A stretch of 64,000 bases of DNA from IMG/VR virus record IMGVR_UViG_3300036780_000209, positions 62,001 through 126,000 of that record. One strand, written 5' to 3'. A program made the translations under genes and the position numbers. This DNA is from a virus. How positions within the stretch are numbered: the first letter of the stretch is position 1; every line of letters starts with the position of its first letter. This document shows, piece by piece, positions 1 to 64,000 of the stretch. The notes below the pieces were generated by a model. The model had not been told where the DNA came from. It made no database searches and saw nothing but the letters and a program-made list of their open reading frames with translations.

Positions 1-176
1 TCGCCCTCACGTGACATAGCTATATAGAGGTAACCCTTCCTGTCAGCTTGCAGCTTCAAGAAGTTGCCGCCACGGAGCCCGCGCCGTGTCTGCCGGGGGA
101 GGCTCCGAGCGCGCCCGCAGCTAGACACCTCGTACAGCTCCTCCCAGTCCCTGACCGGAAACCAGATCTCGGTCAT
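1..176 (-). CDS. HNH-family homing endonuclease with NUMOD4 motif (partial, runs off the left edge)
   Basis: The reading frame begins with an ATG at 174-176, preceded by an AGGAG ribosome binding site at about 183-187, and stays open to the window edge. The visible N-terminus (MTEIWFPVRDWEELYEVSSC, then GRARSL) matches the NUMOD4 DNA-binding motif, which has the general form W-x-P-V-x-x-x-E-x-L-Y-E-V-S-x-x-G-R-x-R-S. This motif typically precedes an HNH nuclease domain in phage homing endonucleases. The HNH part would lie to the left and is not seen. The gene overlaps the last 56 bases of the giant ADP-ribosyltransferase-like gene in another frame, so it probably inserted into or next to that gene. 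A homing role is inferred from the family. Confidence 0.75.
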   Translation of the reverse strand, partial: MTEIWFPVRDWEELYEVSSCGRARSLPRQTRRGLRGGNFLKLQADRKGYLYIAMSREG

Positions 177-3100
177 CGCGCTCTCCTGGCAGATGATAAT
201 CCGGGTCATTGAGTGCAGAACGCATCAGCTTGTTAAAGAAACCATCAATCTCAGACTCGGAGATAGAAGAGTATCCTGGATTATCCCGATAGAAGGTGGA
301 ATAATTTATTCCTACCAAGATATCCAGGTCGTTATTACCTTCCAGTTCAGGTCCGGTCCAGCGGCTCGCCTCGCTGCCACTCAAATATACCTTGCTCCAA
401 GCCTGCCAGTGGACAAAGCCCTGATCCCGGCAGAAGGCATCCCACTTCTCCATGACGGATTCACGAACTTCCGGCCGCAGCTCGCCGGCCTCGGTGAAGA
501 GCCGGTGGTCCAGGCCATAAGTTGGGCCGAAGATGCCCCGGGCAGGCATCCAGCGAGTGCCCTGGGGCAGCGGAGCGGACAAGCGGCTGACCGGCCCGGC
601 AGTCGCTGCCTCGTGCGAAATCCTGTCGTCGTTTCCCTCGTGAAGACGGGCCTCGATCTGGTGCGGGCGGAAGGCAATCGCCGAAGTATTAGCGGCAGCT
701 CCACGGCTGGACTTCTCGAACTCATTGCCGTAGGTAATGCCGTCATGACCCTGATCTTCGAGGTGCTTCCTGAAGCGCTGGGCGATCTCGTATTTGTCTG
801 GGTGCGCATTCAGCCACCCCATCGCGTAGGTGTGCTGAGCGGTGTGGTGATGGCCCGCGCGCATCGGGTCCGGCTCGCGTCGGTCCCGCATGCGGTCGCC
901 ATGGTCAACGAAGTGATAGGCCGGGATCTCTTCTCTCAGTTCGTCGTGCCAGCCTTCCTTCTGCGCGTCCCGGTACGTCGCCATGTCGAGGTGCTTCTCC
1001 GGATGATTACCCGCCTTCCACTCGTGCTCGTAAACCTCCTGATCCATGTCGTGCTCGGAGTGGTAGTGCTTAGGGTTCCGAATGTTCAGGCGGGCATGCA
1101 CGATATGACCAGCCGGCTGATCGTCAGGGTCTTCCTGCTCGTAATCCGGGTTCCGGTGCTCGCCCTTACTGAATTCTCTGGCAACGTGATGATCAGCGGT
1201 GAAGTGCGATCCCATAAGGGTGTTCCAGTGCGAGGTATCGCTTTCATCGTGATCGAATTCAAGCGGACTGAAGTTATCGAACTTGGCGAAGCGATGCGGG
1301 CTCCCGTGAAACCACTCGCTGCCTTTGGTATGTGGGTTAGCCAGCGGGCGAGGCTGATGCGTCATATCGAAGAGCTTTAGCTGGCTATTCGGAAGCGCCA
1401 CGCCCACCTTGATGTTCCCCTGGTCGCCCTTGGTGATCTCTGGCGAAATTGATTCCACTCGATCCATAGGAATACGCTCACGGGTCCTGATGTAATCGTC
1501 AGCCGAGTGAGTAAACCACTTATCCGCCAGCTCATGGCGGATCTTGAGCACGTGCCCGGTGCCATTCCTGGGCAAGTAGGAGACGGCACTACGCGGATCG
1601 ACGGCCGCATTAGTACCCTCCCAGTCAGCAATCGTCCCGCGCCGGTCTGACTGGAGGTACCCGCGATCACGGGCCTGCGCCAGTTCATCGGCTGAAACGC
1701 CCCGGTAGACATGATGCACGGGCTCATCGCGGACCTTTTTCGGATATGCCAGGGCATTGGTGACCCCGGGGATGCCATGGTCCCAGACCTCGAAGTGAAC
1801 CGGTCCCTCCCCCCTACCCGCCGGGTGGTGAAGCCTGCGCGACTCGCCAGTCTCGACGCTGTATCCACTGCGCGGGTGGATAACCCGGTTAGCCTCTAGC
1901 CGCCTGGGATGGAACCAGTTCTCCAGGTGCTGGTCCAGCTCGTCATTGGTCATGGCCCCCTTGCGCAAACCAGGGAGCGAGACAGCCGCCGTGTGCTCCC
2001 CGGACCAGGAGTCAGTCTGGCCGGTGCGCTTGCGGTTGCCGTACCCGTACCAGGTGATGCCCTTGATCCTGACCGGAGCGTCCTCCCTGAGCGGGATCTC
2101 GCGCTCGCTGCCGCCCCAGCCGCCGTAGTTGGAGACACCTCCCTCTCCCAGGCGTCTCCGGTCGGTCTCTATGTGCCCGACATCGGGCAGCTTCGCATGC
2201 AGAATGACCTTGGTCGAGCCCGGCAGGTTGGTCCTGCGCTCGAAGTCGGCGAAGTGCCGGGACACCTGCTCCGTCGCGGACCAGTGCATGCCGAGGGGCT
2301 TGTCCCTCAGGTGGTCGGCAATCGCCTGGGCCTGCCTGTCCGGGTCCTGGAACTGATCGTGGACGAACCGGTGCACGTCCTCGGGCAGCTCGACCGCCAG
2401 CCCCCGGTGCATCAGCGGCTCGCTGCGCTTCCTGAACCGGAGCTTCCGGAGGTGCTCTCCCCACTGCTCCTCGGCCGACGGAGGCTCCCAGGCCGCCGCC
2501 CCGAGGGACCGCACCCATGCCTTCCCGTCGTCAGTCCGGTCGGTGGAGTGCTTCGCCCGGGGCGTCATCTCCTGGGACCAGTTCCACATGGCCGTGGCCA
2601 GGCCCTTGTGCCGATGCTGCGCGTGCACGTCGATGCTCTCGACCTGGTGCTTCGTGCCCATCCAGGAGAGCTTGCCGACTGCCTGCTCATGATCGGGGTG
2701 CCAGGCCTCGATGACGTGACGGGGCCTGCGCTCTCCCTCGTCCGACGTCCGGTAGCGCATCGTGTAGTCGCCGAACTGCCGCTCGTCACCCTCCTGCTGG
2801 CGGACGGCCACGTGCCGATCCGGGCCGCCTATCCGCTGCCAGGAGTGAGGTTCATGCTCCCATGCTTCAAGACCGTGCTCCTCCCACCGGGATTCATCCA
2901 GGTGCTCAGGCCAGTCCGGGCGATCGGGGAGGGATGCCTCCATGTGGTGAATGCGAACCGGAGCGCCGGACTTGACAAGCGTCTCCTGCTCGTCCTTGTG
3001 GGTAAGTCCTTGCCAGCCGTGCCCTTCTACCATGGCCGAGCGCAGCTCATCGGGATCGCTGACGTGGTGAGACTTCGCGATGCTTCCGTGCATCACGACG

Positions 3101-4125
3101 GGAACGTGCATGTAGAACGGGCTCGGAACTGTTGTCCGCGCCTCGTGAGTCAGCGGATGCGCGAACCTGCGGGCAATGTCCTCCCGCGCCGACCAGTGCT
3201 CTCCCAGGTGCTCACCGACATGCTGGCGGATAAGGTCATGCACCGCCGGATGACCACCTGAACGGTAGGCCCCGGTGATGTCATCCGGGGCCATCTCGAT
3301 GCTGATTCCACGATGCAGTACCTGCCGGGCCGCAGCATTCCGCTCACGCCAGTTGTCCCACTGCTCCTGCTGGGCATCGTCGTCATACAGGGAGCGGAAA
3401 TGCTCGGGCTTTATGCTGGCAGCGGGAATGGAATAGTGCTTTTCCCCGGACGGGAACTCATCCTCCAGGCGGGCCATTTGCTCGGGGACGTGAAGGTGCA
3501 CCGCGTCATTCCCGTAGCCCTTCGCCTGGGCAAAAGGCGCGTTGCTGAAAAACACCACCGGGCGGCCGTGCTCGTCGTTCTCCTCCGGCTTGAACGCCAT
3601 GTCCTTCCAGATGCGGCGGGCACCTGACGGGGAAGTGTGATGCCAGAGATGGATCATCCGGGCGGCAGTCTTCTCCCCGGCCCAGCGGCCCGATCGCTCC
3701 AGGTTGAAGGCGGCGTCGAATTCCTCCGGGGTGGAAGGACGGTGCTCCGTCATCACGGGCGGCTTGCCCGGCTGGTGACGCACCACGACCGGAACGTCAT
3801 GAACTCCGGCCCGCTGCGCGGCATCCAGGCGGTGCATGCCGTTGAAGGTGGTAGGGCCTCCGTGAGCCGGGAAGTCCTCGATCGCCAGGGGGTGCTGCAC
3901 CCCGTTGCGCCGGACATCAGCGGTCAGCTCCCGCCAGTGGCGGCGGCGGGGCGGGTGGTCGTCGCAGTACCCCTGTGGCTCGGACGCGGCCAGGGTGCCG
4001 CTGGCGTCGCAGGGATAGCACTCGTGACCGTCGCGGTGCTCTCCCGAGCCCTGGCAGCACGCGCAGGACTTCCGGCCGCGACCCGGGCGGGCAGCCCCGA
4101 AGTGAGCGAGCAGGTCGGCAGTCAT
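121..4125 (-). CDS. Giant multidomain protein: zinc motifs, ParB-like domain, several ADP-ribosyltransferase-like regions, GNAT, nucleotidyltransferase-like C-terminus
   Basis: The ORF has 1334 codons and starts at an ATG with AGGAGGG about 4 bases upstream. Two DnaJ-type zinc motifs lie at residues 21-43 (CACCQGSG, CYPCDASG). A ParB/sulfiredoxin-like stretch follows at about 63-116 (FNGMHRLDAAQRAG). Several regions look like phage or toxin ADP-ribosyltransferases, near residues 158-250 (LWHHTS), 267-380 (LHRGI, EHWSA), 565-700 (MHRGL, MHWSA), 775-895 (VYRGVS) and 945-1100 (WFHGSP, SHFTAD). A GNAT acetyltransferase-like segment sits near 440-560 (HRHKGLATAMW). The C-terminus has a nucleotidyltransferase-like motif (GNNDLDILVG) but ends soon after it, where the HNH gene begins, so the last domain may be truncated. 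It lies downstream of terL and a small zinc protein. It could be an injected virion effector or a host-modifying enzyme. Domain calls are by eye; exact boundaries and activity are not established. Confidence 0.7.
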   Translation of the reverse strand: MTADLLAHFGAARPGRGRKSCACCQGSGEHRDGHECYPCDASGTLAASEPQGYCDDHPPRRRHWRELTADVRRNGVQHPLAIEDFPAHGGPTTFNGMHRLDAAQRAGVHDVPVVVRHQPGKPPVMTEHRPSTPEEFDAAFNLERSGRWAGEKTAARMIHLWHHTSPSGARRIWKDMAFKPEENDEHGRPVVFFSNAPFAQAKGYGNDAVHLHVPEQMARLEDEFPSGEKHYSIPAASIKPEHFRSLYDDDAQQEQWDNWRERNAAARQVLHRGISIEMAPDDITGAYRSGGHPAVHDLIRQHVGEHLGEHWSAREDIARRFAHPLTHEARTTVPSPFYMHVPVVMHGSIAKSHHVSDPDELRSAMVEGHGWQGLTHKDEQETLVKSGAPVRIHHMEASLPDRPDWPEHLDESRWEEHGLEAWEHEPHSWQRIGGPDRHVAVRQQEGDERQFGDYTMRYRTSDEGERRPRHVIEAWHPDHEQAVGKLSWMGTKHQVESIDVHAQHRHKGLATAMWNWSQEMTPRAKHSTDRTDDGKAWVRSLGAAAWEPPSAEEQWGEHLRKLRFRKRSEPLMHRGLAVELPEDVHRFVHDQFQDPDRQAQAIADHLRDKPLGMHWSATEQVSRHFADFERRTNLPGSTKVILHAKLPDVGHIETDRRRLGEGGVSNYGGWGGSEREIPLREDAPVRIKGITWYGYGNRKRTGQTDSWSGEHTAAVSLPGLRKGAMTNDELDQHLENWFHPRRLEANRVIHPRSGYSVETGESRRLHHPAGRGEGPVHFEVWDHGIPGVTNALAYPKKVRDEPVHHVYRGVSADELAQARDRGYLQSDRRGTIADWEGTNAAVDPRSAVSYLPRNGTGHVLKIRHELADKWFTHSADDYIRTRERIPMDRVESISPEITKGDQGNIKVGVALPNSQLKLFDMTHQPRPLANPHTKGSEWFHGSPHRFAKFDNFSPLEFDHDESDTSHWNTLMGSHFTADHHVAREFSKGEHRNPDYEQEDPDDQPAGHIVHARLNIRNPKHYHSEHDMDQEVYEHEWKAGNHPEKHLDMATYRDAQKEGWHDELREEIPAYHFVDHGDRMRDRREPDPMRAGHHHTAQHTYAMGWLNAHPDKYEIAQRFRKHLEDQGHDGITYGNEFEKSSRGAAANTSAIAFRPHQIEARLHEGNDDRISHEAATAGPVSRLSAPLPQGTRWMPARGIFGPTYGLDHRLFTEAGELRPEVRESVMEKWDAFCRDQGFVHWQAWSKVYLSGSEASRWTGPELEGNNDLDILVGINYSTFYRDNPGYSSISESEIDGFFNKLMRSALNDPDYHLPGERDDRDLVSGQGLGGAVRGV

Positions 4126-4150
4126 TCTTCCCTCCTGCTACTTCCGTGCT

Positions 4151-4303
4151 CTACTTCATCGCGGGCTCAGGCTCCGCCTGGAACTCCGGGCACGGGCCGG
4201 CCTCGCCTCCCTTGCATCCCACTGCCTTGCAGGGCGTGGTGCCGTTGCCGTGGAGTGACCACGGGTGGTTGCAACGAGAGCACTTACCGGGATTCACCGG
4301 CAT
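4151..4303 (-). CDS. Small cysteine-rich (zinc-binding-like) protein, 50 aa
   Basis: A 50-residue frame starts at ATG 4301-4303 with GAAGAGGTGA as a weak ribosome binding site, and ends in TAG. Cysteines at residues 8, 11, 25, 30 and 38, with the motif CSRCNHPWSLH, suggest a small zinc ribbon or knuckle. It fills the gap between terL and the giant ADP-ribosyltransferase-like gene in the same direction, so it is probably co-transcribed with the latter. No function can be assigned. The regular cysteine spacing and tight fit make a real gene likely. Confidence 0.65.
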   Translation of the reverse strand: MPVNPGKCSRCNHPWSLHGNGTTPCKAVGCKGGEAGPCPEFQAEPEPAMK

Positions 4304-4327
4304 AAGGTATTCACCTCTTCACGTCAA

Positions 4328-4344
4328 GATATTGCAAGCTACCC
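4328..4344. repeat. 17-bp near-repeat, copy 1 (partner at 19005-19021)
   Basis: GATATTGCAAGCTACCC here matches GATCTTGTAAGCTACCC at 19005-19021 in 15 of 17 positions, in the same orientation. Both copies lie just downstream of a minus-strand stop codon or over it, and upstream of another minus-strand gene. Role unknown; chance similarity is possible. Confidence 0.4.
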
Positions 4345-4348
4345 AGTT

Positions 4349-4378
4349 AGTGTAGTGACTGGGGGTGAGCCTGATCAA
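4349..4378 (-). promoter_or_regulatory. Candidate promoter for the small cysteine-rich and giant ADP-ribosyltransferase-like genes
   Basis: On the minus strand TTGATC (4373-4378) is followed after 18 bases by TACACT (4349-4354), an acceptable sigma-70-type pair. It overlaps the end of terL. A short inverted repeat, CCCAGT (4342-4347) and ACTGGG (4358-4363), brackets the -10 and could be an operator or a weak hairpin. Confidence 0.3.
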
Positions 4379-6477
4379 GATCGCGACATCCGGCGCGGCG
4401 AGGTGCCCCTGCCCCCGTAGCCTGCCCCGGGACGGCCCGTGCGCCCCATGCCGGAGTGCAGGCCCCGGTGCATCCCCGACTGGCCGAGCGCCAGGCCGAA
4501 CGGGTTGGAGAACTGGCCCGGGTCGAACCGCTTGTACGGGTCGTCGCCGCCGGGGAGACTCAGGCCGGGCCGCTGGCGGGCCAGGTCGCGGCCGAGGAAG
4601 GTGCCCATCTGCTCGCCGAGCAGGGCGGCCGTGACGATCGCGACGCAGTCGGCGATGTCCTTGGTCTGGACCGGGCCCGAGGTAGGGCAGATGACCTTGG
4701 ACTGGCCCTCGGGCTTCTGGAGGAACTTCAGCTCCTGGGCCGCCTCCATGTGCACCGGGGCATGCACCAGCCCCATGTTCAGGCATGCCTTGAAGGTCTC
4801 GTAGGTACTCCAGTTCAGGGCGGCCGTGGCATCGCGGACATAGACCTGGACGTTCTTCTGCAGGTGCCCGGCCCGGACGCGCTTCTGCAGCGCCTGGACC
4901 GTGGCCGGGGCATTGAACTGGTCGAACGTCAGCTCGTCCGGCTGGAACCTGGTGACCACGTTGGAGTAGATCCACTCGATGATCTCGTCGTAGTCCACGA
5001 AGTGATCGTCGTAATCCGCCGGATCCCAGAAGTGGATGAGGTCGAACACCGCGTGATTCAGGCCGTCGGGGCCGGGCTCCTCGTGGGCCAGGGCAAAGCC
5101 GAACCGGCAGTTGACGTTCGAGGGGTCACCGTGCGCCCGGTAGCTGACCAGGAGGGGTCCCCGGACCTGGTTCTCCAGGTGCGGCGGTCCCCAGTCAGGG
5201 TGGCGCTCGCCCCAGTCGGCGAACATGCCGTCCACCCGGGCGGCAGCCAGGTAGGCGTCCATCGCGGTAGCCCAGTTGGACAGGCGCTCCACCCGGAAGG
5301 CGTCCGGATTGGCGCGCTCCTCCTTGCGCATGTTGTCGTCGTAGGCCTGGATCGCCCCGCGCAGCTTTCGGAAGCGGGGAACTTCGGCGTGCTCCTGCAG
5401 GTCCCCCGTGAAGCCAGGCGGGAAGATCTCCAGCTCGTGCGCCCGCTCCCAGTCCTTGTACGGCCCCCAGGAGGGGAGCTGCAGCATGAGCTTGTTCTGG
5501 TAGACCGCCATGAGCTGGTCGTCGTGCAGCTCGCGCTGCAGGGACAGCTCCCACAGCTCGTAGAAGCGCCCTGTCATCTCCCAGGTGGAGCTGGGCAGGA
5601 TGATGAAGGCGTCGGTGCCGAACTGGTCCAGGGACGGGGTGGCGGCATTGTAGACGGCACCGAACTCGCGGGTGATCCCCGCGTTCTTGACGTGGGCGGC
5701 CTCGTCGAACCCGACCAGGAAGCCGGCCTGGCCACGGGGAGCCACCAGGGTGGACTCCCGGGGGACGATCGAGAAGCTCGCCATGTCCCGGGTCGTCCGG
5801 ATGCCCCGGGCTGCCATCTTCCGCATCCGGACGAAATCATAGGGAGCGTAAACCGTCAGCGATTCCGCCAGGGGGGCGGAAATGTATTCCGTGAAGCACG
5901 GGGCCGTCGTGATGACGTTGTAAAGGTCCCCCCAGAGGTTTTCCTTGGCCTGCTCCCTCTTGCTCGCGAAGATCATTGCCGAGAGCTGCTTGTTCGGGTC
6001 AATGCCGTAGTATTCCTGGGGGTTTCCCTTGGCCAGGTAATTCCAGAGCACGTAGGCCATGGCCAGGGAAGAGACATAGCCTTTAGCGCCACGGCGGCCG
6101 ATTGCCAGGATAACCTCGCGGAACCACCGGTAATTGTGTGCTTTCAGCCACGCGATCCGCTCGTAGACATCAGGCTGGATCCCGTTGGTGCGGGCCGTGA
6201 ACTTATTCTCGACTCCGGCGTCAGGGTTGGTCTCGTTGAAGTCGTTGATCCACTCTGCGATGACCTGGTGGTCGTAATCGGTGAACAGGTCGTCGCGGAG
6301 GAAGATGATCTTGAGCAGGGTTGCCTGGCGGGGGTAGAGATTGGGCTTGTCCAGCCAGTGCTCGCTGAGGACGAAGGTGATCGGGTCCGGGACCGGGAGG
6401 TTGTCGTACCACCCGAGCACCTCCAGGGGGTTCATCCCTCCGGTGTCGGGAGCCTCCCAGAAGCCGGGCCTCGGCAT
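4375..6477 (-). CDS. terL: Terminase large subunit
   Basis: This 700-residue protein is the ATPase-nuclease motor that packages DNA into the prohead. The ATPase domain shows a degenerate Walker A (IGRRGAKGYVSS) and a clear Walker B (LVGFDEAAH). The C-terminal half has acidic residues consistent with the RNase H-like nuclease domain (HFWDPADYDDHFVDYDE). The first plausible ATG (6475-6477) sits two bases after the stop of the preceding gene, so translation is probably coupled; no good Shine-Dalgarno is visible. An upstream ATG in frame would overlap the previous gene by 93 bases and is less likely. The last 60 residues are rich in Gly, Arg and Pro and are probably disordered. Confidence 0.9.
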   Translation of the reverse strand: MPRPGFWEAPDTGGMNPLEVLGWYDNLPVPDPITFVLSEHWLDKPNLYPRQATLLKIIFLRDDLFTDYDHQVIAEWINDFNETNPDAGVENKFTARTNGIQPDVYERIAWLKAHNYRWFREVILAIGRRGAKGYVSSLAMAYVLWNYLAKGNPQEYYGIDPNKQLSAMIFASKREQAKENLWGDLYNVITTAPCFTEYISAPLAESLTVYAPYDFVRMRKMAARGIRTTRDMASFSIVPRESTLVAPRGQAGFLVGFDEAAHVKNAGITREFGAVYNAATPSLDQFGTDAFIILPSSTWEMTGRFYELWELSLQRELHDDQLMAVYQNKLMLQLPSWGPYKDWERAHELEIFPPGFTGDLQEHAEVPRFRKLRGAIQAYDDNMRKEERANPDAFRVERLSNWATAMDAYLAAARVDGMFADWGERHPDWGPPHLENQVRGPLLVSYRAHGDPSNVNCRFGFALAHEEPGPDGLNHAVFDLIHFWDPADYDDHFVDYDEIIEWIYSNVVTRFQPDELTFDQFNAPATVQALQKRVRAGHLQKNVQVYVRDATAALNWSTYETFKACLNMGLVHAPVHMEAAQELKFLQKPEGQSKVICPTSGPVQTKDIADCVAIVTAALLGEQMGTFLGRDLARQRPGLSLPGGDDPYKRFDPGQFSNPFGLALGQSGMHRGLHSGMGRTGRPGAGYGGRGTSPRRMSRS

Positions 6478-6478
6478 C

Positions 6479-6910
6479 TCAGTGAGAGTGCCCGTGCGAG
6501 TGCGGGTGACCATGTCCGTGAGAACGGCCGTGATCCATGCCGCCGCCGGCCCTGAACTTCTTGAAGGCATCCCCCTGGTCGGTCCTGATGACCTCGCCCT
6601 TGTCCTGGCCCGGCAGCTCCAGGATGTTCTGGGTGACCTCCCAGACCTGGCGGTCCGGGTCGAAGGAGCTGAGGCGGCCGGTCACGGTGACCTCGGGCAT
6701 CGCCGATCCGGCCTGAACGACGCCCCCGACGGCGTAGCTATGCCAGTTCACGTCCACCGCGAAGCCGATGTCCTCGAAGCGGCTCCGGATCTCGCGCTCG
6801 AAGGCCTCGTAGTTGTGCGCCTTCAGGCGAGCCCGGTCCTGCAGGACGGAGAGGATCTTCGTGATCTCATCGACCTCGGAGTCAAGTACTTCTAGTACGC
6901 TGTTACCCAT
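6479..6910 (-). CDS. Conserved-looking phage protein with histidine-rich C-terminus
   Basis: The 143-residue protein lies immediately before terL. Its N-terminal half reads as helices (VLEVLDSEVDEITKILSVL), followed by a mixed region with VTVTGRLSSFDP. The C-terminus ends in an unusual histidine tail (MDHGRSHGHGHPHSHGHSH) that could bind metal. The ATG at 6908-6910 was chosen because upstream codons fall inside the oppositely oriented HNH gene; GCAGGTG lies about 12 bases upstream. That ATG is complementary to the start codon of the HNH gene, so the two genes diverge from a shared CATG. Position suggests a role in packaging or head assembly, but that is inference. Confidence 0.7.
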   Translation of the reverse strand: MGNSVLEVLDSEVDEITKILSVLQDRARLKAHNYEAFEREIRSRFEDIGFAVDVNWHSYAVGGVVQAGSAMPEVTVTGRLSSFDPDRQVWEVTQNILELPGQDKGEVIRTDQGDAFKKFRAGGGMDHGRSHGHGHPHSHGHSH

Positions 6911-7442
6911 GAGCGATAGCACCTGCCTGGTTCCTGGTTGCCTGAGGCCAATAAAGACGTACGGCATGTGCAATGGGCATCATCAGCGATGGTGGCGCTG
7001 CGGAGGAAGACTTCCCGAAAAGCCCCAGACTAATGAGACATGGCTCACTATCCCCGGATACGAAGGATGTTATGAAGTCTCTGACTGGGGACGAATCTGG
7101 AGCATCCGACATTTGCGCATGCTTATCCAGACGGAGACCTCTGGCGGTTACCTTCAGGTGACCTTGTGCAGGAACAAGACTCGGCAACAGACAGCGGTTC
7201 ACCAACTTGTAGCGCTCACGTTCATCGGGCCAGTCCCGGCGGGGGAAGAAGTTTGCCACAGAGATGACATCCAGATTCACAACATCCCCAGCAACCTGGA
7301 GTATGGAACCCGGGCTTATAACGCCCAGCAATCGGCAGAGCGCAGAAGGCACAGAAACAGCCGAAAGGAAAAATGCCCAGCATGCGGCCGGGACTACAAG
7401 TCTGAGGGCAAGGACAAGCGGCGTTGCCGACATCATGACTGA
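6909..7442 (+). CDS. HNH homing endonuclease with N-terminal zinc motif and NUMOD4
   Basis: The 177-residue protein is on the strand opposite to its neighbours. Residues 6-33 form a small zinc-finger-like unit (CLVPGCLRPIKTYGMCNGHH). A NUMOD4 motif follows (ETWLTIPGYEGCYEVSDWGR), then an HNH nuclease core (ALTFIGPVPAGEEVCHRDD, then NIPSNLEYGT) and a C-terminal CPAC motif. It is expected to be a site-specific nicking or cutting enzyme that promotes its own spread. It separates the likely terminase small subunit from the genes leading to terL. Some phages use HNH proteins next to terminase in cos cleavage, but the opposite orientation favours a homing insertion. No Shine-Dalgarno is seen. TACGCT at 6896-6901 is placed for a leaderless transcript. 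Confidence 0.9.
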   Translation: MSDSTCLVPGCLRPIKTYGMCNGHHQRWWRCGGRLPEKPQTNETWLTIPGYEGCYEVSDWGRIWSIRHLRMLIQTETSGGYLQVTLCRNKTRQQTAVHQLVALTFIGPVPAGEEVCHRDDIQIHNIPSNLEYGTRAYNAQQSAERRRHRNSRKEKCPACGRDYKSEGKDKRRCRHHD

Positions 7443-7446
7443 CTCC

Positions 7447-8049
7447 TCACCCCTCACTCTCCTTCCCGGCCAGGACAGGCTGCTGGCCGGTGATGATCGT
7501 CCGCATCCTCGGCGAGGCATAGGCGTCCTCGACGAAACTGCGCCACTGGGGCGGGCTCAGGTAGCCCTGGACCAGCTCGACCAGTTCCATCAGGGCGGCC
7601 TGCCACACGGAGGCGTCGATGCTGTTCTGCTGGGCGGCCTTGTCGATCTGGAGCTGCAGGCTCATCGCCTTGAGCAGGTCCTTGGCAGTGACCTCGATCT
7701 CGCCGCTGGCCAGGCGGGCGTACCCGGCCTGGATCATCGCCTGGGCAGCGTCCGGGACCTTGACCAGGGACAGGTCCTCAGTCCCGTTCTTCCGGCTTTC
7801 GAGCTGCATCCGCATCTGGAGGTGCGGGGCGGCCAGGTGCTCGGTGTGGTCCCTGATGATCTCCGGGTGCGGGCAGGCCGGCCTGCGCCCCTTGAGGAGC
7901 TGGCGGATCGCGGCCGTCGAGTAGCCCTGGGAGAGCATGTCGTCGATCTGGATCAGCCACGGCGACCGGCAGCAGGCGCAGCCGGGGTCAAACGGCTTGT
8001 CGTATTCCCTGCCCCCGATGGAAACCGTCCGGACCTCGATGTCATTCAT
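7447..8049 (-). CDS. Probable terminase small subunit (DNA-binding)
   Basis: The 200-residue protein starts at ATG 8047-8049, which overlaps the end of the preceding gene. Near the N-terminus a cysteine pair (CACC) is followed by a helix-turn-helix-like segment (QGYSTAAIRQLLKGRR) and a conserved-looking histidine region. The rest is mostly helical (LLKAMSLQLQIDKAAQQ). This layout, with a small DNA-binding domain, a helical oligomerisation part and a position just upstream of terL, fits a terminase small subunit. Another phage DNA-binding protein cannot be excluded. The HNH gene lies between it and the terL pair. Confidence 0.5.
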   Translation of the reverse strand: MNDIEVRTVSIGGREYDKPFDPGCACCRSPWLIQIDDMLSQGYSTAAIRQLLKGRRPACPHPEIIRDHTEHLAAPHLQMRMQLESRKNGTEDLSLVKVPDAAQAMIQAGYARLASGEIEVTAKDLLKAMSLQLQIDKAAQQNSIDASVWQAALMELVELVQGYLSPPQWRSFVEDAYASPRMRTIITGQQPVLAGKESEG

Positions 8050-8371
8050 CGCCGTCGGCGTGATCCCCGTCCCCGACATAACTATCCAGGCCGTTCTGCA
8101 CCCGCTTAGACGGATAGAATCCGTCCCGGCTGTTCAGGTGCGGGTAGCGCCGGTTCCAGGAGCGCCGGTACATTCCCTTGCGCACCGCCGGGTCGGCGAA
8201 TCCGGTGGAGGTGTACACCTCCTTGGAAATCCGGTCCTCGTATTTCCACTCCGTCAGGATGTCGGACTTGGCACTGCGGCTCGTGACCCCTGCCAGGGAT
8301 TCCCTCAGCAGGCGGTCAGCCTCATCCTCCAGCGCCCTGCTGACTCCGTTCCGGAGCCTCATCTGCGTCAT
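8042..8371 (-). CDS. Hypothetical basic phage protein
   Basis: About 109 residues, rich in Arg and Lys (YRRSWNRRYPHLNSRDGFYP). The start at 8371 was chosen because GGAG lies nine bases upstream; ATGs at 8377 and 8404 are alternatives. It overlaps the end of the sigma-like gene by about 50 bases, and its own stop overlaps the start of the next gene by 8 bases, so the three appear translationally coupled. No domain is recognised. Its place beside the terminase genes suggests DNA packaging or regulation, which is inference only. Confidence 0.55.
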   Translation of the reverse strand: MTQMRLRNGVSRALEDEADRLLRESLAGVTSRSAKSDILTEWKYEDRISKEVYTSTGFADPAVRKGMYRRSWNRRYPHLNSRDGFYPSKRVQNGLDSYVGDGDHADGDE

Positions 8372-8699
8372 TCTCATCAGCTCCAGCACGATTGATCTCG
8401 TCATACAAGAGGCAGAGCCTCTTGAGCCCCTGAGTGGCGTAGATGGCCACCGGGTTGACCGGGGAGACGCCCATGAGCCGGGCGACATCCCTTTCCCGCA
8501 TGTCGTCGTAGAGGAACATCTCGATAGCCTCGGCCTGCCGGGCCGAAAGCTCAGTGCGGCGGTGGTAAAGGGCCTGGATGTCCCACAGGCAGTATTCCTC
8601 GCCGTCTGGCCCCGGGAGGGTATCGACGCCCTCGGTCTCGAACAGCGCCTCGAAAAGCTGCAGGTACCGGAAAAGCTCTCTCAGGGTCCGGTGGTCCAA
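8322..8699 (-). CDS. Sigma-factor region 4-like helix-turn-helix protein
   Basis: The 125-residue protein has a segment (LSARQAEAIEMFLYDDMRER, then DVARLMGVS) that resembles sigma-70 region 4 or a LuxR-like HTH: a helix after an L-S-x-R-Q-x-E motif, then the recognition-type helix. There is no region 2, so it is more likely a small DNA-binding regulator than a complete sigma factor. The start is TTG at 8697-8699, with GGGAG 11 bases upstream. It opens the short operon leading to the terminase genes, and the 174 bases before it contain a terminator. A role as switch to packaging genes is inferred from position. Confidence 0.55.
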   Translation of the reverse strand: MDHRTLRELFRYLQLFEALFETEGVDTLPGPDGEEYCLWDIQALYHRRTELSARQAEAIEMFLYDDMRERDVARLMGVSPVNPVAIYATQGLKRLCLLYDEINRAGADENDADEAPERSQQGAGG

Positions 8700-8826
8700 C
8701 GTCCTTGATGCTCCCTAAGCCCAGAAGTTAAGAACTGCCCTATCTGAGCCAGATGTTAACCGATGAAAAGGCCACGTGTCATCACCGGCTAAAGAAGCAG
8801 CGTTTTTCCTGCAAGGAGAATTGATA

Positions 8827-8856
8827 AAGCCCGGCCGCTGATTAGCAACCGGGCTT
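8827..8856 (-). terminator. Hairpin terminator ending the replication operon
   Basis: AAGCCCGG (8827-8834) and CCGGGCTT (8849-8856) form a perfect 8-bp stem with a 14-base loop just after the stop codon at 8874. On the minus strand the stem is followed by TATCAATTCTCC, a short weak U-run. The rest of 8700-8826 is AT-richer than its surroundings and probably holds the promoter for the sigma-like gene, but no convincing -35/-10 pair was found. Confidence 0.6.
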
Positions 8857-8873
8857 GTATCTTTACGAGAAAA

Positions 8874-9557
8874 TCAGGTCTTGGTGACCTGCATCAGGAT
8901 CTGTTCCAGGCGCGTCATGGCGCGGACCAGGGCATCTGCACGCCGCGAGAGAATCGACTTGAATACGCCGAAATATCTCTCATCGAGAGAATGAGTCACG
9001 CCGGCCTGGGCCTTGTCGTCCACCGTGGACTTGCCCGGGACGTTCTGGAAGCCGTCGGCGAAGCGCTCCTCCCAGGCCACTTTCGCGAGCATCGCCTCGC
9101 CCCACAGCCCGGCTGCCACCTGCTCCCACTCGAACAGGCGGCCCGTGATCTCCTGGAGGTACTGCAGCCGCTCCCGGTCCGAGATCCTCAGCCAGTTCTC
9201 CACCGGGCTCCCGTTATCGTGCACCTTCCAGGTGGGGCGGCCGTCGGGACCGGTCTTCATCGTCCCGTCCGGGCTGATCTCCGGCTCGCGCACCAGGAGG
9301 TACAGCCGGTCCATGAGCGCGAACGCGCCCCCGAACTGGGACCTCATCACCTTCTCGGCCTGGACCTTGATCTCCTCGATCACGATCCGGTCCTCGCCGC
9401 GCCAGGAAGTGCGCATACGGGAGAAGTTCGGGGTGCGGAAGTTGCGCCTGCGGTCATCCGGCAGGTCAGGCTCCACGGGCTCGCTGCCCCCCGGACTCAG
9501 CGGCCTCTCGCTGTCAGCGAGCACCCGGTTGATCTGCTGCCTGCTCTTCTCGTCCAT
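8874..9557 (-). CDS. Hypothetical helical protein, last gene of the replication operon
   Basis: The 227-residue protein starts at ATG 9555-9557, with AGGAG six bases upstream. It is predicted mostly helical from residue 60 on (VIEEIKVQAEKVMRS, ERLQYLQEITGRLFEWEQV, then FKSILSRRADALVRAM). No catalytic motif is obvious. The start lies 44 bases inside the RuvC-like gene, so it is co-translated with the recombination genes. A role as accessory to replication or recombination is plausible by position only. Confidence 0.6.
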   Translation of the reverse strand: MDEKSRQQINRVLADSERPLSPGGSEPVEPDLPDDRRRNFRTPNFSRMRTSWRGEDRIVIEEIKVQAEKVMRSQFGGAFALMDRLYLLVREPEISPDGTMKTGPDGRPTWKVHDNGSPVENWLRISDRERLQYLQEITGRLFEWEQVAAGLWGEAMLAKVAWEERFADGFQNVPGKSTVDDKAQAGVTHSLDERYFGVFKSILSRRADALVRAMTRLEQILMQVTKT

Positions 9558-10173
9558 CCTGGCTCCTCTTGAGGTCATGCAGGAACGTCAGCGCCAGAGC
9601 CGCCGCGTCCCTCTCGTGCTCATTCCAGTTGCGCCCGGAGGATTCAGGTATATACCTGGCCACCGACAGCGCGATGTCCTTCTTGGCCCTGGCCGTCGGC
9701 GGCCTGCGCCCTCCGCAGAGCACGGCATAGGCATGCTGGGCAGACACCGGGCGGAAATGCTCTCCGGCATGCATGTAGACGAAAGTGCTCGCGATCAGCG
9801 CCGACTCGGTCCGGTGCCCACCGCTGCCCACCCAGGGGGTCTCGCAGACGATCCAGGCACACGCCTCCACCGCGCTGCGGATGGTCGTCCCCAGCTCGTC
9901 GTTCAGCAACCGGGCCTTGTCCCAGGTCGCCATGAACCCGGTGTGACCGGTGGACGGCCGGATCGTGCGCTTGTCCCAGACGTTCACCAGCGGGCCGCCG
10001 GCGTAATTCGCTCCCATGACCTCCAGCCGTACCCAGCCGCAGTTCGTCAGTGTCGGGTCGAATGCCAGGACATACTCCCCGGTCGCGAAATCGGAAATGA
10101 GAGGCGGCCGGAAAACATCGCCTTTCGGCTTTCCGGCGGAGAGCTTTTCCCGGAACCTGTCGATATCATTCAC
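9514..10173 (-). CDS. RuvC-like Holliday junction resolvase
   Basis: The 219-residue protein has the RNase H-fold pattern of RuvC resolvases: an N-terminal acidic strand (LAFDPTLTNCGW), a second acidic strand (WIVCETPWVG) and a C-terminal acidic helix (HERDAAALAL). Such enzymes cut four-way junctions during recombination or before packaging. The start is GTG at 10171-10173. It overlaps the previous stop in a GTGA arrangement and has AGGAG about 9 bases upstream. It belongs to a tightly coupled recombination block with RecA and two other nucleases. Confidence 0.75.
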   Translation of the reverse strand: MNDIDRFREKLSAGKPKGDVFRPPLISDFATGEYVLAFDPTLTNCGWVRLEVMGANYAGGPLVNVWDKRTIRPSTGHTGFMATWDKARLLNDELGTTIRSAVEACAWIVCETPWVGSGGHRTESALIASTFVYMHAGEHFRPVSAQHAYAVLCGGRRPPTARAKKDIALSVARYIPESSGRNWNEHERDAAALALTFLHDLKRSQDGREEQAADQPGAR

Positions 10174-10943
10174 GCGATGATCTCCTGACCGTTCTCGACA
10201 GCCGCGAGCACCCTCTTGTACTTGGTCTCCACGGCCACGGCCAGGGCCGGGTCGAATTCCAGGTGGTATTCCCGCATCTCCCAGGGATTGCCCATGGCAA
10301 TGAAGAACACGATGAACTTCCGCAGCCCGGTGATCCGCATGTACTCCTGGGCCTGGGCGAAGTAATACGGCCACTTCCCGATGAAGAACTCCGCGTCCAT
10401 GTCCGGGGCCTTGGACAGGCTCATCGGCCGGATTGTCTTAAGGTCCCAGCCCCGGGTTCCCTCCAGGTTCAGGATGCCGTCCAGGTGCCCCCTGGAGCGC
10501 GTTACGGGGTCAATCCCGCCGTGCTCCCAGCAGTAGCCCGCCACGCCCCTCCGGACCCTCCTGGAGGCCCTGGGGAGCTTGCAGGCGGGGCACGGCTCCG
10601 CCGGGAGCGGGACGGTCACGCCGAGCTGGTCCATGGCCTCCTGGACGACCGAGTGGACCATGGTGCCGAACATCGTGGACATGATGCCGACGTAGCCCCA
10701 GTCCCGCTGCTCGACCTGGCGGCCGGTCATGTAGAGGTAGAGTTCCCGGTCGCTCATCAGCGGGTGCGTGCTGGCATGGAACCACCCGTCCGGCTGGCGG
10801 GCGGCCGACCGCGTCACCCGCAGGTCGTAGCTGAACTCGATGGACTCGTCCTGGAAGAACCTCAGCAGCAGGGGCTTGACCAGGCACCCGTCGGCGGCGA
10901 CTTTCGCCATCGCGCTCAGCCTGGTGGGCATTCCCTCAGCCAT
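10170..10943 (-). CDS. Cas4/RecB-like PD-(D/E)XK exonuclease
   Basis: The 257-residue protein contains the core HLDGILN...GWDLKTIRPM, matching the D-(E/D)-x-K active site of RecB-family nucleases, followed by a motif IV-like Q-x-x-x-Y (QAQEY). Cysteines at the PCPACKLP motif and further on (GYCWEH) could ligate an iron-sulfur cluster as in Cas4 or AddB, but this is uncertain. The enzyme is expected to resect DNA ends for recombination with the neighbouring RecA. The start at 10943 overlaps the previous gene by 28 bases; ATG at 10910 is an alternative. Confidence 0.7.
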   Translation of the reverse strand: MAEGMPTRLSAMAKVAADGCLVKPLLLRFFQDESIEFSYDLRVTRSAARQPDGWFHASTHPLMSDRELYLYMTGRQVEQRDWGYVGIMSTMFGTMVHSVVQEAMDQLGVTVPLPAEPCPACKLPRASRRVRRGVAGYCWEHGGIDPVTRSRGHLDGILNLEGTRGWDLKTIRPMSLSKAPDMDAEFFIGKWPYYFAQAQEYMRITGLRKFIVFFIAMGNPWEMREYHLEFDPALAVAVETKYKRVLAAVENGQEIIA

Positions 10944-11122
10944 TCCAGGGTGAACCTGATCCCGGTACCATCCGGTGCGACCTCGGCAGCCGTCACCCTC
11001 CCCGGGTCCTCTGCCTTCCCGAAGCGGATCACTGCCTCCTTGCCGACAACTGAGTCGAACGCACCGGGAGCGTAAGCGGTCCCCGGCGGAGCCGGGTACC
11101 AGAAGATGATCTTCGTCGTCAC
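10916..11122 (-). CDS. Small hypothetical protein, 68 aa
   Basis: The GTG start (11120-11122) overlaps the preceding stop as GTGA. The protein begins with a strand-rich region (TKIIFWYPAPPGTAYAPGAF), then VIRFGKAEDPGRVTAAEV, and probably folds as a small beta domain. It sits between two nuclease genes in the recombination block and is surely co-translated with them. No family is recognised. Confidence 0.6.
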   Translation of the reverse strand: MTTKIIFWYPAPPGTAYAPGAFDSVVGKEAVIRFGKAEDPGRVTAAEVAPDGTGIRFTLEWLRECPPG

Positions 11123-11997
11123 GCCTGGCCGACCCGGGTATCGAGATTCCCGTCGATCCACAGGTCGCCGTGGCGCACGATCTTCTCGTTCACGAACAGG
11201 CGCTTGCCCTGCCCGTACGGCTCGACCCGCACGGAATCAACCTCGAAGAACGTGACGTGGCCGTCCGCCTGGTAGTACGTGCCGGCCTTCCTGTCCCCGG
11301 TCACGAAGACCGCCGTCCAGGGGAGCTGAGGGATCAGCGGCGACAGGTTGCGCTGCGGCGGGGAGACCGGGGCGGGCATGTACGGGCTTACATGCGAGGC
11401 CGGCTGCGCCGCCAGGCGTTCCTCGGCCGCGACAGCTCGCTCCTCGGCGTCCCTGGCCCGGGCGGCCTCCCCGGTCAGCTCGGCTTCCAGGCGGGCCACG
11501 TCATGCCTGAGCTGGCGGATGGCGTCGTCCTGCTCCAGGTTCTCGCCGATCAGCGTGACCCCGTCGGCGGAGACCTTGCTCAGTGCCTCCCGCAGCTCGG
11601 TGACCTGCTCATCAGTGAGCTGGGCATCAGGGGCGCTGATGATCCGGGCAGGATAGCGGGAAACGTCGATCAGCTCCGCCTCGTCGTCGAGCAGCACCAG
11701 GACCCAGTCCCGGTAGGTTCGCAGCGAGTCGTCCTCGTACCAGCGCAGCGGCATCATCGGCCGCTCGCCGGCGGCCTGCTCGGCGAGCTTGTCGAGCATC
11801 TCGGTGGTGATCGTGTGGCTCTTGGCCCGGGTGGACTTGCAGTCCCAGGCAAAGGCGAACGGCTGCTCGGTATGGTCCTGGCGGCCGTCAGCCTGGTCAG
11901 TCCACTGGCTGCCCGAGGCCTTGGTGCGCCGGCCTCCCAGCAGGGCGACGACGTGGCTCTCGTGCTTCTCCGCCATCTTCATGCGGTCGATGGTCAT
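11119..11997 (-). CDS. Putative PD-(D/E)XK nuclease with coiled coil
   Basis: This 292-residue protein starts with ATG in an ATGA overlap with recA. Residues 12-65 show a pattern like Hjc-type resolvase or VSR-like nucleases: a glycine-rich basic segment (LLGGRRTKASGSQWTDQADG), then a strand FAWDCKST, where D-x-K would be catalytic, followed by a helix (TTEMLDKLAEQA). The middle is a coiled coil (IRQLRHDVARLEAELTGEAA) and the C-terminus is beta-rich. The nuclease assignment is from motif pattern only. Coupling with recA supports a DNA recombination role. Confidence 0.5.
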   Translation of the reverse strand: MTIDRMKMAEKHESHVVALLGGRRTKASGSQWTDQADGRQDHTEQPFAFAWDCKSTRAKSHTITTEMLDKLAEQAAGERPMMPLRWYEDDSLRTYRDWVLVLLDDEAELIDVSRYPARIISAPDAQLTDEQVTELREALSKVSADGVTLIGENLEQDDAIRQLRHDVARLEAELTGEAARARDAEERAVAAEERLAAQPASHVSPYMPAPVSPPQRNLSPLIPQLPWTAVFVTGDRKAGTYYQADGHVTFFEVDSVRVEPYGQGKRLFVNEKIVRHGDLWIDGNLDTRVGQA

Positions 11998-13049
11998 GCT
12001 GATGCTCCCTCGAAGATCTTCTGCCGGACGTTTTCCAGCAGCTCGGGCCGCTCTGCCAGGAGGGAAACCATGGCCTCCCGGCCGTTGACCCTGTCCGCTC
12101 CCGGAACCGTGTAGTAAGAGCCAGCGCGCTCGATCGCCCCGCTGCGGACCCCGATTGTGGCATACTCGTCCGCCACGTTGATCCCGGCCTCGCCCCACTT
12201 CTCGGTGTCCCGGTTACTGACCCAGAACTCGGCGACAGCGCCGGGAGCAGCTACCTTGGAGCGCTCCACGTGAGCCTTGAAGCAGACCGAGACGATCTCC
12301 TCGGTGCCGTCGAATTTCAGCTTCTTCGGCTCCCTGCCGTCCCCGCCCATCCGGGCCATCCGGACCTTCGTCGTGGTGGCGTGCTGCATGGCCTTCGGGC
12401 CGGCCGACACGTCCGAAAGGGCCATCGAGCTGATCACGACGCGGAGCTGGTTGATCAGCAGCACCGTGGTGGAGGTCTGGCTGGCCAGGCTGGCCACGTG
12501 CTTGACCATGCGGGTGATGACCTGGGCATTCTTGCCGACCATCTCCTTGTCAGCATCGCGGATCTCGTCTTCCTTGCCCTTGCCGCCGTAAAGCGCCTTG
12601 GCGCTCTCCATGCCGCCGATCGAGTCCACCGTGGCCATCGAGTAGAATCCCGACCGGACGCACTCGCGGAGCATGTCACTGGCCTCCTCGGAGGTCTCGG
12701 GCCGCAGGTGCACCCAGTGGTCCGGGTCCGTCAGCAGGCCCATCTTCCAGGCCCAGTCATAGCTCCAGGTCTTCTCCATGTCCACGAAGGCAACGGCCAG
12801 GCCCGGGTAGGCGAGCTGCTGCTGCACCATCGAGTAGATGGCGATCAGCGTCTTGGCCGAGTCCGGTGCCCCGACCAGCTCGTGGATGCCGCCGCGCTTC
12901 CAGCCCCCGACCCGCAGCGCGTAGTCGAGGGTGAGCGACCCGGTGGACACCACCTCGATCTTCTGCTGCGGAGCCTGGACCATCCGGTCCCCGTAGGCGG
13001 TGCCGAGCTTGTCGCGGAACTGGCTCAGGTTCGTCATCTTCGGTGGCAT
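11994..13049 (-). CDS. recA: RecA-like recombinase
   Basis: The 351-residue protein has the RecA core: Walker A at residues 60-67 (GAPDSAKT, where the usual Gly before Lys is Ala), Walker B-like strand (ATVDSIGGMESAKAL), the loop with NQLR, and a RecA-like start (STGSLTLDYAL, GGWKRGGIHELVG). It should form filaments on single-stranded DNA and drive strand exchange, supporting recombination-dependent replication or repair. ATG follows the dnaE stop directly, with GGGAGGG just upstream. The altered P-loop is also seen in other divergent phage recombinases, so activity is still likely. Confidence 0.85.
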   Translation of the reverse strand: MPPKMTNLSQFRDKLGTAYGDRMVQAPQQKIEVVSTGSLTLDYALRVGGWKRGGIHELVGAPDSAKTLIAIYSMVQQQLAYPGLAVAFVDMEKTWSYDWAWKMGLLTDPDHWVHLRPETSEEASDMLRECVRSGFYSMATVDSIGGMESAKALYGGKGKEDEIRDADKEMVGKNAQVITRMVKHVASLASQTSTTVLLINQLRVVISSMALSDVSAGPKAMQHATTTKVRMARMGGDGREPKKLKFDGTEEIVSVCFKAHVERSKVAAPGAVAEFWVSNRDTEKWGEAGINVADEYATIGVRSGAIERAGSYYTVPGADRVNGREAMVSLLAERPELLENVRQKIFEGASA

Positions 13050-16000
13050 TTACCCTCCCATCAGCAGGATGTCATCAAGCCGCCACGAGGTGCGGGCGGT
13101 GCCGTCCTGGAAGTAGCGGCTCTTCCGGACGGTGGCCAGAACCAGGGAACCGGGGCGCAGGAAGCGCACGGCCGTGGTCAGGTCAGGCTCATCATCACGC
13201 CTCGGCTGGAAGACCGCCACGTCCAGCGAGGACACCTCGCTCACCAGGCTGAGCCAGTACATGGTGCCTCCCTTGCGGGTCCGGGCCGCGTGAGCGCCGC
13301 CCGCTACCGCGAGCATCGGGTACGAGCCAGGCTGAGCGCCGGGCAGCATCAGGGCAATGTCCCGGGCCTGCGCCCGGGTGCCGGCCCCGAACCTCTCCAT
13401 CAGGCCGAACACCGAGTCCGACATCCAGCACCCGAAGATCTCGGAATCCAGCCGGAACAGGTCCTGCGGGGAGTACTCCGGGATCATGGACAGGTCCGTC
13501 ACGCCGGGAGGCGTGTAATGCCTGCAGGCCCGGGTGCAGCGCCTGGGCAGCGGCTTGGGCTTGGATTTCAGCTCCCTGCCGGTCTTCTCGCTGATCCGGA
13601 TCGGCACCGGCTCGGTGCTCCAGTTGAAGTGGCACGGCAGCCCCCCGGGGCCGCTGAACCCGTCTTCCTTGTGAACGCACTTCGTGGACTCCCCGGTCCG
13701 GTCTGCCTCCAGGGCCTGCACGACCCCCCTGCGGCTGATCACCAGGGCATCGAGCGCCCCGGACCGGGCCAGGGCATAGAGGACGCCACTGTCCACCTTC
13801 GAGCGCGTGATGAAGTCATCGTAGGAGCTGTACGGCTGCCCGGCCTGGATATCCCGGAGGGCAGCCGGGCCGATGCCCTTGATCGAGGAGAGGCCATAGC
13901 GGACGCCCAGGCCCTCCGGGAGGAAGCTCCCCCCGCAGAACCGCGCATCCGGCGGCAGGATGGTCAGTCCCATCCGGCGGGCGTCAGTCGCATATTCCGG
14001 CATGCGGTCCTTGTCCTTGAGCGTGGAAAGGATCGCGGTGAATGTCTCCACCGGGTAGTGGGCTTTCAGCCATGCAGTCTGGAATGCCAGCACCGCGTAA
14101 CTAACGGAATGGCTCTTGTTGAATCCGTACCTGGCGTACTCCGCCATCTTGTCCCAGATTTCCTGGGCCTTTTCCTGATCAACTCCGTTACTGATGCAAC
14201 GCGAGACGAATTTCTCTCCGGCCGGGCCTATCTTCTCGACCTTCTTCTTCCCGAGAATCTGCCGTACCTCGTCAGCCTCAGCCGAGTCGTAACCTGCCAG
14301 GAGACGGCAGGCTGCCATTACGTCTTCCTGGAACAGCATGATCCCGAAGCGGCTCGAAAGCGTTTCCTCCAGTCGCTCGTGAAGGAAATCGACTTCCTCT
14401 GTCCCGGCCCGGCGGCGGTAATACGACTCCGCCATCCCGGAATTTCGCGGGCCGGGCCGGACGAGAGCCACCAGGTCGGCCAGGTCGGCAATCGAGCGGG
14501 GGCGCATCCGGCGGCAGCCCTGCTGGCCGAGGCTCGTCTCCACCTGGAACATGCCGAGGGTGTGGCCCGACCCGACCTCATCCCAGACCAGCGGGTCGTC
14601 ATACTCGCCGTCCCAGGCGGACACGTCGATCTCCGCGCCGGTTCGCTCGCGGATCAGGTTAACCGCCATCTGCACCGAGTCGAGGGTGCGGATCGTCAGG
14701 AAGTCGAGCTTGAGCATCCCCAGGATGTCGAGGGTCCGGTAGCCCCACTGGCTGATCAGGATGCCCCCCTCCCCGGCCCTCATGGGGAGCTGGCCCTCCA
14801 GGGGGCGGCTCGTGCTGATCACCAGGCCCGCCGGGTGCTTGCCGTAGCTGTTGAGGCGTCCCACGAGCTGCGAGGCATACCCGAAGATGCCGGGGTACTT
14901 GGCGACGTAGGGAGCCAGCAGCTCTTCCTGCTGCTCCATCAGCTCGTCCCAGGGCATGCCCAGGCCGGCCGTGTGGCTCTCCGCCTCGTCGATGATCGAG
15001 GCAATCTGGCGCGAGTCGTCGAACCATTCCTGCGGCAGCTTGTCCCCCATGATCGAGAAGAGCTTGTTCAGCACCCCCTTGCTTCGGTACCGCAGGTGGG
15101 TGCCCACCCGGACCACCTTGTCGGCCCCGTACTTGCCGATCACGTAGTCCTGGATCATGTCCCGCGCCGAGCTGGGGAAGTCCATGTCGAAGTCAGGAAG
15201 CGACGTGCGGCCGGGGGTGACGAAGCGCTCGAACATCAGCCCGTGCTGAACGGGATCCACCGAGGTGATGCGCAGCAGGTAGGCCATCAGGCTGCCCGCA
15301 GCCGAGCCCCGGAACCCCACCAGGATGCCCTGGCTGCGAGCCCACTGGCACACGTCATTGACGATCAGGTAGCACCCGGCAAGCTGCTTCTCGGCGACCA
15401 GCTTCCACTCGCTCTCCAGCCGGTCCAGGTACACGCGGGCCGGAGCGCTCTTCATCGGGCGGGCGGCCCAGGCCTCCATGCACAGGTCGAGCAGCATGGA
15501 GGCGTCCTGGCGGGCTGAGCTGGTGAAGACGGGCGGGTCGGCGTGGCCGCCGATCCGGGCATTGCACATCTCGGCGATCTCGGCGGCGTTCCTGACGGAC
15601 CGGTCCGCGACCTCCGGGCCGAGGTAAGCCAGTGCCTGGCGCGTCTCCTGCTCGGTGTGCATGTGGACGTAATGCCAGAAGTCATCGTTGGCCGGGCTCG
15701 TCTGGCAGGCCATCCAGAGGCGGTGGGTATCGGTCTTGTCGGCCGTGGTGAAGTGCGAGTCCGCCGCCGCGACCAGGGGGATGCCCATGCCGTCGCTGAT
15801 CGAGGCAAGCATCTTGTTCAGCTTGACCTGCTCGGGCAGCGCATTGGTCTGCAGCTCCAGGTAGAAGCGGTCGCCGAGGATCTCGCGGAGCCGGGTGATG
15901 CGCTGGAAGGCCCCCTCGAAATTGCTGCTGAGGAGCTGGCGGGAGACCAGGCCGCCGAGGCAGCCGCTGGTGACGATCAGGCGGCTGCCATAGCGCTCCA

Positions 16001-16388
16001 GCAGCTCGTAATCGAGCCGGGGCTTGTGGTAGAAGCCGCTGACCGACGCCTCGGTGGAGGCCGCCCACAGGTCGTGCAGCCCCTGGTCATCCATGGCCAG
16101 CATGACCAGGTGCCGGTTATCCCGCAGTGCCTGCTGGGCGGTCTTGTCCGCCGGAGCGGGCCGCAGCGTCCGGTCAGGGACGAAATAGCCCTCCATCCCG
16201 AAGACCGGCTTTATCCCGGCCTTGTCGCACTCCTGCTGATGCTCCGGGTGGCCCGCGCAATTGCCGTGGTCAGTGATCGCCACAGCCGGGTTCCCGTCGG
16301 CAGCAGCCTGGGCCACCACTTCGGCAACGGTGGACAAACCATCCAAAGCACTATATTCGGTGTGCGTATGAAGATGAGCGAATGCCAT
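13050..16388 (-). CDS. dnaE: DNA polymerase III alpha subunit (DnaE-type)
   Basis: The 1112-residue protein is close to full bacterial DnaE length. It begins with a PHP domain (HLHTHTEYSALDG; AITDHGNCAG) and has the family C catalytic motifs: FRGSAAGSL, PDFDMDF near residue 398, and a helix-hairpin-helix-like motif late in the protein (SSIKGIGPAALRDIQAG). It replicates the phage genome, probably with the host beta clamp. The C-terminal part contains a cysteine cluster (CTRACRHYTPPG) where bacterial enzymes have OB or tau-binding regions. The ATG has GGAGG five bases upstream. A phage carrying its own DnaE rather than a family A or B polymerase is known but uncommon. Confidence 0.93.
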   Translation of the reverse strand: MAFAHLHTHTEYSALDGLSTVAEVVAQAAADGNPAVAITDHGNCAGHPEHQQECDKAGIKPVFGMEGYFVPDRTLRPAPADKTAQQALRDNRHLVMLAMDDQGLHDLWAASTEASVSGFYHKPRLDYELLERYGSRLIVTSGCLGGLVSRQLLSSNFEGAFQRITRLREILGDRFYLELQTNALPEQVKLNKMLASISDGMGIPLVAAADSHFTTADKTDTHRLWMACQTSPANDDFWHYVHMHTEQETRQALAYLGPEVADRSVRNAAEIAEMCNARIGGHADPPVFTSSARQDASMLLDLCMEAWAARPMKSAPARVYLDRLESEWKLVAEKQLAGCYLIVNDVCQWARSQGILVGFRGSAAGSLMAYLLRITSVDPVQHGLMFERFVTPGRTSLPDFDMDFPSSARDMIQDYVIGKYGADKVVRVGTHLRYRSKGVLNKLFSIMGDKLPQEWFDDSRQIASIIDEAESHTAGLGMPWDELMEQQEELLAPYVAKYPGIFGYASQLVGRLNSYGKHPAGLVISTSRPLEGQLPMRAGEGGILISQWGYRTLDILGMLKLDFLTIRTLDSVQMAVNLIRERTGAEIDVSAWDGEYDDPLVWDEVGSGHTLGMFQVETSLGQQGCRRMRPRSIADLADLVALVRPGPRNSGMAESYYRRRAGTEEVDFLHERLEETLSSRFGIMLFQEDVMAACRLLAGYDSAEADEVRQILGKKKVEKIGPAGEKFVSRCISNGVDQEKAQEIWDKMAEYARYGFNKSHSVSYAVLAFQTAWLKAHYPVETFTAILSTLKDKDRMPEYATDARRMGLTILPPDARFCGGSFLPEGLGVRYGLSSIKGIGPAALRDIQAGQPYSSYDDFITRSKVDSGVLYALARSGALDALVISRRGVVQALEADRTGESTKCVHKEDGFSGPGGLPCHFNWSTEPVPIRISEKTGRELKSKPKPLPRRCTRACRHYTPPGVTDLSMIPEYSPQDLFRLDSEIFGCWMSDSVFGLMERFGAGTRAQARDIALMLPGAQPGSYPMLAVAGGAHAARTRKGGTMYWLSLVSEVSSLDVAVFQPRRDDEPDLTTAVRFLRPGSLVLATVRKSRYFQDGTARTSWRLDDILLMGG

Positions 16389-16409
16389 CTGCTCCTCCAG
16401 GAGGAAGTA

Positions 16410-16505
16410 CCGGGCCGCGCCACGGGCACGAGTCAGGCCGGGGGCATCGCCCCCCAGCTACGCCGCGCCGGCCGGGGAGACCCGTGCGCCGATGGCGCGG
16501 CCCGG
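16410..16505 (-). ncRNA. Highly structured RNA leader or terminator between the SSB-like gene and dnaE
   Basis: A perfect 12-bp inverted repeat, CCGGGCCGCGCC (16410-16421) and GGCGCGGCCCGG (16494-16505), encloses a second pair (CACGGG 16421-16426 with CCCGTG 16481-16486). Inside is a tight hairpin, GGGGGC-ATC-GCCCCC (16440-16454). The element starts six bases after the preceding stop and ends about 10 bases before the dnaE ribosome binding site. It has no U-tract. It could be a terminator or attenuator, an RNA-processing site or an unknown regulatory RNA. Confidence 0.5.
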
Positions 16506-16510
16506 AGCTT

Positions 16511-17428
16511 TCAGGAGGAGGAGGGTGCGCTGGCCGCGTCCTGCAGCCGCGTCTTGAAGGCGTCGAGCTTGGCCTGATCGACTTCCGCGCCAGACTCAGG
16601 GTCGGACGCAGCGGCATGCACCTCAGCGCCGCCATCGCCGTCGGTGAAGTCACCGGGGACGAAGAACCGGCGGTAGTACTCGGCAGATGCCTGCTCGACG
16701 ACGGAGGCGAAGATATCGATCTTCATGACCTCCATGGCGTCGGTATACGTCTTCCAGGAAGGAGTGCCCGGCGCATGGTCCGCCGTCGGGGGAAGCGGGG
16801 TGATGATGTAGTCGTTGACCTGCCGGGCGATCCGCCAGTCCTTGTTGACGACGGTGTTGTCCAGGAACGCGCCGGCCTTCATGGCGGAGAAGAAGTTGCC
16901 CCACCGCTGGCTGATGACGCGGAACGCCGGCACGCGGTGCTTCGAGCCCTTGGCGTCCGACCATTCCTCGGTGACATCACGCATGGCGACGATCGCGCCC
17001 GCATCGTTGGTGACGGGCTCGCGCAGGACGCAGAGCGCGAACACCATCGGGGCGGCGTTGGACTTGGGCTTGTTGTACCGGTCGAGCACGCCGGCCATGT
17101 TCTCGTGAATCCAGCAGTGGCCCATCCCGGCCTCGTAGGTCGCGGGCTCGACGGGCTTGCCGGCCTCATCATAGATGAGGAACATCGGGTCGTTCTGGCA
17201 GGTCGCCGACATCAGCGCGGGCCACTTGCCGGTGTACCCGGAGGGCTGGTTCTTGGTGGGGATCGCCGGGTGGGTATCGGCGTTCACCCAGTCCGCGCAG
17301 TCATCGATCATGCGGACGTAGACCGGGGGATCCCCGTCCTTGATCCGGAGGAACTCAACGCGGCCCGCGCCGCCGGTCTTGGCGGACTGCTCGGCCTGCT
17401 CTGCGCCCTTGCGTGCGACTGGCATCAT
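16511..17428 (-). CDS. Possible single-stranded DNA-binding protein
   Basis: The 305-residue protein begins with a basic, low-complexity segment, then a beta-rich domain (VEFLRIKDGDPPVYVRMIDD, ...THPAIPTKNQPSG), an aromatic-rich part (GHCWIHENM), and an acidic tail (DFTDGDGGAEVHAAASDPES). This layout and its position directly upstream of dnaE resemble gp32-like or other SSB-type proteins of actinobacteriophages. The resemblance is weak and by memory of family style only. The start overlaps the previous stop as ATGA, with GAGGTGA upstream. Confidence 0.4.
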   Translation of the reverse strand: MMPVARKGAEQAEQSAKTGGAGRVEFLRIKDGDPPVYVRMIDDCADWVNADTHPAIPTKNQPSGYTGKWPALMSATCQNDPMFLIYDEAGKPVEPATYEAGMGHCWIHENMAGVLDRYNKPKSNAAPMVFALCVLREPVTNDAGAIVAMRDVTEEWSDAKGSKHRVPAFRVISQRWGNFFSAMKAGAFLDNTVVNKDWRIARQVNDYIITPLPPTADHAPGTPSWKTYTDAMEVMKIDIFASVVEQASAEYYRRFFVPGDFTDGDGGAEVHAAASDPESGAEVDQAKLDAFKTRLQDAASAPSSS

Positions 17429-18363
17429 TCACCTCGTATGCTCTTGGAGCCCTTGTACCCGTTAACGGCCTCAGTTGCCAGGGTGGGTGTGGGTGGCTCG
17501 TTGTTAGCGAGAAAGACGATACACAAGTTGCTGCTGGTGCGCCAGAGACGGAAGTGTTTTCCTGCAAAGAATCCGACGGCGAACTGAACCTGCAGGTCAG
17601 CGGCACTGAACGCCTCGATGAGCATCTGCTGCCAGGGGCCGAGCACCTCGCCAGGGCGGCGCGGCAGCGTCGCGCCCTCCATCATGTACCAGCCCCACCT
17701 GGTCTCCCATTCCGAGATCGTCGAGCCCAGGGCGGAAGCGGGATCAGCATCCTGCGGGGGCTCCTCGTCCATGACCCGGCCAGACGCGTCGGTGCTCCCG
17801 CGCGCCGCCATGATGTAGCCCCGCTCGGTGAGCACGGATACGTAATCCACCGCGTGGCCGCTGCGCTCCGTCCTCCTGGCAGCCTCGCGGGCCGCCTCGC
17901 GCCGGAGCGCCTCCCTGCCCTCGTCATCGAGCCAGTCGCCATCCAGGGGGACCGCGTCATAGGCCTGGCGGATCCGGTCGTTGATGAGCTGCTTGAAGGC
18001 GTAAGTGAGGTGCTCGTCCTCCGGCCCCCCGGCTGCTGCGTACGCATCCCGCAGCTCGGCCCTGGTGGCCGTCCAGGGCACTCCCAGGCGGGCATAGTAG
18101 CCGCGAACGTCCCAGGAGTGAGACGGCCATGGCTGGAGGGCCGTAGAGCTGGAGCACGCCGCCGGGCCGCCGCCCCTCAGGTCGATGAGCGCCTCCCTGA
18201 CCACCTCCGGCGGCCGGGTGACCGTCGTGGTCCAGCGGTCCGGGGCCTCCGGGTCCGGGGTCACCCAGAATGCACTGTTGGCACTCCGCAGGATGCGCAG
18301 GTAATGCTGGACGTAGCGCTCGCCGAGCAGCTCGTCCAGTTGCAGGTCCTGGCCGGACGGCAA
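17425..18363 (-). CDS. DnaJ-like (J-domain-related) protein
   Basis: Residues 87-150 contain YYARLGVPWTATRAELRDAY followed by a helix-rich segment, which resembles the first two helices of a J-domain. The HPD tripeptide needed to stimulate DnaK is not visible, so normal co-chaperone activity is doubtful. The N-terminus is helical and the C-terminus contains WGWYMMEGATLPRRPGE and a compact hydrophobic end. It starts with TTG directly after the upstream stop (TAATTG). It lies between the PrimPol/helicase and SSB-like genes, so a role in replication complex assembly is possible. Confidence 0.5.
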   Translation of the reverse strand: MPSGQDLQLDELLGERYVQHYLRILRSANSAFWVTPDPEAPDRWTTTVTRPPEVVREALIDLRGGGPAACSSSTALQPWPSHSWDVRGYYARLGVPWTATRAELRDAYAAAGGPEDEHLTYAFKQLINDRIRQAYDAVPLDGDWLDDEGREALRREAAREAARRTERSGHAVDYVSVLTERGYIMAARGSTDASGRVMDEEPPQDADPASALGSTISEWETRWGWYMMEGATLPRRPGEVLGPWQQMLIEAFSAADLQVQFAVGFFAGKHFRLWRTSSNLCIVFLANNEPPTPTLATEAVNGYKGSKSIRGE

Positions 18364-18915
18364 TTACTCGTCCTGGTCGGCGGCCGTGTTCTCGTCGGCC
18401 AGGGCTGTCTCGTCCGAACCGTCCCAGGTGTCGGCCGAGCCTTCCTTGACCAGGGCTTCATCCGGCCCGTCGCCCTCGACTCCCAGTACCGCGCCTGTCA
18501 CCGCGCCTGTCTTTCGGATGCTCATGTTTTCCCCTTCGCTTTCCTCGTCATCGTACAGATCATCATCACCGATGGCCACGAGCTGATATTCCGGGCCAGG
18601 AGACGACACCTCTTCCATCCAGGTGAAACTGCACGTGATGCATCTCTTGCAGAGGTGCTCTCCCAGGGTCTCGATGCCCAGGGCATAGGCATTGATCGTC
18701 AGGGAATAACACGGGAATGCAGGATGGCTCTGCTGAATTACCCCGCGAGAATGATAGAACACGTCCGTCCGGTCCCCCGCGCATTTAGCGCATACTGCCA
18801 TAGGATCATTACGCATAAATGCCAGGCGCTTTTTACCCCCTGCGGCCACCGGGGGCGCTGTGTTTTCCGGGAGCGCAGGGGCTGCTTCGAGGGCAGGCCG
18901 CTCTGAGATGGTCAT
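18364..18915 (-). CDS. Hypothetical protein with cysteine pairs and acidic tail
   Basis: The 183-residue protein starts at ATG 18913-18915, with GGAGAG six bases upstream; a GTG 15 bases earlier is possible. It carries a putative zinc-binding region (VCAKCAGDRTDVFYHSRGV, later LCKRCITCSF) followed by a long acidic tail (DDDLYDDEESEGE). The design, zinc domain plus acidic tail, is compatible with interaction with a DNA or RNA-processing protein. No family is recognised. It heads the sub-operon running into the DnaJ-like, SSB-like and dnaE genes. Confidence 0.6.
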   Translation of the reverse strand: MTISERPALEAAPALPENTAPPVAAGGKKRLAFMRNDPMAVCAKCAGDRTDVFYHSRGVIQQSHPAFPCYSLTINAYALGIETLGEHLCKRCITCSFTWMEEVSSPGPEYQLVAIGDDDLYDDEESEGENMSIRKTGAVTGAVLGVEGDGPDEALVKEGSADTWDGSDETALADENTAADQDE

Positions 18916-19004
18916 ATAACTCTCCGTCACATCTTGGATACACGCGTCCTGAGTTCAGCTCATTATGGGAATCCAGCGCCCCACTGCGCCCCTGCGCCCC
19001 CGAT

Positions 19005-19021
19005 GATCTTGTAAGCTACCC
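19005..19021. repeat. 17-bp near-repeat, copy 2 (partner at 4328-4344)
   Basis: GATCTTGTAAGCTACCC overlaps the stop codon of the primase gene. Same orientation and 15 of 17 identities with the copy near terL. Confidence 0.4.
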
Positions 19022-21460
19022 TGGTCCGGCGACGACGCCGCGCACCTGCATCGTCGGGAAGCCGCGCCAGTTATGCGGGGTAATATATTCGTGGCCTTTC
19101 TTCTGCAATGCCTCCGTAAGGCCGCGCTGGGCACCGGGCGCATAACCGCGCTCCTTCGCCCAGTACTGGTAGGCGGCGAAGATCTCCCCAGCCGACCGGC
19201 CCATGCACTTGGAGGCCCGTGGCAGCCCGGTGTCAAGGCAGTCGGCGATGAACTGGCCGATGACATCCTCTTCCATCCGGTAGGCCTCCTTGGCCTTCTC
19301 CGCATGCGACGGAGTCAGCAGGCCGTCCTCCTGCCAGGACAGCGTCCCGCTGATGATCCAGTTCAGGATCCCCGAGGACTCCTCGCGGATCAGCTTCTCG
19401 GCGAGCAGGCCGTCCCGCTCATGCGGCGGGATGGTCTCGCTCCAGGGGATCAGGTGCACGCGCCGCCAGGTGGCCTCGTCGTCGCTCAGGTGCGGCAGGT
19501 GGTTCGAGGTCAGGTGGATCTTGCCGACGGGCCGGAACTCGAAGAACTCGCCCCTCATGAACCGGGCCGAGACGGTGTCTCCCCCGGTGAGCTGCTTGAC
19601 CCGCTGCTCGTCCAGGCTCTTGCCGGCCTTGGTCTCGCTGGCCTGCAGGTAACGACGGCCGGCCATCCGGGCGATGTCGTTAGGCACCTGCCCGTCAAGC
19701 TGGGTGGACAGGAGCGTCTCCACGGGCACGGTCTGGGCGTAGGTCCCCAGGACATGGCTGATCACGGAGTGGAACACGGACTTGCCGTTGGCCCCGCCGC
19801 CGTAGTGAAGGAAGATCACCTGCTCGGTCATCAGCGCGGTGGCGCTGTAGCCGGTAAGGCGCTGGAGGTAGGCCCGCATGTCGGGATCGGGCTGGACGCG
19901 CCGGAGGAACGCGTCCCATGCCGGGGCCGGAGCCTGGCGGTTGTAGATGCCACGGCACTGCATGGTCATCCGCTGGTCGCAGTCGTGTGCCAGCTTGGCC
20001 CCGTCCGTCAGGTTCACCACCCCGCCCAGCGCGTTGAGCAGCAGGGGCTCCGGGTCGAAGCTCCGCTGGCTGATGCGCATGAGCGGGATGCCCTTCGCGA
20101 GATCGGCTGCCGACCCGATCGCCTTCCGGGTGTGCTGGGACTTCACCCAGTCAAGGAACTGCTGCCGTGGCGACCGGAAGTCCTTGTCGCCCTCGTCCGG
20201 CTCGGTGTCCAGGGCCAGGGCCTCGGTGTTCTCCAGGTTGCGGAACATGACCTGGGCGAACCAGGTGCCTGACTCCTTGAAGTGAGGCTCCCAGACCCCG
20301 CCCTCGTAAGCCATCCACGTGTTGCGCTCCGGGCACCACCGCAGCGTGTCGCCGAAGTGGTCCACCATCCGGTCAGCGTTGCCGAACTCGGTCCAGGCGC
20401 GCAGCGGCCAGGTGGTCCCGTCGATGTTCCACTGGACCTCCCGGGGCCGCAGGAGGCCCTTGCGCCAGCCGGAGTTGAACGTGGGCCGGATCTCGTGGTC
20501 AGACAGGCCGACGGCCAGGGCGGCATCATGCAGGGCCGTCCAGGCCTCCTCCTCGCTGATCATGCCCGCGCCGCCCAGGGTGCCCAGGCGGAAGGCGCAT
20601 TCGTTCAGGCGGTTGTTCCTGTCCCCCGACGGGGCGTTCCTCAGGTCCTCGGCAACGCTCCTGATCGCCGCCTCGCTGTAGCGGCGGTAGTAGCCGACGC
20701 CGGCCCGGGGCTCCGCGCCGGCCGAGATCTCCCCTCGCTGGCCGGTGTCGTGAGTGCGGAGCATCTCGGTGAGCCACGTGGGTGCCTCGGCGATGGGCAG
20801 GTCATGCGCCGGGTTCATCAGGTAGTCGCCCTTGGCCGACCTGGAGGGAGGCGCGACTACCTGGCCGGCCTCGCCCCGGATGTCGAGCCCCTCGCCGAGC
20901 ACCTTCCTGGCCGAGTTGCGCACTTCGAAACCGGGATGGTGGAAGAAGTAGTGCCGCCCCCCGGAACCGGTGATGTGAATCCGGGTCGGCGGGATCTCGC
21001 CGTACCTGGCTTCGTACCTCGCCAGGGTGGCATCTCCGCCATTGTCCGGGTCCACGTCCAGGACGAAGATGTCCGAGCCCTTGCCGGTGGCGATCCCGAG
21101 GTTGGCCAGCGGCCACCATTCCTCCGGGAGCGCCTCGGCCGGCTGCGCCCGCCACCAGAGGACCGCGTCCACCGTGTCGGAAGTGGCGACTCCGGGCCAG
21201 TCCAGGTGGACCGGGTGCTTGCCCGGGCTCGGGCACTCAGCTCCCCGGGGGCACTGGCAGTCGTCACTGTCGGTCACGCCGTAAATCGGCAGCACCCGCC
21301 AGCCGAAGCTCGTGTACCGCTCGGCGGCCTGGCGCAGCTCCTGGCGGCGCTGGTCCTGGTCGGCGGTCAGGTTCCCCGGGTCATTGGCGAAGTTCTCCGC
21401 CACGATGAGTTCAGGAACCCCCTGCGTCTCCTGAACCTCAGGAACCTCAGCGTCAGACAT
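19016..21460 (-). CDS. Primase-polymerase (PrimPol) fused to SF3 helicase
   Basis: The 814-residue protein is a phage primase-helicase. The N-terminal archaeo-eukaryotic primase domain shows D135-x-D137 (FVLDVDPDNGG), H170 in GSGGRHYFFHHP and a cysteine-containing insert (CQCPRGAECPSPGKHP). The C-terminal D5/SF3 helicase has Walker A (GGGANGKS, about residue 556), a conserved TSNHLP motif for sensor 1, and the arginine segment DEATWRRVHLIPW. It would synthesise primers and unwind the fork for the DnaE polymerase. The ATG at 21460 has AGGAGAGGGG about 9 bases upstream. Length and order are typical for this fusion. Confidence 0.92.
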   Translation of the reverse strand: MSDAEVPEVQETQGVPELIVAENFANDPGNLTADQDQRRQELRQAAERYTSFGWRVLPIYGVTDSDDCQCPRGAECPSPGKHPVHLDWPGVATSDTVDAVLWWRAQPAEALPEEWWPLANLGIATGKGSDIFVLDVDPDNGGDATLARYEARYGEIPPTRIHITGSGGRHYFFHHPGFEVRNSARKVLGEGLDIRGEAGQVVAPPSRSAKGDYLMNPAHDLPIAEAPTWLTEMLRTHDTGQRGEISAGAEPRAGVGYYRRYSEAAIRSVAEDLRNAPSGDRNNRLNECAFRLGTLGGAGMISEEEAWTALHDAALAVGLSDHEIRPTFNSGWRKGLLRPREVQWNIDGTTWPLRAWTEFGNADRMVDHFGDTLRWCPERNTWMAYEGGVWEPHFKESGTWFAQVMFRNLENTEALALDTEPDEGDKDFRSPRQQFLDWVKSQHTRKAIGSAADLAKGIPLMRISQRSFDPEPLLLNALGGVVNLTDGAKLAHDCDQRMTMQCRGIYNRQAPAPAWDAFLRRVQPDPDMRAYLQRLTGYSATALMTEQVIFLHYGGGANGKSVFHSVISHVLGTYAQTVPVETLLSTQLDGQVPNDIARMAGRRYLQASETKAGKSLDEQRVKQLTGGDTVSARFMRGEFFEFRPVGKIHLTSNHLPHLSDDEATWRRVHLIPWSETIPPHERDGLLAEKLIREESSGILNWIISGTLSWQEDGLLTPSHAEKAKEAYRMEEDVIGQFIADCLDTGLPRASKCMGRSAGEIFAAYQYWAKERGYAPGAQRGLTEALQKKGHEYITPHNWRGFPTMQVRGVVAGPG

Positions 21461-21498
21461 GCGGCTACCCCTCTCCTTGCCAGCGAAGAAAAACAGGC

Positions 21499-21870
21499 TC
21501 AGCCGCAGAGCTGCCCGAGAATAGCCCGGGCGAAGAACTCATCGTTGCTCTCGGAAAACCTGCGGATAGTAATGGGAGCGCCCATCCAGCGCCCCGAGTG
21601 AACTTCGTAAGCTGCCCGGGCAATCATTACGCCATCAGCACCGAACCGGCTCAGGAATTCACTCGCGATCTTCTCTTCCCTATTGCAGGGAACCTGCGGC
21701 CCGCACAGCCGCGAAGTTTCCTCCCGGATAAAGAAAAGAAGATCTGCGGCAGACCATTCGCTGCCGTCAAGCTGGGCCAGATCCGCGACGCGGTCGCTGA
21801 CCGGGGTGATGACGAGTGAATCCGCGATAGCGACAGCGGGCTCGCCCTGGAGAAGACGGGACTCGGGCAC
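21499..21870 (-). CDS. Hypothetical 123-aa protein
   Basis: The GTG start at 21868-21870 has a strong GGAGGTG five bases upstream. The sequence is mixed alpha/beta (SAADLLFFIREETSRLCG, ADGVMIARAAYEV) with a short basic part (APITIRRFSE). No family is recognised. It lies between the flap-endonuclease-like nuclease and the primase-helicase and is preceded by its own candidate promoter, so it is probably a replication-associated early gene. Confidence 0.6.
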   Translation of the reverse strand: MPESRLLQGEPAVAIADSLVITPVSDRVADLAQLDGSEWSAADLLFFIREETSRLCGPQVPCNREEKIASEFLSRFGADGVMIARAAYEVHSGRWMGAPITIRRFSESNDEFFARAILGQLCG

Positions 21871-21954
21871 CTACACCTCCGGGGCAGCAGCTACAGGGCT
21901 CGTAAGCAGGGAAGACCGGGCACCCGGAGGCTATCTCGTCAACCCGTGAGGGGG

Positions 21955-21983
21955 AGACTAAGCCCCCGGCGCACCGGAGTCAA
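21955..21983 (-). promoter_or_regulatory. Candidate promoter upstream of the 123-aa gene
   Basis: On the minus strand TTGACT (21978-21983) and TAGTCT (21955-21960) are spaced by 17 bases. The -35 overlaps the stop of the 5' nuclease gene. The spacer is very GC-rich and includes half of a weak GGGGG/CCCCC hairpin. Function is unproven. Confidence 0.35.
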
Positions 21984-22837
21984 GCGTACTTCCGCCACAG
22001 CCTTCCCTCGTCCATCCTGGCCAGGAGAGACGCCATCTCGAAGCGCCTCAGGAAATCCCCCAGCTCGGGCCGGTCAGCCGCCGGATCCCACTTCAATGCG
22101 TCATCAATGTCCTCTGGAAGACCATCCGCATTCCAGAAGTCAAGGTTCATGACGGAATAGTAAATGGCCGCATTACCCCTGGCCTCCAGCCCGAGCGGAA
22201 GATTGCTTATCCTCCAGTCAGCTTCTCCCAGCAGCTTCCAGGCTTTCTTCGGTCCTATCCCCGGCACCCCCGGGATCCCGTCGCTCTTGTCCCCGGAGAG
22301 AGCGCGCAGCACCGGTACCTGGGGCGGCTCGCAGCCGTAATGGGAGCGCACCTTCTCCAGGTCCCAGGCTGACCCGTCATTCCAGGAGGAGATCACCGTC
22401 GTGCTGCCGTCCACGAGCTGGTGCAGGTCATGATCGTCAGTGAAGACGAAGACCCGTGCCCCGGGCATTTCCCTGCGGACCCTGCGCCAGATGGTGGCAA
22501 TCACGTCATCTGCCTCGAATGAGTCAGATGAATGCTGGAAAATCCCGGCGGCCGAGCAGGCCTCCCGGGCCAGGTCGAACTGACGGCCGCCGGAGAAGGG
22601 CTCGCGCCCGGCCTTGTAGCCCGGGAATATCTCAGTGCGGTCCCGACGGCCGTGAAATCCGTCCCAGGCCACCGCGACGTGGGACGGCGAGAACTCCCTC
22701 AGGCGGCGGCTCAGCGAGTTCAGGAAGAAGTAGAGCGGGCCGGTGGGTACTCCCCCGGCCCGCAGCGGCGAGGCCGCTCCTACCTTGCAGCAGCGCACGA
22801 GCAGGCCGGTGCCGTCGAACAGCGCCACTGTCTGCAT
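21980..22837 (-). CDS. 5'-3' exonuclease (flap endonuclease family)
   Basis: The 285-residue protein matches the nuclease domain of DNA polymerase I/FEN enzymes. D8 sits in VALFDGTGLL; further acidic motifs are VAWDGFHGRRDR, SFEADDVIATI and VFTDDHDLHQLV, and the helix-3-turn-helix motif is SGDKSDGIPGVPGIGPKKAW. It should remove RNA primers and flaps during replication. No polymerase domain is attached, as in T4 RNase H or T5 exonuclease. The ATG directly follows the previous stop (TAGATG). Confidence 0.9.
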   Translation of the reverse strand: MQTVALFDGTGLLVRCCKVGAASPLRAGGVPTGPLYFFLNSLSRRLREFSPSHVAVAWDGFHGRRDRTEIFPGYKAGREPFSGGRQFDLAREACSAAGIFQHSSDSFEADDVIATIWRRVRREMPGARVFVFTDDHDLHQLVDGSTTVISSWNDGSAWDLEKVRSHYGCEPPQVPVLRALSGDKSDGIPGVPGIGPKKAWKLLGEADWRISNLPLGLEARGNAAIYYSVMNLDFWNADGLPEDIDDALKWDPAADRPELGDFLRRFEMASLLARMDEGRLWRKYA

Positions 22838-23302
22838 CTAACCCTCCAGGATGTGCCACAGGCGGGCTTCCCACTTCACGAGCTGGATCGCGGCGCGGAG
22901 CTTCTCCTCGGAGATCGAGCCGAAGGAGAACAGGCTGTAGGCCATCGGCTCGATGTCGGCCAGGGTGAAGAACCGCGCTGACAGGTCATTCTCCCGGGCC
23001 TCGGCCGGCTTGCCGTAAGACGCCTGGCGGCTGAACTCCATGCGCTGGCCGTTCAGGACGAAATAGGTGTCCGGGTGGTCCTTGTCTGGCTTCATCTTGA
23101 GCCGCAGCCAGGACCCGCTGTAGCCGAAGAATACCCTGGCCACCTGCTCGACCGTGAAGATGAGCTTGGGCCGCCCGTTCTTGTCGAGCAGGATCATGTC
23201 GGGCATCACCCAGAAAAGGCGATCGGCAGGTGCCAGGCTCCCGGAAGCCCCGGCCTCGGCGGTCTCGGTCTCAGCCCCGGCGACTACCTCGGTGTCGGTC
23301 AT
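22838..23302 (-). CDS. Small phage protein with helix-turn-helix-like segment
   Basis: The 154-residue protein has a segment (FTVEQVARVFFGYSGSWLRL) that looks like a MerR- or winged-helix DNA-binding motif, followed by a basic stretch (KMKPDKDHPD) and a helical C-terminus. The N-terminal 30 residues are acidic and probably disordered. CAGGAGAGG precedes the ATG by about 6 bases. It could be a regulator or a DNA-structural protein of the early operon; this is by pattern only. Confidence 0.5.
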   Translation of the reverse strand: MTDTEVVAGAETETAEAGASGSLAPADRLFWVMPDMILLDKNGRPKLIFTVEQVARVFFGYSGSWLRLKMKPDKDHPDTYFVLNGQRMEFSRQASYGKPAEARENDLSARFFTLADIEPMAYSLFSFGSISEEKLRAAIQLVKWEARLWHILEG

Positions 23303-23327
23303 GTCGGTCCTCTCCTGGTAAAGCGGA

Positions 23328-23359
23328 CTGGCCGCACGGGCGGATTCCCGTGCGGCCAG
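23328..23359 (-). terminator. Strong intergenic hairpin (13-bp perfect stem)
   Basis: CTGGCCGCACGGG (23328-23340) and CCCGTGCGGCCAG (23347-23359) form a perfect stem with a 6-base loop just after the stop at 23381. On the minus strand it is followed by TCCGCTTTACC, only a weak U-run. It may be a partial terminator or RNA-stabilising hairpin that lowers expression after the first gene of the replication operon. Confidence 0.65.
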
Positions 23360-23380
23360 CTTCCCGCTCTGTCATTTCCC

Positions 23381-24130
23381 TTACCGCACGGGCAGGGTGA
23401 GCTGCGAGTTGGGCTCCTCGCGGGTGGTGAGCGCCCGCAGGATGGCCGGCCCGCGCTCCGGGTTCTTGCGGATGAAGGTCATCATCTTGCCAGAGTCGAA
23501 CGGGCGGTCAGCGCGGGTAATGCCCAGGTACTCGCGCTGGGTGATCACGTCCTGGTCCCGCAGGTCGCGCAGGAGCTGGCCGCTCGGGCTGACCTTGACG
23601 CCGCCGCTGACGTAGATCTGCTTCCACCCGGTCGTGAAGCCCTTCACGATGACCTCGGCTGCCTTCTGGGCCGACGCCAGGAGATAGTGGCCCTTGAGGT
23701 TGCGCTGGGTGGCGGAGACGCCCCGGCGCGACTTCGAGATAGCGGCAGCCGTCTCCTCGGCATCCACGTCCATGTGGACGCGCATCATCTCGCGGAGGTA
23801 CTCCACCCTGGCCTTGAGGATCTTCTCCAGCACGGACAGGACGACCGCCTCGTCCGAGGCCCTCTCGACCTCCTCTGCCGTCAGCGACCGGCGGTCCTTG
23901 ATGCTGACGCTCCCGAAGACCTGCTCCACCCGGGCCAGGGCATCCCGGGCAGCCGGGGTAAGCTCCACGTCCTTCGGCAGGCCGGGGAACGGCCTCGCAG
24001 CCGTCTCGTCAGCGGAGATCGCCGGAACGAGGAGGAGGGCCAGCCCCTCCATCGTGAGGGATTCATCGTGCTGGGCCAGGGCGATGATCCCGGCGGCAAC
24101 GGGAGCAAGCTCAGTGGTGGTGGTCGTCAT
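23381..24130 (-). CDS. First gene of the replication operon, unknown function
   Basis: The 249-residue protein is mostly helical. It has a long central helix region (EEVERASDEAVVLSVLEKIL, then RVEYLREMMRVHMDVDAEET) and a basic C-terminal part (GKMMTFIRKNPERG). Starting with a run of Thr residues, it follows a good ribosome binding site (GGAGGAGACC). It is the first gene after the strong promoter at 24160-24187 and is separated from the rest by a hairpin, so it is likely the most highly expressed early protein. Family not recognised. Confidence 0.7.
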   Translation of the reverse strand: MTTTTTELAPVAAGIIALAQHDESLTMEGLALLLVPAISADETAARPFPGLPKDVELTPAARDALARVEQVFGSVSIKDRRSLTAEEVERASDEAVVLSVLEKILKARVEYLREMMRVHMDVDAEETAAAISKSRRGVSATQRNLKGHYLLASAQKAAEVIVKGFTTGWKQIYVSGGVKVSPSGQLLRDLRDQDVITQREYLGITRADRPFDSGKMMTFIRKNPERGPAILRALTTREEPNSQLTLPVR

Positions 24131-24159
24131 GTGGTCTCCTCCGGGTTGGCTGAGACAAG

Positions 24160-24187
24160 ATTATCAAGAAACCTTGCAATCAGTCAA
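24160..24187 (-). promoter_or_regulatory. Promoter of the replication operon with embedded operator-like repeat
   Basis: On the minus strand TTGACT (24182-24187) is followed after 16 bases by GATAAT (24160-24165). The spacer carries CAAGGTTTCTTG (24165-24176), an inverted repeat also present at other promoters of this phage. This is the best sigma-70-like promoter in the window and lies 30 bases before the start codon. Confidence 0.7.
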
Positions 24188-24192
24188 CACTA

Positions 24193-24216
24193 AGGCCGGG
24201 CTCGGAAGCCCGGCCT
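24193..24216 (-). terminator. Terminator of the late (structural) operon
   Basis: AGGCCGGGCT and AGCCCGGCCT form a perfect 10-bp stem. On the transcribed strand the loop is UCCG, a UNCG-like tetraloop. It is followed by TAGTGTT, a short U-poor tail. It lies between the holin-like gene and the replication promoter and so insulates the two operons. Confidence 0.65.
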
Positions 24217-24263
24217 CAGCGCCATCTCGAAGGAGGCCCGCCCGGAGTCGGAACCCGGCCGGA

Positions 24264-24287
24264 CAAGGTTCAGTATAAGGAACCTTG
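24264..24287. promoter_or_regulatory. Operator-like inverted repeat, possibly with a -10 element
   Basis: CAAGGTTC (24264-24271) and GAACCTTG (24280-24287) form an 8-bp inverted repeat. On the minus strand the sequence reads CAAGGTTCCTTATACT, in which TATACT resembles a -10 box. A transcript starting here would meet the terminator at 24193-24216 after about 70 bases and could be a small RNA. Alternatively the repeat is simply a hairpin behind the holin-like gene. Confidence 0.5.
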
Positions 24288-24288
24288 C

Positions 24289-24654
24289 TCAGGCAAGCGA
24301 GGTGGGGTTGTCCTTCGCGTGCCCGGGACGCGTCCGTGGCGCTCCCAGGCCGCCCGGGAATTTCGTCATGATGAGCCCTCCCGACCCGGTGAGCCCCAGG
24401 GGCTTGAGCAGCCCGGAATGCATGACGGCCGCGATGGTGAAGGAGATCAGCGTCCAGATCCCGGCCTGCGTGAAGGTGACGCTGCCCCCGCTCTGGATGA
24501 GGGCATTGGCAATTCCGGCGACCACGGAAAGCCCGGCGAGGATCAGCGTCTTCACCCGCGCCGAGGCTGCCTGGTGCGCCAGGAAGGCCGTGAGGGCCGG
24601 CAGCGCGGTGGAGATCAGGAAGTTCAGGTAGAGAAGCGGAATATGAATTGTCAT
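24289..24654 (-). CDS. Holin-like membrane protein
   Basis: The 121-residue protein has about three hydrophobic segments (LYLNFLISTALPALTAFLAH; TLILAGLSVVAGIANALI; AGIWTLISFTIAAVMHSGLL) and a polar, basic C-terminus. This fits a phage holin or other small inner-membrane lysis protein. It is the last gene of the late operon, a few genes downstream of the GH25 endolysin. ATG overlaps the previous stop by one base (TAATG). Holin function is inferred from topology and position. Confidence 0.6.
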   Translation of the reverse strand: MTIHIPLLYLNFLISTALPALTAFLAHQAASARVKTLILAGLSVVAGIANALIQSGGSVTFTQAGIWTLISFTIAAVMHSGLLKPLGLTGSGGLIMTKFPGGLGAPRTRPGHAKDNPTSLA

Positions 24655-26513
24655 TAATCAAATGTCCCGTCTTCGAGATCCTGCGTGACCACGTAGGATT
24701 CTGCCACATGCGACTCGCGAATATCCATGAGCCGCTTTTCCGAAATAGCCTCCCAGGTGACCCGCGCATTTCCGGTGATCGTGATCCGCTGCTCCGGCGG
24801 CGTGACCGAGCCCCCTGCGGCAAGGGTCCCCTGAGCGATCAGCGCAGCCGATGCTGCGGCCGTCGCGAAGGCCGAGGCGGCCAGGGTGCCCGTGCCGGAC
24901 AGGTGCACCGCGACGGAGTCGATCGCCGAGGCGGTGAGGGTCCCGGTACCGGACAATGCGGCGGCACCCAGCCTGGTGACCGTTCCGGCAGCCGTCATCG
25001 TGGCAGCGGCCGACAGGGCGGCGGCGGCCGTCTCCGTCACCAGGGCACCGGCTGCCAGCGTTCCCGTGCCGCTCAGGGCCGCCGATGCCAGGACCGTGCG
25101 GACGGCCGTGACGGTGAGGGTCCCGGTGCCGCTGAGCGCCGCCGACGTGACCTCGGTCACCACGGCGCTGAGCGTCAGGGTACCGGTGCCGCTGAGGGCA
25201 GCCGAGGCCTGCCAGGTGATCTTCGCCACCGGCACCTGGAAGATCCGCTGCCGTCGGCGCGGGGATGCGAACCGGCGCAGCGGGGGCGCGGCGGCCTGCC
25301 GGGTCCACAGCGGGAACTGAGCGCCCTGGTTCGCCTGGGGACGCACCGGGACGGCCGTCCTGGCGCGAGCTGCGCGCTTGCCGAGCTGGAACGCCTGGCG
25401 GAGGCGCTGCGGCTCGTACTGCAGGTTGAGCGGGAACCCCTGGGCTCCCTGCGGGGGGACCGGGAGGAAGACCCGGCCGCGCCGCGTGAACAGGATGCCC
25501 GGCCGCCTGAACGGCGAGCGTCGCGTGAATAGAGGGAAGGCCGTGCCCTGGCCGGCCTGCGGGAAAGGCGGCCCGAAAACCCGGGTGCGGCGGATGTAGG
25601 GAACCGCCACCCGCTGCCTGGCGCTGCGCCGGATGAAGGCCGGGAAGGACCGCGCCTGCTGGCCCTGGCCCCACGGAGGCTGGGCGAACCGGGTGCGGAT
25701 GATGGCCTTCGGCCACTGCGGCTGCCTGCGGCGGAAGTTCTGGCGAGCCGCGATGCGCCCTTCTGGAAGAGGCCCCTGCCCGGGCGGCGCGATGAAGTAG
25801 CGCCCCCTGCGCAGCCGGGGGGCGAGCCGCCGGGCACCAGCCGAGCGGAAGGCTCCCCAGGAGACGGGATTGGCGACGGCCAGGCCGAGAAGCAGAGCCG
25901 CGCTGAACTGGTTCTGGCTAGTGGTGCCGGCTGCCGTGTGGGGTCCGGTCGCGGCGGCGACCTTGTCTCCCAGCATGATGCCGACGTTGTTCCCGCTGGC
26001 GGTGCCCGTGCTCTGGGCGACCCTGGAGGCGAAGCCGGCGGCCACCGTCATGACCGGGGTGCCGCCCCCGGACGGATCCTGTACCGACCCGAACCACAGG
26101 AGCTGAGAGTTCGGGTACAGCGTCTGCATGGTCTGCGGGGTGACTGACCCGGAGATCCCGTTGACCTGACCGCTGTACGCCTGGTCATCGAACAGGATGA
26201 TCTGGTCCACGTTCCCGTAGGAGCAGATCACCAGGCCCGCGTTGGTGACCCCGGAGGAGCTGACTGCGTACGTGGACGGCTCGGAGCCGTTGTCGAGCTT
26301 CCACAGGAGCTGGGCGGACATGCCGCTGCCCGAGGCGGGGGCAACGGCGTTGAAGCCCGGGGCGGACCAGGTAATCCCGTTATCCGGAGACGTGTTCCAG
26401 ATGAGGATGAGGTCGCTCTCAAGCGACCCGGCCGGGTGCCCGGCAGTGAGCGACGTGCCAGGTGCCGAGGCGACGACGGCAGCCGACCCCGAGCGGAGAA
26501 TGGGGTTGCCCAA
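24654..26513 (-). CDS. Minor tail-type virion protein with Arg-rich middle and SGTGTLT repeats
   Basis: The 619-residue protein has three parts. The first 220 residues are a beta-rich, Ser/Thr/Gly-rich domain. The middle (about 220-430) is very rich in Arg, Pro and aromatics, with recurring units like RRTRVFGPPFPQAGQ and RRGRVFLPVPPQGAQ. The C-terminal 170 residues hold about seven imperfect 20-residue repeats (SAALSGTGTLTLSAVVTEVT and relatives), then a short final domain. Such Ser-Gly-Thr repeats occur in actinophage tail and capsid decoration proteins. The gene lies at the end of the structural block. Exact virion location is unknown. Confidence 0.6.
   Translation of the reverse strand: MGNPILRSGSAAVVASAPGTSLTAGHPAGSLESDLILIWNTSPDNGITWSAPGFNAVAPASGSGMSAQLLWKLDNGSEPSTYAVSSSGVTNAGLVICSYGNVDQIILFDDQAYSGQVNGISGSVTPQTMQTLYPNSQLLWFGSVQDPSGGGTPVMTVAAGFASRVAQSTGTASGNNVGIMLGDKVAAATGPHTAAGTTSQNQFSAALLLGLAVANPVSWGAFRSAGARRLAPRLRRGRYFIAPPGQGPLPEGRIAARQNFRRRQPQWPKAIIRTRFAQPPWGQGQQARSFPAFIRRSARQRVAVPYIRRTRVFGPPFPQAGQGTAFPLFTRRSPFRRPGILFTRRGRVFLPVPPQGAQGFPLNLQYEPQRLRQAFQLGKRAARARTAVPVRPQANQGAQFPLWTRQAAAPPLRRFASPRRRQRIFQVPVAKITWQASAALSGTGTLTLSAVVTEVTSAALSGTGTLTVTAVRTVLASAALSGTGTLAAGALVTETAAAALSAAATMTAAGTVTRLGAAALSGTGTLTASAIDSVAVHLSGTGTLAASAFATAAASAALIAQGTLAAGGSVTPPEQRITITGNARVTWEAISEKRLMDIRESHVAESYVVTQDLEDGTFD
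24800..25215 (-). repeat. Tandem 20-residue (about 60-bp) coding repeats
   Basis: About seven degenerate copies of a unit encoding SAALSGTGTLTxSAVVTxVx. Related units occur once or twice in the proteins at 27483-28307 and 35356-39864. Confidence 0.6.
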
Positions 26514-26550
26514 TTCAGTGACCTCCGCTCGTTACCCCGGCTCCTGTCCC

Positions 26551-26609
26551 TTCCCGGGCCTGCCCGGGAATGCGGAAGCCCCGCGCCTGCCCGTACCAGG
26601 CGCGGGGCT
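26551..26609 (-). terminator. Double hairpin terminator upstream of the repeat protein
   Basis: AGCCCCGCGCCTG (26577-26589) and CAGGCGCGGGGCT (26597-26609) form a perfect 13-bp stem with a 7-base loop. A second stem, TTCCCGGG (26551-26558) with CCCGGGAA (26563-26570), lies next to it. Together they follow the stop at 26639 on the minus strand. No long U-run is present. The 125-base gap holds no gene. Confidence 0.6.
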
Positions 26610-26638
26610 CCGAAGGTGAGCGGCCCGAGGGCCTCAGC

Positions 26639-27145
26639 TCACTCTTCCCAGCCGACCGTCAGGGTGTACAGGTGAGCGGTGGGCAGTGCGTTGCCGATAT
26701 TGAAGAAGGCGATTCCGTTGGCGTTGGATGCGGCTGAGGGGATCAGCAGCTCCTCCAGAAGCTCATACGGAAGGTCAACCGCCGCCTGGGTGTTGAAGCT
26801 GACCTCGTACAGGTACGGGGCCGTCCAGGTGGCGGTGGGGACGGTGGACCAGGCGGTGTCCAGGCCCGCAGCCGAGGCTGCGGCAGACGTGCCGGGGTCC
26901 AGGGGCTTGCCGGTGCTGGTGCCGGTGGAGGTACCGCGAGCCGTAGTGCGGACCATGCCGACAGTCACCTGCTGGGAGGTCGGGGCACCGGTACCGGCCC
27001 GCACGCCGAGGGTCACCCGGCGGAGCTTGACGGTAAGGGAGGTACTCCCGGCCAGTGCGCCGAAGAGGGCGTTCGCGGTAGCGCCGGAAGGCGCGGTCGC
27101 GTTCAGCGCGGTAGCTGACTCGACGGTGGCGTAGTAGCGGGCCAA
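26639..27145 (-). CDS. Small beta-rich virion protein
   Basis: The 168-residue protein is rich in Ala, Thr, Ser and Gly with alternating hydrophobic strands (LTVKLRRVTLGVRAGTGAP, LYEVSFNTQAAVDLPYEL), typical of phage decoration or minor tail proteins. The start is TTG at 27143-27145, with AGGAG about 7 bases upstream. It is flanked on the left by the double terminator and on the right by the plus-strand zinc-ribbon gene. Function by style and context only. Confidence 0.55.
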   Translation of the reverse strand: MARYYATVESATALNATAPSGATANALFGALAGSTSLTVKLRRVTLGVRAGTGAPTSQQVTVGMVRTTARGTSTGTSTGKPLDPGTSAAASAAGLDTAWSTVPTATWTAPYLYEVSFNTQAAVDLPYELLEELLIPSAASNANGIAFFNIGNALPTAHLYTLTVGWEE

Positions 27146-27195
27146 GGCCGTGCTCCTGACTGAAAGGAAACTGCTGTCACTGGTTCCCCGCCTGC

Positions 27196-27224
27196 TGGCA
27201 CCCCCCGACAGTGAGGCGTAATAT
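27196..27224 (+). promoter_or_regulatory. Candidate leaderless promoter for the zinc-ribbon gene
   Basis: TAATAT at 27219-27224 is preceded after 17 bases by TGGCAC (27196-27201), a weak -35. The -10 lies 7 bases before the ATG, which would make the transcript leaderless. This fits the absence of a Shine-Dalgarno sequence. Confidence 0.4.
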
Positions 27225-27231
27225 CTCTCTC

Positions 27232-27519
27232 ATGCTGGTATCCGGGGCATCTGCCGCCCTGCGGGCCGCCGCGTTCGTCAGCGCCGCACGCCGCACCAGC
27301 TACTTCCCCCGCTGCTCGCACGGGCACGTGCTGAGCCCGGCCAACGTGTACGTGACCCCGGGAGGACGCGCCCAGTGCCGGGCCTGCCGCCGGGGGAGCG
27401 TGCGGAGATGGGAGAGGGCGCACCCGGAAGACGCCCGGGAGCAGAAGGCCGCCCGGCAGCGCGAGCGCCGGGCGGCCTTGCGTCAGAGCACGGAAGTCGA
27501 GCAGGTGGCCAGGATCTGA
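27232..27519 (+). CDS. Small zinc-ribbon, HNH-related-looking protein
   Basis: The 95-residue protein lies on the plus strand within the minus-strand structural block. It has C-x-x-G-H (CSHGHVLSPANVYV) and then C-R-x-C (AQCRACRRGSVRRW), forming a likely zinc ribbon, followed by an Arg/Glu-rich helix. This pattern is common in short actinophage proteins related to the zinc part of HNH endonucleases, but no nuclease motif is seen. ATG at 27232 was preferred because a -10-like box lies 7 bases upstream; an in-frame start at 27211 is possible. Its 3' end overlaps the convergent gene by 37 bases. Confidence 0.6.
   Translation: MLVSGASAALRAAAFVSAARRTSYFPRCSHGHVLSPANVYVTPGGRAQCRACRRGSVRRWERAHPEDAREQKAARQRERRAALRQSTEVEQVARI
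27445..27479 (-). terminator. Terminator hairpin embedded in the plus-strand zinc-ribbon gene
   Basis: AAGGCCGCCCGGC (27445-27457) and GCCGGGCGGCCTT (27467-27479) form a perfect 13-bp stem three bases past the stop of the minus-strand gene at 27483. The same bases encode the Arg/Ala-rich tail of the plus-strand protein. Confidence 0.6.
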
Positions 27520-28307
27520 GCCTTGCTCAGGGTGTAGGTCGTGTCGGCAAAGCCGTAGTTCGTGGTACCCGAGGCGGCGTTCGTGCCGGTGCCCAGGTTG
27601 CACTCGGCCTGCTCGGCCAGGGTGTACCCGGACAGCACCAGGCTCGTGTCCGCCGGGACGTAGCTCAGGCCGGTCCACAGGGCGGTATCCGAGACGAACA
27701 CCGCCATCGAGCCCGTGCCGCTGAACGCGACCGCCGCGCTGGCGGTGTTCACGGCCGAAGCGGTCAGGGTTGCCGTGGCGGACAGCAGCGGGCTCGTGGG
27801 CCTGAGGATGCCGCCGCCGCTGATGAACACCCGGGTGCGGTCGCGCAGCACCCGGTGGTAGGCGGCAGCGTACCGGCGCTCGGCCTTGAAGGCCGGGGTG
27901 CCGAAGATCACGCCGCCGGGCACCGGGGGCAGCGGGGCGGCGAACGCCTGGTGGAACGCCTTCGAGCGCTGGACGAGACGGCGAACGTACGTGCTTCCCA
28001 GGCGGCGGCTCACGAAGAGCGCCCCGGTGGTGACCTGGTTGCCCGGGAGCTTCGGCGGCTGCCATCCCTGGGGCGGGAAGAACTTCGCCCGGATACGGGC
28101 CTGGCGCAGGTAGTGAACCGGGTAGCGCCGGTTGGCCTCGAAGGAGGGACCGCCGAAGGAGACCCCGCCGGGACCTGGGGCAGCCGGGGAGACCGGAGGA
28201 GCCGCGAAGATCCGCTGCCGGGACGCGGTTACCCTGTTGCGCTCGGTAGCCGGGTACCGGGCGCTCAGGTTCCTCCTGGCCGCCCCGTTGATGTCCGCTG
28301 TCGCCAT
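27483..28307 (-). CDS. Minor virion protein with Arg-rich region and SGTG-type repeat
   Basis: The 274-residue protein starts with an Arg/Pro-rich region of recurring units (RRNLSARYPATERNRVTAS; EANRRYPVHYLRQARIRAKF; RRYAAAYHRVLRDRTRVF), then a short beta repeat (LLSATATLTASAVNTASA, then FSGTGSMAVF) and a C-terminal domain containing WTGLSYVPADTSLVLSGYTL. The layout is like a shorter version of the 619-residue protein at 24654-26513, suggesting duplication or a shared ancestor. It is probably a tail or capsid accessory protein. It begins with ATG; a hairpin terminator follows its stop. Confidence 0.55.
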   Translation of the reverse strand: MATADINGAARRNLSARYPATERNRVTASRQRIFAAPPVSPAAPGPGGVSFGGPSFEANRRYPVHYLRQARIRAKFFPPQGWQPPKLPGNQVTTGALFVSRRLGSTYVRRLVQRSKAFHQAFAAPLPPVPGGVIFGTPAFKAERRYAAAYHRVLRDRTRVFISGGGILRPTSPLLSATATLTASAVNTASAAVAFSGTGSMAVFVSDTALWTGLSYVPADTSLVLSGYTLAEQAECNLGTGTNAASGTTNYGFADTTYTLSKAQILATCSTSVL

Positions 28308-28336
28308 GATGGCCGCCCTAGGTCAGAGGACCGGGA

Positions 28337-28735
28337 TCAGGCCAGGGCCAGCGTCAGCGATGCACTGCCGATGGTGAAGGTGTCTCCCGAGTTGACGGTC
28401 TTGTTCGAGGTCAGCGCGCCCTGCCACTTGCGGGCCGGGGAGCCGGTGCTGTCCCATAGCTCGATGCCCACGATGGTGCAGGCGGGCATGTTCGTGACCG
28501 TGACAGCCGAGTTGCTGGCGATCGAGCCGGCGGAAGCACTCGCGAACGTCACAGTGGGCGCTCCGGTGCCCGAGGTATAGCCTCCGCCCGTGGTCAGCTC
28601 AGTGCCGTTCGCGGTCGCTGACCCGTTCACGGTCATCAGGCGAACGTGAATAGGTCCGGTAGTAGCCGTGAAAGATCCCTGGCCCGTGGATCCGGCCAGG
28701 ATGTTGTTCGCGTGGGTCTGGTCGAAATTAGCCAT
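28337..28735 (-). CDS. Small beta-rich virion protein
   Basis: The 132-residue protein is rich in Thr, Ser, Gly and Ala and reads as a beta sandwich (GPIHVRLMTVNGSATANG; TVTNMPACTIVGIELWDS). Such proteins at this position are usually tail or head decoration proteins. ATG overlaps the end of the previous gene by 8 bases. No specific family is recognised. Confidence 0.55.
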   Translation of the reverse strand: MANFDQTHANNILAGSTGQGSFTATTGPIHVRLMTVNGSATANGTELTTGGGYTSGTGAPTVTFASASAGSIASNSAVTVTNMPACTIVGIELWDSTGSPARKWQGALTSNKTVNSGDTFTIGSASLTLALA

Positions 28736-28961
28736 CGCCGCCAGGTCCTCCGGTCAGGAAGCCGATGAGTGCCTCGCCGCGACGATCCCCGGCGCTGGCC
28801 AGGATCGAGTCGCAGCTTCCGTCGGGGCAGCCCGCCGAAGAGCAGCAGTCCATGTGCCGTACCAGGGTGACTCCCCCGTCTTCCGTCATGACGGAATGGC
28901 GCGGGTGATCGTCCGACTGGCCGCAGGCATCGCAGTCGCGCACGGCACGGGTTTCGCTCAT
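28728..28961 (-). CDS. Small cysteine-rich protein, 77 aa
   Basis: The protein starts at ATG 28959-28961, with GAGGCC upstream. It has several metal-ligand-like residues: CDACGQSDDHPRH near the N-terminus and HMDCCSSAGCPDGSC in the centre. A zinc-binding fold is likely. It sits between the GH25 endolysin and a small virion protein. Small treble-clef-like proteins at this position are common in actinophages and have no known role. Confidence 0.6.
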   Translation of the reverse strand: MSETRAVRDCDACGQSDDHPRHSVMTEDGGVTLVRHMDCCSSAGCPDGSCDSILASAGDRRGEALIGFLTGGPGGDG

Positions 28962-29013
28962 GGTCGGGCCTCCTCTTTCCTTCTCCGGCGGGCGGCGTGC
29001 GGCGACAGCCCGG

Positions 29014-29991
29014 TTACCAGTTGACGAGCCGGGCGCTGGCCCCGGCAGAAGCGACCTTGTCAGCGCGCTCGACGGTGATTGCCTGGCAGTCGGCGACGTT
29101 GACCACCGCGACCTGGCCGCGCCGCATCGGGTGCGCCGAGACAGCGCCCTTGCCGTCATGCCACTTCGTGAGCTTGATCACTGCTCCGTCGCCCCCGGCC
29201 AGGGACAGCGCTGCATGAGTGAAGGCGGCGGGTGCGTGGACGGCCGATGAGCCGGCCCACACCGGGCAGTGAACGGGGAGGTCCCCGGCCTTGACATTGA
29301 TCAGCACGTCATCGCTCCTGGACGAGGTTGCGGGAGGGGGAGGCGGGGCGGCCTTGACCAGGACGTGCCCGGCCAGGGCGGCAGCGGTGGACTGGAAGGC
29401 CGAGCAGTCCACCGGGCCGGCCACCCCGGGCACCTGGGCCTGGCTCGTGAACTGGAGCAGCAAGGGGGTCATCCCGCCGTACGGAGCCCACCAGGCAGAC
29501 GGAACGGACGCATACAGGGCCTGCGGGGTACCGCTCCCGGCGACGTACTCGCTGGCCCAGGTCCAGTCGAAGAAGGTGAGGTCGGCCGAGCCGGTGTACC
29601 AGTGCGGGGCATAGCCGCCGACAGGGTGGTGCGGGTAGTGCTCGCGGACCCGGGCAACTGCCTCCCGGGCCTGGGCGGTGGTGGGGCTGCCGTCAGCAGC
29701 GCGCTCCAGGTCGATCGCAATGCCGAAACCGGTCAGGTCCCCGGCATTAGCCGCGAACCAGTCGGCCTGCTCGGTGCCGGTGCCCGTGGCATCCATGAAG
29801 AAGTAAGCGAGCGGGATGAATCCGCTTGCCTTCGCCCGGGCCAGCAGGGCCGGCTTGGCGGCGGGCCAGTACGGGTTCGCGTACTTGGTGCCCTCGGTGA
29901 CCTTCTCGGCCCCGAATTCCGTGGACTCGTCCGTGACGGCCCAGTTGACATTGCCCTGGAAGCTGGATGCGTCAATCCCGAAGATGGTCAC
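29014..29991 (-). CDS. Endolysin, GH25 muramidase
   Basis: The 325-residue protein begins with a glycoside hydrolase 25 domain: FGIDASSFQG (D7) and the catalytic AIDLE strand (D94, E96), followed by WTWASEYV and WWAPYGGMTPLLLQFTSQ, typical of GH25. It should cleave the MurNAc-GlcNAc bond in peptidoglycan at lysis. After a proline-rich linker (KAAPPPPPATSSR) comes a C-terminal domain of about 95 residues (VKAGDLPVHCPVWAG) that may bind cell wall. No signal peptide is present, so release would need a holin. The start is GTG, with GGAAGC upstream. Downstream genes include a holin-like protein. Confidence 0.88.
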   Translation of the reverse strand: MTIFGIDASSFQGNVNWAVTDESTEFGAEKVTEGTKYANPYWPAAKPALLARAKASGFIPLAYFFMDATGTGTEQADWFAANAGDLTGFGIAIDLERAADGSPTTAQAREAVARVREHYPHHPVGGYAPHWYTGSADLTFFDWTWASEYVAGSGTPQALYASVPSAWWAPYGGMTPLLLQFTSQAQVPGVAGPVDCSAFQSTAAALAGHVLVKAAPPPPPATSSRSDDVLINVKAGDLPVHCPVWAGSSAVHAPAAFTHAALSLAGGDGAVIKLTKWHDGKGAVSAHPMRRGQVAVVNVADCQAITVERADKVASAGASARLVNW

Positions 29992-30015
29992 ATAGCTTCC
30001 GGGGAGAGTCCGGGG

Positions 30016-30363
30016 CTACGGCAGGATCAGGCCGCCCCTGGGGAGGGTGACCCGCTGCGGGGCCTGATCCGTCTTCTGGTTGGCCTCGACCTCAGCCCGG
30101 ACCTTCTCGTAGAGGGACCGGACCACCCGGTCCACGGCAGCCTGGGGAGCATAGGGATCCGGGACGTGATCGATGTGCGTGACGTGATCCCCCGGCGCGG
30201 ACTGCATGAACAGCGCGACGGCGTAGGTGGTGATCATCTCCTCGCCCATCGGCACCATCACCGGGATGATCTCGTGATCAATCTGATCCCGCTCGACGGC
30301 CAGGATCGGAAGGTTCTTTATGCCGTCCAGGACCTTTTGGTTGAACCTGTCCGCAAGCCTCAT
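30016..30363 (-). CDS. Hypothetical 115-aa protein in the helicase island
   Basis: The ATG overlaps the stop of the helicase by one base (TGATG). The protein is alpha/beta with a mildly amphipathic start (MRLADRFNQKVLDGIKNLPI) and a helical C-terminal part (DRVVRSLYEKVRAEVEANQK). No motif is recognised. Tight coupling to the SNF2-type helicase suggests it works with that protein. Confidence 0.6.
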   Translation of the reverse strand: MRLADRFNQKVLDGIKNLPILAVERDQIDHEIIPVMVPMGEEMITTYAVALFMQSAPGDHVTHIDHVPDPYAPQAAVDRVVRSLYEKVRAEVEANQKTDQAPQRVTLPRGGLILP

Positions 30364-31895
30364 CAGTTCCCCATTTTCCTGTTCTTCGCCATCGCGAACA
30401 TCACCCTGCGGTCCTGCCCGGTGACGAATCCGTCGGCGTCCACGTCGCCCAGCATATTATCCTGCTGGTCATTCCTCTCAAGCAGCTTGGGAATCGTCCT
30501 GGTCTGCTCGATGGTCTTATCCGTGACAAATGTCATGAACGTCAGCGGATTACCCTGGAGAATGCGATGGCCGCGCCCGGCCCTCTGCGTCCTGGTGGCA
30601 TTAGTGAAGGCGGCCTCGTACTCGATGATGTAATCCGCCTCGGGCACGTTGATGCCCCGGGCGGCGGTGTCCGAGGCGAGCAGCACGGCCGGTCCCGGGT
30701 ACTCGCGGAATGCCTTCACCGCCCGGTCCTGCTGGAGCCTGGTTAGCTGGCCATGGCAAGTAAAGACCTTCTGGGTGAGCCTGCGGGCCAGTACGGGCAG
30801 GACGGTCTGGCCGTAGAAGGTGAAGACGAGAGCCTTGTGCCCCTGCTGCTCGATCATGCCCAGGTGGTAGGCGAGCATCTCGGCCTTGGCGCTGGAGCAT
30901 GCTCGCAACTCGTCCTCCAGCTCCTGCGCCACCATGACTGCCAGTCCCGATCCGCCGCGCCTGCCTGCCTCGATGACGGCAAGAGGGTCACCCGCGAGCT
31001 GGCGGAGCAGCACGGCGAGGCCGGGCACGTTCACGTAGCCGTCCTCGTCCCAGGCCAGGTCCTCCAGCTTCCTGTAGATCGCGTACTGGTCGGCATGCAT
31101 CTGGCACCGGATGAACTTCTCCGCGAACGGCGGGAACTGGTCCCGTACGTCCGGGTCAGTCTTGCGCTTGCGCAGGGTCAGCGGATCGCATGCCTGCCGG
31201 AGCCACTCGATCCCCTCGGGATTGTAGACCGGATTATGATAGGCATTACGGTACAGGACGCAGTTCTTGTTGAACTCGTCAACGGAGGGCATTCTGTGCG
31301 GAGCAAGCACCCGCATTTCATTGAAAAATCCCTCGTAGGAGTTAGAGCCCACCGGAGTGGCCGTGAGCCCCAGGGTCCGGACGCCGGTGCCGCTGGCCTT
31401 GGCAATCTCCACGACAAACCGGCGATGGGCCTTGTAGTTCCTGGAGGACCGGTTAGACAGCTTGCTGATCTCGTCGTAGATGACCAGGAGCCGCTTTCCT
31501 GAGTAGGCCTGCAGGAAGGGTCCGGGCCGGAGTTTCAGGCTCGTCTCGAAGACGATGGCATCCGACTTCATCGTCTCGTACGTGGTGATGAGGACGAGCG
31601 GAATTCTTTCCAGGTGCTTTTTCCGGCTGGCCCCATGGTAGATGACCACGTCCTCAAAGCGCGTGAAGGAAGCGAAATCATCTTTCCATTCCGTGAGCTT
31701 ATTGGGCTCGCAGACGATGATGACGTAATCAGCTTCCCCGTCCTCGACCGCCAGGCTGGAGACGCCCAGGGCGGCCATGCTCTTCCCGACGCCGGTATCC
31801 CAGACGAGCATGGCCTGCTCCATCAGGTGAGCACGGGCAATGTGGTCGATCTGGAACGGGATCGCCTTCGGGGGGCAGAAGAGCGAGGCCGTCAC
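30363..31895 (-). CDS. SNF2-like superfamily 2 helicase
   Basis: The 510-residue protein has the SF2 motifs: Walker A near residue 38 (WDTGVGKSMAAL), motif Ia-like EPNKL, DEAH-type motif II (LVIYDEISKLS), motif III (LGLTATPVGS), and the C-terminal half with VFTFYGQT, LASDTAARGINVPEAD and QRAGRGHR (motif VI). SNF2-family translocases move along DNA without full unwinding. In phages they can help replication, recombination or counter host restriction. The start is GTG, overlapping the previous stop as GTGA. It lies in a two-to-three-gene unit with its own divergent promoter, placed inside the structural block, unlike the other replication genes. Confidence 0.85.
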   Translation of the reverse strand: MTASLFCPPKAIPFQIDHIARAHLMEQAMLVWDTGVGKSMAALGVSSLAVEDGEADYVIIVCEPNKLTEWKDDFASFTRFEDVVIYHGASRKKHLERIPLVLITTYETMKSDAIVFETSLKLRPGPFLQAYSGKRLLVIYDEISKLSNRSSRNYKAHRRFVVEIAKASGTGVRTLGLTATPVGSNSYEGFFNEMRVLAPHRMPSVDEFNKNCVLYRNAYHNPVYNPEGIEWLRQACDPLTLRKRKTDPDVRDQFPPFAEKFIRCQMHADQYAIYRKLEDLAWDEDGYVNVPGLAVLLRQLAGDPLAVIEAGRRGGSGLAVMVAQELEDELRACSSAKAEMLAYHLGMIEQQGHKALVFTFYGQTVLPVLARRLTQKVFTCHGQLTRLQQDRAVKAFREYPGPAVLLASDTAARGINVPEADYIIEYEAAFTNATRTQRAGRGHRILQGNPLTFMTFVTDKTIEQTRTIPKLLERNDQQDNMLGDVDADGFVTGQDRRVMFAMAKNRKMGN

Positions 31896-32215
31896 GCGGC
31901 TATCTCCGTGTCCTCGACCCCGACCATGAGCGTCATCCGGAACGGGGCCGGGCTGAGCGGGATGTCCCGGCTCGTCACCAGGTCCTCCCGGCAGAAGATG
32001 TCCGCAGAGGCCGCTGAGCGGCACGGTTCCCGGAGGTAGCCGCTGAGCATGATGCGCCCGTCGTCGGCCAGCACCTGCCGGGTGAGGGAGATAAGGTGCC
32101 TCCTGCAGCCATGGATGACGGCATACCACGGGCCGTCATCGTGAAGCAGGCGCTCCAGGAGGCGGGCTCGCGCCACGAGCTGAGAGATCCTCAGCTCCAG
32201 CTCCGCAGCGGACAT
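31892..32215 (-). CDS. Small hypothetical protein upstream of the SNF2-like helicase
   Basis: The 107-residue protein starts with ATG at 32215 and has a strong AGGAGGAG. The N-terminal half is helical (ELELRISQLVARARLLERLL); the rest contains two cysteines and VTSRDIPLSPAPFRMTLMVG. It is translationally coupled to the helicase and transcribed from the operator-containing region at 32241-32256. No family recognised. Confidence 0.6.
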   Translation of the reverse strand: MSAAELELRISQLVARARLLERLLHDDGPWYAVIHGCRRHLISLTRQVLADDGRIMLSGYLREPCRSAASADIFCREDLVTSRDIPLSPAPFRMTLMVGVEDTEIAA

Positions 32216-32240
32216 TTCTCCTCCTTCTAGCTGCGACGAG

Positions 32241-32256
32241 GTTACAGGGAAACCTG
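32241..32256 (-). promoter_or_regulatory. Operator-like repeat in the promoter region of the SNF2 helicase unit
   Basis: On the minus strand CAGGTTTCCCTG (32245-32256), a variant of CAAGGTTYCTTG, runs directly into TGTAAC (32241-32246), a possible -10. The -35 (GGGAGA) is poor. The ribosome binding site of the following gene is about 15 bases downstream. Confidence 0.5.
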
Positions 32257-32275
32257 CCTGGTGTCTCCCCTGCGC

Positions 32276-32304
32276 TTGTGCATTACAAGGTTCCTTGGTA
32301 AACT
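32276..32304 (+). promoter_or_regulatory. Promoter of the DinG-like helicase with operator-like repeat
   Basis: TTGTGC (32276-32281) and TAAACT (32299-32304) are 17 bases apart. The spacer contains CAAGGTTCCTTG (32286-32297), a perfect inverted repeat of CAAGG with a TT centre. It is divergent from the SNF2 unit's element, 20 to 40 bases away. Confidence 0.6.
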
Positions 32305-32335
32305 CATCTTAATGAACCGCCCGCGAGGAGGACAA

Positions 32336-34306
32336 GTGACGACCACAGCCCCCAGGACCTTCACCGACATAGAGGAAATCTTCGCCCAGCGGCTGCCCGG
32401 CTACACGCCGCGCCCCGCCCAGCGCGACACCGCCGCCCGGATCGGCCAGGCCATCTCCGACGAGGGCCTTGCCCTCATCGAGGCCGGCACCGGCACCGGC
32501 AAGTCCTTCGCCGGCCTGATCCCCGCCGTCCTCTCCGGGAAGCGCACCGTCGTGGGCGTCCCCGTCAAGGCGCTCCAGGACCAGTACATCGGCGACCTGC
32601 GGTTCCTCGCCCAGTTCCTCGACTTCACGTGGGCCATCCTCAAGGGCCGCAGCAACTACTTCTGCCGCGCCCAGGCCGAGGCCCTCCAGGCCCCCAACGC
32701 CATCCAGCGGGAGGTCATGCGGATGGTCGCGGACAAGGCCACCGAGACGGGCGACCGCTCTGAGTTCCCCCCGGTCCCGAACGAGGACTGGTCGGCCCTG
32801 TCCATCAGTGCCGCCGAGTGCCCCGGCCGCAAGAACTGCCCCTTCGGCAAGACCTGCTTCGCCGAGCAGGCCAAGGACCGCGCCGCCGACGCCGACATCG
32901 TGGTCACCAACCTGGCCTACCTCCTCACCGACCTCGTGCTCCGCTCCCAGACCGCAGGCACGGTCAGCCTGCTCGGCGACTTCGACCAGCTCATCGTGGA
33001 CGAAGCGCACGAGCTGGAGGACGCGGTCACCAAGGCACTGGAGGACTCCATCGGCGTCGGCGCGTTCATCCGCCTGGCCCGTGACACCGACAACTTCCTG
33101 CACGACCACGGGCTCAAGGAGAACGGCTACCGGATCCAGGCGCTGGCCACCGCCATGTGGGACAAGGTCGAGCGCATCTACGCCAACTGGATGAAGGCCA
33201 ACCAGGTACGCAAGCCCGAGTCGATGCCGCTCCCCCTCAGCGTCATCATGGACTCTCTGGGCGACGACCTGGGCGGCCTGGTCAACGCCATCGCCGAATG
33301 CCGCGCCCAGGTGCTGGCCTTCCGCGCCGACGAGGACTCCAAGTTCGCCAAGTACCGGATGCTGCGCAAGCTCGACAACTGGCGCGAGCGGCTGATGGCC
33401 TTCGCGACCGACGAGCCCGACAAGACGGTCCGGTGGGTCCAGCAGGAGGAGCAGCTCGTGCAGCGCCGCAAGGAGATGCGCACCTACCTCCGGTCGGCCC
33501 CGGTTCACGCCGCGCCGTTCCTGCGGGCCAACGTCTGGGAGAAGATGCCCGCCGTCCTGATGTCCGCCACCCTGGCGGTCGGCGGCGACTTCGGCTACAT
33601 CTCGGAGCGGCTCGGCCTGGACACCTACGAGCCCGCCACCTTCATCACCCGGAGCCCGTTCGACTACGCCGCGCAGGCGATGGTCTACGTGCCCTCGAAG
33701 GACATGCCGATCCCGTCCGGGGCAACCTCCCAGGCCTGGCGCACCTACGCCCAGCAGGCCACCCGGGAGCTGGTCACCCGGGCTCGCGGAGGCGCGCTCC
33801 TGCTCTTCACCTCCCGGGTCGGCATGAACGACACCTACCGGGTGCTCGCCGACGACTTCCGCGCCCAGGGCCTGACCGTCCTGCGCCAGGGCGACGCCGA
33901 AAGCCCCGAGCTGATCCGCCGCTTCAAGGAAGGCAACGCGGTGCTGTTCGGGCTGCGGACCTTCTTCCAGGGCATTGATGTCCAGGGCGAGGCCTGCCGC
34001 CTCGTGGTCATCGACAAGCTCCCGTTCGCGGTCCCCACCGATGTCCTGGTGCAGGCCCGCTACGAGGCTTACGAGCGCCGGTTCGGGATGCGCAAGAGCT
34101 TCTCCGGAATGTCGATCCCCACCATGGCGCTCGTCCTGATCCAGGGATTCGGCCGCCTGATCCGCCACGTCAACGACCGGGGCGTCGTCGCGATCCTCGA
34201 CCCCCGGCTGGAGTCCAAGGGCTACGGCAGGCAGATCATGTCGAAGCTCCCGCCCGCCCCCGTGACCACTGATATCAGCAAGGCCGCCGCCTTCCTCCAG
34301 GGGTAA
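32336..34306 (+). CDS. DinG/XPD-type iron-sulfur helicase
   Basis: The 656-residue protein has Walker A at 51-57 (GTGTGKS), cysteines at 110, 162, 168 and 174 (CPGRKNCPFGKTC) placed like the 4Fe-4S cluster of XPD-family helicases, a DEAH box at 222-225, motif III (MSATLAVGGDFGY), and C-terminal motifs (LLFTSRVGM, VLFGLRTFFQGIDVQGEACR, and motif VI GFGRLIRHVND). Such enzymes unwind DNA 5' to 3' and resolve R-loops or unusual structures. GTG at 32336 was chosen because AGGAGG lies 5 bases upstream. The gene lies on the plus strand, divergent from the SNF2-like helicase, and ends at a bidirectional terminator. Confidence 0.9.
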   Translation: MTTTAPRTFTDIEEIFAQRLPGYTPRPAQRDTAARIGQAISDEGLALIEAGTGTGKSFAGLIPAVLSGKRTVVGVPVKALQDQYIGDLRFLAQFLDFTWAILKGRSNYFCRAQAEALQAPNAIQREVMRMVADKATETGDRSEFPPVPNEDWSALSISAAECPGRKNCPFGKTCFAEQAKDRAADADIVVTNLAYLLTDLVLRSQTAGTVSLLGDFDQLIVDEAHELEDAVTKALEDSIGVGAFIRLARDTDNFLHDHGLKENGYRIQALATAMWDKVERIYANWMKANQVRKPESMPLPLSVIMDSLGDDLGGLVNAIAECRAQVLAFRADEDSKFAKYRMLRKLDNWRERLMAFATDEPDKTVRWVQQEEQLVQRRKEMRTYLRSAPVHAAPFLRANVWEKMPAVLMSATLAVGGDFGYISERLGLDTYEPATFITRSPFDYAAQAMVYVPSKDMPIPSGATSQAWRTYAQQATRELVTRARGGALLLFTSRVGMNDTYRVLADDFRAQGLTVLRQGDAESPELIRRFKEGNAVLFGLRTFFQGIDVQGEACRLVVIDKLPFAVPTDVLVQARYEAYERRFGMRKSFSGMSIPTMALVLIQGFGRLIRHVNDRGVVAILDPRLESKGYGRQIMSKLPPAPVTTDISKAAAFLQG

Positions 34307-34317
34307 GGTGACCGGAG

Positions 34318-34355
34318 AGAGGGTGCTCGCCTCCGGGGAGGAGCGAGCGCCCTCT
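34318..34355. terminator. Bidirectional terminator between the helicase and tail genes
   Basis: AGAGGGtGCTCG (34318-34329) pairs with CGAGCgCCCTCT (34344-34355), with a 14-base loop and one wobble position. TTTT follows on the plus strand. It serves the plus-strand helicase and can also stop the minus-strand tail transcript, whose stop is at 34358. Confidence 0.8.
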
Positions 34356-34357
34356 TT

Positions 34358-35359
34358 TCATGTCACCCGGTACCACAGCGAGGTGTTGGCATCCCAGATG
34401 AACTGCCGGGCCGTCGTCGCGGCGATCACGTCCCCCGTACCGTCGGCCACGTTTGAGGTGCCCGAGGCCGCGAAGGCCATCGTGAAGGCTGACTCGTTGA
34501 TCACCCAGATGCTCTGGCCGCCGAGGGTGGCCGGGGCCAGGATCAGCCCGGTGCAGTTCCCTGCCGCCGAGCACGGGACGACGGACTGGCCCGGGCTGGC
34601 GAAGCTGATCGTGCCGCTGCTGGCCAGGGGAGTCGCCGGGACGGCCTCGGAGAACACCGTCCCCCCGGCCAGGACCGCGTCCTCGGCCACGGTGCCCAGG
34701 ACGACCTGGTGAGCCGCTGAGGCCACGGCATTCAGGCCGATGGCGGTAGAGGCAGTCCCCTGGGCCGAGGCGTTGCTGCCGATGGCCGTGGCTCCCTGGG
34801 TTCCGGCCTGGGCCGCCTGGCCCACGGCAGTGGCCTGGGTAGCCGTGGCCAGGCTCACGGCCCCGGCAGCAACGGACTGCGTGCCGCTGGCCAGAGCGCC
34901 CTGGCCGAGTGCCGTGGCGCTCGCGCTGCTGGCCTGGGCATTCTGCCCGGCTGCCGTCGAGCTGCCCCCGGTGGCGCTGGCGGAATCCCCGAGGGCAACG
35001 GCCTTGGCCTGGTTGGCCACCGCACTCGCGCCGAGCTGGGTAGTGCTCGTCGCGCTGCCCGGGAAGGTCAGCGTGAGGGAGGTAGCCCCTGCTGCGTTGA
35101 CATCCACGTCCAGGACCGGGTACGGCACCTGGCCCGGGGCGCTGATGGACAGGTCCACCCGCTGGGGGTTATCGAGGTAGAAGTCGCAGTTGCCGTCCAG
35201 GGTGATGAACGGGTTGCCGAGCTGGTTCGACGAGATGCTGTCCGCCCACACCGGGTTGCTGATGAGCGTGGTAGTCCCGTTCTGGTACACCGAGACCACG
35301 GCCCCGGGCAGCAGGTCACCCGCGCTGTCCTGAACCGGTGCCCGGAAATGTGCTCTCAT
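34358..35359 (-). CDS. Tail fibre-type protein with YadA-like repeat domain
   Basis: The 333-residue protein has a short N-terminal beta domain (MRAHFRAPVQDSAGDLLPGA), then a long run of YadA-like repeats (ATAIGSNASAQGTASTAIGL and similar 14-residue units, with A-x-G-x-x-A spacing), and a C-terminal beta domain with LWYRVT. Such repeats fold as a trimeric left-handed roll and occur in adhesins and phage fibres. It is translated by ATGA overlap with the large tail protein. It is probably trimeric and exposed at the baseplate, with a role in adsorption. Confidence 0.65.
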   Translation of the reverse strand: MRAHFRAPVQDSAGDLLPGAVVSVYQNGTTTLISNPVWADSISSNQLGNPFITLDGNCDFYLDNPQRVDLSISAPGQVPYPVLDVDVNAAGATSLTLTFPGSATSTTQLGASAVANQAKAVALGDSASATGGSSTAAGQNAQASSASATALGQGALASGTQSVAAGAVSLATATQATAVGQAAQAGTQGATAIGSNASAQGTASTAIGLNAVASAAHQVVLGTVAEDAVLAGGTVFSEAVPATPLASSGTISFASPGQSVVPCSAAGNCTGLILAPATLGGQSIWVINESAFTMAFAASGTSNVADGTGDVIAATTARQFIWDANTSLWYRVT

Positions 35360-38300
35360 AGGTCGCGCCCGATCTGGTTGTAGAGGTTCACCCACTGCTG
35401 CGGGCCGCCGGTCAGGTCGAACACGGTGGTGCTGTCGTAGATGACATCGCCGTTCGGCTTCCCGGCCTTCTTGCGAGCGCTGAAGAACCTGTCCACGTAC
35501 TCCAGGAAGTCATTGCCCTGGGAAACCGAGAACAGCCCCCGGTCGATTCCCATCTGGGTGATTCCCAGGCGCTGCCCGTGCACGTCGGCGAAGTTGCCTA
35601 TCAGGTTCAGGGTAACGCCGGTCATGCCGGCGAAATCCGTCGGCTTGATCGCGGACGGGTTAAAGCTGATCGGGTACAGCTCCGCTGATATCCCGTCAGT
35701 GAAAGCGTCTCCCGGATACCATTCCGCAAGGACATTGTCATTCAGCACCGACGAGTTCGAGACACTGAATATGTGCTTGTACCCGTAGCGCCGGATGAGC
35801 GGCACGTACTGCGCCAGGATCACCAGGTACTCGCGGACGCCGCTGAAATGCTGGTCGGGGCCGTGCCAGATCGTGAATTCGGCGTCCAGGCCCTCCTGCT
35901 GGCAGCTTGCCAGGAAGGACTCGAACTGGCCCGGGGTTGTGGTGGAGTCGGGCCGGATGTCGATGCACACCCGGCGGCCGGCCTGAGCGTCCTTCGCGGC
36001 CAGGCTCGCGTCCAGGGTGGCCGGGATGCTGTTCCCGAAGAAGAGCCGCCGCACGCGCATGGGCTGGCCCGTCCTCTGGATGAAGAAGTCCACGGCATTG
36101 GCGTCCCCGGCAACATTGCCGACCGAGGCCCCGGCCGAGGGCCTGAATGTCGAGATGTGCGTGGCCGTGGCGGTGAGGGTGCCGGCGGCAGTGAAGGCGG
36201 CCGACGCGCTCCACTGGGTGCCGGTGATGTTGGCCGAGCTGTAGTCGTACAGGTCGGAGTAGGCGTCAGTGTAGAAGTCGCTCCCGTCGGCCAGCCCGTA
36301 GAAGTCCTCGTAGGCGTCCGGGTAGGTGTCCTCGTAGGTTGAGGGCTCCGCCGGGGTCACGGCCGGGGGCACGATGGAGATCACGCCGAAGGCGAGGTTG
36401 ACATCGGGCGGCGCAGGCGCGGAAGGAAGCTGAGGGGGCACGAAGGTAGTGCTGCCCAGTCCGAGGATCTGCTTCTGGATGAAGAACCATTCCTGCGGGA
36501 CGGGAAGATCCCAGGCCTGCCAGCGGGGGTCATCCTCGACGGGACCGTACTGATCGGCCGGGACGGCGTTGGGGCCGTGGCCGACTCCCATCGAGCGGGG
36601 CGGGGTGCCCATCGGGTGCATGCTGTACCAGGGGCGTATGGCCAGTGACGAGACGGCGAGATTCGGCCTGTAGCCGGAGACGCGCCACATGAGCTGGTTA
36701 CCGGTCCCCTTCGCGGGCGGCGGGAAGATCATGACGCCCGAGGGGTTGTTCCGGATCTCGTAAGCCGGCCACCAGGAGGCCCCGGCGTCGCTGCTGAACT
36801 CCCAGATGATCGAGTTCTCGAAGATGCTGAGGTCATCGGCGTACCACGTGTCGCTGGTGGCCCCCTTCTGGATGACCCGGGCGCTGAGCGTCCCGCCGAG
36901 CGCCGGGTTCGTGGTGTCCGCCTGGCCCCAGGTGGTGCCGGCGAACCCGGCCCAGGTGGCATGCGAGGCCTGGACGGTGCTCCACGGCGGGCTCGTGATG
37001 ACGACGGAGCCGATCGTGTACCCGACATACCACTCGGTGACTATGCCGCCCTGGACTGGCTGGTCCGACTCCGCCACCACCACCCCGGTGGCCCCGTCCA
37101 GGATCTGCAGGGCGAGGGGGGCATTCAGGGCCTGGGTCGCGAAAACCCGGGCCGCCGCGTAGACCCGGCCGGCGCGGGTCGTCACCACGGGAGGACCGTC
37201 ATAGGCGAACCCGCCGAACGCCGACGTGCTGTTGTTGGCCTGCAGCGCCCCCCAGGTGGGGAGCGCGCTCTGGAGGGCTGACCAGATGGGGTAAAGCTGC
37301 TCCAGGGCTGACCAGCCGTAGGTGCCGGGGACCCGGGTGACCTGGATCATGTTTCCGAGCTGGGAGTTGATGTTGGCGATTACCAGCGGAGGGGAGTCGC
37401 CCGCGTTCGTCCACGTCCCCAGGGCAGGATCGGAGAAGGACGGGTCCGGCAGGAGCTGGACTGGCTCGGACTCGGTGGTGGCGAACTGAATTCCGCGCAC
37501 CGGGCTCCCGGAGCTGAAAACGTTGCTGTTGACGCGGGCGAATGACGCGAGCGCGGGGAATGCCCCGGGAGAGGAGAGCATTCCCTGCGACCAGGACCAG
37601 GGCACTATCCCCGGAACGAAGGAAGCCAGGGATGACTGGCTGATGTTATGAGTATCGTCAAAGTTATCGACGTATTCCTCGGTATCATCCTGGGCCGTGA
37701 ATTCCGCTCGGTACATGCCCAGGGAAGAGACGGAAACAAAGTAAGCCACCCGGGAGAGCTGCGGGATTACCGCCTCTTCGTAAGAATGCACCTGGGCGGT
37801 AGGTATGCGGCTCACCGTGGTTTCCGGCTGCCAGGGCTGGAAGTTGTACATGCTCCCGGCCTGCTGGGCCAGTGCCGAGGCGGCTACCGGGTCAGTGGCA
37901 TACAGCGCCTCGGTGGGCAGCGTGCTGCCCGGGGCCGGGTCGGGAGTCGGGGTGGGGGTGTCCTGGAACGCGACGGTGGCGGCTATCCCCTGGTTGACCA
38001 CGAGGCCGTTGTCCACGGCCGGGGAGTCGTTCCCGGGATGGCGCGGGCGGGGCTGCTGGCCGAGGGGGAGCTGGGGCAGCCGCCTGATGGTCTGGGGGTA
38101 GCTGCCGAGGAAGTCGTAGTGCTGCGGCTGCAGGTGGGTGAACTCGAACTTGAAGACCGATGCCAGCACCGGGCTGAACTCGACGAAGCCCCGGGCCAGG
38201 CGAAAGTCGCGCATGACCGGGATCCACGTGCACGCCTCGTAGGAGCTTCCCGGGCCGCCGACGAACCCGTAGGGGTTGATCCCGGTGCCGGGCTCGCCGA

Positions 38301-39864
38301 GGATGAACGAGGGGCTGAACCGGGTGATGGCGTTCAGGGTGGTAGGACCGGTGCCCCCGGCCGGGGCCGTGAATGTCCCGGGATCGCGGGCGAAGGCGGT
38401 GAACTCGGCCGGGACCCCGGCGGAGAGGTCCACCTGCTCCTGCTTGACCGTCAGCGCGGTCAGCCGGTAGTTGCCCGGCTCGCTGGTTCCGGCCTGCACG
38501 TCCCCGAATCTCAGCGCCGTGATGGCGTTGGCCAGGGAGGCCCCCGTATGGGCCATGTACATGGCCCCGCCGGGCATCCAGCCGAAGATCCGGGACCCGT
38601 CGTAGCCGACCGCGAACTGCATCGCGGTGCCAGGCGAGAAGGCCGCGTTCCAGGACCCCACCACCGCATCGTTCACGGTGAGCACGAACGCGTCAGCGAG
38701 CGAGTAGTAGAACTTGACCAGCCCCGCGTCCAGGATCATGTGGTTGCTCAGGTCCCCGGACCCGAACTGCGGGACGAACTCCCCTGCCCCCCACCACGGC
38801 TGGGATGACGTGGCCCCGATCGCCTGGTTGGCCACCTGGACCCAGCCTCCGGCGGCCGGGAACAGGATCCCGTTGCCGTCCGCTGACGGGAGCTGGACTC
38901 CGCCGGCCGCGACGGCGGGGAAGACCAGGGGAGTGTCCACGGCCTGGAAGGAAGCTCCGGGGGGCGGAGGATCCGGGGAGTAGTACAGGTTGAACCTGAC
39001 CCCGCTGGTGACCGGGTTGACGTAGAAGCGGTCGATGACCTGGGCCGCGCCCGAGCTGGCCCGCGAGTCCACGTAGAGGCCGACGACCGCGTCCCGGCGG
39101 ACCTGGGGCGCGCACTTCCACGGCTTGCCCTGCAGGAGGTTGCTGGCCCGGTTCTCGCGCAGGCTGACGGTGACGGGGCTGCCGTGGACATCAACGCTAG
39201 TGGTGAACGGTTCGCGCTCGGTCAGCGCGTCCGCCGAGCGCGGGGTCCAGGGCACGTCGCCGACGGAGCGGACGCGGTAGCCGAAGTCCAGGTTCCGGAC
39301 GCCGACCGGGTACGCGGCGAGGATCCCGGGAGTCGTGTAGGGGTACGGGCCCTGGGAGAGCGTGCCCCGGACAGCCTGAAGAAGCAGCCGGTCGGTGGTG
39401 ACAGGCTGGATCATGTCGTCCTGGTGCACCCAGTGCCCGGCCCCGAAGTGGTACGGGTTGAGCCCGGCCTGGAGGGCCGCCGCATTGTTGACGGCCGAGG
39501 GGATGCTCCCGGTGATGGCGTAGGTGAGAGGGGAACTCCCGGCCGCGCTGAGCGCCGGCTGCCATGCCAACCCGTCCCACCAGGACACCGACATGGTGTG
39601 GGGGAAGTGCGCCAGGTCCATCGTGATGTAGTTGACCAGGCGCTGCCGGGACAGGGAGATCACCAGGCTGTCCGGGCTGGGGTCACCCGGCATGCGGGGC
39701 TGCGAGGACCAGAACCGCTGGCTGTCCGCCTGGGTGCTCACCTGGGACGCGGGAGCGGCCAGGTCGGACGGGATGCCCTCGATGTAGACCGTAGACAGCG
39801 GCGTGGTGCCGATCTGCCCCGGGAGGACGGAGGCCGGCGTGACCTCGGGAACCTGGATCGTCAT
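35356..39864 (-). CDS. Large tail/baseplate protein with C-terminal glycosidase-like domain
   Basis: The 1502-residue protein is mostly beta-rich, with many aromatic and Gly/Pro residues. Recognisable parts include repeated carbohydrate-module-like stretches (WSAFQ-like WxxL and WSTV units) and an SGTG-type repeat (SASAAFTAAGTLTATA). The last 250 residues resemble a TIM-barrel glycoside hydrolase (IDIRPDS; EFTIWHGPDQHFSG; NSSVLNDNVLAEWYPGD; GISAELYP). The putative hydrolase could degrade surface polysaccharide. ATGA overlap with the following gene and with the preceding baseplate gene (39861) ties it to the baseplate operon. It is likely a large minor tail protein. Function of the GH-like domain is inference. 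Confidence 0.6.
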   Translation of the reverse strand: MTIQVPEVTPASVLPGQIGTTPLSTVYIEGIPSDLAAPASQVSTQADSQRFWSSQPRMPGDPSPDSLVISLSRQRLVNYITMDLAHFPHTMSVSWWDGLAWQPALSAAGSSPLTYAITGSIPSAVNNAAALQAGLNPYHFGAGHWVHQDDMIQPVTTDRLLLQAVRGTLSQGPYPYTTPGILAAYPVGVRNLDFGYRVRSVGDVPWTPRSADALTEREPFTTSVDVHGSPVTVSLRENRASNLLQGKPWKCAPQVRRDAVVGLYVDSRASSGAAQVIDRFYVNPVTSGVRFNLYYSPDPPPPGASFQAVDTPLVFPAVAAGGVQLPSADGNGILFPAAGGWVQVANQAIGATSSQPWWGAGEFVPQFGSGDLSNHMILDAGLVKFYYSLADAFVLTVNDAVVGSWNAAFSPGTAMQFAVGYDGSRIFGWMPGGAMYMAHTGASLANAITALRFGDVQAGTSEPGNYRLTALTVKQEQVDLSAGVPAEFTAFARDPGTFTAPAGGTGPTTLNAITRFSPSFILGEPGTGINPYGFVGGPGSSYEACTWIPVMRDFRLARGFVEFSPVLASVFKFEFTHLQPQHYDFLGSYPQTIRRLPQLPLGQQPRPRHPGNDSPAVDNGLVVNQGIAATVAFQDTPTPTPDPAPGSTLPTEALYATDPVAASALAQQAGSMYNFQPWQPETTVSRIPTAQVHSYEEAVIPQLSRVAYFVSVSSLGMYRAEFTAQDDTEEYVDNFDDTHNISQSSLASFVPGIVPWSWSQGMLSSPGAFPALASFARVNSNVFSSGSPVRGIQFATTESEPVQLLPDPSFSDPALGTWTNAGDSPPLVIANINSQLGNMIQVTRVPGTYGWSALEQLYPIWSALQSALPTWGALQANNSTSAFGGFAYDGPPVVTTRAGRVYAAARVFATQALNAPLALQILDGATGVVVAESDQPVQGGIVTEWYVGYTIGSVVITSPPWSTVQASHATWAGFAGTTWGQADTTNPALGGTLSARVIQKGATSDTWYADDLSIFENSIIWEFSSDAGASWWPAYEIRNNPSGVMIFPPPAKGTGNQLMWRVSGYRPNLAVSSLAIRPWYSMHPMGTPPRSMGVGHGPNAVPADQYGPVEDDPRWQAWDLPVPQEWFFIQKQILGLGSTTFVPPQLPSAPAPPDVNLAFGVISIVPPAVTPAEPSTYEDTYPDAYEDFYGLADGSDFYTDAYSDLYDYSSANITGTQWSASAAFTAAGTLTATATHISTFRPSAGASVGNVAGDANAVDFFIQRTGQPMRVRRLFFGNSIPATLDASLAAKDAQAGRRVCIDIRPDSTTTPGQFESFLASCQQEGLDAEFTIWHGPDQHFSGVREYLVILAQYVPLIRRYGYKHIFSVSNSSVLNDNVLAEWYPGDAFTDGISAELYPISFNPSAIKPTDFAGMTGVTLNLIGNFADVHGQRLGITQMGIDRGLFSVSQGNDFLEYVDRFFSARKKAGKPNGDVIYDSTTVFDLTGGPQQWVNLYNQIGRDL

Positions 39865-41216
39865 GATGTCCCCGGGACCATCACTCGGGGGCCGCTGTAG
39901 GGAGCTGCCTTGACGGCCACGGCGGAGGCCGTGCGGGCGCTGGCGGCCTTGTCCGGCTGCATGACGGCCTTGGCGGGCAGGTACTGGATATCCGGCCCGG
40001 ACGGGAAGGCGACGGTCTCGAAGTCCCTGAGGTCCGTGGGATTATCGAGCGGGCCGGCCTGCGCCCAGGCAGTAGTGACATCAGAGACGTAGCTGTACTG
40101 CGTGCCCTGGCTCTGCGAGAAGGGCGGCACGGGCTGGGCGAAAGTGGCCCCGGCGAGAGTCCCGCCACTCTGGTAGCTCGCCAGTGCGGGGGCATAGGCC
40201 GGGTCCTGGGCCGACGCCGGGGTGACGTGAGTGACGATCTCCCAGTAATCGCTGTCCGCCCAGACCGAGTGGATGCTGGTGGGAATGTTGACCAGGGCAG
40301 GCGCGTAATTCACCGAGACGAGGCTGAACGCGGGCTTGAGCACCTCCTCGACCCGGAGCACGCCGAACTGATCCGCCGCCTGCTGGCGCAGGCTGGCCAC
40401 GTCGGTGCCGTACTGGGTGCGCGGCTGGATCATCACCTCGTTGCGGGCGTTGATGCCCATGCCGCCGTAAATGAGGATGCCCTCAACCTGCTGCCAGGTC
40501 TGCCCTGAGCCCCCGAGCTGACCCCAGTTGTGGTACTGCGCCTGGAGCTGGCTCCAGAGCACGCTCGGGGCAGTCTGGGAGCCCTGTGAGTCGATCAGCT
40601 TCCAGACCTCGATGACAGAGCACGGGACTCCGGTGAGGGCCTCGGCGACCGCCTGGAGGCCGGGGACAGTGCCTCCCATTGCGATGGCAGAGGCGAGCGC
40701 AATGATGCGCTCCCGGAAGGTCGCGTCGATCGAGTAGATATCGTCCCAGGCGTCCGGGCTGGCGAGGTCGCTGTACGGGCTGACTGTGGTGCCAGTCGCC
40801 GGATTGGCCGGCAGGGAGCCGTCAGGGCCACGGAGCGCCCCGAACAGCGCACCGTAGAAGCTGTCCAGGTCGTAGAAGTTCGTGCTCGTGACCGCGCCCT
40901 GGAGCCTCGCCAGGAGCTGCCGCTTGCGGAGCTGGCCGACCCCGGAATCCCCGAGCATCGCCTGCATGAAATGGATGATCGCGGAGCCGGGCGACAGGTC
41001 GAAGACCTCGGACGGGAAGTTAACAAGCCGCTGCGCCAGGACCAGGTCGGGGCTCAGCAGGTTGGTGGCCACGGCCGTGCCGCCGGGCAGCGGCTGGGTG
41101 GCGCTGGCCTGGAAGTTGAGGATCGACGGCTGCGGGGTGTCCGGGTAGTCGAAGAGGCTCTGGTCCTGGTTGATGATCCCGGGGCTCAGGGAGCTGTCGC
41201 TGATGATGGCGGGCAT
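39861..41216 (-). CDS. Baseplate protein (451 aa), tail-structural
   Basis: The protein follows baseplate J with a one-base overlap (TGATG) and precedes the large tail protein by ATGA. It has helical segments (AIIHFMQAMLGDSGVGQLRK) alternating with beta-rich parts (EVWKLIDSQGSQTAPSVLWS). Position and length fit a gpI-like or other P2/T4-type wedge component next to baseplate J, but specific homology is not visible. It is virtually certain to be a baseplate or tail-tip structural protein. Confidence 0.6.
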   Translation of the reverse strand: MPAIISDSSLSPGIINQDQSLFDYPDTPQPSILNFQASATQPLPGGTAVATNLLSPDLVLAQRLVNFPSEVFDLSPGSAIIHFMQAMLGDSGVGQLRKRQLLARLQGAVTSTNFYDLDSFYGALFGALRGPDGSLPANPATGTTVSPYSDLASPDAWDDIYSIDATFRERIIALASAIAMGGTVPGLQAVAEALTGVPCSVIEVWKLIDSQGSQTAPSVLWSQLQAQYHNWGQLGGSGQTWQQVEGILIYGGMGINARNEVMIQPRTQYGTDVASLRQQAADQFGVLRVEEVLKPAFSLVSVNYAPALVNIPTSIHSVWADSDYWEIVTHVTPASAQDPAYAPALASYQSGGTLAGATFAQPVPPFSQSQGTQYSYVSDVTTAWAQAGPLDNPTDLRDFETVAFPSGPDIQYLPAKAVMQPDKAASARTASAVAVKAAPYSGPRVMVPGTS

Positions 41217-43036
41217 CAGGAGAATCCCCCGAAGGTGTTGACGGCCTTGGTCGCCAGGACGGTGCCGCCGAACGAGGGAAAGGTGTCATCCCCGAAGAAG
41301 ACGCTGAGCGGCTCTCCCTCTCTGTTCACGTAGGAATTGACCACCGCCCCGTTCACGACCTGCTGGATCCCGACATTGGAGCTGTTCGGGGAAGCGGGAT
41401 TCCAGCCTCCGTAGTCATCTCCGGTCAGGAACCGGGCCGCAATGACCCCCGGGGTGCCCTCGACGATATTCAGCACCGTGCTCGCGTAAAGGGTGGCGTT
41501 GAATCCCAGGGTGCTCAGGTAATTGGCGAGAGCCGTGTTCACCGACTGCTGCGTTACCGAGATGGTGACCGACGTGTCGTAAATGATGGCCAGCGAGAAC
41601 TGCAGGAACTGCGTGATTCCCTGATGCGCCAGGACATCGGTCCCAGCCAGCTTCCAGTTCTCCACGTCCTGCTGGATCTGGCGGGGAACGGCATTGTACG
41701 TGTATCCCGCTCCCACGACGATGACCGAGTTGACGACCGGCTGGAAGTTAGCTGCCCATTCCAGCCCGAAGTCAGAATAGGGGCTCCAGCCGAAGGCCCC
41801 CGTCCGGTGGACTATCTGGTAGGCGTAGCTCACTCCTGCCGAGGAAGTCCCGATGGGGTTCTGGGGCGTGGCCAGGCCGTAGGCAATGCCGCCCACGATG
41901 AGGATGGCGGGCACCGTGAGGACCGGGCCGAAGGCCAGCGGGATGAAGATGTTGCCGGCGGCCGGGATGGTGCTGTCGGGCCGGATGAAGCTCCCGGCAT
42001 AGTAATTGCTCGACGGCGTGGAGGAAAAGGCGATCAGCGGCTGGAATGCCACGGACTGGGCGGCAGCCGTCGCGTCGGTGCCGGCGCAGTAGACATCCGT
42101 GCGGTTGTAGATCCCGAGCGCGTTGCTGTTGCGGCTCGCCTCGTCCATGTAGACGAAGGACAGGTCGATGAGCTGACCCTCAGGAAAGTACGTGTGATCG
42201 ATGACCTGGACCTGAGGCGGGTTCACCGCGTAGTTCCAGGTGTACTGGACCCCGGGCACGGCCACGTCGCCGTTGTCGATGTCGTGGCCCACGACCTGGC
42301 CCGACGGGTAGATGAACTGGGCGTCCGTCACGGTGGAGATGGCCTGGCCGCCGGAAATCTGGAGCTGCTCGGTACGCCGGGTGGAGGCCCCGATCGCGTT
42401 GGCGGCCGTGCAGTTGACATTGTTCAGCGCGAGCCCCAGGAACATGGAGCTGGTCCCCGCCATGCTCTTGAAGGCCGTGGTCTTCCACCGCGTGCGGAGC
42501 TGCGCGTCGGTCTCCTGGTTGGTGCCCCCGGAAGCCGCGCTGGCGTTGAGCACCCCGGTGACCTCCGCGACCGGGTTGAGCAGGCTGGTCAGCGACGCGG
42601 CGGCCACATTCCCCTGCGGGCCGGCCTGGACGGCCTGGGCGGGCACGGACACCGAGAGCGCACCCGAGCTGAGGATCCCGGCCGAGAGGGTCTGGAAGAC
42701 GACTGTCCCGTCCGAGGTCGCCACCTGGGTGGCGATGGGCACCGAGACGACATCGGAAGCAGTGCCCCGGGTGAAGGTGATCACGGCGGTAGCCCGGGCG
42801 GCCGGGAACCGGCTCATGCCGAAGAGCTGGACGAAAGCATCCAGGGCGGACCCGGTCTGGGCGTTGACATCGTACTGGTAGGTCAGTAGCTGGGTATCGG
42901 AGCTGACATCGGAGATGGCCGAGGCCACGGCGTCGATGATCTTCCGGGTAACGCTGCCCACGGAGGTGTCGAGATCAGGCTCGGACACGCCCAGGGCGCT
43001 GATGATCTGGGCGCTGATGTCCTGCTGGCTAGCCAC
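41216..43036 (-). CDS. Baseplate J-like protein
   Basis: The 606-residue protein matches the baseplate J family of contractile tails: SVTRKIIDAVASAISDVSSD, the hallmark ALDAFVQLFGMSRFPAARA, GNVAAASLTSLLNPVAEVTGV-like core (cut here at 20 residues), and GGTNQETDAQLRTRWKTTAF. This protein forms the wedge that connects tail and fibres. The family is typical of myoviruses and contractile injection systems. It overlaps the gp25-like gene by 8 bases. The C-terminal half is longer than in P2 J and probably adds phage-specific domains. Confidence 0.88.
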   Translation of the reverse strand: MASQQDISAQIISALGVSEPDLDTSVGSVTRKIIDAVASAISDVSSDTQLLTYQYDVNAQTGSALDAFVQLFGMSRFPAARATAVITFTRGTASDVVSVPIATQVATSDGTVVFQTLSAGILSSGALSVSVPAQAVQAGPQGNVAAASLTSLLNPVAEVTGVLNASAASGGTNQETDAQLRTRWKTTAFKSMAGTSSMFLGLALNNVNCTAANAIGASTRRTEQLQISGGQAISTVTDAQFIYPSGQVVGHDIDNGDVAVPGVQYTWNYAVNPPQVQVIDHTYFPEGQLIDLSFVYMDEASRNSNALGIYNRTDVYCAGTDATAAAQSVAFQPLIAFSSTPSSNYYAGSFIRPDSTIPAAGNIFIPLAFGPVLTVPAILIVGGIAYGLATPQNPIGTSSAGVSYAYQIVHRTGAFGWSPYSDFGLEWAANFQPVVNSVIVVGAGYTYNAVPRQIQQDVENWKLAGTDVLAHQGITQFLQFSLAIIYDTSVTISVTQQSVNTALANYLSTLGFNATLYASTVLNIVEGTPGVIAARFLTGDDYGGWNPASPNSSNVGIQQVVNGAVVNSYVNREGEPLSVFFGDDTFPSFGGTVLATKAVNTFGGFS

Positions 43037-43466
43037 CGGTCACTGTCCTGGTGATGATGACCTGGGAGCCGGATGAGGTCGTGAGCGCCACCGACACCTG
43101 CATGATCTCCGGGTTGGGCGATGTCATCGCATTCACGCTGTCCACTGACGCGATGACATCGGCGGCCGAGAACTGGCTGCGAGCCCCGGTGAGGACGTAG
43201 TTCTTCATCTGCTGCTGCTGGGCGTCGATGACCTGCTGGATCACCCGCGACACCTCCGAGCTGACCAGGGCCGGGGTGCCCGGGAGCTGAGGCTGCCCCT
43301 TGTAGGAGTCGAGCACCGAGCCCCAGGTCGTGTGATACGGGTCGCTGCCGTAGGGCTCGGCCAGGGCCATGCCGATCCGCTGCCGGATGTAGTCCCCGCC
43401 ATCCACCGTGGCGAAGCCGCGCCCGGCCGGGCGGAGGTCTCCTCCGACTAGCTGCAGGTCCTTCAC
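43029..43466 (-). CDS. Baseplate wedge, gp25-like
   Basis: The 145-residue protein lies directly upstream of baseplate J, as gpW/gp25 does in P2 and T4. It has FATVDGGDYIRQRIGMAL and the gp25-like patterns LPGTPALVSSEVSRVIQQVI and MQVSVALTTSSG. It is expected to cap or link the wedge to the sheath. GTG at 43464-43466, with GGGGAGG about 6 bases upstream, is the likely start. The call rests on both position and weak sequence pattern. Confidence 0.7.
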   Translation of the reverse strand: MKDLQLVGGDLRPAGRGFATVDGGDYIRQRIGMALAEPYGSDPYHTTWGSVLDSYKGQPQLPGTPALVSSEVSRVIQQVIDAQQQQMKNYVLTGARSQFSAADVIASVDSVNAMTSPNPEIMQVSVALTTSSGSQVIITRTVTGG

Positions 43467-43515
43467 GCTGCCTCCCCTCCGTACTTCCGGGGACCAGGGG
43501 AAGGTTCACCAGCCG

Positions 43516-46491
43516 TCAGGCGCTCCCGTCCACGTTGGTCCAGGTCCCCCCGATACTGTCCGCCGTAACCGGGACGGCCCCCCAGATGACGCCGGTCGTG
43601 CCGGAATCGGTGATGATGAAGTTGGTTGCGCTGCCCGGGCTTATCTCCTCGGCCCCGCCGATCGTGATCCTCTTCGAGCTGCCGGTGACGTGAATTCCGT
43701 AATGATTGTTCCCGAATACCACGGCCCCGAAAATATTGCAGGCCTTCGAGCCGGTAATGATATAGCTGTCTGCCACGGTGTTTTCTGCCCCGCAGCCCGA
43801 GAGCACGACTCCGTGGCATCCCGTCAGGACATAACCGTTAGCATTACTATCGCAAGCGCATCCGGTCAGGCTTGAGTACTGGAGGTTAGTGAGAGAGTAA
43901 CCATTACTTGTATTAGCATTAGCGTAACAGTTACGGAAATCACAGCTCGTGCAGGCAGAAACATCCGAGACGGTAAACCCGTTTCCTCCGTTGAGGAAGC
44001 TGTTGACGTTATCGAACCCGGTCGAAATGGGAGTCTGGATATTAACGCCATCAGCCCCGAAATGACTTACGCGAACATCCCGGATACTCGTGAAGGGGAT
44101 GTTGCTTGCCGAGGACTTGATGAAGCTTATCCCGTGCTGCGAACCCGAGGAGGGGCCGATTAGATCGAATCCCTCCAGGAGAATGCTCGCTACGTCGGTT
44201 CCCACCATCCCGGGCACGGCGGTCCCTCTCTGGTGAATCACCGTTGAGCCTCCGCCCGCCCCGAGAACGGACATTCCCGTGGAAAGTGGGAGCCCTGCGT
44301 TAAGGTTCCAGGCCCCCGGAAGCAGGAAAAGCCGCACGTTAGCCCCGGCCACGGCGGCTATCGCAGCCGAGTCGTCCGCCCCGGACGAGTCGCCCGAGGG
44401 GGAAAGCGAAATCACGCTGGCCCCGACCTTGAATGTGCTTACGGCCTGGACATTGTCAAATTTAGCGCCCTCGGGATAAGCCGTCCCGGCGAAAGGATCA
44501 TTTCCTGACGCTCCCGCGATGGACCCGGACAGCACCGGGGTGCCGCTCAGGTAGGTGAGCCGGACCTGGCCGTCCGACCCGGCCCCGCCGGGTGAGCCCG
44601 AGGAACCGCCGCCGCCTCCGCCGCCCGGGCCGATGGACGGAGCCGATCCTGGTCCGGCGCTTCCGCCGTTGCCGCCCGGGCCTCCCCCCGACACCGCCAG
44701 GGCACCCTGCTGGCCCGTAGCCGAGCGGCCCGCAGCAGCAGCTCCGCCCGAAGCCCCGCCGCCTCCGCCGAGGCTGAGGGTATAAGTGAGCTGGACCTGG
44801 CCGGAAGCACCCGCGCCACCGCCGAAGCCGCCTCCCCCGCCGCCGCCGCCGCCGCCGCCCGGAACCTGGCCCGGGCTTCCGTGGCTGCCGAGGGCACCGC
44901 CGTCGCCGCCTGCCCCGCCACCCTGGCGGGCAGCCCCGCCCGGGCCGCCGTCGGTGGTGGAGGAGGTCCCGCCGTTGTTCCCTCCGGTGGTCGTCCCGCC
45001 AGAGCCGCCGCCGCCAGAGCCCCCGGTAGCTCCGGGGGAGCCTCCGCTGCCGCCTGAGTGAAGGACATCTCCCTTGCTCGCGCTGATCTGGCCGCCCTGG
45101 GCGATGGCCCCGGCTGAGGCCTTGCCCCCCGCTGCCACGCAGGAATTCGTCCCGAAGGTGCTGGCAGCCCCGTTCTTGGCCGCGCCGGAAGACGTTCCGG
45201 CCTGGCCTCCCAGCCCGACGGTCAGGGCATAGGAATGCCCGGGGATGACAGTCAGCGCATTGAGCCTGGCATAGGCTCCGCCGCCCCCTCCGTACCCTCC
45301 GATGTCAGCCCCGGTACCGGATCCCCGGGTGCCTCCCCCGCCTGCGCCCCAGCATTCCACCAGGACGCTGGTAATCCCGGCCGGGGCCGTCCAGTTGAAG
45401 GTGCCGGAGTCGTCAAAGAGCGTGACGACCTTGGACCCGGCCGACGGGAGGAAGCCCTGCCCTCCCTTGAACTTGGTGGTGTTCGAGCTTCCGGTGCCGC
45501 CCAGCCCCGCCGCCGTGGGGGTTCCCGCCTGGCCGCCGTGTCCCTGAACCGTGGCTGCGTCCCCGGTGAAGAGCGAGGCCGTGCCGGCTGAGCCCGCCGG
45601 GCCGCCCGGGCCGACCGTGTAGGGATACGATCCGGCCGGGGTGACGGCAATGACCTGAGCCGAGTACTCGCCTCCGCCCCCGCCCCCGGCATCTGCCCCC
45701 GCGCCGCCGCCGCCGCCTGCGCCGACGGACTCCACCTGAACCGAGGTAACCCCGGCCGGGCATACCCAGGTCCCCGACCCCCCGGCCTTGAACGTCTGCA
45801 CGATACTGCCGCCGGAAGTGTAAATGAAATAGGCCCCGGTCGTCCCGCTCGTGACGAAGTCAGCCCCGCTGATCTGGCCGCCGTTGATGATCGCGCCGTT
45901 AATGACGGTGCCGTCTATTGCCCCGGCCGCCACGAGCCCGGCGACAATGGCACCTTCGACTATGGCGTTACTTCCCACCGGGGCCTGGTCCCACTGGGTG
46001 CCATCCCAGATATTGATGATGTTGCCGTTACTCGAATCACACCAGAGCAGGCCGACGCTGGGATTCTGCGGGGCAGTCGGGGAAATCACCGCTCCCCCGG
46101 CGGCAGTGGTGGGCACCCACTGGGTCCCGTTCCACACGCCCCATATCCCGGTGGCGCTGTTAATCCAGATATCACCCATCGAGGGGGCATTAGGAGGAGC
46201 CAGGGAAAGCGTGGCCCCGTTGGATATCTGACCCGTCGGGAAATCGCTCGTGCTGTTCCCGATGAAAGCCTGGAATGCCCAGGTCCCGAAGTCCTGGCTG
46301 ACGAGCCAGTTCTCGCCGACAGACGGGAGCTGCCCCTTGGACCGCTGGATCAGCAGGGGCACCCGGACCTCGTTGCCCTGGCGGTCCACGCAGACAGCCG
46401 TGTCGCTGGTCACGTCCATGACCGTCACCAGGCGCGTGCTGACCCCTACCGAATGAGTCAGCGGGTTGATGCTCGGGCGCGGTGCTCCCAC
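43516..46491 (-). CDS. Glycine-rich tailspike with N-terminal OB-like and C-terminal beta-helix domains
   Basis: The 991-residue protein has an N-terminal baseplate-attachment part (TRLVTVMDVTSDTAVCVDRQ, GQLPSVGENWLVSQD) similar in style to OB-fold spike proteins. A short repeat with W-D-G-T-Q-W follows. The centre (about 250-650) is extremely glycine-rich (GGGGGGGFGGGAGASG and many such runs), interrupted by modules (FNWTAPAGITSVLVECWGAG). The C-terminal 350 residues look like a right-handed beta-helix/pectate-lyase fold (SILLEGFDLIGPSSG; ITIGGAEEIS; asparagine- and cysteine-rich turns). The last part appears less GC-rich than its neighbours. It probably binds and perhaps cuts host surface glycans. 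It lies two bases after the baseplate hub gene. Confidence 0.7.
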   Translation of the reverse strand: MGAPRPSINPLTHSVGVSTRLVTVMDVTSDTAVCVDRQGNEVRVPLLIQRSKGQLPSVGENWLVSQDFGTWAFQAFIGNSTSDFPTGQISNGATLSLAPPNAPSMGDIWINSATGIWGVWNGTQWVPTTAAGGAVISPTAPQNPSVGLLWCDSSNGNIINIWDGTQWDQAPVGSNAIVEGAIVAGLVAAGAIDGTVINGAIINGGQISGADFVTSGTTGAYFIYTSGGSIVQTFKAGGSGTWVCPAGVTSVQVESVGAGGGGGAGADAGGGGGGEYSAQVIAVTPAGSYPYTVGPGGPAGSAGTASLFTGDAATVQGHGGQAGTPTAAGLGGTGSSNTTKFKGGQGFLPSAGSKVVTLFDDSGTFNWTAPAGITSVLVECWGAGGGGTRGSGTGADIGGYGGGGGAYARLNALTVIPGHSYALTVGLGGQAGTSSGAAKNGAASTFGTNSCVAAGGKASAGAIAQGGQISASKGDVLHSGGSGGSPGATGGSGGGGSGGTTTGGNNGGTSSTTDGGPGGAARQGGGAGGDGGALGSHGSPGQVPGGGGGGGGGGGFGGGAGASGQVQLTYTLSLGGGGGASGGAAAAGRSATGQQGALAVSGGGPGGNGGSAGPGSAPSIGPGGGGGGGSSGSPGGAGSDGQVRLTYLSGTPVLSGSIAGASGNDPFAGTAYPEGAKFDNVQAVSTFKVGASVISLSPSGDSSGADDSAAIAAVAGANVRLFLLPGAWNLNAGLPLSTGMSVLGAGGGSTVIHQRGTAVPGMVGTDVASILLEGFDLIGPSSGSQHGISFIKSSASNIPFTSIRDVRVSHFGADGVNIQTPISTGFDNVNSFLNGGNGFTVSDVSACTSCDFRNCYANANTSNGYSLTNLQYSSLTGCACDSNANGYVLTGCHGVVLSGCGAENTVADSYIITGSKACNIFGAVVFGNNHYGIHVTGSSKRITIGGAEEISPGSATNFIITDSGTTGVIWGAVPVTADSIGGTWTNVDGSA

Positions 46492-46492
46492 G

Positions 46493-49009
46493 TCAGCCTC
46501 CGGGAGTAGGGCCGATATTCGGGGCGCTGCCGAGGCCGCCTGCGAGGGGAAGCCCGATCAGGCGGCCGTTGGAGTCCCCGTCACTTCCGGGGAGCCGGGC
46601 GGGGGCCGCTATGTTCACCGTGGTATTGAAGAATCCCCCCTGGCCCATCTGGAAGGAATGCGTCACCGTGGTGCAGTAAGCCTGGAACCCGAAGGCCGGG
46701 ACTTGGATAAGCATTCCGGGCCACAGTTCCGGCATGAACGTCATCGGCACGTCGGCGTTGTACTGATAGGCCCACTGGCGCTGGAAGAGGAACAGGGCAC
46801 TGAAAAACTCCCCCTGAGGGCCGACTACCCCGGGGAGCTGCTGGAAATCAGGCCGGGCACCGAACCGGTTGTACACGTAGCTGATGAATTTCTGCGCCTG
46901 CTGCTTCGTGGGCTCCAGGCCGAAAAGGGAGTACATGATCGCCGGGATATCGATAGTCGCGACTCCGCTGGTGGTCACCGCGTTCAGGGGTCCGACATTA
47001 TCGATGGTGGCCGTCTGCAGGTTAAGCGCCTGGTTTGAGTAGGGGGCCACCGTGTACTGGTGCGTGACGAAGTTCGTGTCATCCCAGTAGACCGTGAAAT
47101 CCTGCAGCTCGATCGGCTCGATCCGCATGATGGCCGCCGTTCCCCAGACTCCGTAATAGTCCGGGAACCAGGCGATGAAGTCACCGTTGGGAGCCGAGCT
47201 GAAACTCCTCATGGTGGAATTAAGCAGGTTCTTAAGATAGGGGAGCAGCGGCTGGTCATTCAGCAATGCCCTGACCCCGGTGAGGGCAGCGGAAGTAGCC
47301 ATGTCAACGGTATCCACCTGAGGCACCCAGGGAGAGGCACCGAAGAGCTTCTCGAATGGGTCCGACGGGTTAAACCAGGGCTGTGAGTTGGAAGTAGTGA
47401 GCTGCAGGCCGCCTGCGTCCAGCGTGCCGACGCCGCCACTCGGGGTACCGCCGGCGGTACCCGAGTAATCCGTGTTGGGGGCCAGCCCGGCGAAGGTCCA
47501 GTACCCGGCGCTCGTCCCTTCGCCCGCGAACGTTCCCTGCTGGTGAGCGCCGATCGTGTTCTGCCCGTCCCCGACGCTGATCTCCGTATGGCCGACCCCG
47601 TTGATGCTGCCGTTGCCGGAGTGGTACATGAGCGCCCCGGGGGTATTCATCCCCTGCTTCGCGGTGATCATCTTGCCCCGGGCCTTGCACCAGCCGGCCT
47701 GCGCTGACGCGGTGCGCGGGCAGCCGTTCAGGTTGCCGAAGGTGTGGAAGATCACCCACTGGACGAAGGAGCTGCAGTCAAGGACGGACGGATTCGGGTC
47801 ATTCGGCGGCGAGTCACTGCCGAGCTGATAGGGGATGCTCGGATCGGACGAGACCAGGTTCTCGGCCGTCTGCAGGATGGCCGTGCCACTGGCTTTTCCG
47901 GACTTCCAGTTACTGGAAAGCTGGCCGAAAGCCGGGGAATTGCCGAGGGAGGTTCCCCCTTGCCCCTTGACCAGGATATTGACGATCTGGGTCGCCATCT
48001 CCTTGAACTGGTCGTAGTAATCCGGGCCGACACCCGGGCGCTGCACCGTGACGACGACCTGGCCCGGGTCCTGGGTAAGCCGGTTGGGCACCGTCTGCTC
48101 GACGGAGAAGAACTTGCGGGTCGCGTACTGGGCGTTAGTGACCTGGGCGACTGTTCCCCATCCCTGGGACGGGCGCTGCTGGAACAGGCCGTAGGCCTGG
48201 GCGCTGTTCGGCGTCTGGATGTTGGTGAGATGCGACTCGCCCATGGCGCACTCGATGCCGATCACCGCGTCCTGCGCCGTGAGGCCCATGCTCATGGCCG
48301 TGTTGTAGATCAGGACCGCGTTGCCGGTCTCATCCGTGGACAGGGCCTGCCCTCCGTAGGTGCCGGCCTTGAGGGCATTGCTCGCCACCGTGCCGCCGCC
48401 GAGCTTGCCGCCGACGGTGCCGTTGCCGGACAGGACCGCGTAGAACTGCTGGGCCAGGGCGTCCGCCTCTTCGAGGTCGGTGTTCACGTCCTTGGCGATC
48501 TTGTAAGCCCACTTGAACCAGCTCTGCGGGATGCCCGCGATGTGCACCTTGGTCGGGGGCCAGCCGACGACGTTGTTCATGATGGACAGCACGGCGTTGG
48601 AGACACCGCCGTCATCGGGGTTCTTGACGGCCGTGAGAGCCGTGTTGACGAGAGAAGTCGCCGCCTCGGTGCCCGGGTCCCAGAACCAGTACTGGAGCCT
48701 CTTGAGGCTGCAGGAGGCCGTGAGCTGGACCACCTGGGGCCACGCGGTCACCAGGGGCACCGCGTTCAGGTAGCCGGTGAAAACGCGCAGCCAGGTCAGC
48801 CGCTTCATCATGACGATGATGCGGTCGTTGGGGGTAAAGACGCCGTCGTACTTGCGCCGGGCGTTCTGCAGGGAGAACGAGAACGTGGAAATACCGTCGC
48901 TGCGGCGCGACAGGTTGCCCTGGGTAAGGTCCTCGCTGATATCCAGGATACCGTTATCCTGCGTGGATATGTAGACCTTGATTCCCGGCGCGTAAAGGAA
49001 TACCGACAT
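46493..49009 (-). CDS. Baseplate hub with transglycosylase-like and NlpC/P60 cell-wall hydrolase domains
   Basis: The 838-residue protein starts with a gp27/gpD-like hub region (VYISTQDNGILDISEDLTQG, FTPNDRIIVMMKRLTWLRVF). The middle has a transglycosylase or lysozyme-like domain around 285-345 (IGIECAMGESHLTNIQTPNS, AYGLFQQRPSQGWG), where the E in ECAMGES would be catalytic. An NlpC/P60 domain follows (VLDCSSFVQWVIFHTFG and GVGHTEISVGDG), with the Cys and His of the catalytic dyad. The C-terminal part returns to beta-rich hub sequence (DVPMTFMPELWPGMLIQ). It sits at the centre of the baseplate and should open the peptidoglycan during injection. The start at 49009 lies 5 bases after the previous stop. 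Confidence 0.75.
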   Translation of the reverse strand: MSVFLYAPGIKVYISTQDNGILDISEDLTQGNLSRRSDGISTFSFSLQNARRKYDGVFTPNDRIIVMMKRLTWLRVFTGYLNAVPLVTAWPQVVQLTASCSLKRLQYWFWDPGTEAATSLVNTALTAVKNPDDGGVSNAVLSIMNNVVGWPPTKVHIAGIPQSWFKWAYKIAKDVNTDLEEADALAQQFYAVLSGNGTVGGKLGGGTVASNALKAGTYGGQALSTDETGNAVLIYNTAMSMGLTAQDAVIGIECAMGESHLTNIQTPNSAQAYGLFQQRPSQGWGTVAQVTNAQYATRKFFSVEQTVPNRLTQDPGQVVVTVQRPGVGPDYYDQFKEMATQIVNILVKGQGGTSLGNSPAFGQLSSNWKSGKASGTAILQTAENLVSSDPSIPYQLGSDSPPNDPNPSVLDCSSFVQWVIFHTFGNLNGCPRTASAQAGWCKARGKMITAKQGMNTPGALMYHSGNGSINGVGHTEISVGDGQNTIGAHQQGTFAGEGTSAGYWTFAGLAPNTDYSGTAGGTPSGGVGTLDAGGLQLTTSNSQPWFNPSDPFEKLFGASPWVPQVDTVDMATSAALTGVRALLNDQPLLPYLKNLLNSTMRSFSSAPNGDFIAWFPDYYGVWGTAAIMRIEPIELQDFTVYWDDTNFVTHQYTVAPYSNQALNLQTATIDNVGPLNAVTTSGVATIDIPAIMYSLFGLEPTKQQAQKFISYVYNRFGARPDFQQLPGVVGPQGEFFSALFLFQRQWAYQYNADVPMTFMPELWPGMLIQVPAFGFQAYCTTVTHSFQMGQGGFFNTTVNIAAPARLPGSDGDSNGRLIGLPLAGGLGSAPNIGPTPGG

Positions 49010-49013
49010 TTGA

Positions 49014-49652
49014 TCAGGGTCCCGGCTGCGGGCCTTTTCCGCCAAGAGGCGGAGCAGGCGGGGAGGAGGGGTTATTGAACTCGCTCGGGTCTCCCGGGTA
49101 CACGATCTTCGAGTAATCCCTGGGAACCTGATTACCAGATAGCTGAGTGCCGATCGGGTAGAAGTACTGAATGGCGGCATCAGACTGGAAAGCCGCCCAC
49201 TTGTTGATCACCGAGCTGACTGCCGGCTGGTTGTTCTGGCCCGGGGAGGTTGCCGCCTCGAAGATGACCTGCGGGGAGAACATCATCTGGCCGACGTGGG
49301 CTCCCCAGTAGTAGCCCTGCAGCGGCACCCCGAGCTTGCTGAACTGGCGCACCGGGATGCTCACCGTCATCCAGGGGAACGGGTACTGCACCAGGTCAGG
49401 GTCCAGCGCGTAAGTGGCGTAGTTGGCCAGCCATTCGGTGAAATGGCGGCGCTCATCCCAGTTCTTGAGCAGCACCTGGACGCTGAACTCCTGCTCGGCT
49501 GCCCGGTGCGGGTAATAGGCTCGCTGGGTCCGCGCCACTGACTCCGAGGAGACCATCTGGACGCCGTGGGAGATGTCCCCGGCCCGGACCCGGTAAGTGC
49601 GCACGACCCCGCCGCGCTGGTAGCTCAGCGTGCAGTTCAGGCCCATCCTCAT
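49014..49652 (-). CDS. Tail/baseplate protein, 212 aa
   Basis: ATG overlaps the preceding stop as ATGA. The protein is beta-rich with aromatic clusters (RGGVVRTYRVRAGDISHGV; HFTEWLANYATYALDPDLVQ; FSKLGVPLQGYYWGAH) and a proline-rich C-terminus. In position it is between a small LysM-like-sized protein and the hub, where many myoviruses have gp53-like or tail-tip proteins. No family could be confirmed. Confidence 0.6.
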   Translation of the reverse strand: MRMGLNCTLSYQRGGVVRTYRVRAGDISHGVQMVSSESVARTQRAYYPHRAAEQEFSVQVLLKNWDERRHFTEWLANYATYALDPDLVQYPFPWMTVSIPVRQFSKLGVPLQGYYWGAHVGQMMFSPQVIFEAATSPGQNNQPAVSSVINKWAAFQSDAAIQYFYPIGTQLSGNQVPRDYSKIVYPGDPSEFNNPSSPPAPPLGGKGPQPGP

Positions 49653-49894
49653 GGAGTCCCCCGGGGCGGCGCTGCATTGTCGATCCGGGCGTCATCGGCC
49701 ACCACGGTGACGCTGCCGGTGGAGGGGGCATACACCGGCACGCCCAGCTCCTCGTACTCGTTTGCCGTGATGTCGTGCACGAGCCGGAACTGGGTCATGG
49801 CAAACCCGAACATGGGGACCTGAACGTCCTCGCCGCTCGGGACGGGCATTGACACGGGGCAGTCCGCTCCCCATACCGGCCTCTGAGTGGTCAA
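49649..49894 (-). CDS. Small tail protein, 81 aa
   Basis: The start is TTG (49892-49894), with AAAGGCGG about 7 bases upstream. The short protein has FGFAMTQFRLVHDITANEYEE (here cut) in its middle and a beta-rich C-terminus. Size and place resemble the small tail protein gpX, which often carries a LysM-like fold, but this is not evident in the sequence. It is co-translated with the next gene. Confidence 0.5.
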   Translation of the reverse strand: MTTQRPVWGADCPVSMPVPSGEDVQVPMFGFAMTQFRLVHDITANEYEELGVPVYAPSTGSVTVVADDARIDNAAPPRGTP

Positions 49895-49907
49895 GATTTA
49901 CCGCCTT

Positions 49908-50984
49908 TCAGAAAGACCGGTTAAGGAAAGTGGTAACGAAAGACTGGGACAGCGGTCCGGCATAAACCTGGAACCCGGTGAGCTGAGCTTCTTGCTGCGC
50001 CTGCGCCAGGGACGGAGCGCTCACTGATGAATAGGTAGGCTGGCTGGGCACCTGATGCTCAACCTGGGTGATATATGAGGTGCCCTGGGAATTAGCGGCA
50101 AACCAGAGGTTGGCCGCAGCCTCGGTCTTGAAAGAGGCCTGTATCGCGTTATTGGGAAGGGCGTCATTGCTGTAGGACTGAATGCTCAGGATTCCCTCTG
50201 AGACACCAGAGGTCACTACCGCCCAGAGCGAACCCCCGCCCCCCCCCCCGGATCCTCCGCCGCCTCCCCCGCCGCCGGAGCCACCAGAGCCACCGCCGCT
50301 GCCAGGGCCGCCTCCGTTAACCGGGCCGCCTGAGCCGGGCAGGCCGCTCGGCGGTCCCGTCTCGACGCCCACCGGCTTGAGGAGCTTGAGGTCGGAGGGG
50401 CCGGCCGCTGACCCGTTGTACTGGCTGAAATGCCAGCCCACCCCGGCGCTGATGCGGCCCATGTAGGCGGCGATGGCGTCATACGCCTTCTGGCTGAATA
50501 CCCCGTTGGTGGTGCCGGCCTGGACCAGGGCATCGGAGGCATCCTGGACGATGAACAGGCTGAGCACGTACCGCTGGTTGAACTTGCCCGCCGTCATGAT
50601 GATCGAGGCATCGCCATCGGCATCGGTCAGGGCCTTGACGTAGACGCGGAAGCGCCAGTTCTTCGGCGGGTAGGTGAAGATCGCCGGGGGGTGCATCAGG
50701 TCCTGCTGGTTGGAGTCCTTCGACTGGAACTCCATGATCGCGGTGACCATCTTGAGGAACGCCTCGGCCTGCAGCCAGGAGACGCCCTGCGGAGTCGAAT
50801 GATCCTGGCCGAAGGACCCGGACACGGTGAGGTCGTCGAGGTACGCGCCGATGACCTGGACGACCCGGCCGCCGATCGTCTCCACGACGTTGGTCAGGAC
50901 CTGCCAGTTCCACTGGATCAGCTCGGGGTCGATCCGGAACGTGATCGCAGGACCGCCCGCGAACCCCAAGGTAGCCGTGCCCAT
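49908..50984 (-). CDS. Tail protein with Gly/Ser-rich linker
   Basis: The 358-residue protein has an N-terminal structured domain of about 215 residues (FRIDPELIQWNWQVLTNVVE, QVIGAYLDDLTVSGSFGQD, KNWRFRVYVKALTDADGDAS), a 45-residue Gly/Ser linker, then a C-terminal domain (LWFAANSQGTSYITQVEHQV). The N-terminal part is a plausible tail-tube-adaptor-like domain. The Gly-rich stretch is the second such run in the window and is a likely flexible hinge. ATG is preceded by AGGAGG. Tail function follows from its place before the hub genes. Confidence 0.6.
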   Translation of the reverse strand: MGTATLGFAGGPAITFRIDPELIQWNWQVLTNVVETIGGRVVQVIGAYLDDLTVSGSFGQDHSTPQGVSWLQAEAFLKMVTAIMEFQSKDSNQQDLMHPPAIFTYPPKNWRFRVYVKALTDADGDASIIMTAGKFNQRYVLSLFIVQDASDALVQAGTTNGVFSQKAYDAIAAYMGRISAGVGWHFSQYNGSAAGPSDLKLLKPVGVETGPPSGLPGSGGPVNGGGPGSGGGSGGSGGGGGGGGSGGGGGGSLWAVVTSGVSEGILSIQSYSNDALPNNAIQASFKTEAAANLWFAANSQGTSYITQVEHQVPSQPTYSSVSAPSLAQAQQEAQLTGFQVYAGPLSQSFVTTFLNRSF

Positions 50985-51023
50985 TGCACCTCCTCCCCTT
51001 GCTTCCGGGGATGAGGAGGGGGT

Positions 51024-51053
51024 TTGCCAGGTTACAGGTTTCTTTGATAAAAT
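51024..51053 (+). promoter_or_regulatory. Promoter of the membrane/SLOG-like cassette with operator-like repeat
   Basis: TTGCCA (51024-51029) and TAAAAT (51048-51053) are separated by 18 bases containing CAGGTTTCTTTG (51035-51046), a variant of the phage-wide repeat. An AGGAG ribosome site lies 6 bases after the -10. It is the only plausible plus-strand promoter in this part. Confidence 0.55.
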
Positions 51054-51073
51054 CTGGACAGGAGATGATTACC

Positions 51074-51466
51074 ATGAAAAGATGGCCCGCCGTTCTCGGC
51101 GCTCCCGTGATCACCGGAGTCGCACTGGCAGTCGCCGGCATCCTCCGGAATGACCCCTGCGGCTGCAATTCCAACGGAGCCGCCGGGGCTCCTCTCATCG
51201 CGGCCGGGGCAGTCCTGGCCGGGATCCCGCTGCTGGCCCTGATCACGGCCGCGATCATCGCGGTGATCCGGGAGGCTGCCCGTGATTACCGCCAGTACCA
51301 GGCCTGGAAGGCCACGCTGAGTCCCGAGGCCCTGGGCCTGGTGAGGGTGGCCGAGGCCGCCGCGATCTTCGGGGGCACTGCCATTGCCCAGCATGAGCTG
51401 CGCAGGTGGGGCGACCGGGTGAACGCATCCGTGACCGAGACGCAGGTCAATGGATTCGGAGGCTGA
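51074..51466 (+). CDS. Small membrane protein of the plus-strand cassette
   Basis: The 130-residue protein has two predicted membrane segments (VLGAPVITGVALAVAGIL and PLIAAGAVLAGIPLLALITA), a short loop with C-G-C, and a C-terminal cytoplasmic helix region (ARDYRQYQAWKATLSPEALG, VAEAAAIFGGTAIAQHELRR). It could be an effector or exclusion membrane protein, or a holin. ATG at 51074 has GGAG nine bases upstream; a start nine bases earlier is possible. It overlaps the SLOG-like gene by 17 bases, so the pair is co-translated. Confidence 0.6.
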   Translation: MKRWPAVLGAPVITGVALAVAGILRNDPCGCNSNGAAGAPLIAAGAVLAGIPLLALITAAIIAVIREAARDYRQYQAWKATLSPEALGLVRVAEAAAIFGGTAIAQHELRRWGDRVNASVTETQVNGFGG

Positions 51467-51800
51467 GGCCTTCCGGCTGCTGGTCATGGCCAGCAGGCGG
51501 TTCACCTCCGTGCCGATGATGCGCAGCGCGCTCTTCCGGCTGCAGGAGCCGGGCAGGCTCCTGACCGTGGTCCACAGCGGCAAGGAGGGCGGCGAGACGA
51601 TCGCGAGGCTCTGGGCGCTGGAGCGCCAGGCGCTCGGCGAGCTTGTCGGGGAGGAGGAATCCCCGCTTGAAACAGCAGTCGCGAGTGCCGATCATGCTCT
51701 CATCGGGCTTGTGGCCACGGCTAAGAACAAGGGCACTCGCGACTGCTTCCAGCAGGTCAGGGCCGCAGGGATTCCCTGGGCCTTGATCATCCAGCGCTAG
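51450..51800 (+). CDS. SLOG/DUF2493-like nucleotide-binding protein
   Basis: The 116-residue protein has a Rossmann-like pattern similar to DUF2493/YspA SLOG proteins: a beta-strand start (LVMASRRFTSVPMMRSAL), then VVHSGKEGGETIARLWA, a helix, and ATAKNKGTRDCFQQVRAAGIP, where G-T-R-D-C and R-A-A-G-I-P are typical. SLOG proteins bind nucleotide-derived ligands and occur in stress or conflict systems and phages. Its function here is unknown. It ends in a TAG that overlaps the stop of the convergent hydrolase gene in a shared CTAG. Confidence 0.6.
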   Translation: MDSEAEAFRLLVMASRRFTSVPMMRSALFRLQEPGRLLTVVHSGKEGGETIARLWALERQALGELVGEEESPLETAVASADHALIGLVATAKNKGTRDCFQQVRAAGIPWALIIQR

Positions 51801-53053
51801 CCGCCGGCTCCCCTGACCTTGAAGAACCGGTGGTACGCGGTAGCCCAGATGCGGACGGTGCCCACCCGGGTGCCCCGGTCATGAGCGCCGAAGGTGTACC
51901 GGACCGTCCCGTCATGGGCATAGGCCACGAACTCCATGTGAAACTCGCTGCCGGACGGACCCCAGACCACGACATCGCCCCGGTGCGCCTGATTCTCGCG
52001 AATCTGGATCAGGTTGTGCTTGACCATGTCCGCCACGGTGCGGTACATGCTGATCCCCATGGCCTTGTAGGCCATCATGACGGCTCCCGAGCAGTCGTAG
52101 CCATCCTGGCAGGGACCGGTACCGCCCCACTCGTACCAGCAGCCGCTCTCGTGCTCCTTGGCCCAGTTGAAGGCCCCGATGCTCTTATCAGGCACGTGAG
52201 AGGGCGGGGGGTTGAAGTCCGGGTGGTGGTGGGCGTAGTCAGCCAGGAGGAATGCCCTCGTCACGCTGGCCGTGCCGCCCGCGCAGCCGTCCCCGTCCCA
52301 GGGGGAGGTTCCGGCCTCGGCGTAGAGCTTGCTGAATCCCTCGTCCTGGACGCTGACGGGAGCGTAGGAAGCTCCCTGGGGGTATCCCAGGCCCAGGCCC
52401 TGCCAGGTGGACAGGAGGAAGCCGAAGAGCCCCTCGGCCACCGAGTCGTAAGGCGGGGGCATCGAGCCGTCCGTGTGGCCGGGGTACCAGGCCGTGGGGA
52501 CCCCGCCGGACTCGTGCTCGATCACGCAGGCCTCGAAGCTCCCGGCAGGAGCGCCGCTGCCGCCGCCGGAAGGCGGAGGCGGGGCTGTCACCGGGGCTGA
52601 GGGCGCTGCGGGCGCTGAGGGCGCGGGAGCAGAGATCTGCGGCGGGGCGGGGATGGTCCCGGTGAATCTCGGGACGATAAGCTGCCATCCTGCCACGACC
52701 ACGGAAGGATTCGCGATCAGCTTCTGGTTGGCCTGGTACAGGAGGGTCCAGGCGTCGGCCCGGCCGTAGAGCCTCGCCGCGATCGAGGCGAGCGAGTCGC
52801 CGGGCCGGACGGTGTAGGTCGCGGCAGCCGGGGTACCGGAAGTAGCAGGAGGAGTGAACCGGCGGGCCGGAACGCGAGAGGAGAGCCGCAGCGAGGGGGC
52901 AGCGGGGGCAGCAGGCCGAGCGCCTGCCAGGTTGGCCGCTAGCGCAGGGTGCCCGGCGCTGGCGGGTGATCCGAAGGGGGAGAAGAACACGAGTACGGCA
53001 GCCAGCATGCAAAAAGCCAGGATAAGGCTCCTGGCCCGCAGGGTGGAAGACAT
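51797..53053 (-). CDS. Secreted peptidoglycan hydrolase: signal peptide, LysM, transglycosylase-like and NlpC/P60 domains
   Basis: The 418-residue protein begins with a good Sec signal (ARSLILAFCMLAAVLVFFS, probable cleavage after SPASA). A LysM domain follows at about 78-128 (TYTVRPGDSLASIAARLYG). After a Pro/Ala linker comes a transglycosylase/Rpf-like region (ACVIEHESGGVPTAWYPG; SVAEGLFGFLLSTWQGLG), then an NlpC/P60 domain (GYDCSGAVMMAYKAMG; RGDVVVWGPSG; FHMEFVAYA) with the Cys and His. It should cut glycan and peptide bonds. ATG at 53053 was chosen for the signal peptide and TGGAGCAC upstream. Phage lysins with classical signal peptides are less usual; it may act outside before lysis or in superinfection exclusion. 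Confidence 0.8.
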   Translation of the reverse strand: MSSTLRARSLILAFCMLAAVLVFFSPFGSPASAGHPALAANLAGARPAAPAAPSLRLSSRVPARRFTPPATSGTPAAATYTVRPGDSLASIAARLYGRADAWTLLYQANQKLIANPSVVVAGWQLIVPRFTGTIPAPPQISAPAPSAPAAPSAPVTAPPPPSGGGSGAPAGSFEACVIEHESGGVPTAWYPGHTDGSMPPPYDSVAEGLFGFLLSTWQGLGLGYPQGASYAPVSVQDEGFSKLYAEAGTSPWDGDGCAGGTASVTRAFLLADYAHHHPDFNPPPSHVPDKSIGAFNWAKEHESGCWYEWGGTGPCQDGYDCSGAVMMAYKAMGISMYRTVADMVKHNLIQIRENQAHRGDVVVWGPSGSEFHMEFVAYAHDGTVRYTFGAHDRGTRVGTVRIWATAYHRFFKVRGAGG

Positions 53054-53196
53054 AGTGCTCCAGACCTGGAAGGTACGCCCGGAGCGCAGGGGAGTCTGGG
53101 GGCAGGCTCCCGGGGGTGGCGCTCTGGCGTCGGTAAAACGGAAACGTAACACGCGGGTCACGCCTTGTCCCGTATTCCGCCAGGAGCACCGTACTA

Positions 53197-53208
53197 CAAG
53201 GTTCGTTG
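53197..53208. promoter_or_regulatory. Variant operator-like repeat upstream of the secreted hydrolase
   Basis: CAAGGTTCGTTG resembles the repeat at other promoters. It lies in the 161-base gap between the tape-measure stop and the hydrolase start. In the plus direction it is followed by TGTAAT, a -10-like hexamer; in the minus direction no clear promoter is seen. The rest of the gap holds no other recognised element. Confidence 0.4.
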
Positions 53209-53214
53209 TAATGT

Positions 53215-55596
53215 CTAGCGGCTGGCCTGCGCCGCCCAGGCGTTGGCGGGGATCGTTCCCATCGCCGCCGAGGTGTCGTAACTGCCCGGGAGCAGCTTAA
53301 GGAGCTGCCTGGCCTCGCTGGACAGGGTCACCATGTACGAGGCCCCGCCCGCCTGGCCGTGCCCTGGCGTCGCGCTGAATCCAGGGTGCTGCTTGACCCA
53401 CTTTGCCCAAGACAGGCCCTGATTCGCGCCGGCCTTCTGTCCCATCTCCGCCGAGGTGGATACCGACGGGTCCACCAGCCCGTGGGTGAGGGCGCTGGTG
53501 TTGCCGAGAACCTTGCCCTTGGAGTCGTAGAACTCGACGTTGCCCGCCATCAGCTCGTCAGGGTAGAACTTCATGGCCGCCGAGAGGGACATCACCCGGG
53601 GGCCGCTGCGGGTCAGCACGCGCACCTGGTCGCTGCTGCTGGCATTCTGCAGGAGGGCCTCCAGCACCGGGCTCCGCTGCTTGCTCTTGCGCACTTCCGA
53701 CAGGTAGGCACTCGCCGCCTGGGACCCCCCGGCTGCGCCCCGGAGGGTGGCCTGCCACCCGGACCCGGTCGCCAGTCCGTACTTACCGGTCGCGGCAGTG
53801 GGAGAGCCACCCATGCCGGTGGGCTGGGCACTGCCCCCCTGGTTGCGCGCCGCCTGAGCCTCATTCTGGCCGCCGACCTGGTGGACAATCCACTGCATGA
53901 CATTCTGCGGATTGACCGGCGCTCCGGTCTGCGAGGAAATGACGGAAGCCCACACGTTCAGGTTGATGTTGTCGGGGACCTGGTAGACGTTAAGGAACTG
54001 GTTGGCAATCTGGTCCACCAGGTCAGGCGTCAGGTTACCGCCCGCCGCGCCGATCATCTGCTTGAGGCCGGCCAGCTCCTGCGGTGTCATGATCTGCTGG
54101 ATGACCGACATGTTCTGGCCTGACTGCATGGTCAGGACCGCACTCGGGTTCGTGCGCGAGAGGTACTGGTACTGAGCCGGGGTGATGCCGTACTGGCCAG
54201 AGGTAATGATCTGCTGCTGGTAAGAGAATTCCCCGCCGAAGTTAGCCCCGGCGAACTGCTTCCCGTAAGAGGCCTGCATCTGGGCAAGCCCTCCCGCAAG
54301 GCCGACGGCCCCCGGGCCAGCGCCCTGCTGCAATGCGGACTGGAAATAGCTCTGGAAAGCCTGGCGCGCATTATTCGCATTATCCCCGGCCCGGCCGGCC
54401 ACGTCGCTCAGGGAGGTGATGGACCCGGAAAGCTGGTCAAGCGAAATGGTCGAGTTCTGGACAGCAGTCTGCAGGATGGAGGTGGACTGGTTAACGTCCA
54501 TCCCGTTAGCGGTGAAGTTGTGGTAGACGAAGTCCAGCGCCGACTGGCGGTTCTGCATCTGGCCCGACTGGCTGGTGTCCCGGCGGCCGAAGCCGAGGGC
54601 AGTGACATCGCCGAACGACTCACCTGCCGCCTGGGGCGTCATGGCGCTCCACATCATGGAGGTCTCGTAGAGCTTCTCGTGCAGCCGCTCCGCCTGGGCT
54701 TCGAGGTTGGAGCCGCCCTCGATCTGCTGGTACGGCCGGGCCGCCTCGCGCTGATTGCGGAGCCAGCCGGGGACGCCGCCGCCGCCGACTCCCGCGATGT
54801 CCGCGAGGAGCCCCACGCCCGGGATGCTCTTGAGAGCGCCGAGGACGCCACCGCCCGGGCTGCTGCCCATGGCCACCCGTGCGCCGAACTGCTGGACCGC
54901 CGCCAGGACTCCCGGGTTCAGGTTCGGGTAGCGCTGCGTCAGGACCCCGGCGAGGCCGGTGTAACCTCCGGTCGGCGGGGGGATAGGACCGCCGGGAGGC
55001 GCGGAGGGAGTTGTCCCGCCGCCGCCGCCTCCCGGAGGCGTGGCCGGCGCTCCGCCCAGGGCGGTATAGGCAGCGTTGTAGCTCATGCCGCCGCCGCCGG
55101 TACCGCCTCCGGCCCCGCCGCCGCCTGCGCCGGAAGCCTGCTGGATGAGCAGTGCGAGCTGGGACATGAGCTGGCTCGTCCCGGTGGTGCTCGTTGGGGT
55201 CCCGGCCGGCGTCCCGCCGCTGCCCGGCGAGGGAGCCGCAGGCTGGTAGAGCGGGACTCCGGCGACCCACTGGCCGATCCGCTGGGCGGCATAGGTCTGC
55301 AGGTTGCTCATCGAGGTGAGCGCTCCTGTAGGGCTCATCTGGGTGAGGCTGGCGTACCCGGGCATGCCGCCCTGGGAGGCCACCTGCTGGATGACGTTCT
55401 GCCGCATCTGGGGCTGGCCGCCCATGTTGTAGCGGAGCGAGGCGTTGATCGTCTGCTCCAGCATCTGGGTCTGGCGGCCGATCGTCCGCTCCAGGGAGCT
55501 GAGGCGGTCGATCATGACGCTGAATCCCTCGGCGAGCTGGAACCCCGCGTCCGGGTTGACATCCATGTCCGGGCGCGGAGGCGTCGGCATGGTCAT
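53215..55596 (-). CDS. Tail tape measure protein
   Basis: The 793-residue protein sits just after the frameshifted chaperone genes, the standard place for the tape measure. It is helix-rich with Gln/Ser/Ala-rich sequence (MIDRLSSLERTIGRQTQMLE, LDQLSGSITSLSDVAGRAG), has Gly/Pro-rich disordered parts (about residues 145-215), and contains little catalytic signal. It sets tail length and is ejected with DNA. It is rather short for a tape measure of a myovirus, which would predict a short-to-medium tail, unless other genes contribute. ATG follows AGGAGG. Confidence 0.75.
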   Translation of the reverse strand: MTMPTPPRPDMDVNPDAGFQLAEGFSVMIDRLSSLERTIGRQTQMLEQTINASLRYNMGGQPQMRQNVIQQVASQGGMPGYASLTQMSPTGALTSMSNLQTYAAQRIGQWVAGVPLYQPAAPSPGSGGTPAGTPTSTTGTSQLMSQLALLIQQASGAGGGGAGGGTGGGGMSYNAAYTALGGAPATPPGGGGGGTTPSAPPGGPIPPPTGGYTGLAGVLTQRYPNLNPGVLAAVQQFGARVAMGSSPGGGVLGALKSIPGVGLLADIAGVGGGGVPGWLRNQREAARPYQQIEGGSNLEAQAERLHEKLYETSMMWSAMTPQAAGESFGDVTALGFGRRDTSQSGQMQNRQSALDFVYHNFTANGMDVNQSTSILQTAVQNSTISLDQLSGSITSLSDVAGRAGDNANNARQAFQSYFQSALQQGAGPGAVGLAGGLAQMQASYGKQFAGANFGGEFSYQQQIITSGQYGITPAQYQYLSRTNPSAVLTMQSGQNMSVIQQIMTPQELAGLKQMIGAAGGNLTPDLVDQIANQFLNVYQVPDNINLNVWASVISSQTGAPVNPQNVMQWIVHQVGGQNEAQAARNQGGSAQPTGMGGSPTAATGKYGLATGSGWQATLRGAAGGSQAASAYLSEVRKSKQRSPVLEALLQNASSSDQVRVLTRSGPRVMSLSAAMKFYPDELMAGNVEFYDSKGKVLGNTSALTHGLVDPSVSTSAEMGQKAGANQGLSWAKWVKQHPGFSATPGHGQAGGASYMVTLSSEARQLLKLLPGSYDTSAAMGTIPANAWAAQASR

Positions 55597-55621
55597 GTCG
55601 TTCCTCCTACCCTTCCAGGCT

Positions 55622-56502
55622 CTACATCCATTCCAGGTCGCCCGCCGGGGTCACCCCGGGACCAGGGGGCACCGGCTCCTCCGGCAGCGTGATGTACTCG
55701 TTGGCGCTCATCAGGGCGGCCAGGTCCTCCTGGACTGAGCCCGGGGTAGCCTCTTCCCACTCGAAGTCCGTCATGTCCGCGCCGGCAACCGGGAACGCCT
55801 CTTCCTCAGGCTTGCGGAAGTAATCGGGCCAGGCGTCAGCCAGCTCGATCTTGCCCGAGAGCACGGCTGCGAGCCGGGCCGGCTCCTGCGCCTGGCGGGC
55901 CGCCTTCATGCCGTCCAGGAAGTACAGGATCTCCAGGGCGGCTTCCTGGGCTACGGAGAGGGAACGCCCCCGGAGGAGCCCTCTGCGGTCAGCGAGCCGA
56001 AGCTGGCGCTCGATCCAGGGGTCGCATCCTTCGGGGCTGAGTCTTTTCCCAGCTCGGCCACCACCTGCCGGGCGCGCAGCTCCAGCTCCAGGTAGCGGTT
56101 GTAGATGATGTCGATGGTGGTCGGGTACCAGCGGCGGGCATAGCGGAACCGCTCGATCGCCTGCTGCATCGCCCCGCCGGTATCGCCCAGCGGCATCGGC
56201 ATCGGCTGGTCGTCGATGCTGACCACCGCCAGGGCAGCCAGGGCCGTGGCATAGGCCCGGGCCGCGCCGATGGTGGGGTCCCACTCCTTGACGAGGGAGG
56301 CCACGATCAGCTCCTCGTCGGTAGTGAGGGTCCTCAGCGTGATGCGATGGCCGACCCACTCGAATGTCCCGCTGAGGTAGCCGATCATCAGCAGGCCGCT
56401 GAGGTCAGCCCGCCAGTCGGCGGGCTGCTCCCCGAAGGTCATCGGCTCCCCCATGGCCAGGGGAGTCGTGGCTCCGGGGAACTCGGCCTCAGCCGTCGTC
56501 AC
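55622..56502 (-). CDS. Tail assembly chaperone long form (G-T type) produced by -1 frameshift
   Basis: Translation begins at the GTG of the short form and moves back one base at GGGAAAA (56044-56050). Reading then continues as RLSPEGCDPWIERQLRL... to the stop at 55622. The long form adds about 140 residues with an acidic, helical tail (GSVQEDLAALMSANEYI) to the common 153 N-terminal residues. By analogy with lambda gpG-gpGT it recruits tube protein and tape measure. The shift is supported by the canonical heptamer in the correct frame and by the location between Ig-like genes and tape measure. Confidence 0.85.
55951..56502 (-). CDS. Tail assembly chaperone short form (G type)
   Basis: The 183-residue product starts at GTG 56502, overlapping the end of the small gene at 56489 in another frame. 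It contains ADWRADLSGLLMIGYLSG, ATALAALAVVSIDDQPMPM and a helix (RYARRWYPTTIDIIYNRYLE). It normally ends at TAG 55951, after passing the slippery site without shifting. Short-form protein is made in excess over the fusion. The classical pair of overlapping frames before the tape measure is diagnostic. Confidence 0.85.
   Translation of the reverse strand: MTTAEAEFPGATTPLAMGEPMTFGEQPADWRADLSGLLMIGYLSGTFEWVGHRITLRTLTTDEELIVASLVKEWDPTIGAARAYATALAALAVVSIDDQPMPMPLGDTGGAMQQAIERFRYARRWYPTTIDIIYNRYLELELRARQVVAELGKDSAPKDATPGSSASFGSLTAEGSSGGVPSP
56044..56050 (-). other. Programmed -1 ribosomal frameshift site GGGAAAA
   Basis: Read on the minus strand in the short-form frame as CTG GGA AAA GAC, the heptamer G GGA AAA fits the X-XXY-YYZ pattern. 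A GC-rich stretch a few bases downstream (CCCCGAAGGATGCGACCCC) could form a stimulating structure. Confidence 0.85.
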
Positions 56503-56653
56503 GGGCAGCCTTGCTCTCGTCCTCGGGCACCTTGATGTCCAGGCCGGCCGACGGGCTGAACGACAGCCTTACCTCCTGGCCGCCATGGCGGACTACGCAG
56601 ACGACGGCGTCGCCCTCGGTGAAGACATCCACCTTGACGTTGACATGGCTCAC
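56489..56653 (-). CDS. Small phage protein, 54 aa
   Basis: The GTG start (56651-56653) overlaps the preceding stop as GTGA and has GGAGG eight bases upstream. The protein (MSHVNVKVDVFTEGDAVVCV, ... VRHGGQEVRLSFSPS) is beta-rich with an acidic end (PEDESKAARDDG). It ends 11 bases inside the chaperone gene. It is too short to assign but fits the run of coupled tail genes without gaps. Confidence 0.6.
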   Translation of the reverse strand: MSHVNVKVDVFTEGDAVVCVVRHGGQEVRLSFSPSAGLDIKVPEDESKAARDDG

Positions 56654-56805
56654 AGCGGGGTCCTCCACCTGACCATTGACTCCTGGATGCGGAACGGGTC
56701 GGGCTCAGGCGCAAGCTCCGGCGGGTCCGTGACGCTGACCGCTACCGACGCCGAGGCGGTATTGCCGTCGGCGTCGGTAGCGGTAGCGTCGATGACGAGG
56801 ATCAT
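56650..56805 (-). CDS. Small Ig-like fragment protein, 51 aa
   Basis: The ATG overlaps the upstream stop as ATGA. The first part (MILVIDATATDADGNTASAS) strongly resembles the middle of the Ig-like protein just upstream (VTATATDASGQAVSA). It is probably a duplicated beta-strand module with a new C-terminus (EPDPFRIQESMVRW). It ends in the GTGA overlap with the 54-aa gene. Confidence 0.6.
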   Translation of the reverse strand: MILVIDATATDADGNTASASVAVSVTDPPELAPEPDPFRIQESMVRWRTPL

Positions 56806-57122
56806 GCCGCCGGGGGCGTGCCGATCATGGCCGTGAAGACGGCGGTGCCGATGGGGCTGCCATCCTGCTCGGCATAGGTATCGCCGAAGCTGTCGGTGAC
56901 GGTGACGGCCATGACCTCCTGGGTCGTCTGGTTCACGCTGACCGTGGTGTCAGCGCTCACCGCCTGGCCCGAGGCGTCGGTTGCGGTTGCGGTGACCGTC
57001 AGCGAGACGACACTGGTCGAGCCGTCGCTGTAGGTCGCGGTCACGACGATGGTGTCGCCTACGTCGTAAGTGGTCTTGTCCGTGGCCAGCGAGAGCGTCG
57101 GCCCTGGGGTTGGCGTAGTCAA
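56802..57122 (-). CDS. Ig-like domain protein, possible tail decoration
   Basis: The 106-residue protein has a bacterial Ig-like pattern (TLSLATDKTTYDVGDTIVVT; YSDGSTSVVSLTVTATATDA; QEVMAVTVTDSFGDTY). Such domains often decorate phage tails or capsids and bind cell surfaces weakly. The TTG start at 57120-57122 was chosen because GGAGG lies ten bases upstream and it places the domain at the N-terminus. It is followed by two small coupled genes, one a fragment of itself. Confidence 0.65.
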   Translation of the reverse strand: MTTPTPGPTLSLATDKTTYDVGDTIVVTATYSDGSTSVVSLTVTATATDASGQAVSADTTVSVNQTTQEVMAVTVTDSFGDTYAEQDGSPIGTAVFTAMIGTPPAA

Positions 57123-57154
57123 GGGGTGAATCCCTCCGTGCGGAAGCTGCCTTC

Positions 57155-57502
57155 CTAACTTCCGGGGGCAGGAGCGGCTCCCGACTGGCGAGCAGCCCAG
57201 GCCCGCAGTGCGGCACCGGAGATCCGGCCGCGCTCTCCGCACGGTATCCCCTGATCCCGGGCAAAGGCCCGGATGGCAGCCGACTCGGCCGCCGGGGTCC
57301 GCTTCCTCCTGGCCTTCTGCTTGCGCTTGCGCCCGGCGGTCACGTAGGCATAGAACCGGTCCCGCATCTCCCGGTAATGCAGCTCGGTGAGGTCAATCTC
57401 GTAATCCTCACCGTCAAAGCTGAACAATACGGTACAGTCCGCCACCAGCTCCGGATTAAGGTCATCCTTACGAGTAACGGCAACTTCCTGGACCACCGGC
57501 AT
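57155..57502 (-). CDS. Lsr2-like nucleoid-associated DNA-bridging protein
   Basis: The 115-residue protein matches Lsr2 of actinobacteria: an N-terminal dimerisation region (CTVLFSFDGEDYEIDLTELH, RDRFYAYVTAGRKRKQKARR) and a C-terminal DNA-binding domain (IRAFARDQGIPCGERGRISG). The usual R-G-R AT-hook-like core appears as ERGRISG. Lsr2 silences AT-rich DNA; phage copies may act as decoys or control phage genes. The gene lies within the tail block, which is unusual for a regulator. ATG follows AGGAGG. A 27-base inverted repeat precedes the start. Confidence 0.9.
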   Translation of the reverse strand: MPVVQEVAVTRKDDLNPELVADCTVLFSFDGEDYEIDLTELHYREMRDRFYAYVTAGRKRKQKARRKRTPAAESAAIRAFARDQGIPCGERGRISGAALRAWAARQSGAAPAPGS

Positions 57503-57511
57503 TTACCTCCT

Positions 57512-57538
57512 CCGTGACATTACCCAGGTAATCCACGG
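57512..57538. promoter_or_regulatory. Inverted repeat in the Lsr2-like gene leader
   Basis: ATTACC-CA-GGTAAT (57519-57532) is a perfect 6-bp inverted repeat, extended by CCGTG (57512-57516) and CACGG (57534-57538). In the RNA it would form a hairpin ending just before the AGGAGG. It may be an operator or translational switch for the Lsr2-like gene. Confidence 0.5.
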
Positions 57539-57560
57539 ATCATATCACAGGAAATGAAAG

Positions 57561-58088
57561 TCAGTTATTACCGGAGAACTTGTTGTTGTTCAGCGGAAGC
57601 CAGTGCGTATACGCGACGGTGATTCCCTTGGTGACGGCAAGCGCCCCGACGGTGATCGTGTCACCGTCATTGATATCGACGACCTGAACGTTCTGGTAGA
57701 GCTTTCCCCTCCACCGGCTCGGGGTGTTCGCGGTGCCCGGTGGCTTGATGATGAGCGAGGCCGTGACGTAGTTCGGGTTGGCGGCGAGGGCCGTGAACAC
57801 ATCCACGATGTTCCAGGTACCCGCCAGGCCCGCGAGCTGCCACCAGACCGGCTGGTTCCACAGCTCGCGGATGGTGAGCATCAGCGTGCCGCCGGCCAAG
57901 ACGCGGGACGTGGCAATCTCCACGGGGTGCTCCGCGCCGATCGGCTGGATGAACTGATAGGGCTGCCCGATATCGGAGAATGCGCGCTGCCCCGAGTCCT
58001 CCCAGCCCTCGCAGAATGCGATGGGCTGGTGATTGTAGGAGAGAACCGTGTAGCCGCTGCCGACTACGCGGACCTGGGTAGTAGCCAT
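57561..58088 (-). CDS. Tail tube protein
   Basis: The 175-residue protein lies directly after the sheath gene, where contractile phages encode the inner tube. Its sequence is beta-rich with the repeated theme of tube subunits (VRVVGSGYTVLSYNHQPIAF, PVEIATSRVLAGGTLMLTIR, NVQVVDINDGDTITVGALAV). Such proteins polymerise as hexameric rings. ATG is preceded by GAGGGAATGAGAA. Motif identity is weak; the call is strongly supported by position and length. Confidence 0.75.
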   Translation of the reverse strand: MATTQVRVVGSGYTVLSYNHQPIAFCEGWEDSGQRAFSDIGQPYQFIQPIGAEHPVEIATSRVLAGGTLMLTIRELWNQPVWWQLAGLAGTWNIVDVFTALAANPNYVTASLIIKPPGTANTPSRWRGKLYQNVQVVDINDGDTITVGALAVTKGITVAYTHWLPLNNNKFSGNN

Positions 58089-58101
58089 TTCTCATTCCCT
58101 C

Positions 58102-59631
58102 TCAGGGAGACAGGGCATTCTGCGCAGACTGCGTCGTCACGGTGCCGGTGTTGAGGTTGAGCGAGTACTGCACCTGGATGTAGTTCATCGGGATGAACGG
58201 CATGTATTCGAAGGTGCAGGACAAGATGGTCGGATCGCCGGACGGCGGGGCCTGCTGCACGACTGTCACGTTCGTGTAGTCCGAGATGACCCCCTGGGTG
58301 ATGGCCTGCTCCAGGATCGAGGTGAGGGCCGCCTGAACGGTGGCTACCGAGGTCGTCGCGATCGGGGACCCGATCAGGCCCGAGGAGGTGAAGCCCTGGG
58401 TCACCAGGAGGGCGAGGATGTCGCCCTGGCGGACCATGGAGATCTCCCGGTCGTTCAGGGTGTCCATGTCCGTGGTCAGGCCCTGGCGGACCACCAGGAC
58501 ACCGTCCCAGCGCCGGAAGACGATGCATGCGCCCGAGCTGGCCAGGGAGTTCATGAAGCTCTGGGTCATGTTGGTGATCTCAAGCTGGGTGAGGCCGCCG
58601 AAACCGGACAAGGTCTGCTGGGTCAGGCCCGTGCTGATCGGGAGGGTGGACAGGATCGCGCCCAGGGCGACCGCGAGATAGCAGCCACTGGCATTGAAGA
58701 TCGCATTGGTGATCGAGTTGAAGCCGATCACGATCTCCGGGTAGGCCAGGACCAGCCGCCGGCTGGAGAGCAGGGCGCACAGGTTCGGGATGGGCTCGTC
58801 GTTCTCGGAGTAGTTGCGCGGCAGGCCGAAGAACCCGATGCGGGGATAGCCCGCGTTGCTCGCGTTGGTGCAGGCCAGGGCCAGGTCATTGGCCAGGTTG
58901 CCGGCGAAGGCCGCGACGGTGCCGCTCGGGGGGGTCAGGTCGTCACTGAAAACGGGCACCACGATGGTCGCGCTGACCAGGTTGGCGAGCTTGGCGTAAG
59001 CCGAGATGAACTGGGCTTCGAGGTTCCCGTCAGCCGGGTTGAGCGCCACGGTGTAGATCGTGTTGGCCTGGTTCGCGAAGGCGACCTGGGCGGCGTAGCT
59101 GAGCGGGTTGGCGACCTGGGTAGCGTTCGGCGTCGTCGGGATGGAGGAGACGAACGGGCTGCCATAGGCGTTCAGCACGGACTGGTAGTCGGTGAAAACC
59201 TGCGGCTGGTAGTAGGTGATGTCCGCGTAGTTGTACCGGACGGTGACCTGCTGCCCCTCGGTGACGTTCGGGCTGGTGTTGACCCGGAGCACCGAGGTGA
59301 TCGCCAGGGCGCTGTTGCCGGACGGGTCCGGGGTCACGGTCAGGGAGTAATCCACCCCCGAGGTCAGGATCGTTCCGGCCACGTTGGTCACCACGGGAGC
59401 GCCGATGGCCGGAGGGCCGGTCACCGCCGTGGTGAACACCCCGCCGAAGGTGAGCTGGGTGGGCACGGTGGAGGAGATCAGGAAGGACTGGACGGCCGAC
59501 CGGAATCCCAGGGCCGGCCCGCAGATGGCAAGCACCTGCTGCGGCACGCCCGTGCTCGTGATCACGGGCACCGTGGTGTTCGTGACGTAGACGCCCGGAG
59601 CCTGGTACGTCGTGAAGGTCGTGACGGTCAT
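58102..59631 (-). CDS. Contractile tail sheath protein
   Basis: The 509-residue protein begins with TTYQAPGVYVTNTTVPV, a form typical for sheath proteins (x-x-P-G-V-Y-V), and has the conserved core of phage sheaths toward the C-terminus (VVRQGLTTDMDTLNDREISM, then VRQGDILALLVTQG) and the terminal beta-strands. It polymerises around the tube and contracts on infection, classifying the phage as a myovirus. ATG has GGGAGG seven bases upstream, within a stem-loop with the preceding gap. Confidence 0.9.
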   Translation of the reverse strand: MTVTTFTTYQAPGVYVTNTTVPVITSTGVPQQVLAICGPALGFRSAVQSFLISSTVPTQLTFGGVFTTAVTGPPAIGAPVVTNVAGTILTSGVDYSLTVTPDPSGNSALAITSVLRVNTSPNVTEGQQVTVRYNYADITYYQPQVFTDYQSVLNAYGSPFVSSIPTTPNATQVANPLSYAAQVAFANQANTIYTVALNPADGNLEAQFISAYAKLANLVSATIVVPVFSDDLTPPSGTVAAFAGNLANDLALACTNASNAGYPRIGFFGLPRNYSENDEPIPNLCALLSSRRLVLAYPEIVIGFNSITNAIFNASGCYLAVALGAILSTLPISTGLTQQTLSGFGGLTQLEITNMTQSFMNSLASSGACIVFRRWDGVLVVRQGLTTDMDTLNDREISMVRQGDILALLVTQGFTSSGLIGSPIATTSVATVQAALTSILEQAITQGVISDYTNVTVVQQAPPSGDPTILSCTFEYMPFIPMNYIQVQYSLNLNTGTVTTQSAQNALSP

Positions 59632-59639
59632 GCAGACGC

Positions 59640-59667
59640 CTCCCTGGTGGTCACTCCTTCCAGGGAG
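59640..59667 (-). promoter_or_regulatory. Hairpin upstream of the sheath ribosome binding site
   Basis: CTCCCTGG (59640-59647) and CCAGGGAG (59660-59667) form a perfect 8-bp stem that includes the GGGAGG of the Shine-Dalgarno on the minus strand. It may restrain or time sheath translation. Confidence 0.5.
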
Positions 59668-60327
59668 CTACAGGCCGGAGGGCAGGCCAGGGGGGAACTG
59701 CGGCGGCGTGGTTATCAGCGAGTTCGCGGCCGGGAATCCCTCGATGGTGGCGACCACCTGGATCTCGCGCAGATTGACCATCTCCACGGCGGCCGGGTCG
59801 GTCACGAACTCACCCAGAACCTGGATGGCCAGGCCGCGCTCGTAGATCACGTCGTCAGATCCCCAGGGGGTCCCCGGAGCGGCCTGCTCGCCCCGGGGCT
59901 CGATCGTGTCGTAGGACCAGTTCGTCGCGATCATGTCGTTGGCCTCGACGTACTGCCGGAACGGACTGGGGGCAACGGACTGGGCGGCGAAGGCGAGCAT
60001 GGCGATGACCTGGTCATAGATCAGGTCGCACTCGTTGCTGACGTTGAGGGCAGCGATGGTGAAGGACACGTGGCCGGTGAACCGCCAGCGGGTCAGCAGG
60101 TTGCCGGACAGGTCGAACTCGGTGTAGGCGATGCCCGCGATTTTCAGCTCGGCAGCCTCGTAGTTGACCCACACGGCAGGGTAGGCGGTCGGCACCTGGG
60201 GGTAATCCACGGAGCAGAAAACGGGCTGGGAGCCGCCCGCCGGGTCGGTCTCCGGGTAGGTGATCATGAACGCCGACTTGATGGCCTCGACGGCCGTCGT
60301 CTTGATCTCCCTCAGGTACCCGCTCAC
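59668..60327 (-). CDS. Head-tail connector / tail completion protein
   Basis: The 219-residue protein lies between a gp10-like connector and the sheath. It has REIKTTAVEAIKSAFMITYP and an aromatic/beta-rich central part (AYPAVWVNYEAAELKIAGIA, NVSNECDLIYDQVIAMLAF). Location and size fit a tail terminator or connector of the P2/T4-like order. The start is GTG at 60325-60327. Sequence alone does not settle which connector it is. Confidence 0.55.
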   Translation of the reverse strand: MSGYLREIKTTAVEAIKSAFMITYPETDPAGGSQPVFCSVDYPQVPTAYPAVWVNYEAAELKIAGIAYTEFDLSGNLLTRWRFTGHVSFTIAALNVSNECDLIYDQVIAMLAFAAQSVAPSPFRQYVEANDMIATNWSYDTIEPRGEQAAPGTPWGSDDVIYERGLAIQVLGEFVTDPAAVEMVNLREIQVVATIEGFPAANSLITTPPQFPPGLPSGL

Positions 60328-60339
60328 ATATCTTCCGGG

Positions 60340-61059
60340 CTAGAAGCGAGCCCTCCAGAACTTGTCGGCCGCGTAGATGCGGACCGGGAGGATGCCGCCC
60401 TGCTGGGCGGCCCGGGTCATGGCGTGGTTCAGGAACTTCCGGGGGGCCAGGCCGGGGTGCCGCCAGCGGACGCCGATATTGCCCTGGGTAATGGCCCCCG
60501 GGGTCCGGCCCGGGGTGGTCCACGGCCGTGCTGCCTCCCGGCGGCCGAGCGGGCTGCCGATGTGCCCGGGTGCCCCGGGGTAGCTCATCGGCACGGTGTA
60601 CTCTCTCACCTCGCCGGAGACCCTGGATACCTTGCGCACGGTCCGGCGCTGGCCGGACTTCGCGACCCGGCGGAAGATCAGGATCTGCGGCTTGCCGCTC
60701 AGGGTGACCCGGGTCTGTGCTTTCGGGTTCTTCTGCTGCAGCTCGCCCGCCGGGTCGTCCACCCACATGGGGATGGTCTTGCCCGCCAGGCTGAACATGG
60801 TGAACGGCTGAATCCCGTTCTCCTGGAACCACACGTAGGAATCCTGGAAGCCGATCCCGAAATAGTCCTTGCCGTACAACGGGTAAAGGCGGCTGGCCGC
60901 CTGCCCGGTGAGCTTGGGCATGAGGTGCCTGGCTTCCCTGACGGCATTATTTGCCAGGCGGTGCGCACGCCCTCCTGAAATCCCGGAGACTATCATGATG
61001 AGACGGTCGGGATTGGCCGAGATCTTCATCTCGGCGGTCTCACCCGCAAGAACGGTCAC
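60340..61059 (-). CDS. HK97 gp10-like head-tail connector protein
   Basis: The 239-residue protein starts with helical segments (GGRAHRLANNAVREARHLMP) followed by a beta-rich part (YVWFQENGIQPFTMFSLAGK), and ends with a basic C-terminus (HPGLAPRKFLNHAMTRAAQQ). This resembles HK97 gp10/Phage_HK97_gp10-type connectors. GTG overlaps the previous stop as GTGA. It should join the portal ring to the tail. Confidence 0.6.
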   Translation of the reverse strand: MTVLAGETAEMKISANPDRLIMIVSGISGGRAHRLANNAVREARHLMPKLTGQAASRLYPLYGKDYFGIGFQDSYVWFQENGIQPFTMFSLAGKTIPMWVDDPAGELQQKNPKAQTRVTLSGKPQILIFRRVAKSGQRRTVRKVSRVSGEVREYTVPMSYPGAPGHIGSPLGRREAARPWTTPGRTPGAITQGNIGVRWRHPGLAPRKFLNHAMTRAAQQGGILPVRIYAADKFWRARF

Positions 61060-61601
61060 CAGTCATCCTCATCATCCTCGTTACGGCAATCCGGGCAATT
61101 AGCCGGGGAGTCTTCCGGACGGCTCGTGTCGAATACCTTCCCCTCCATGAAGCTCTGCCCGAGCAGACGGCTCCTGGCAAACCGGTGATGACCATCGAGA
61201 AGAAATGTATCTCCCTGGTGCCGGACAAATTTGGAAGGCCCTGATTCCATGTCATCCGGTTCATCATGCAGCGTCTGCCTCATCCGGTATTTAACTTCTT
61301 CCGGATACACATGGCCCTGGTGAGTATAAATAGGCTGACGAAGGGAAACGGCCTCAGTGGGAAGATGATGCCAGTGACGATCTCTCTCGGATTCATCCCT
61401 AGGCCATCCGTGAGTATCCATGATGTGATGAACGCTGTAATTGCTGACCTGGGGTCCCCAGCGGGCCGGAATACCGGTAGAGGTACCTCCGCTGTACTCC
61501 GAATGATCGAGCCAGTGCTCAGCCCGCTGACGACGGCGCTCTCTCGCCTCTTCCCCTGCCTCCTCGAAAGAGGACGTGACCTGGGTCCACAGCAGGCTCA
61601 T
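61056..61601 (-). CDS. ParB/sulfiredoxin-fold protein
   Basis: The 181-residue protein contains a ParB-like core: AVSLRQPIYTHQGHVYPEEV, and the hallmark FLLDGHHRFARSRLLGQ. ParB-like domains in phages have nuclease, CTPase or other roles, and also occur in the N-terminus of the giant protein at 121-4125. The start overlaps the preceding stop as ATGA. The C-terminus has CPDCRNEDDEDDW. It is located among head genes, so it may be packaged with the virion or act on DNA. Confidence 0.65.
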   Translation of the reverse strand: MSLLWTQVTSSFEEAGEEARERRRQRAEHWLDHSEYSGGTSTGIPARWGPQVSNYSVHHIMDTHGWPRDESERDRHWHHLPTEAVSLRQPIYTHQGHVYPEEVKYRMRQTLHDEPDDMESGPSKFVRHQGDTFLLDGHHRFARSRLLGQSFMEGKVFDTSRPEDSPANCPDCRNEDDEDDW

Positions 61602-62722
61602 GACGCTCCGCTCAGGGGATAAGTGACGGATGCCTGCAGGTTCCCCGAGCTGGCAGCGGTCGGGGTGTCCTCGGTGATGAGCGGGGCGCGGATGATCTCG
61701 AACCACGAGAAGTCCACCGGCAGCCTCGTGTAGCTGCCCAGGGCCTCGGCGACGGCGGCCGGGGAGGGCGGGATGCTGTAGGCGACCGAGGTCGGGTCCT
61801 CCAGGTCGGCCTGCATCAGGTTGTAGTCGATGGCGGCCGACTGCTGGTAAGGCAGCGCGAAGCCGGTGCGCAGGGTGGTCCGGCGGGGGACCCGGAGGCG
61901 GAACCGCATGCCGTCCTGGCGGAAGCAGTAGTCCCCGGCCCGGACCCGGAAGTCCGGGGTGCTCTCGATGTTCGCCGCAGCGGTGTTGACGACGCCCCGG
62001 GAGGTCTTCTGCTGGTTCTTGTCCAGGTCGGTGAAGACGGCCGGGCGCACGATCAGGGCGCGGAACCCGCCCTCGAACTGCGTGCCGAAGCAGTCCGGGC
62101 AGCGGTACTGGTTGCCGCCGCCGTAGGCTGACGCTATCCGGGCCTCAGATGCCCGCAGCGTCGCCGACCCGCCGACATCAGCCACGGAGAACGGCACCGT
62201 ATCCGGCGTGCTGGCGGCGTTCTGGAAGCACCTCAGGCACCTCTGGACCAGGCCGGCCTTCTCCTCCAGAGTGGTCCACATCAAGATGAACACGGCCAGC
62301 TCCCCGTACTGCCACAGGGCCTGGGCGTGCCGCTGCCGCTCCTGGTGAACGGCCCAGTGCTGAACATCGCGCTGCCAGGCCTGCAGGACGGGCTGAGGGG
62401 GCACCGGTACCGGGATGCTGATCACGGCCGGGGCATACGCCCCTCCTGAGGCGGCCGGGGCCAGGACGACGACGGGCTCCAGGTTGACCGAGCCGATCGT
62501 GAACTGCGAGCCCGAGCTTCCCGCCAGGATGAAGACGCGCAGCGGCGGCCGGGCAGCGGACTCGAAGACGGTGCCGGGAGCAGTCCCGGCTGCCCCGCTC
62601 CCGGCCGGGGGCGGGGTGGCCTGGGTGACCGGCACCGGACCGGGCAGGGGCGTGAAGACGAGCCCACGGCGCGTCCGGGACCCGGCCCGCAGGCGGGCTC
62701 TCATGAAGTCGGAGGGGTTCAC
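61598..62722 (-). CDS. Head-associated virion protein with zinc-ribbon motif
   Basis: The 374-residue protein starts with a proline-rich segment, then a beta-rich domain (PPLRVFILAGSSGSQFTIGS) and a helical segment (LQAWQRDVQHWAVHQERQRH). Two cysteine pairs (CLRCFQNA and YRCPDCFGTQ) could form a zinc site. The C-terminal half is beta-rich. It overlaps its neighbours by 4 bases on both sides. Such connector or neck proteins are seen in actinophages between capsid and tail genes, but no precise family is evident. Confidence 0.55.
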   Translation of the reverse strand: MNPSDFMRARLRAGSRTRRGLVFTPLPGPVPVTQATPPPAGSGAAGTAPGTVFESAARPPLRVFILAGSSGSQFTIGSVNLEPVVVLAPAASGGAYAPAVISIPVPVPPQPVLQAWQRDVQHWAVHQERQRHAQALWQYGELAVFILMWTTLEEKAGLVQRCLRCFQNAASTPDTVPFSVADVGGSATLRASEARIASAYGGGNQYRCPDCFGTQFEGGFRALIVRPAVFTDLDKNQQKTSRGVVNTAAANIESTPDFRVRAGDYCFRQDGMRFRLRVPRRTTLRTGFALPYQQSAAIDYNLMQADLEDPTSVAYSIPPSPAAVAEALGSYTRLPVDFSWFEIIRAPLITEDTPTAASSGNLQASVTYPLSGAS

Positions 62723-64000
62723 ATCACAGCCTTCCCGGGCGGGACAAGCCCGGCCCCGGCGGCCGGGGATGCCGTGACGACCAGGGGCGGGATGGCCAGC
62801 CCCCCGTTGGAGAGGAGCTGAACCAGGTCCAGGGCAGCCAGGAACTGGGGCTTGCCCGCCGGGACGTACCCTCCCGCCAGGTAGGCGGCCTGCTCAGCCG
62901 GGCTGAATCCCTGGGCGATGGGAACCCACATGACCCGGTTGACCACCGAGGGGCGCCCCACTGCGAAGACCGACCCCCCGTAGCTCGCCCTGAGCGCCGA
63001 GACCCCGAAGTCGGCCGGAGTGCTCAGCGGGGTGTACGCCTGGGAGGTGAAGCTGATCCGGTCGGCGTAATGAGTTTCCCCGGCCGAGGTAGTCGCCGGG
63101 GCAAGCACTACGCAGGCGTAGGCGGCATTCTGCGGGGCCAGGTACCCGCACCAGCTCTCCGTCCAGGAGGAGGTCGAATCGGTGATGGTAAGAGTGCTGG
63201 GGACCGTGGAGACGGGGTTCTGGCCCGAGTCGAACCAGGCGATCTGAACCTGGCAGGACTGCGGGGTGGCCGCCGCCAGGAAGGAGGCCTTCGCCAGGTA
63301 CTCACGGCCCGGGATCACCGCGACAAGCGGGCTGGAGGCCGCCAGGACCTCGCTGTTGAACGGGGCCGTGATGGCCAGGGAGAAGGACCCGTCGAGAGCG
63401 GCGGACGAGGTGATGGCCACCGTGGTGAGGAACCCGGTCCAGCCGGCCACCTGGGCACTGAGGGAGAAGAACCCGTTGCTGGCGATGTAGTGGGCCTCGT
63501 TTGACCCGGGGCTGTCCGCCTGGGCGAAGATGACCGCCACGGCCGCGTTGGCAGGAGAGGTGGCAACGGCCTTGGCCTGAGTCCACGAGCCCGAGGTATC
63601 CGTCACGGTGGCATGGGCGGTGTTCGAGATGACGGTGCCCGTGGCCGTCTGCCACTGGACCCAGGCCTCGCACGTCCGGCTCGCCGAGCCTGCCAGGAAC
63701 CACACGTCCATCTCGTAGCTCGTGTTCGGGCTGACCGCGTAGTTCCCGGTGTTCACGGCCTCGGTGCTGAAAGCCGGGAGCATTTTCAGCGCGAAGATGC
63801 CGGCGGGCGGGGCAACCGGCGGGATCACCCGGCTCACCAGGGCCAGGAACGCGACCCAGGTGCCCAGGGAGGACGCGAAGATCTGGTCGTCCTTGGACAG
63901 CAGGTTCGGGGTCTCCAGGCCGGAGATGACAGAGGTCAGCAGGTTGGGCTGGGCGTTCTGGTAGGTGCTGTCGGGAACGGCGGCGCTGAATTTGCCGCTG
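62719..64000 (-). CDS. Virion protein with tandem carbohydrate-binding-like modules (partial, open at right edge)
   Basis: The reading frame is open to the window edge without a stop, so the start lies beyond 64000. At least two similar beta-sandwich modules occur in the visible part, each with a Y-x-(V/M)-x-x-x-F-L-A-type strand (TSYEMDVWFLAG, EYLAKASFLAA) and WV-containing strand (CEAWVQWQTATG, CQVQIAWFDSG) and an SxSWTxA motif. These resemble carbohydrate-binding module family 4/9-like domains. It may be a minor virion or fibre protein binding cell surface sugars, though its place beside head genes is unusual for a fibre. Confidence 0.55.
   Translation of the reverse strand, partial: SGKFSAAVPDSTYQNAQPNLLTSVISGLETPNLLSKDDQIFASSLGTWVAFLALVSRVIPPVAPPAGIFALKMLPAFSTEAVNTGNYAVSPNTSYEMDVWFLAGSASRTCEAWVQWQTATGTVISNTAHATVTDTSGSWTQAKAVATSPANAAVAVIFAQADSPGSNEAHYIASNGFFSLSAQVAGWTGFLTTVAITSSAALDGSFSLAITAPFNSEVLAASSPLVAVIPGREYLAKASFLAAATPQSCQVQIAWFDSGQNPVSTVPSTLTITDSTSSWTESWCGYLAPQNAAYACVVLAPATTSAGETHYADRISFTSQAYTPLSTPADFGVSALRASYGGSVFAVGRPSVVNRVMWVPIAQGFSPAEQAAYLAGGYVPAGKPQFLAALDLVQLLSNGGLAIPPLVVTASPAAGAGLVPPGKAVM

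Follow-up and report, generated by a model that had tools for sequence, protein, structure and literature searches.

In a replication operon of E. coli, the terminator T1 lies between rpsU and dnaG and serves as an intercistronic attenuator. REP/BIME-type elements, for example in malE-malF, act as 3' stabilisers, the early and late mRNAs of phage T7 carry RNase III sites, and in phage T4 an autoregulatory pseudoknot lies 5' of gene 32 and acts together with unstructured RNA. In Streptomyces, Term-seq finds 3-4 U among the 10 nt that follow the hairpin of an intrinsic terminator, and these hairpins are the longest and most stable (PMC12207403).

The element described here is a long hairpin in the gap between the gene of a single-stranded DNA-binding (SSB)-like protein and dnaE in a phage genome. 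Like T1, it stands between the gene of an abundant product and that of a replication enzyme, whose output it would lower, although its genes and sequence are unrelated to those of rpsU-dnaG. With the T7 sites it shares a long intergenic RNA duplex within a phage operon, but it has no conserved internal loop and is tied to one gene junction. It resembles malE-malF in being a stable hairpin between co-transcribed genes of differing protein demand, yet it is not a repeated sequence of the REP/BIME type: it is single-copy, with one match in the 166-kb record. As in T4, an RNA structure is found beside an SSB gene, whose product is perhaps gp32-like, but here a rigid hairpin follows ssb on its 3' side. 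In common with the U-poor intrinsic terminators of Streptomyces (PMC12207403) it has a long, very stable GC hairpin past a stop codon, and its 4 U in the next 10 nt, though not in a run, lie within their range of 3-4; it differs in being larger, branched and intra-operonic. Since the next gene has no recognisable promoter in front of it, any termination here could only be partial.

The ssb-dnaE gap and its hairpin

The window analysed, a 64-kb stretch, comprises positions 62001-126000 of a 166,498-base IMG/VR virus record, and the GC content of the phage is 66%. The gene dnaE, coding for DNA polymerase III alpha (13050-16388; Pfam PHP, DNA_pol3_alpha, DNA_pol3_finger and HHH_6), and the SSB-like gene (16511-17428) share the minus strand, which makes the minus-strand transcript the one to consider; the 122-nt gap between them (16389-16510) is correctly given in the preliminary description. 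A profile was built from six phage proteins encoded at the same position, three of them annotated as SSB, with the window protein left out, and its sole match among the called window genes was the SSB-like protein (E 6.8e-5). The predicted model of this protein (pLDDT 76) returned T4 gp32 (8gme) as its top two Foldseek matches, at an E of 0.03 and a TM of 0.3, which is below significance. Of the positions of a putative zinc motif of the form H-C-C-x2-C/H, H53, C77 and C105 are invariant in the SSB alignment (A8), and the fourth is H in the window protein and C in most relatives. The profile match and the synteny described below suggest that the upstream gene encodes an SSB, and the structural matches hint that it may be of the gp32 type.

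The outer stem of the hairpin, which had been described as a perfect 12-bp helix, is indeed perfectly paired but measures 13 bp (CCGGGCCGCGCCA), with its 5' arm at 16493-16505, starting 5 nt past the SSB stop codon, and its perfectly complementary 3' arm at 16410-16422. These pairs have a probability of about 1, and 1000 dinucleotide shuffles of the gap gave perfect stems of at most 11 bp. In the minus-strand fold the stem is extended by 3 bp (16423-16425/16489-16491) and 9 bp (16426-16434/16479-16487), the 3' side of the extension (16423-16434) being present in both the MFE and the centroid and its 5' side occupying 16479-16491, to give a near-continuous stem of 25 bp with two single-base bulges. 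One pair in the 9-bp segment is G.U on the minus strand; on the plus strand the same two positions would be mismatched as A-C. A 6-bp inner hairpin, GGGGGC/GCCCCC, that had been noted earlier is predicted on the plus strand (probability 0.7-0.8) but hardly on the minus strand (0.02), where the terminal loop of the MFE structure instead holds a different stem-loop made of GGCCGG/CCGGCC and an apical helix (16436-16473).

The minus-strand fold of the gap has a free energy of -84.9 kcal/mol and a z of -4.8, none of 200 shuffles folding equally well, and no other 110-nt stretch of this strand in the window is as stable. The structure is real and well beyond chance. Directly past the stem lies the U-poor tail UACUUCCUCC (16400-16409); the claim that a U-tract is absent holds in that there is no U run, yet 4 of these 10 bases are U. 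The dnaE Shine-Dalgarno sequence GGAGGAG (16392-16398) is predicted to pair either with the CU-rich stretch at the SSB stop or with a local UCCUC, and 22 nt separate the stem from the dnaE start codon. None of the Rfam 15 covariance models reached its gathering threshold in the window or an E of 5 or less in 16350-16560, and no exact copies of the stem were found in viral contigs.

Several other repeats were observed. Two perfect inverted repeats of 17 bp and 16 bp lie inside predicted coding sequence of the window (56738-56784 and 51674-51747), and a palindrome of the form GGTTCNNTATANNGAACC (24267-24283) is found in the gap at 24131-24288. The latter resembles the palindromes of another locus, L178, where two operator-like copies of CGTTCCGTATACGGAACG stand beside a terminator-like hairpin between convergent genes (9361-9872, record 153361-153872; z -10.6).

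Recurrence of the hairpin in related phages

Scans with DnaE or SSB as single proteins returned almost nothing, and alignment A8 was too divergent for use in scanning. The order SSB, gap, dnaE is widespread, being common to Mycobacterium phage Phox, Gordonia phage Stormageddon and Rhodococcus phage Trina and to the Streptomyces phages Yaboi, Sushi23 and Comrade; in the fuller syntenic order, primase comes first and is often followed by a DnaJ-like gene, after which come SSB, a gap that in most measures 85-150 nt, dnaE and recA. Nearer relatives, with DnaE identities of 38-51%, came from scans of viral contigs, and the nearest of all, L236, has about 61% identity over the N-terminal part of DnaE. 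Relatives were also found in Streptomyces genomes and plasmids, the genome scan yielding contigs of Streptomyces sp. A0642 and MH60, and one DnaE match is common to L106 and plasmid pRLB1-9.1 of Streptomyces sp. RLB1-9. As the hosts of relatives include Streptomyces, the probable host of the window phage, with its GC content of 66%, is a member or near relative of this genus.

In 25 of the 29 close loci the ssb stop is followed directly by a stem of 12 bp or more, each at p <= 0.02 relative to shuffles. Locus L093 (DnaE 51%) fell narrowly outside this threshold at p 0.03, and its gap contains a nested hairpin together with a canonical terminator, GCGCGGGAGCCCG/CGGGCTCCCGCGC followed by TTTTTC. 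The hairpin is missing from L111 and L286, whose gaps are only 30 and 37 nt, and from L236, where a 71-aa ORF (5624-5839) overlaps both ssb (GTGA) and dnaE (TGATG). A wider survey covered 53 DnaE lineages at less than 80% identity, with 206 other gaps of the same loci as controls; genes were called with a simple purpose-written caller and gap edges are therefore approximate. The folding z after ssb had a median of -4.1 (n = 48) against -0.7 in the controls (Mann-Whitney p = 2e-13), and the ssb gap was the top-ranked fold in 30 of 46 loci, where 10 were expected. In the GC-rich group all 16 ssb gaps had a z below -2, as against 12% of controls. Several lower-GC lineages (L022, L056, L041, L076 and L087) lack the hairpin or a long gap, so the feature is common and not universal. 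The stem sequences are wholly different between lineages, which means that the shape is kept and the sequence is not.

The adjoining dnaE genes also vary at their starts. Most near relatives (L013, L094, L102, L120 and others) have about 120 extra N-terminal DnaE residues with an SLVEDDDGIRWLL-type motif, an extension that the window DnaE lacks, and the dnaE start of L093 (about 5149-6000) holds an apparent intein-like insertion of about 850 nt right after MAFAHIHTHSEYC.

Covariation could be followed in a Streptomyces phage-plasmid clade of nine sequences (L094, L097, L098, L103, L104, L106, L145, L181 and L280), the sole alignable set. Its ssb-dnaE gap forms a three-way junction RNA, with an outer stem CCGG-U-CCGCCCCGG, a nearly invariant hairpin 1, GCCGUCAGAUACGGC, and a variable hairpin 2; all seven members tested fold in this way (z -4.4 to -5.9), and 6 of 22 pairs are changed on both sides with pairing kept, a result that is supportive and, with nine sequences, not decisive. 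Direct alignment of the window gap with this clade gave no convincing homology, and the window element has no alignable homologue, the only match being of 8 nt, CTCCGGGC, near the stop, to L093. The preliminary description had looked to related phages, and to covariation in them, for confirmation: a hairpin does lie at the same place in most relatives and covariation was found in the one alignable clade, but the nearest relative is without the element.

Two further observations concern these gaps. The GCCGUCAGAUACGGC hairpin may be a protein or ligand site. The hexamer AGATAC occurs six times, against 0.13 expected, in the ssb gaps of three unalignable lineages (L110 5557-5643, L114 5881-5988, L115 5890-5988 and the L094 clade); it is enriched in intergenic DNA generally.

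Termination, processing and other explanations

On balance we favour the reading that the hairpin is a 3'-end element of ssb, a leaky, U-poor intrinsic terminator (attenuator) that raises SSB over DnaE. RNA polymerase that has passed ssb would encounter the emerging 25-bp GC-rich hairpin and some transcripts would stop just beyond it, giving a stable ssb mRNA, while the remainder would continue into dnaE, the RecA-like gene and those downstream; the phage would thus make SSB, needed in quantity, in excess over DnaE. A stable GC-rich hairpin soon past the stop codon is what a terminator calls for, and here it begins 5 nt beyond the SSB stop (z -4.8). In lower-GC lineages the 10 nt after the stem contain 4.0 U against 2.5 in controls (p = 1.6e-4), as expected of terminators, whereas the GC-rich group shows no such enrichment (2.4 after the stem and 1.9 in control gaps, p = 0.2). 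The lack of a U run had earlier been taken to make a plain terminator doubtful; the run is indeed missing, but the doubt is weakened because Streptomyces terminators typically have 3-4 U in 10 nt (PMC12207403), a range that includes the window tail. No sigma70-like promoter, the type to which the scan was limited, was found in the GC-rich ssb-dnaE gaps, and a few lower-GC gaps (L016, L018 and L068) contain sites resembling TTGACA-N17-TATAAT, which are not enriched relative to control gaps. With no recognisable promoter and 22 nt from stem to start, dnaE probably needs read-through, and a complete terminator followed by a new dnaE promoter is unlikely.

Other features count against termination. 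The same genome has hairpins with better U-tracts, for example GCCGGGCTTTATC at 8700-8873 and GCCCTCTTT at 34307-34357, the stem of 25 bp and its branched loop of 44 nt exceed the usual size of a terminator, and L236 has no hairpin. Mycobacterial RNA polymerase, in work by Czyz from 2014, reportedly needs a U-tract, which would speak against a U-poor terminator. Further terminator-like hairpins were seen in the window at 23303-23380 and 26514-26638.

The main rival, to which we give a real but distinctly smaller chance, is an RNA-processing or 3'-stabilising element: RNase III would cut the duplex, or the duplex would block 3'-to-5' exonucleases; of a joint message the ssb half would then outlive the dnaE half, and transcription itself would go on. 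The near-continuous duplex in the gap (13 + 3 + 9 bp) is longer than the 20 bp or so of an RNase III site, though it is interrupted by two bulges. The missing U enrichment past the stem in the GC-rich group agrees with processing, a stem kept while its sequence changes suits a role of structure only, and the U enrichment in lower-GC lineages and the canonical terminator of L093 point instead to termination. Streptomyces has few canonical terminators, and processing or Rho has been suggested there (PMC12207403). It is the U content, together with the Term-seq comparison, that leads us to prefer a leaky terminator.

We think it improbable that the gap is a translational switch for dnaE, in which the CU-rich end of ssb, CUCCUCCUCCUG, would pair across the hairpin with the dnaE Shine-Dalgarno sequence, the latter being freed by ribosomes finishing ssb, or in which SSB would bind the element. 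The Shine-Dalgarno sequence of the window is fully paired in the minus-strand fold and comparable outer pairing is seen in L102 and L120, but such pairing is missing from most of 24 loci and is no better than in shuffles in all 24, the window included (p >= 0.10). Since complementarity between the ssb end and the dnaE Shine-Dalgarno sequence does not exceed the shuffle level in these loci, conserved sequestration or translational coupling was rejected. The invariant GCCGUCAGAUACGGC of one clade could be a protein site, yet no binding sequence is common across lineages, and the binding of SSB protein proposed in the preliminary description finds no support, because the element is a rigid GC duplex and the precedent, of the gp32 type, binds RNA that is unstructured and lies 5' of the protein's own gene. 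A role at the level of DNA, for instance as a replication or recombination site with incidental RNA folding, seems to us very improbable: the palindrome does lie within a replication module and folds with similar stability on both strands, but RNA accords better with its placement across lineages, past the 3' end of ssb and ahead of dnaE, with the sense-side U enrichment of lower-GC lineages and with a G.U pair that only the sense strand has. Control of dnaE, for example by attenuation, had been put forward from the outset and is the best-supported reading; we infer that the element terminates transcription, with an efficiency that would alter the ratio of the two proteins.

Implications for phage replication

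The hairpin is a probable attenuator of an ordinary kind, and its recurrence at one junction is striking. Most likely it lowers polymerase output relative to the coating protein SSB, and possibly it is also a stabiliser of the mRNA 3' end. A bolder proposal, which we advance as speculation, is that DnaE-type phages use the ssb-dnaE gap as a dedicated regulatory site for setting the SSB:polymerase ratio and that in some clades it is a true regulatory RNA, a three-way junction whose nearly invariant GCCGUCAGAUACGGC hairpin may be bound by SSB or by some other replication protein and may adjust dnaE to the demands of replication. A phage that encodes its own DnaE presumably has to produce SSB in large excess over polymerase from a single operon. 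In many lineages the hairpin stays in one place although its sequence changes, which suggests selection on the SSB:polymerase ratio.
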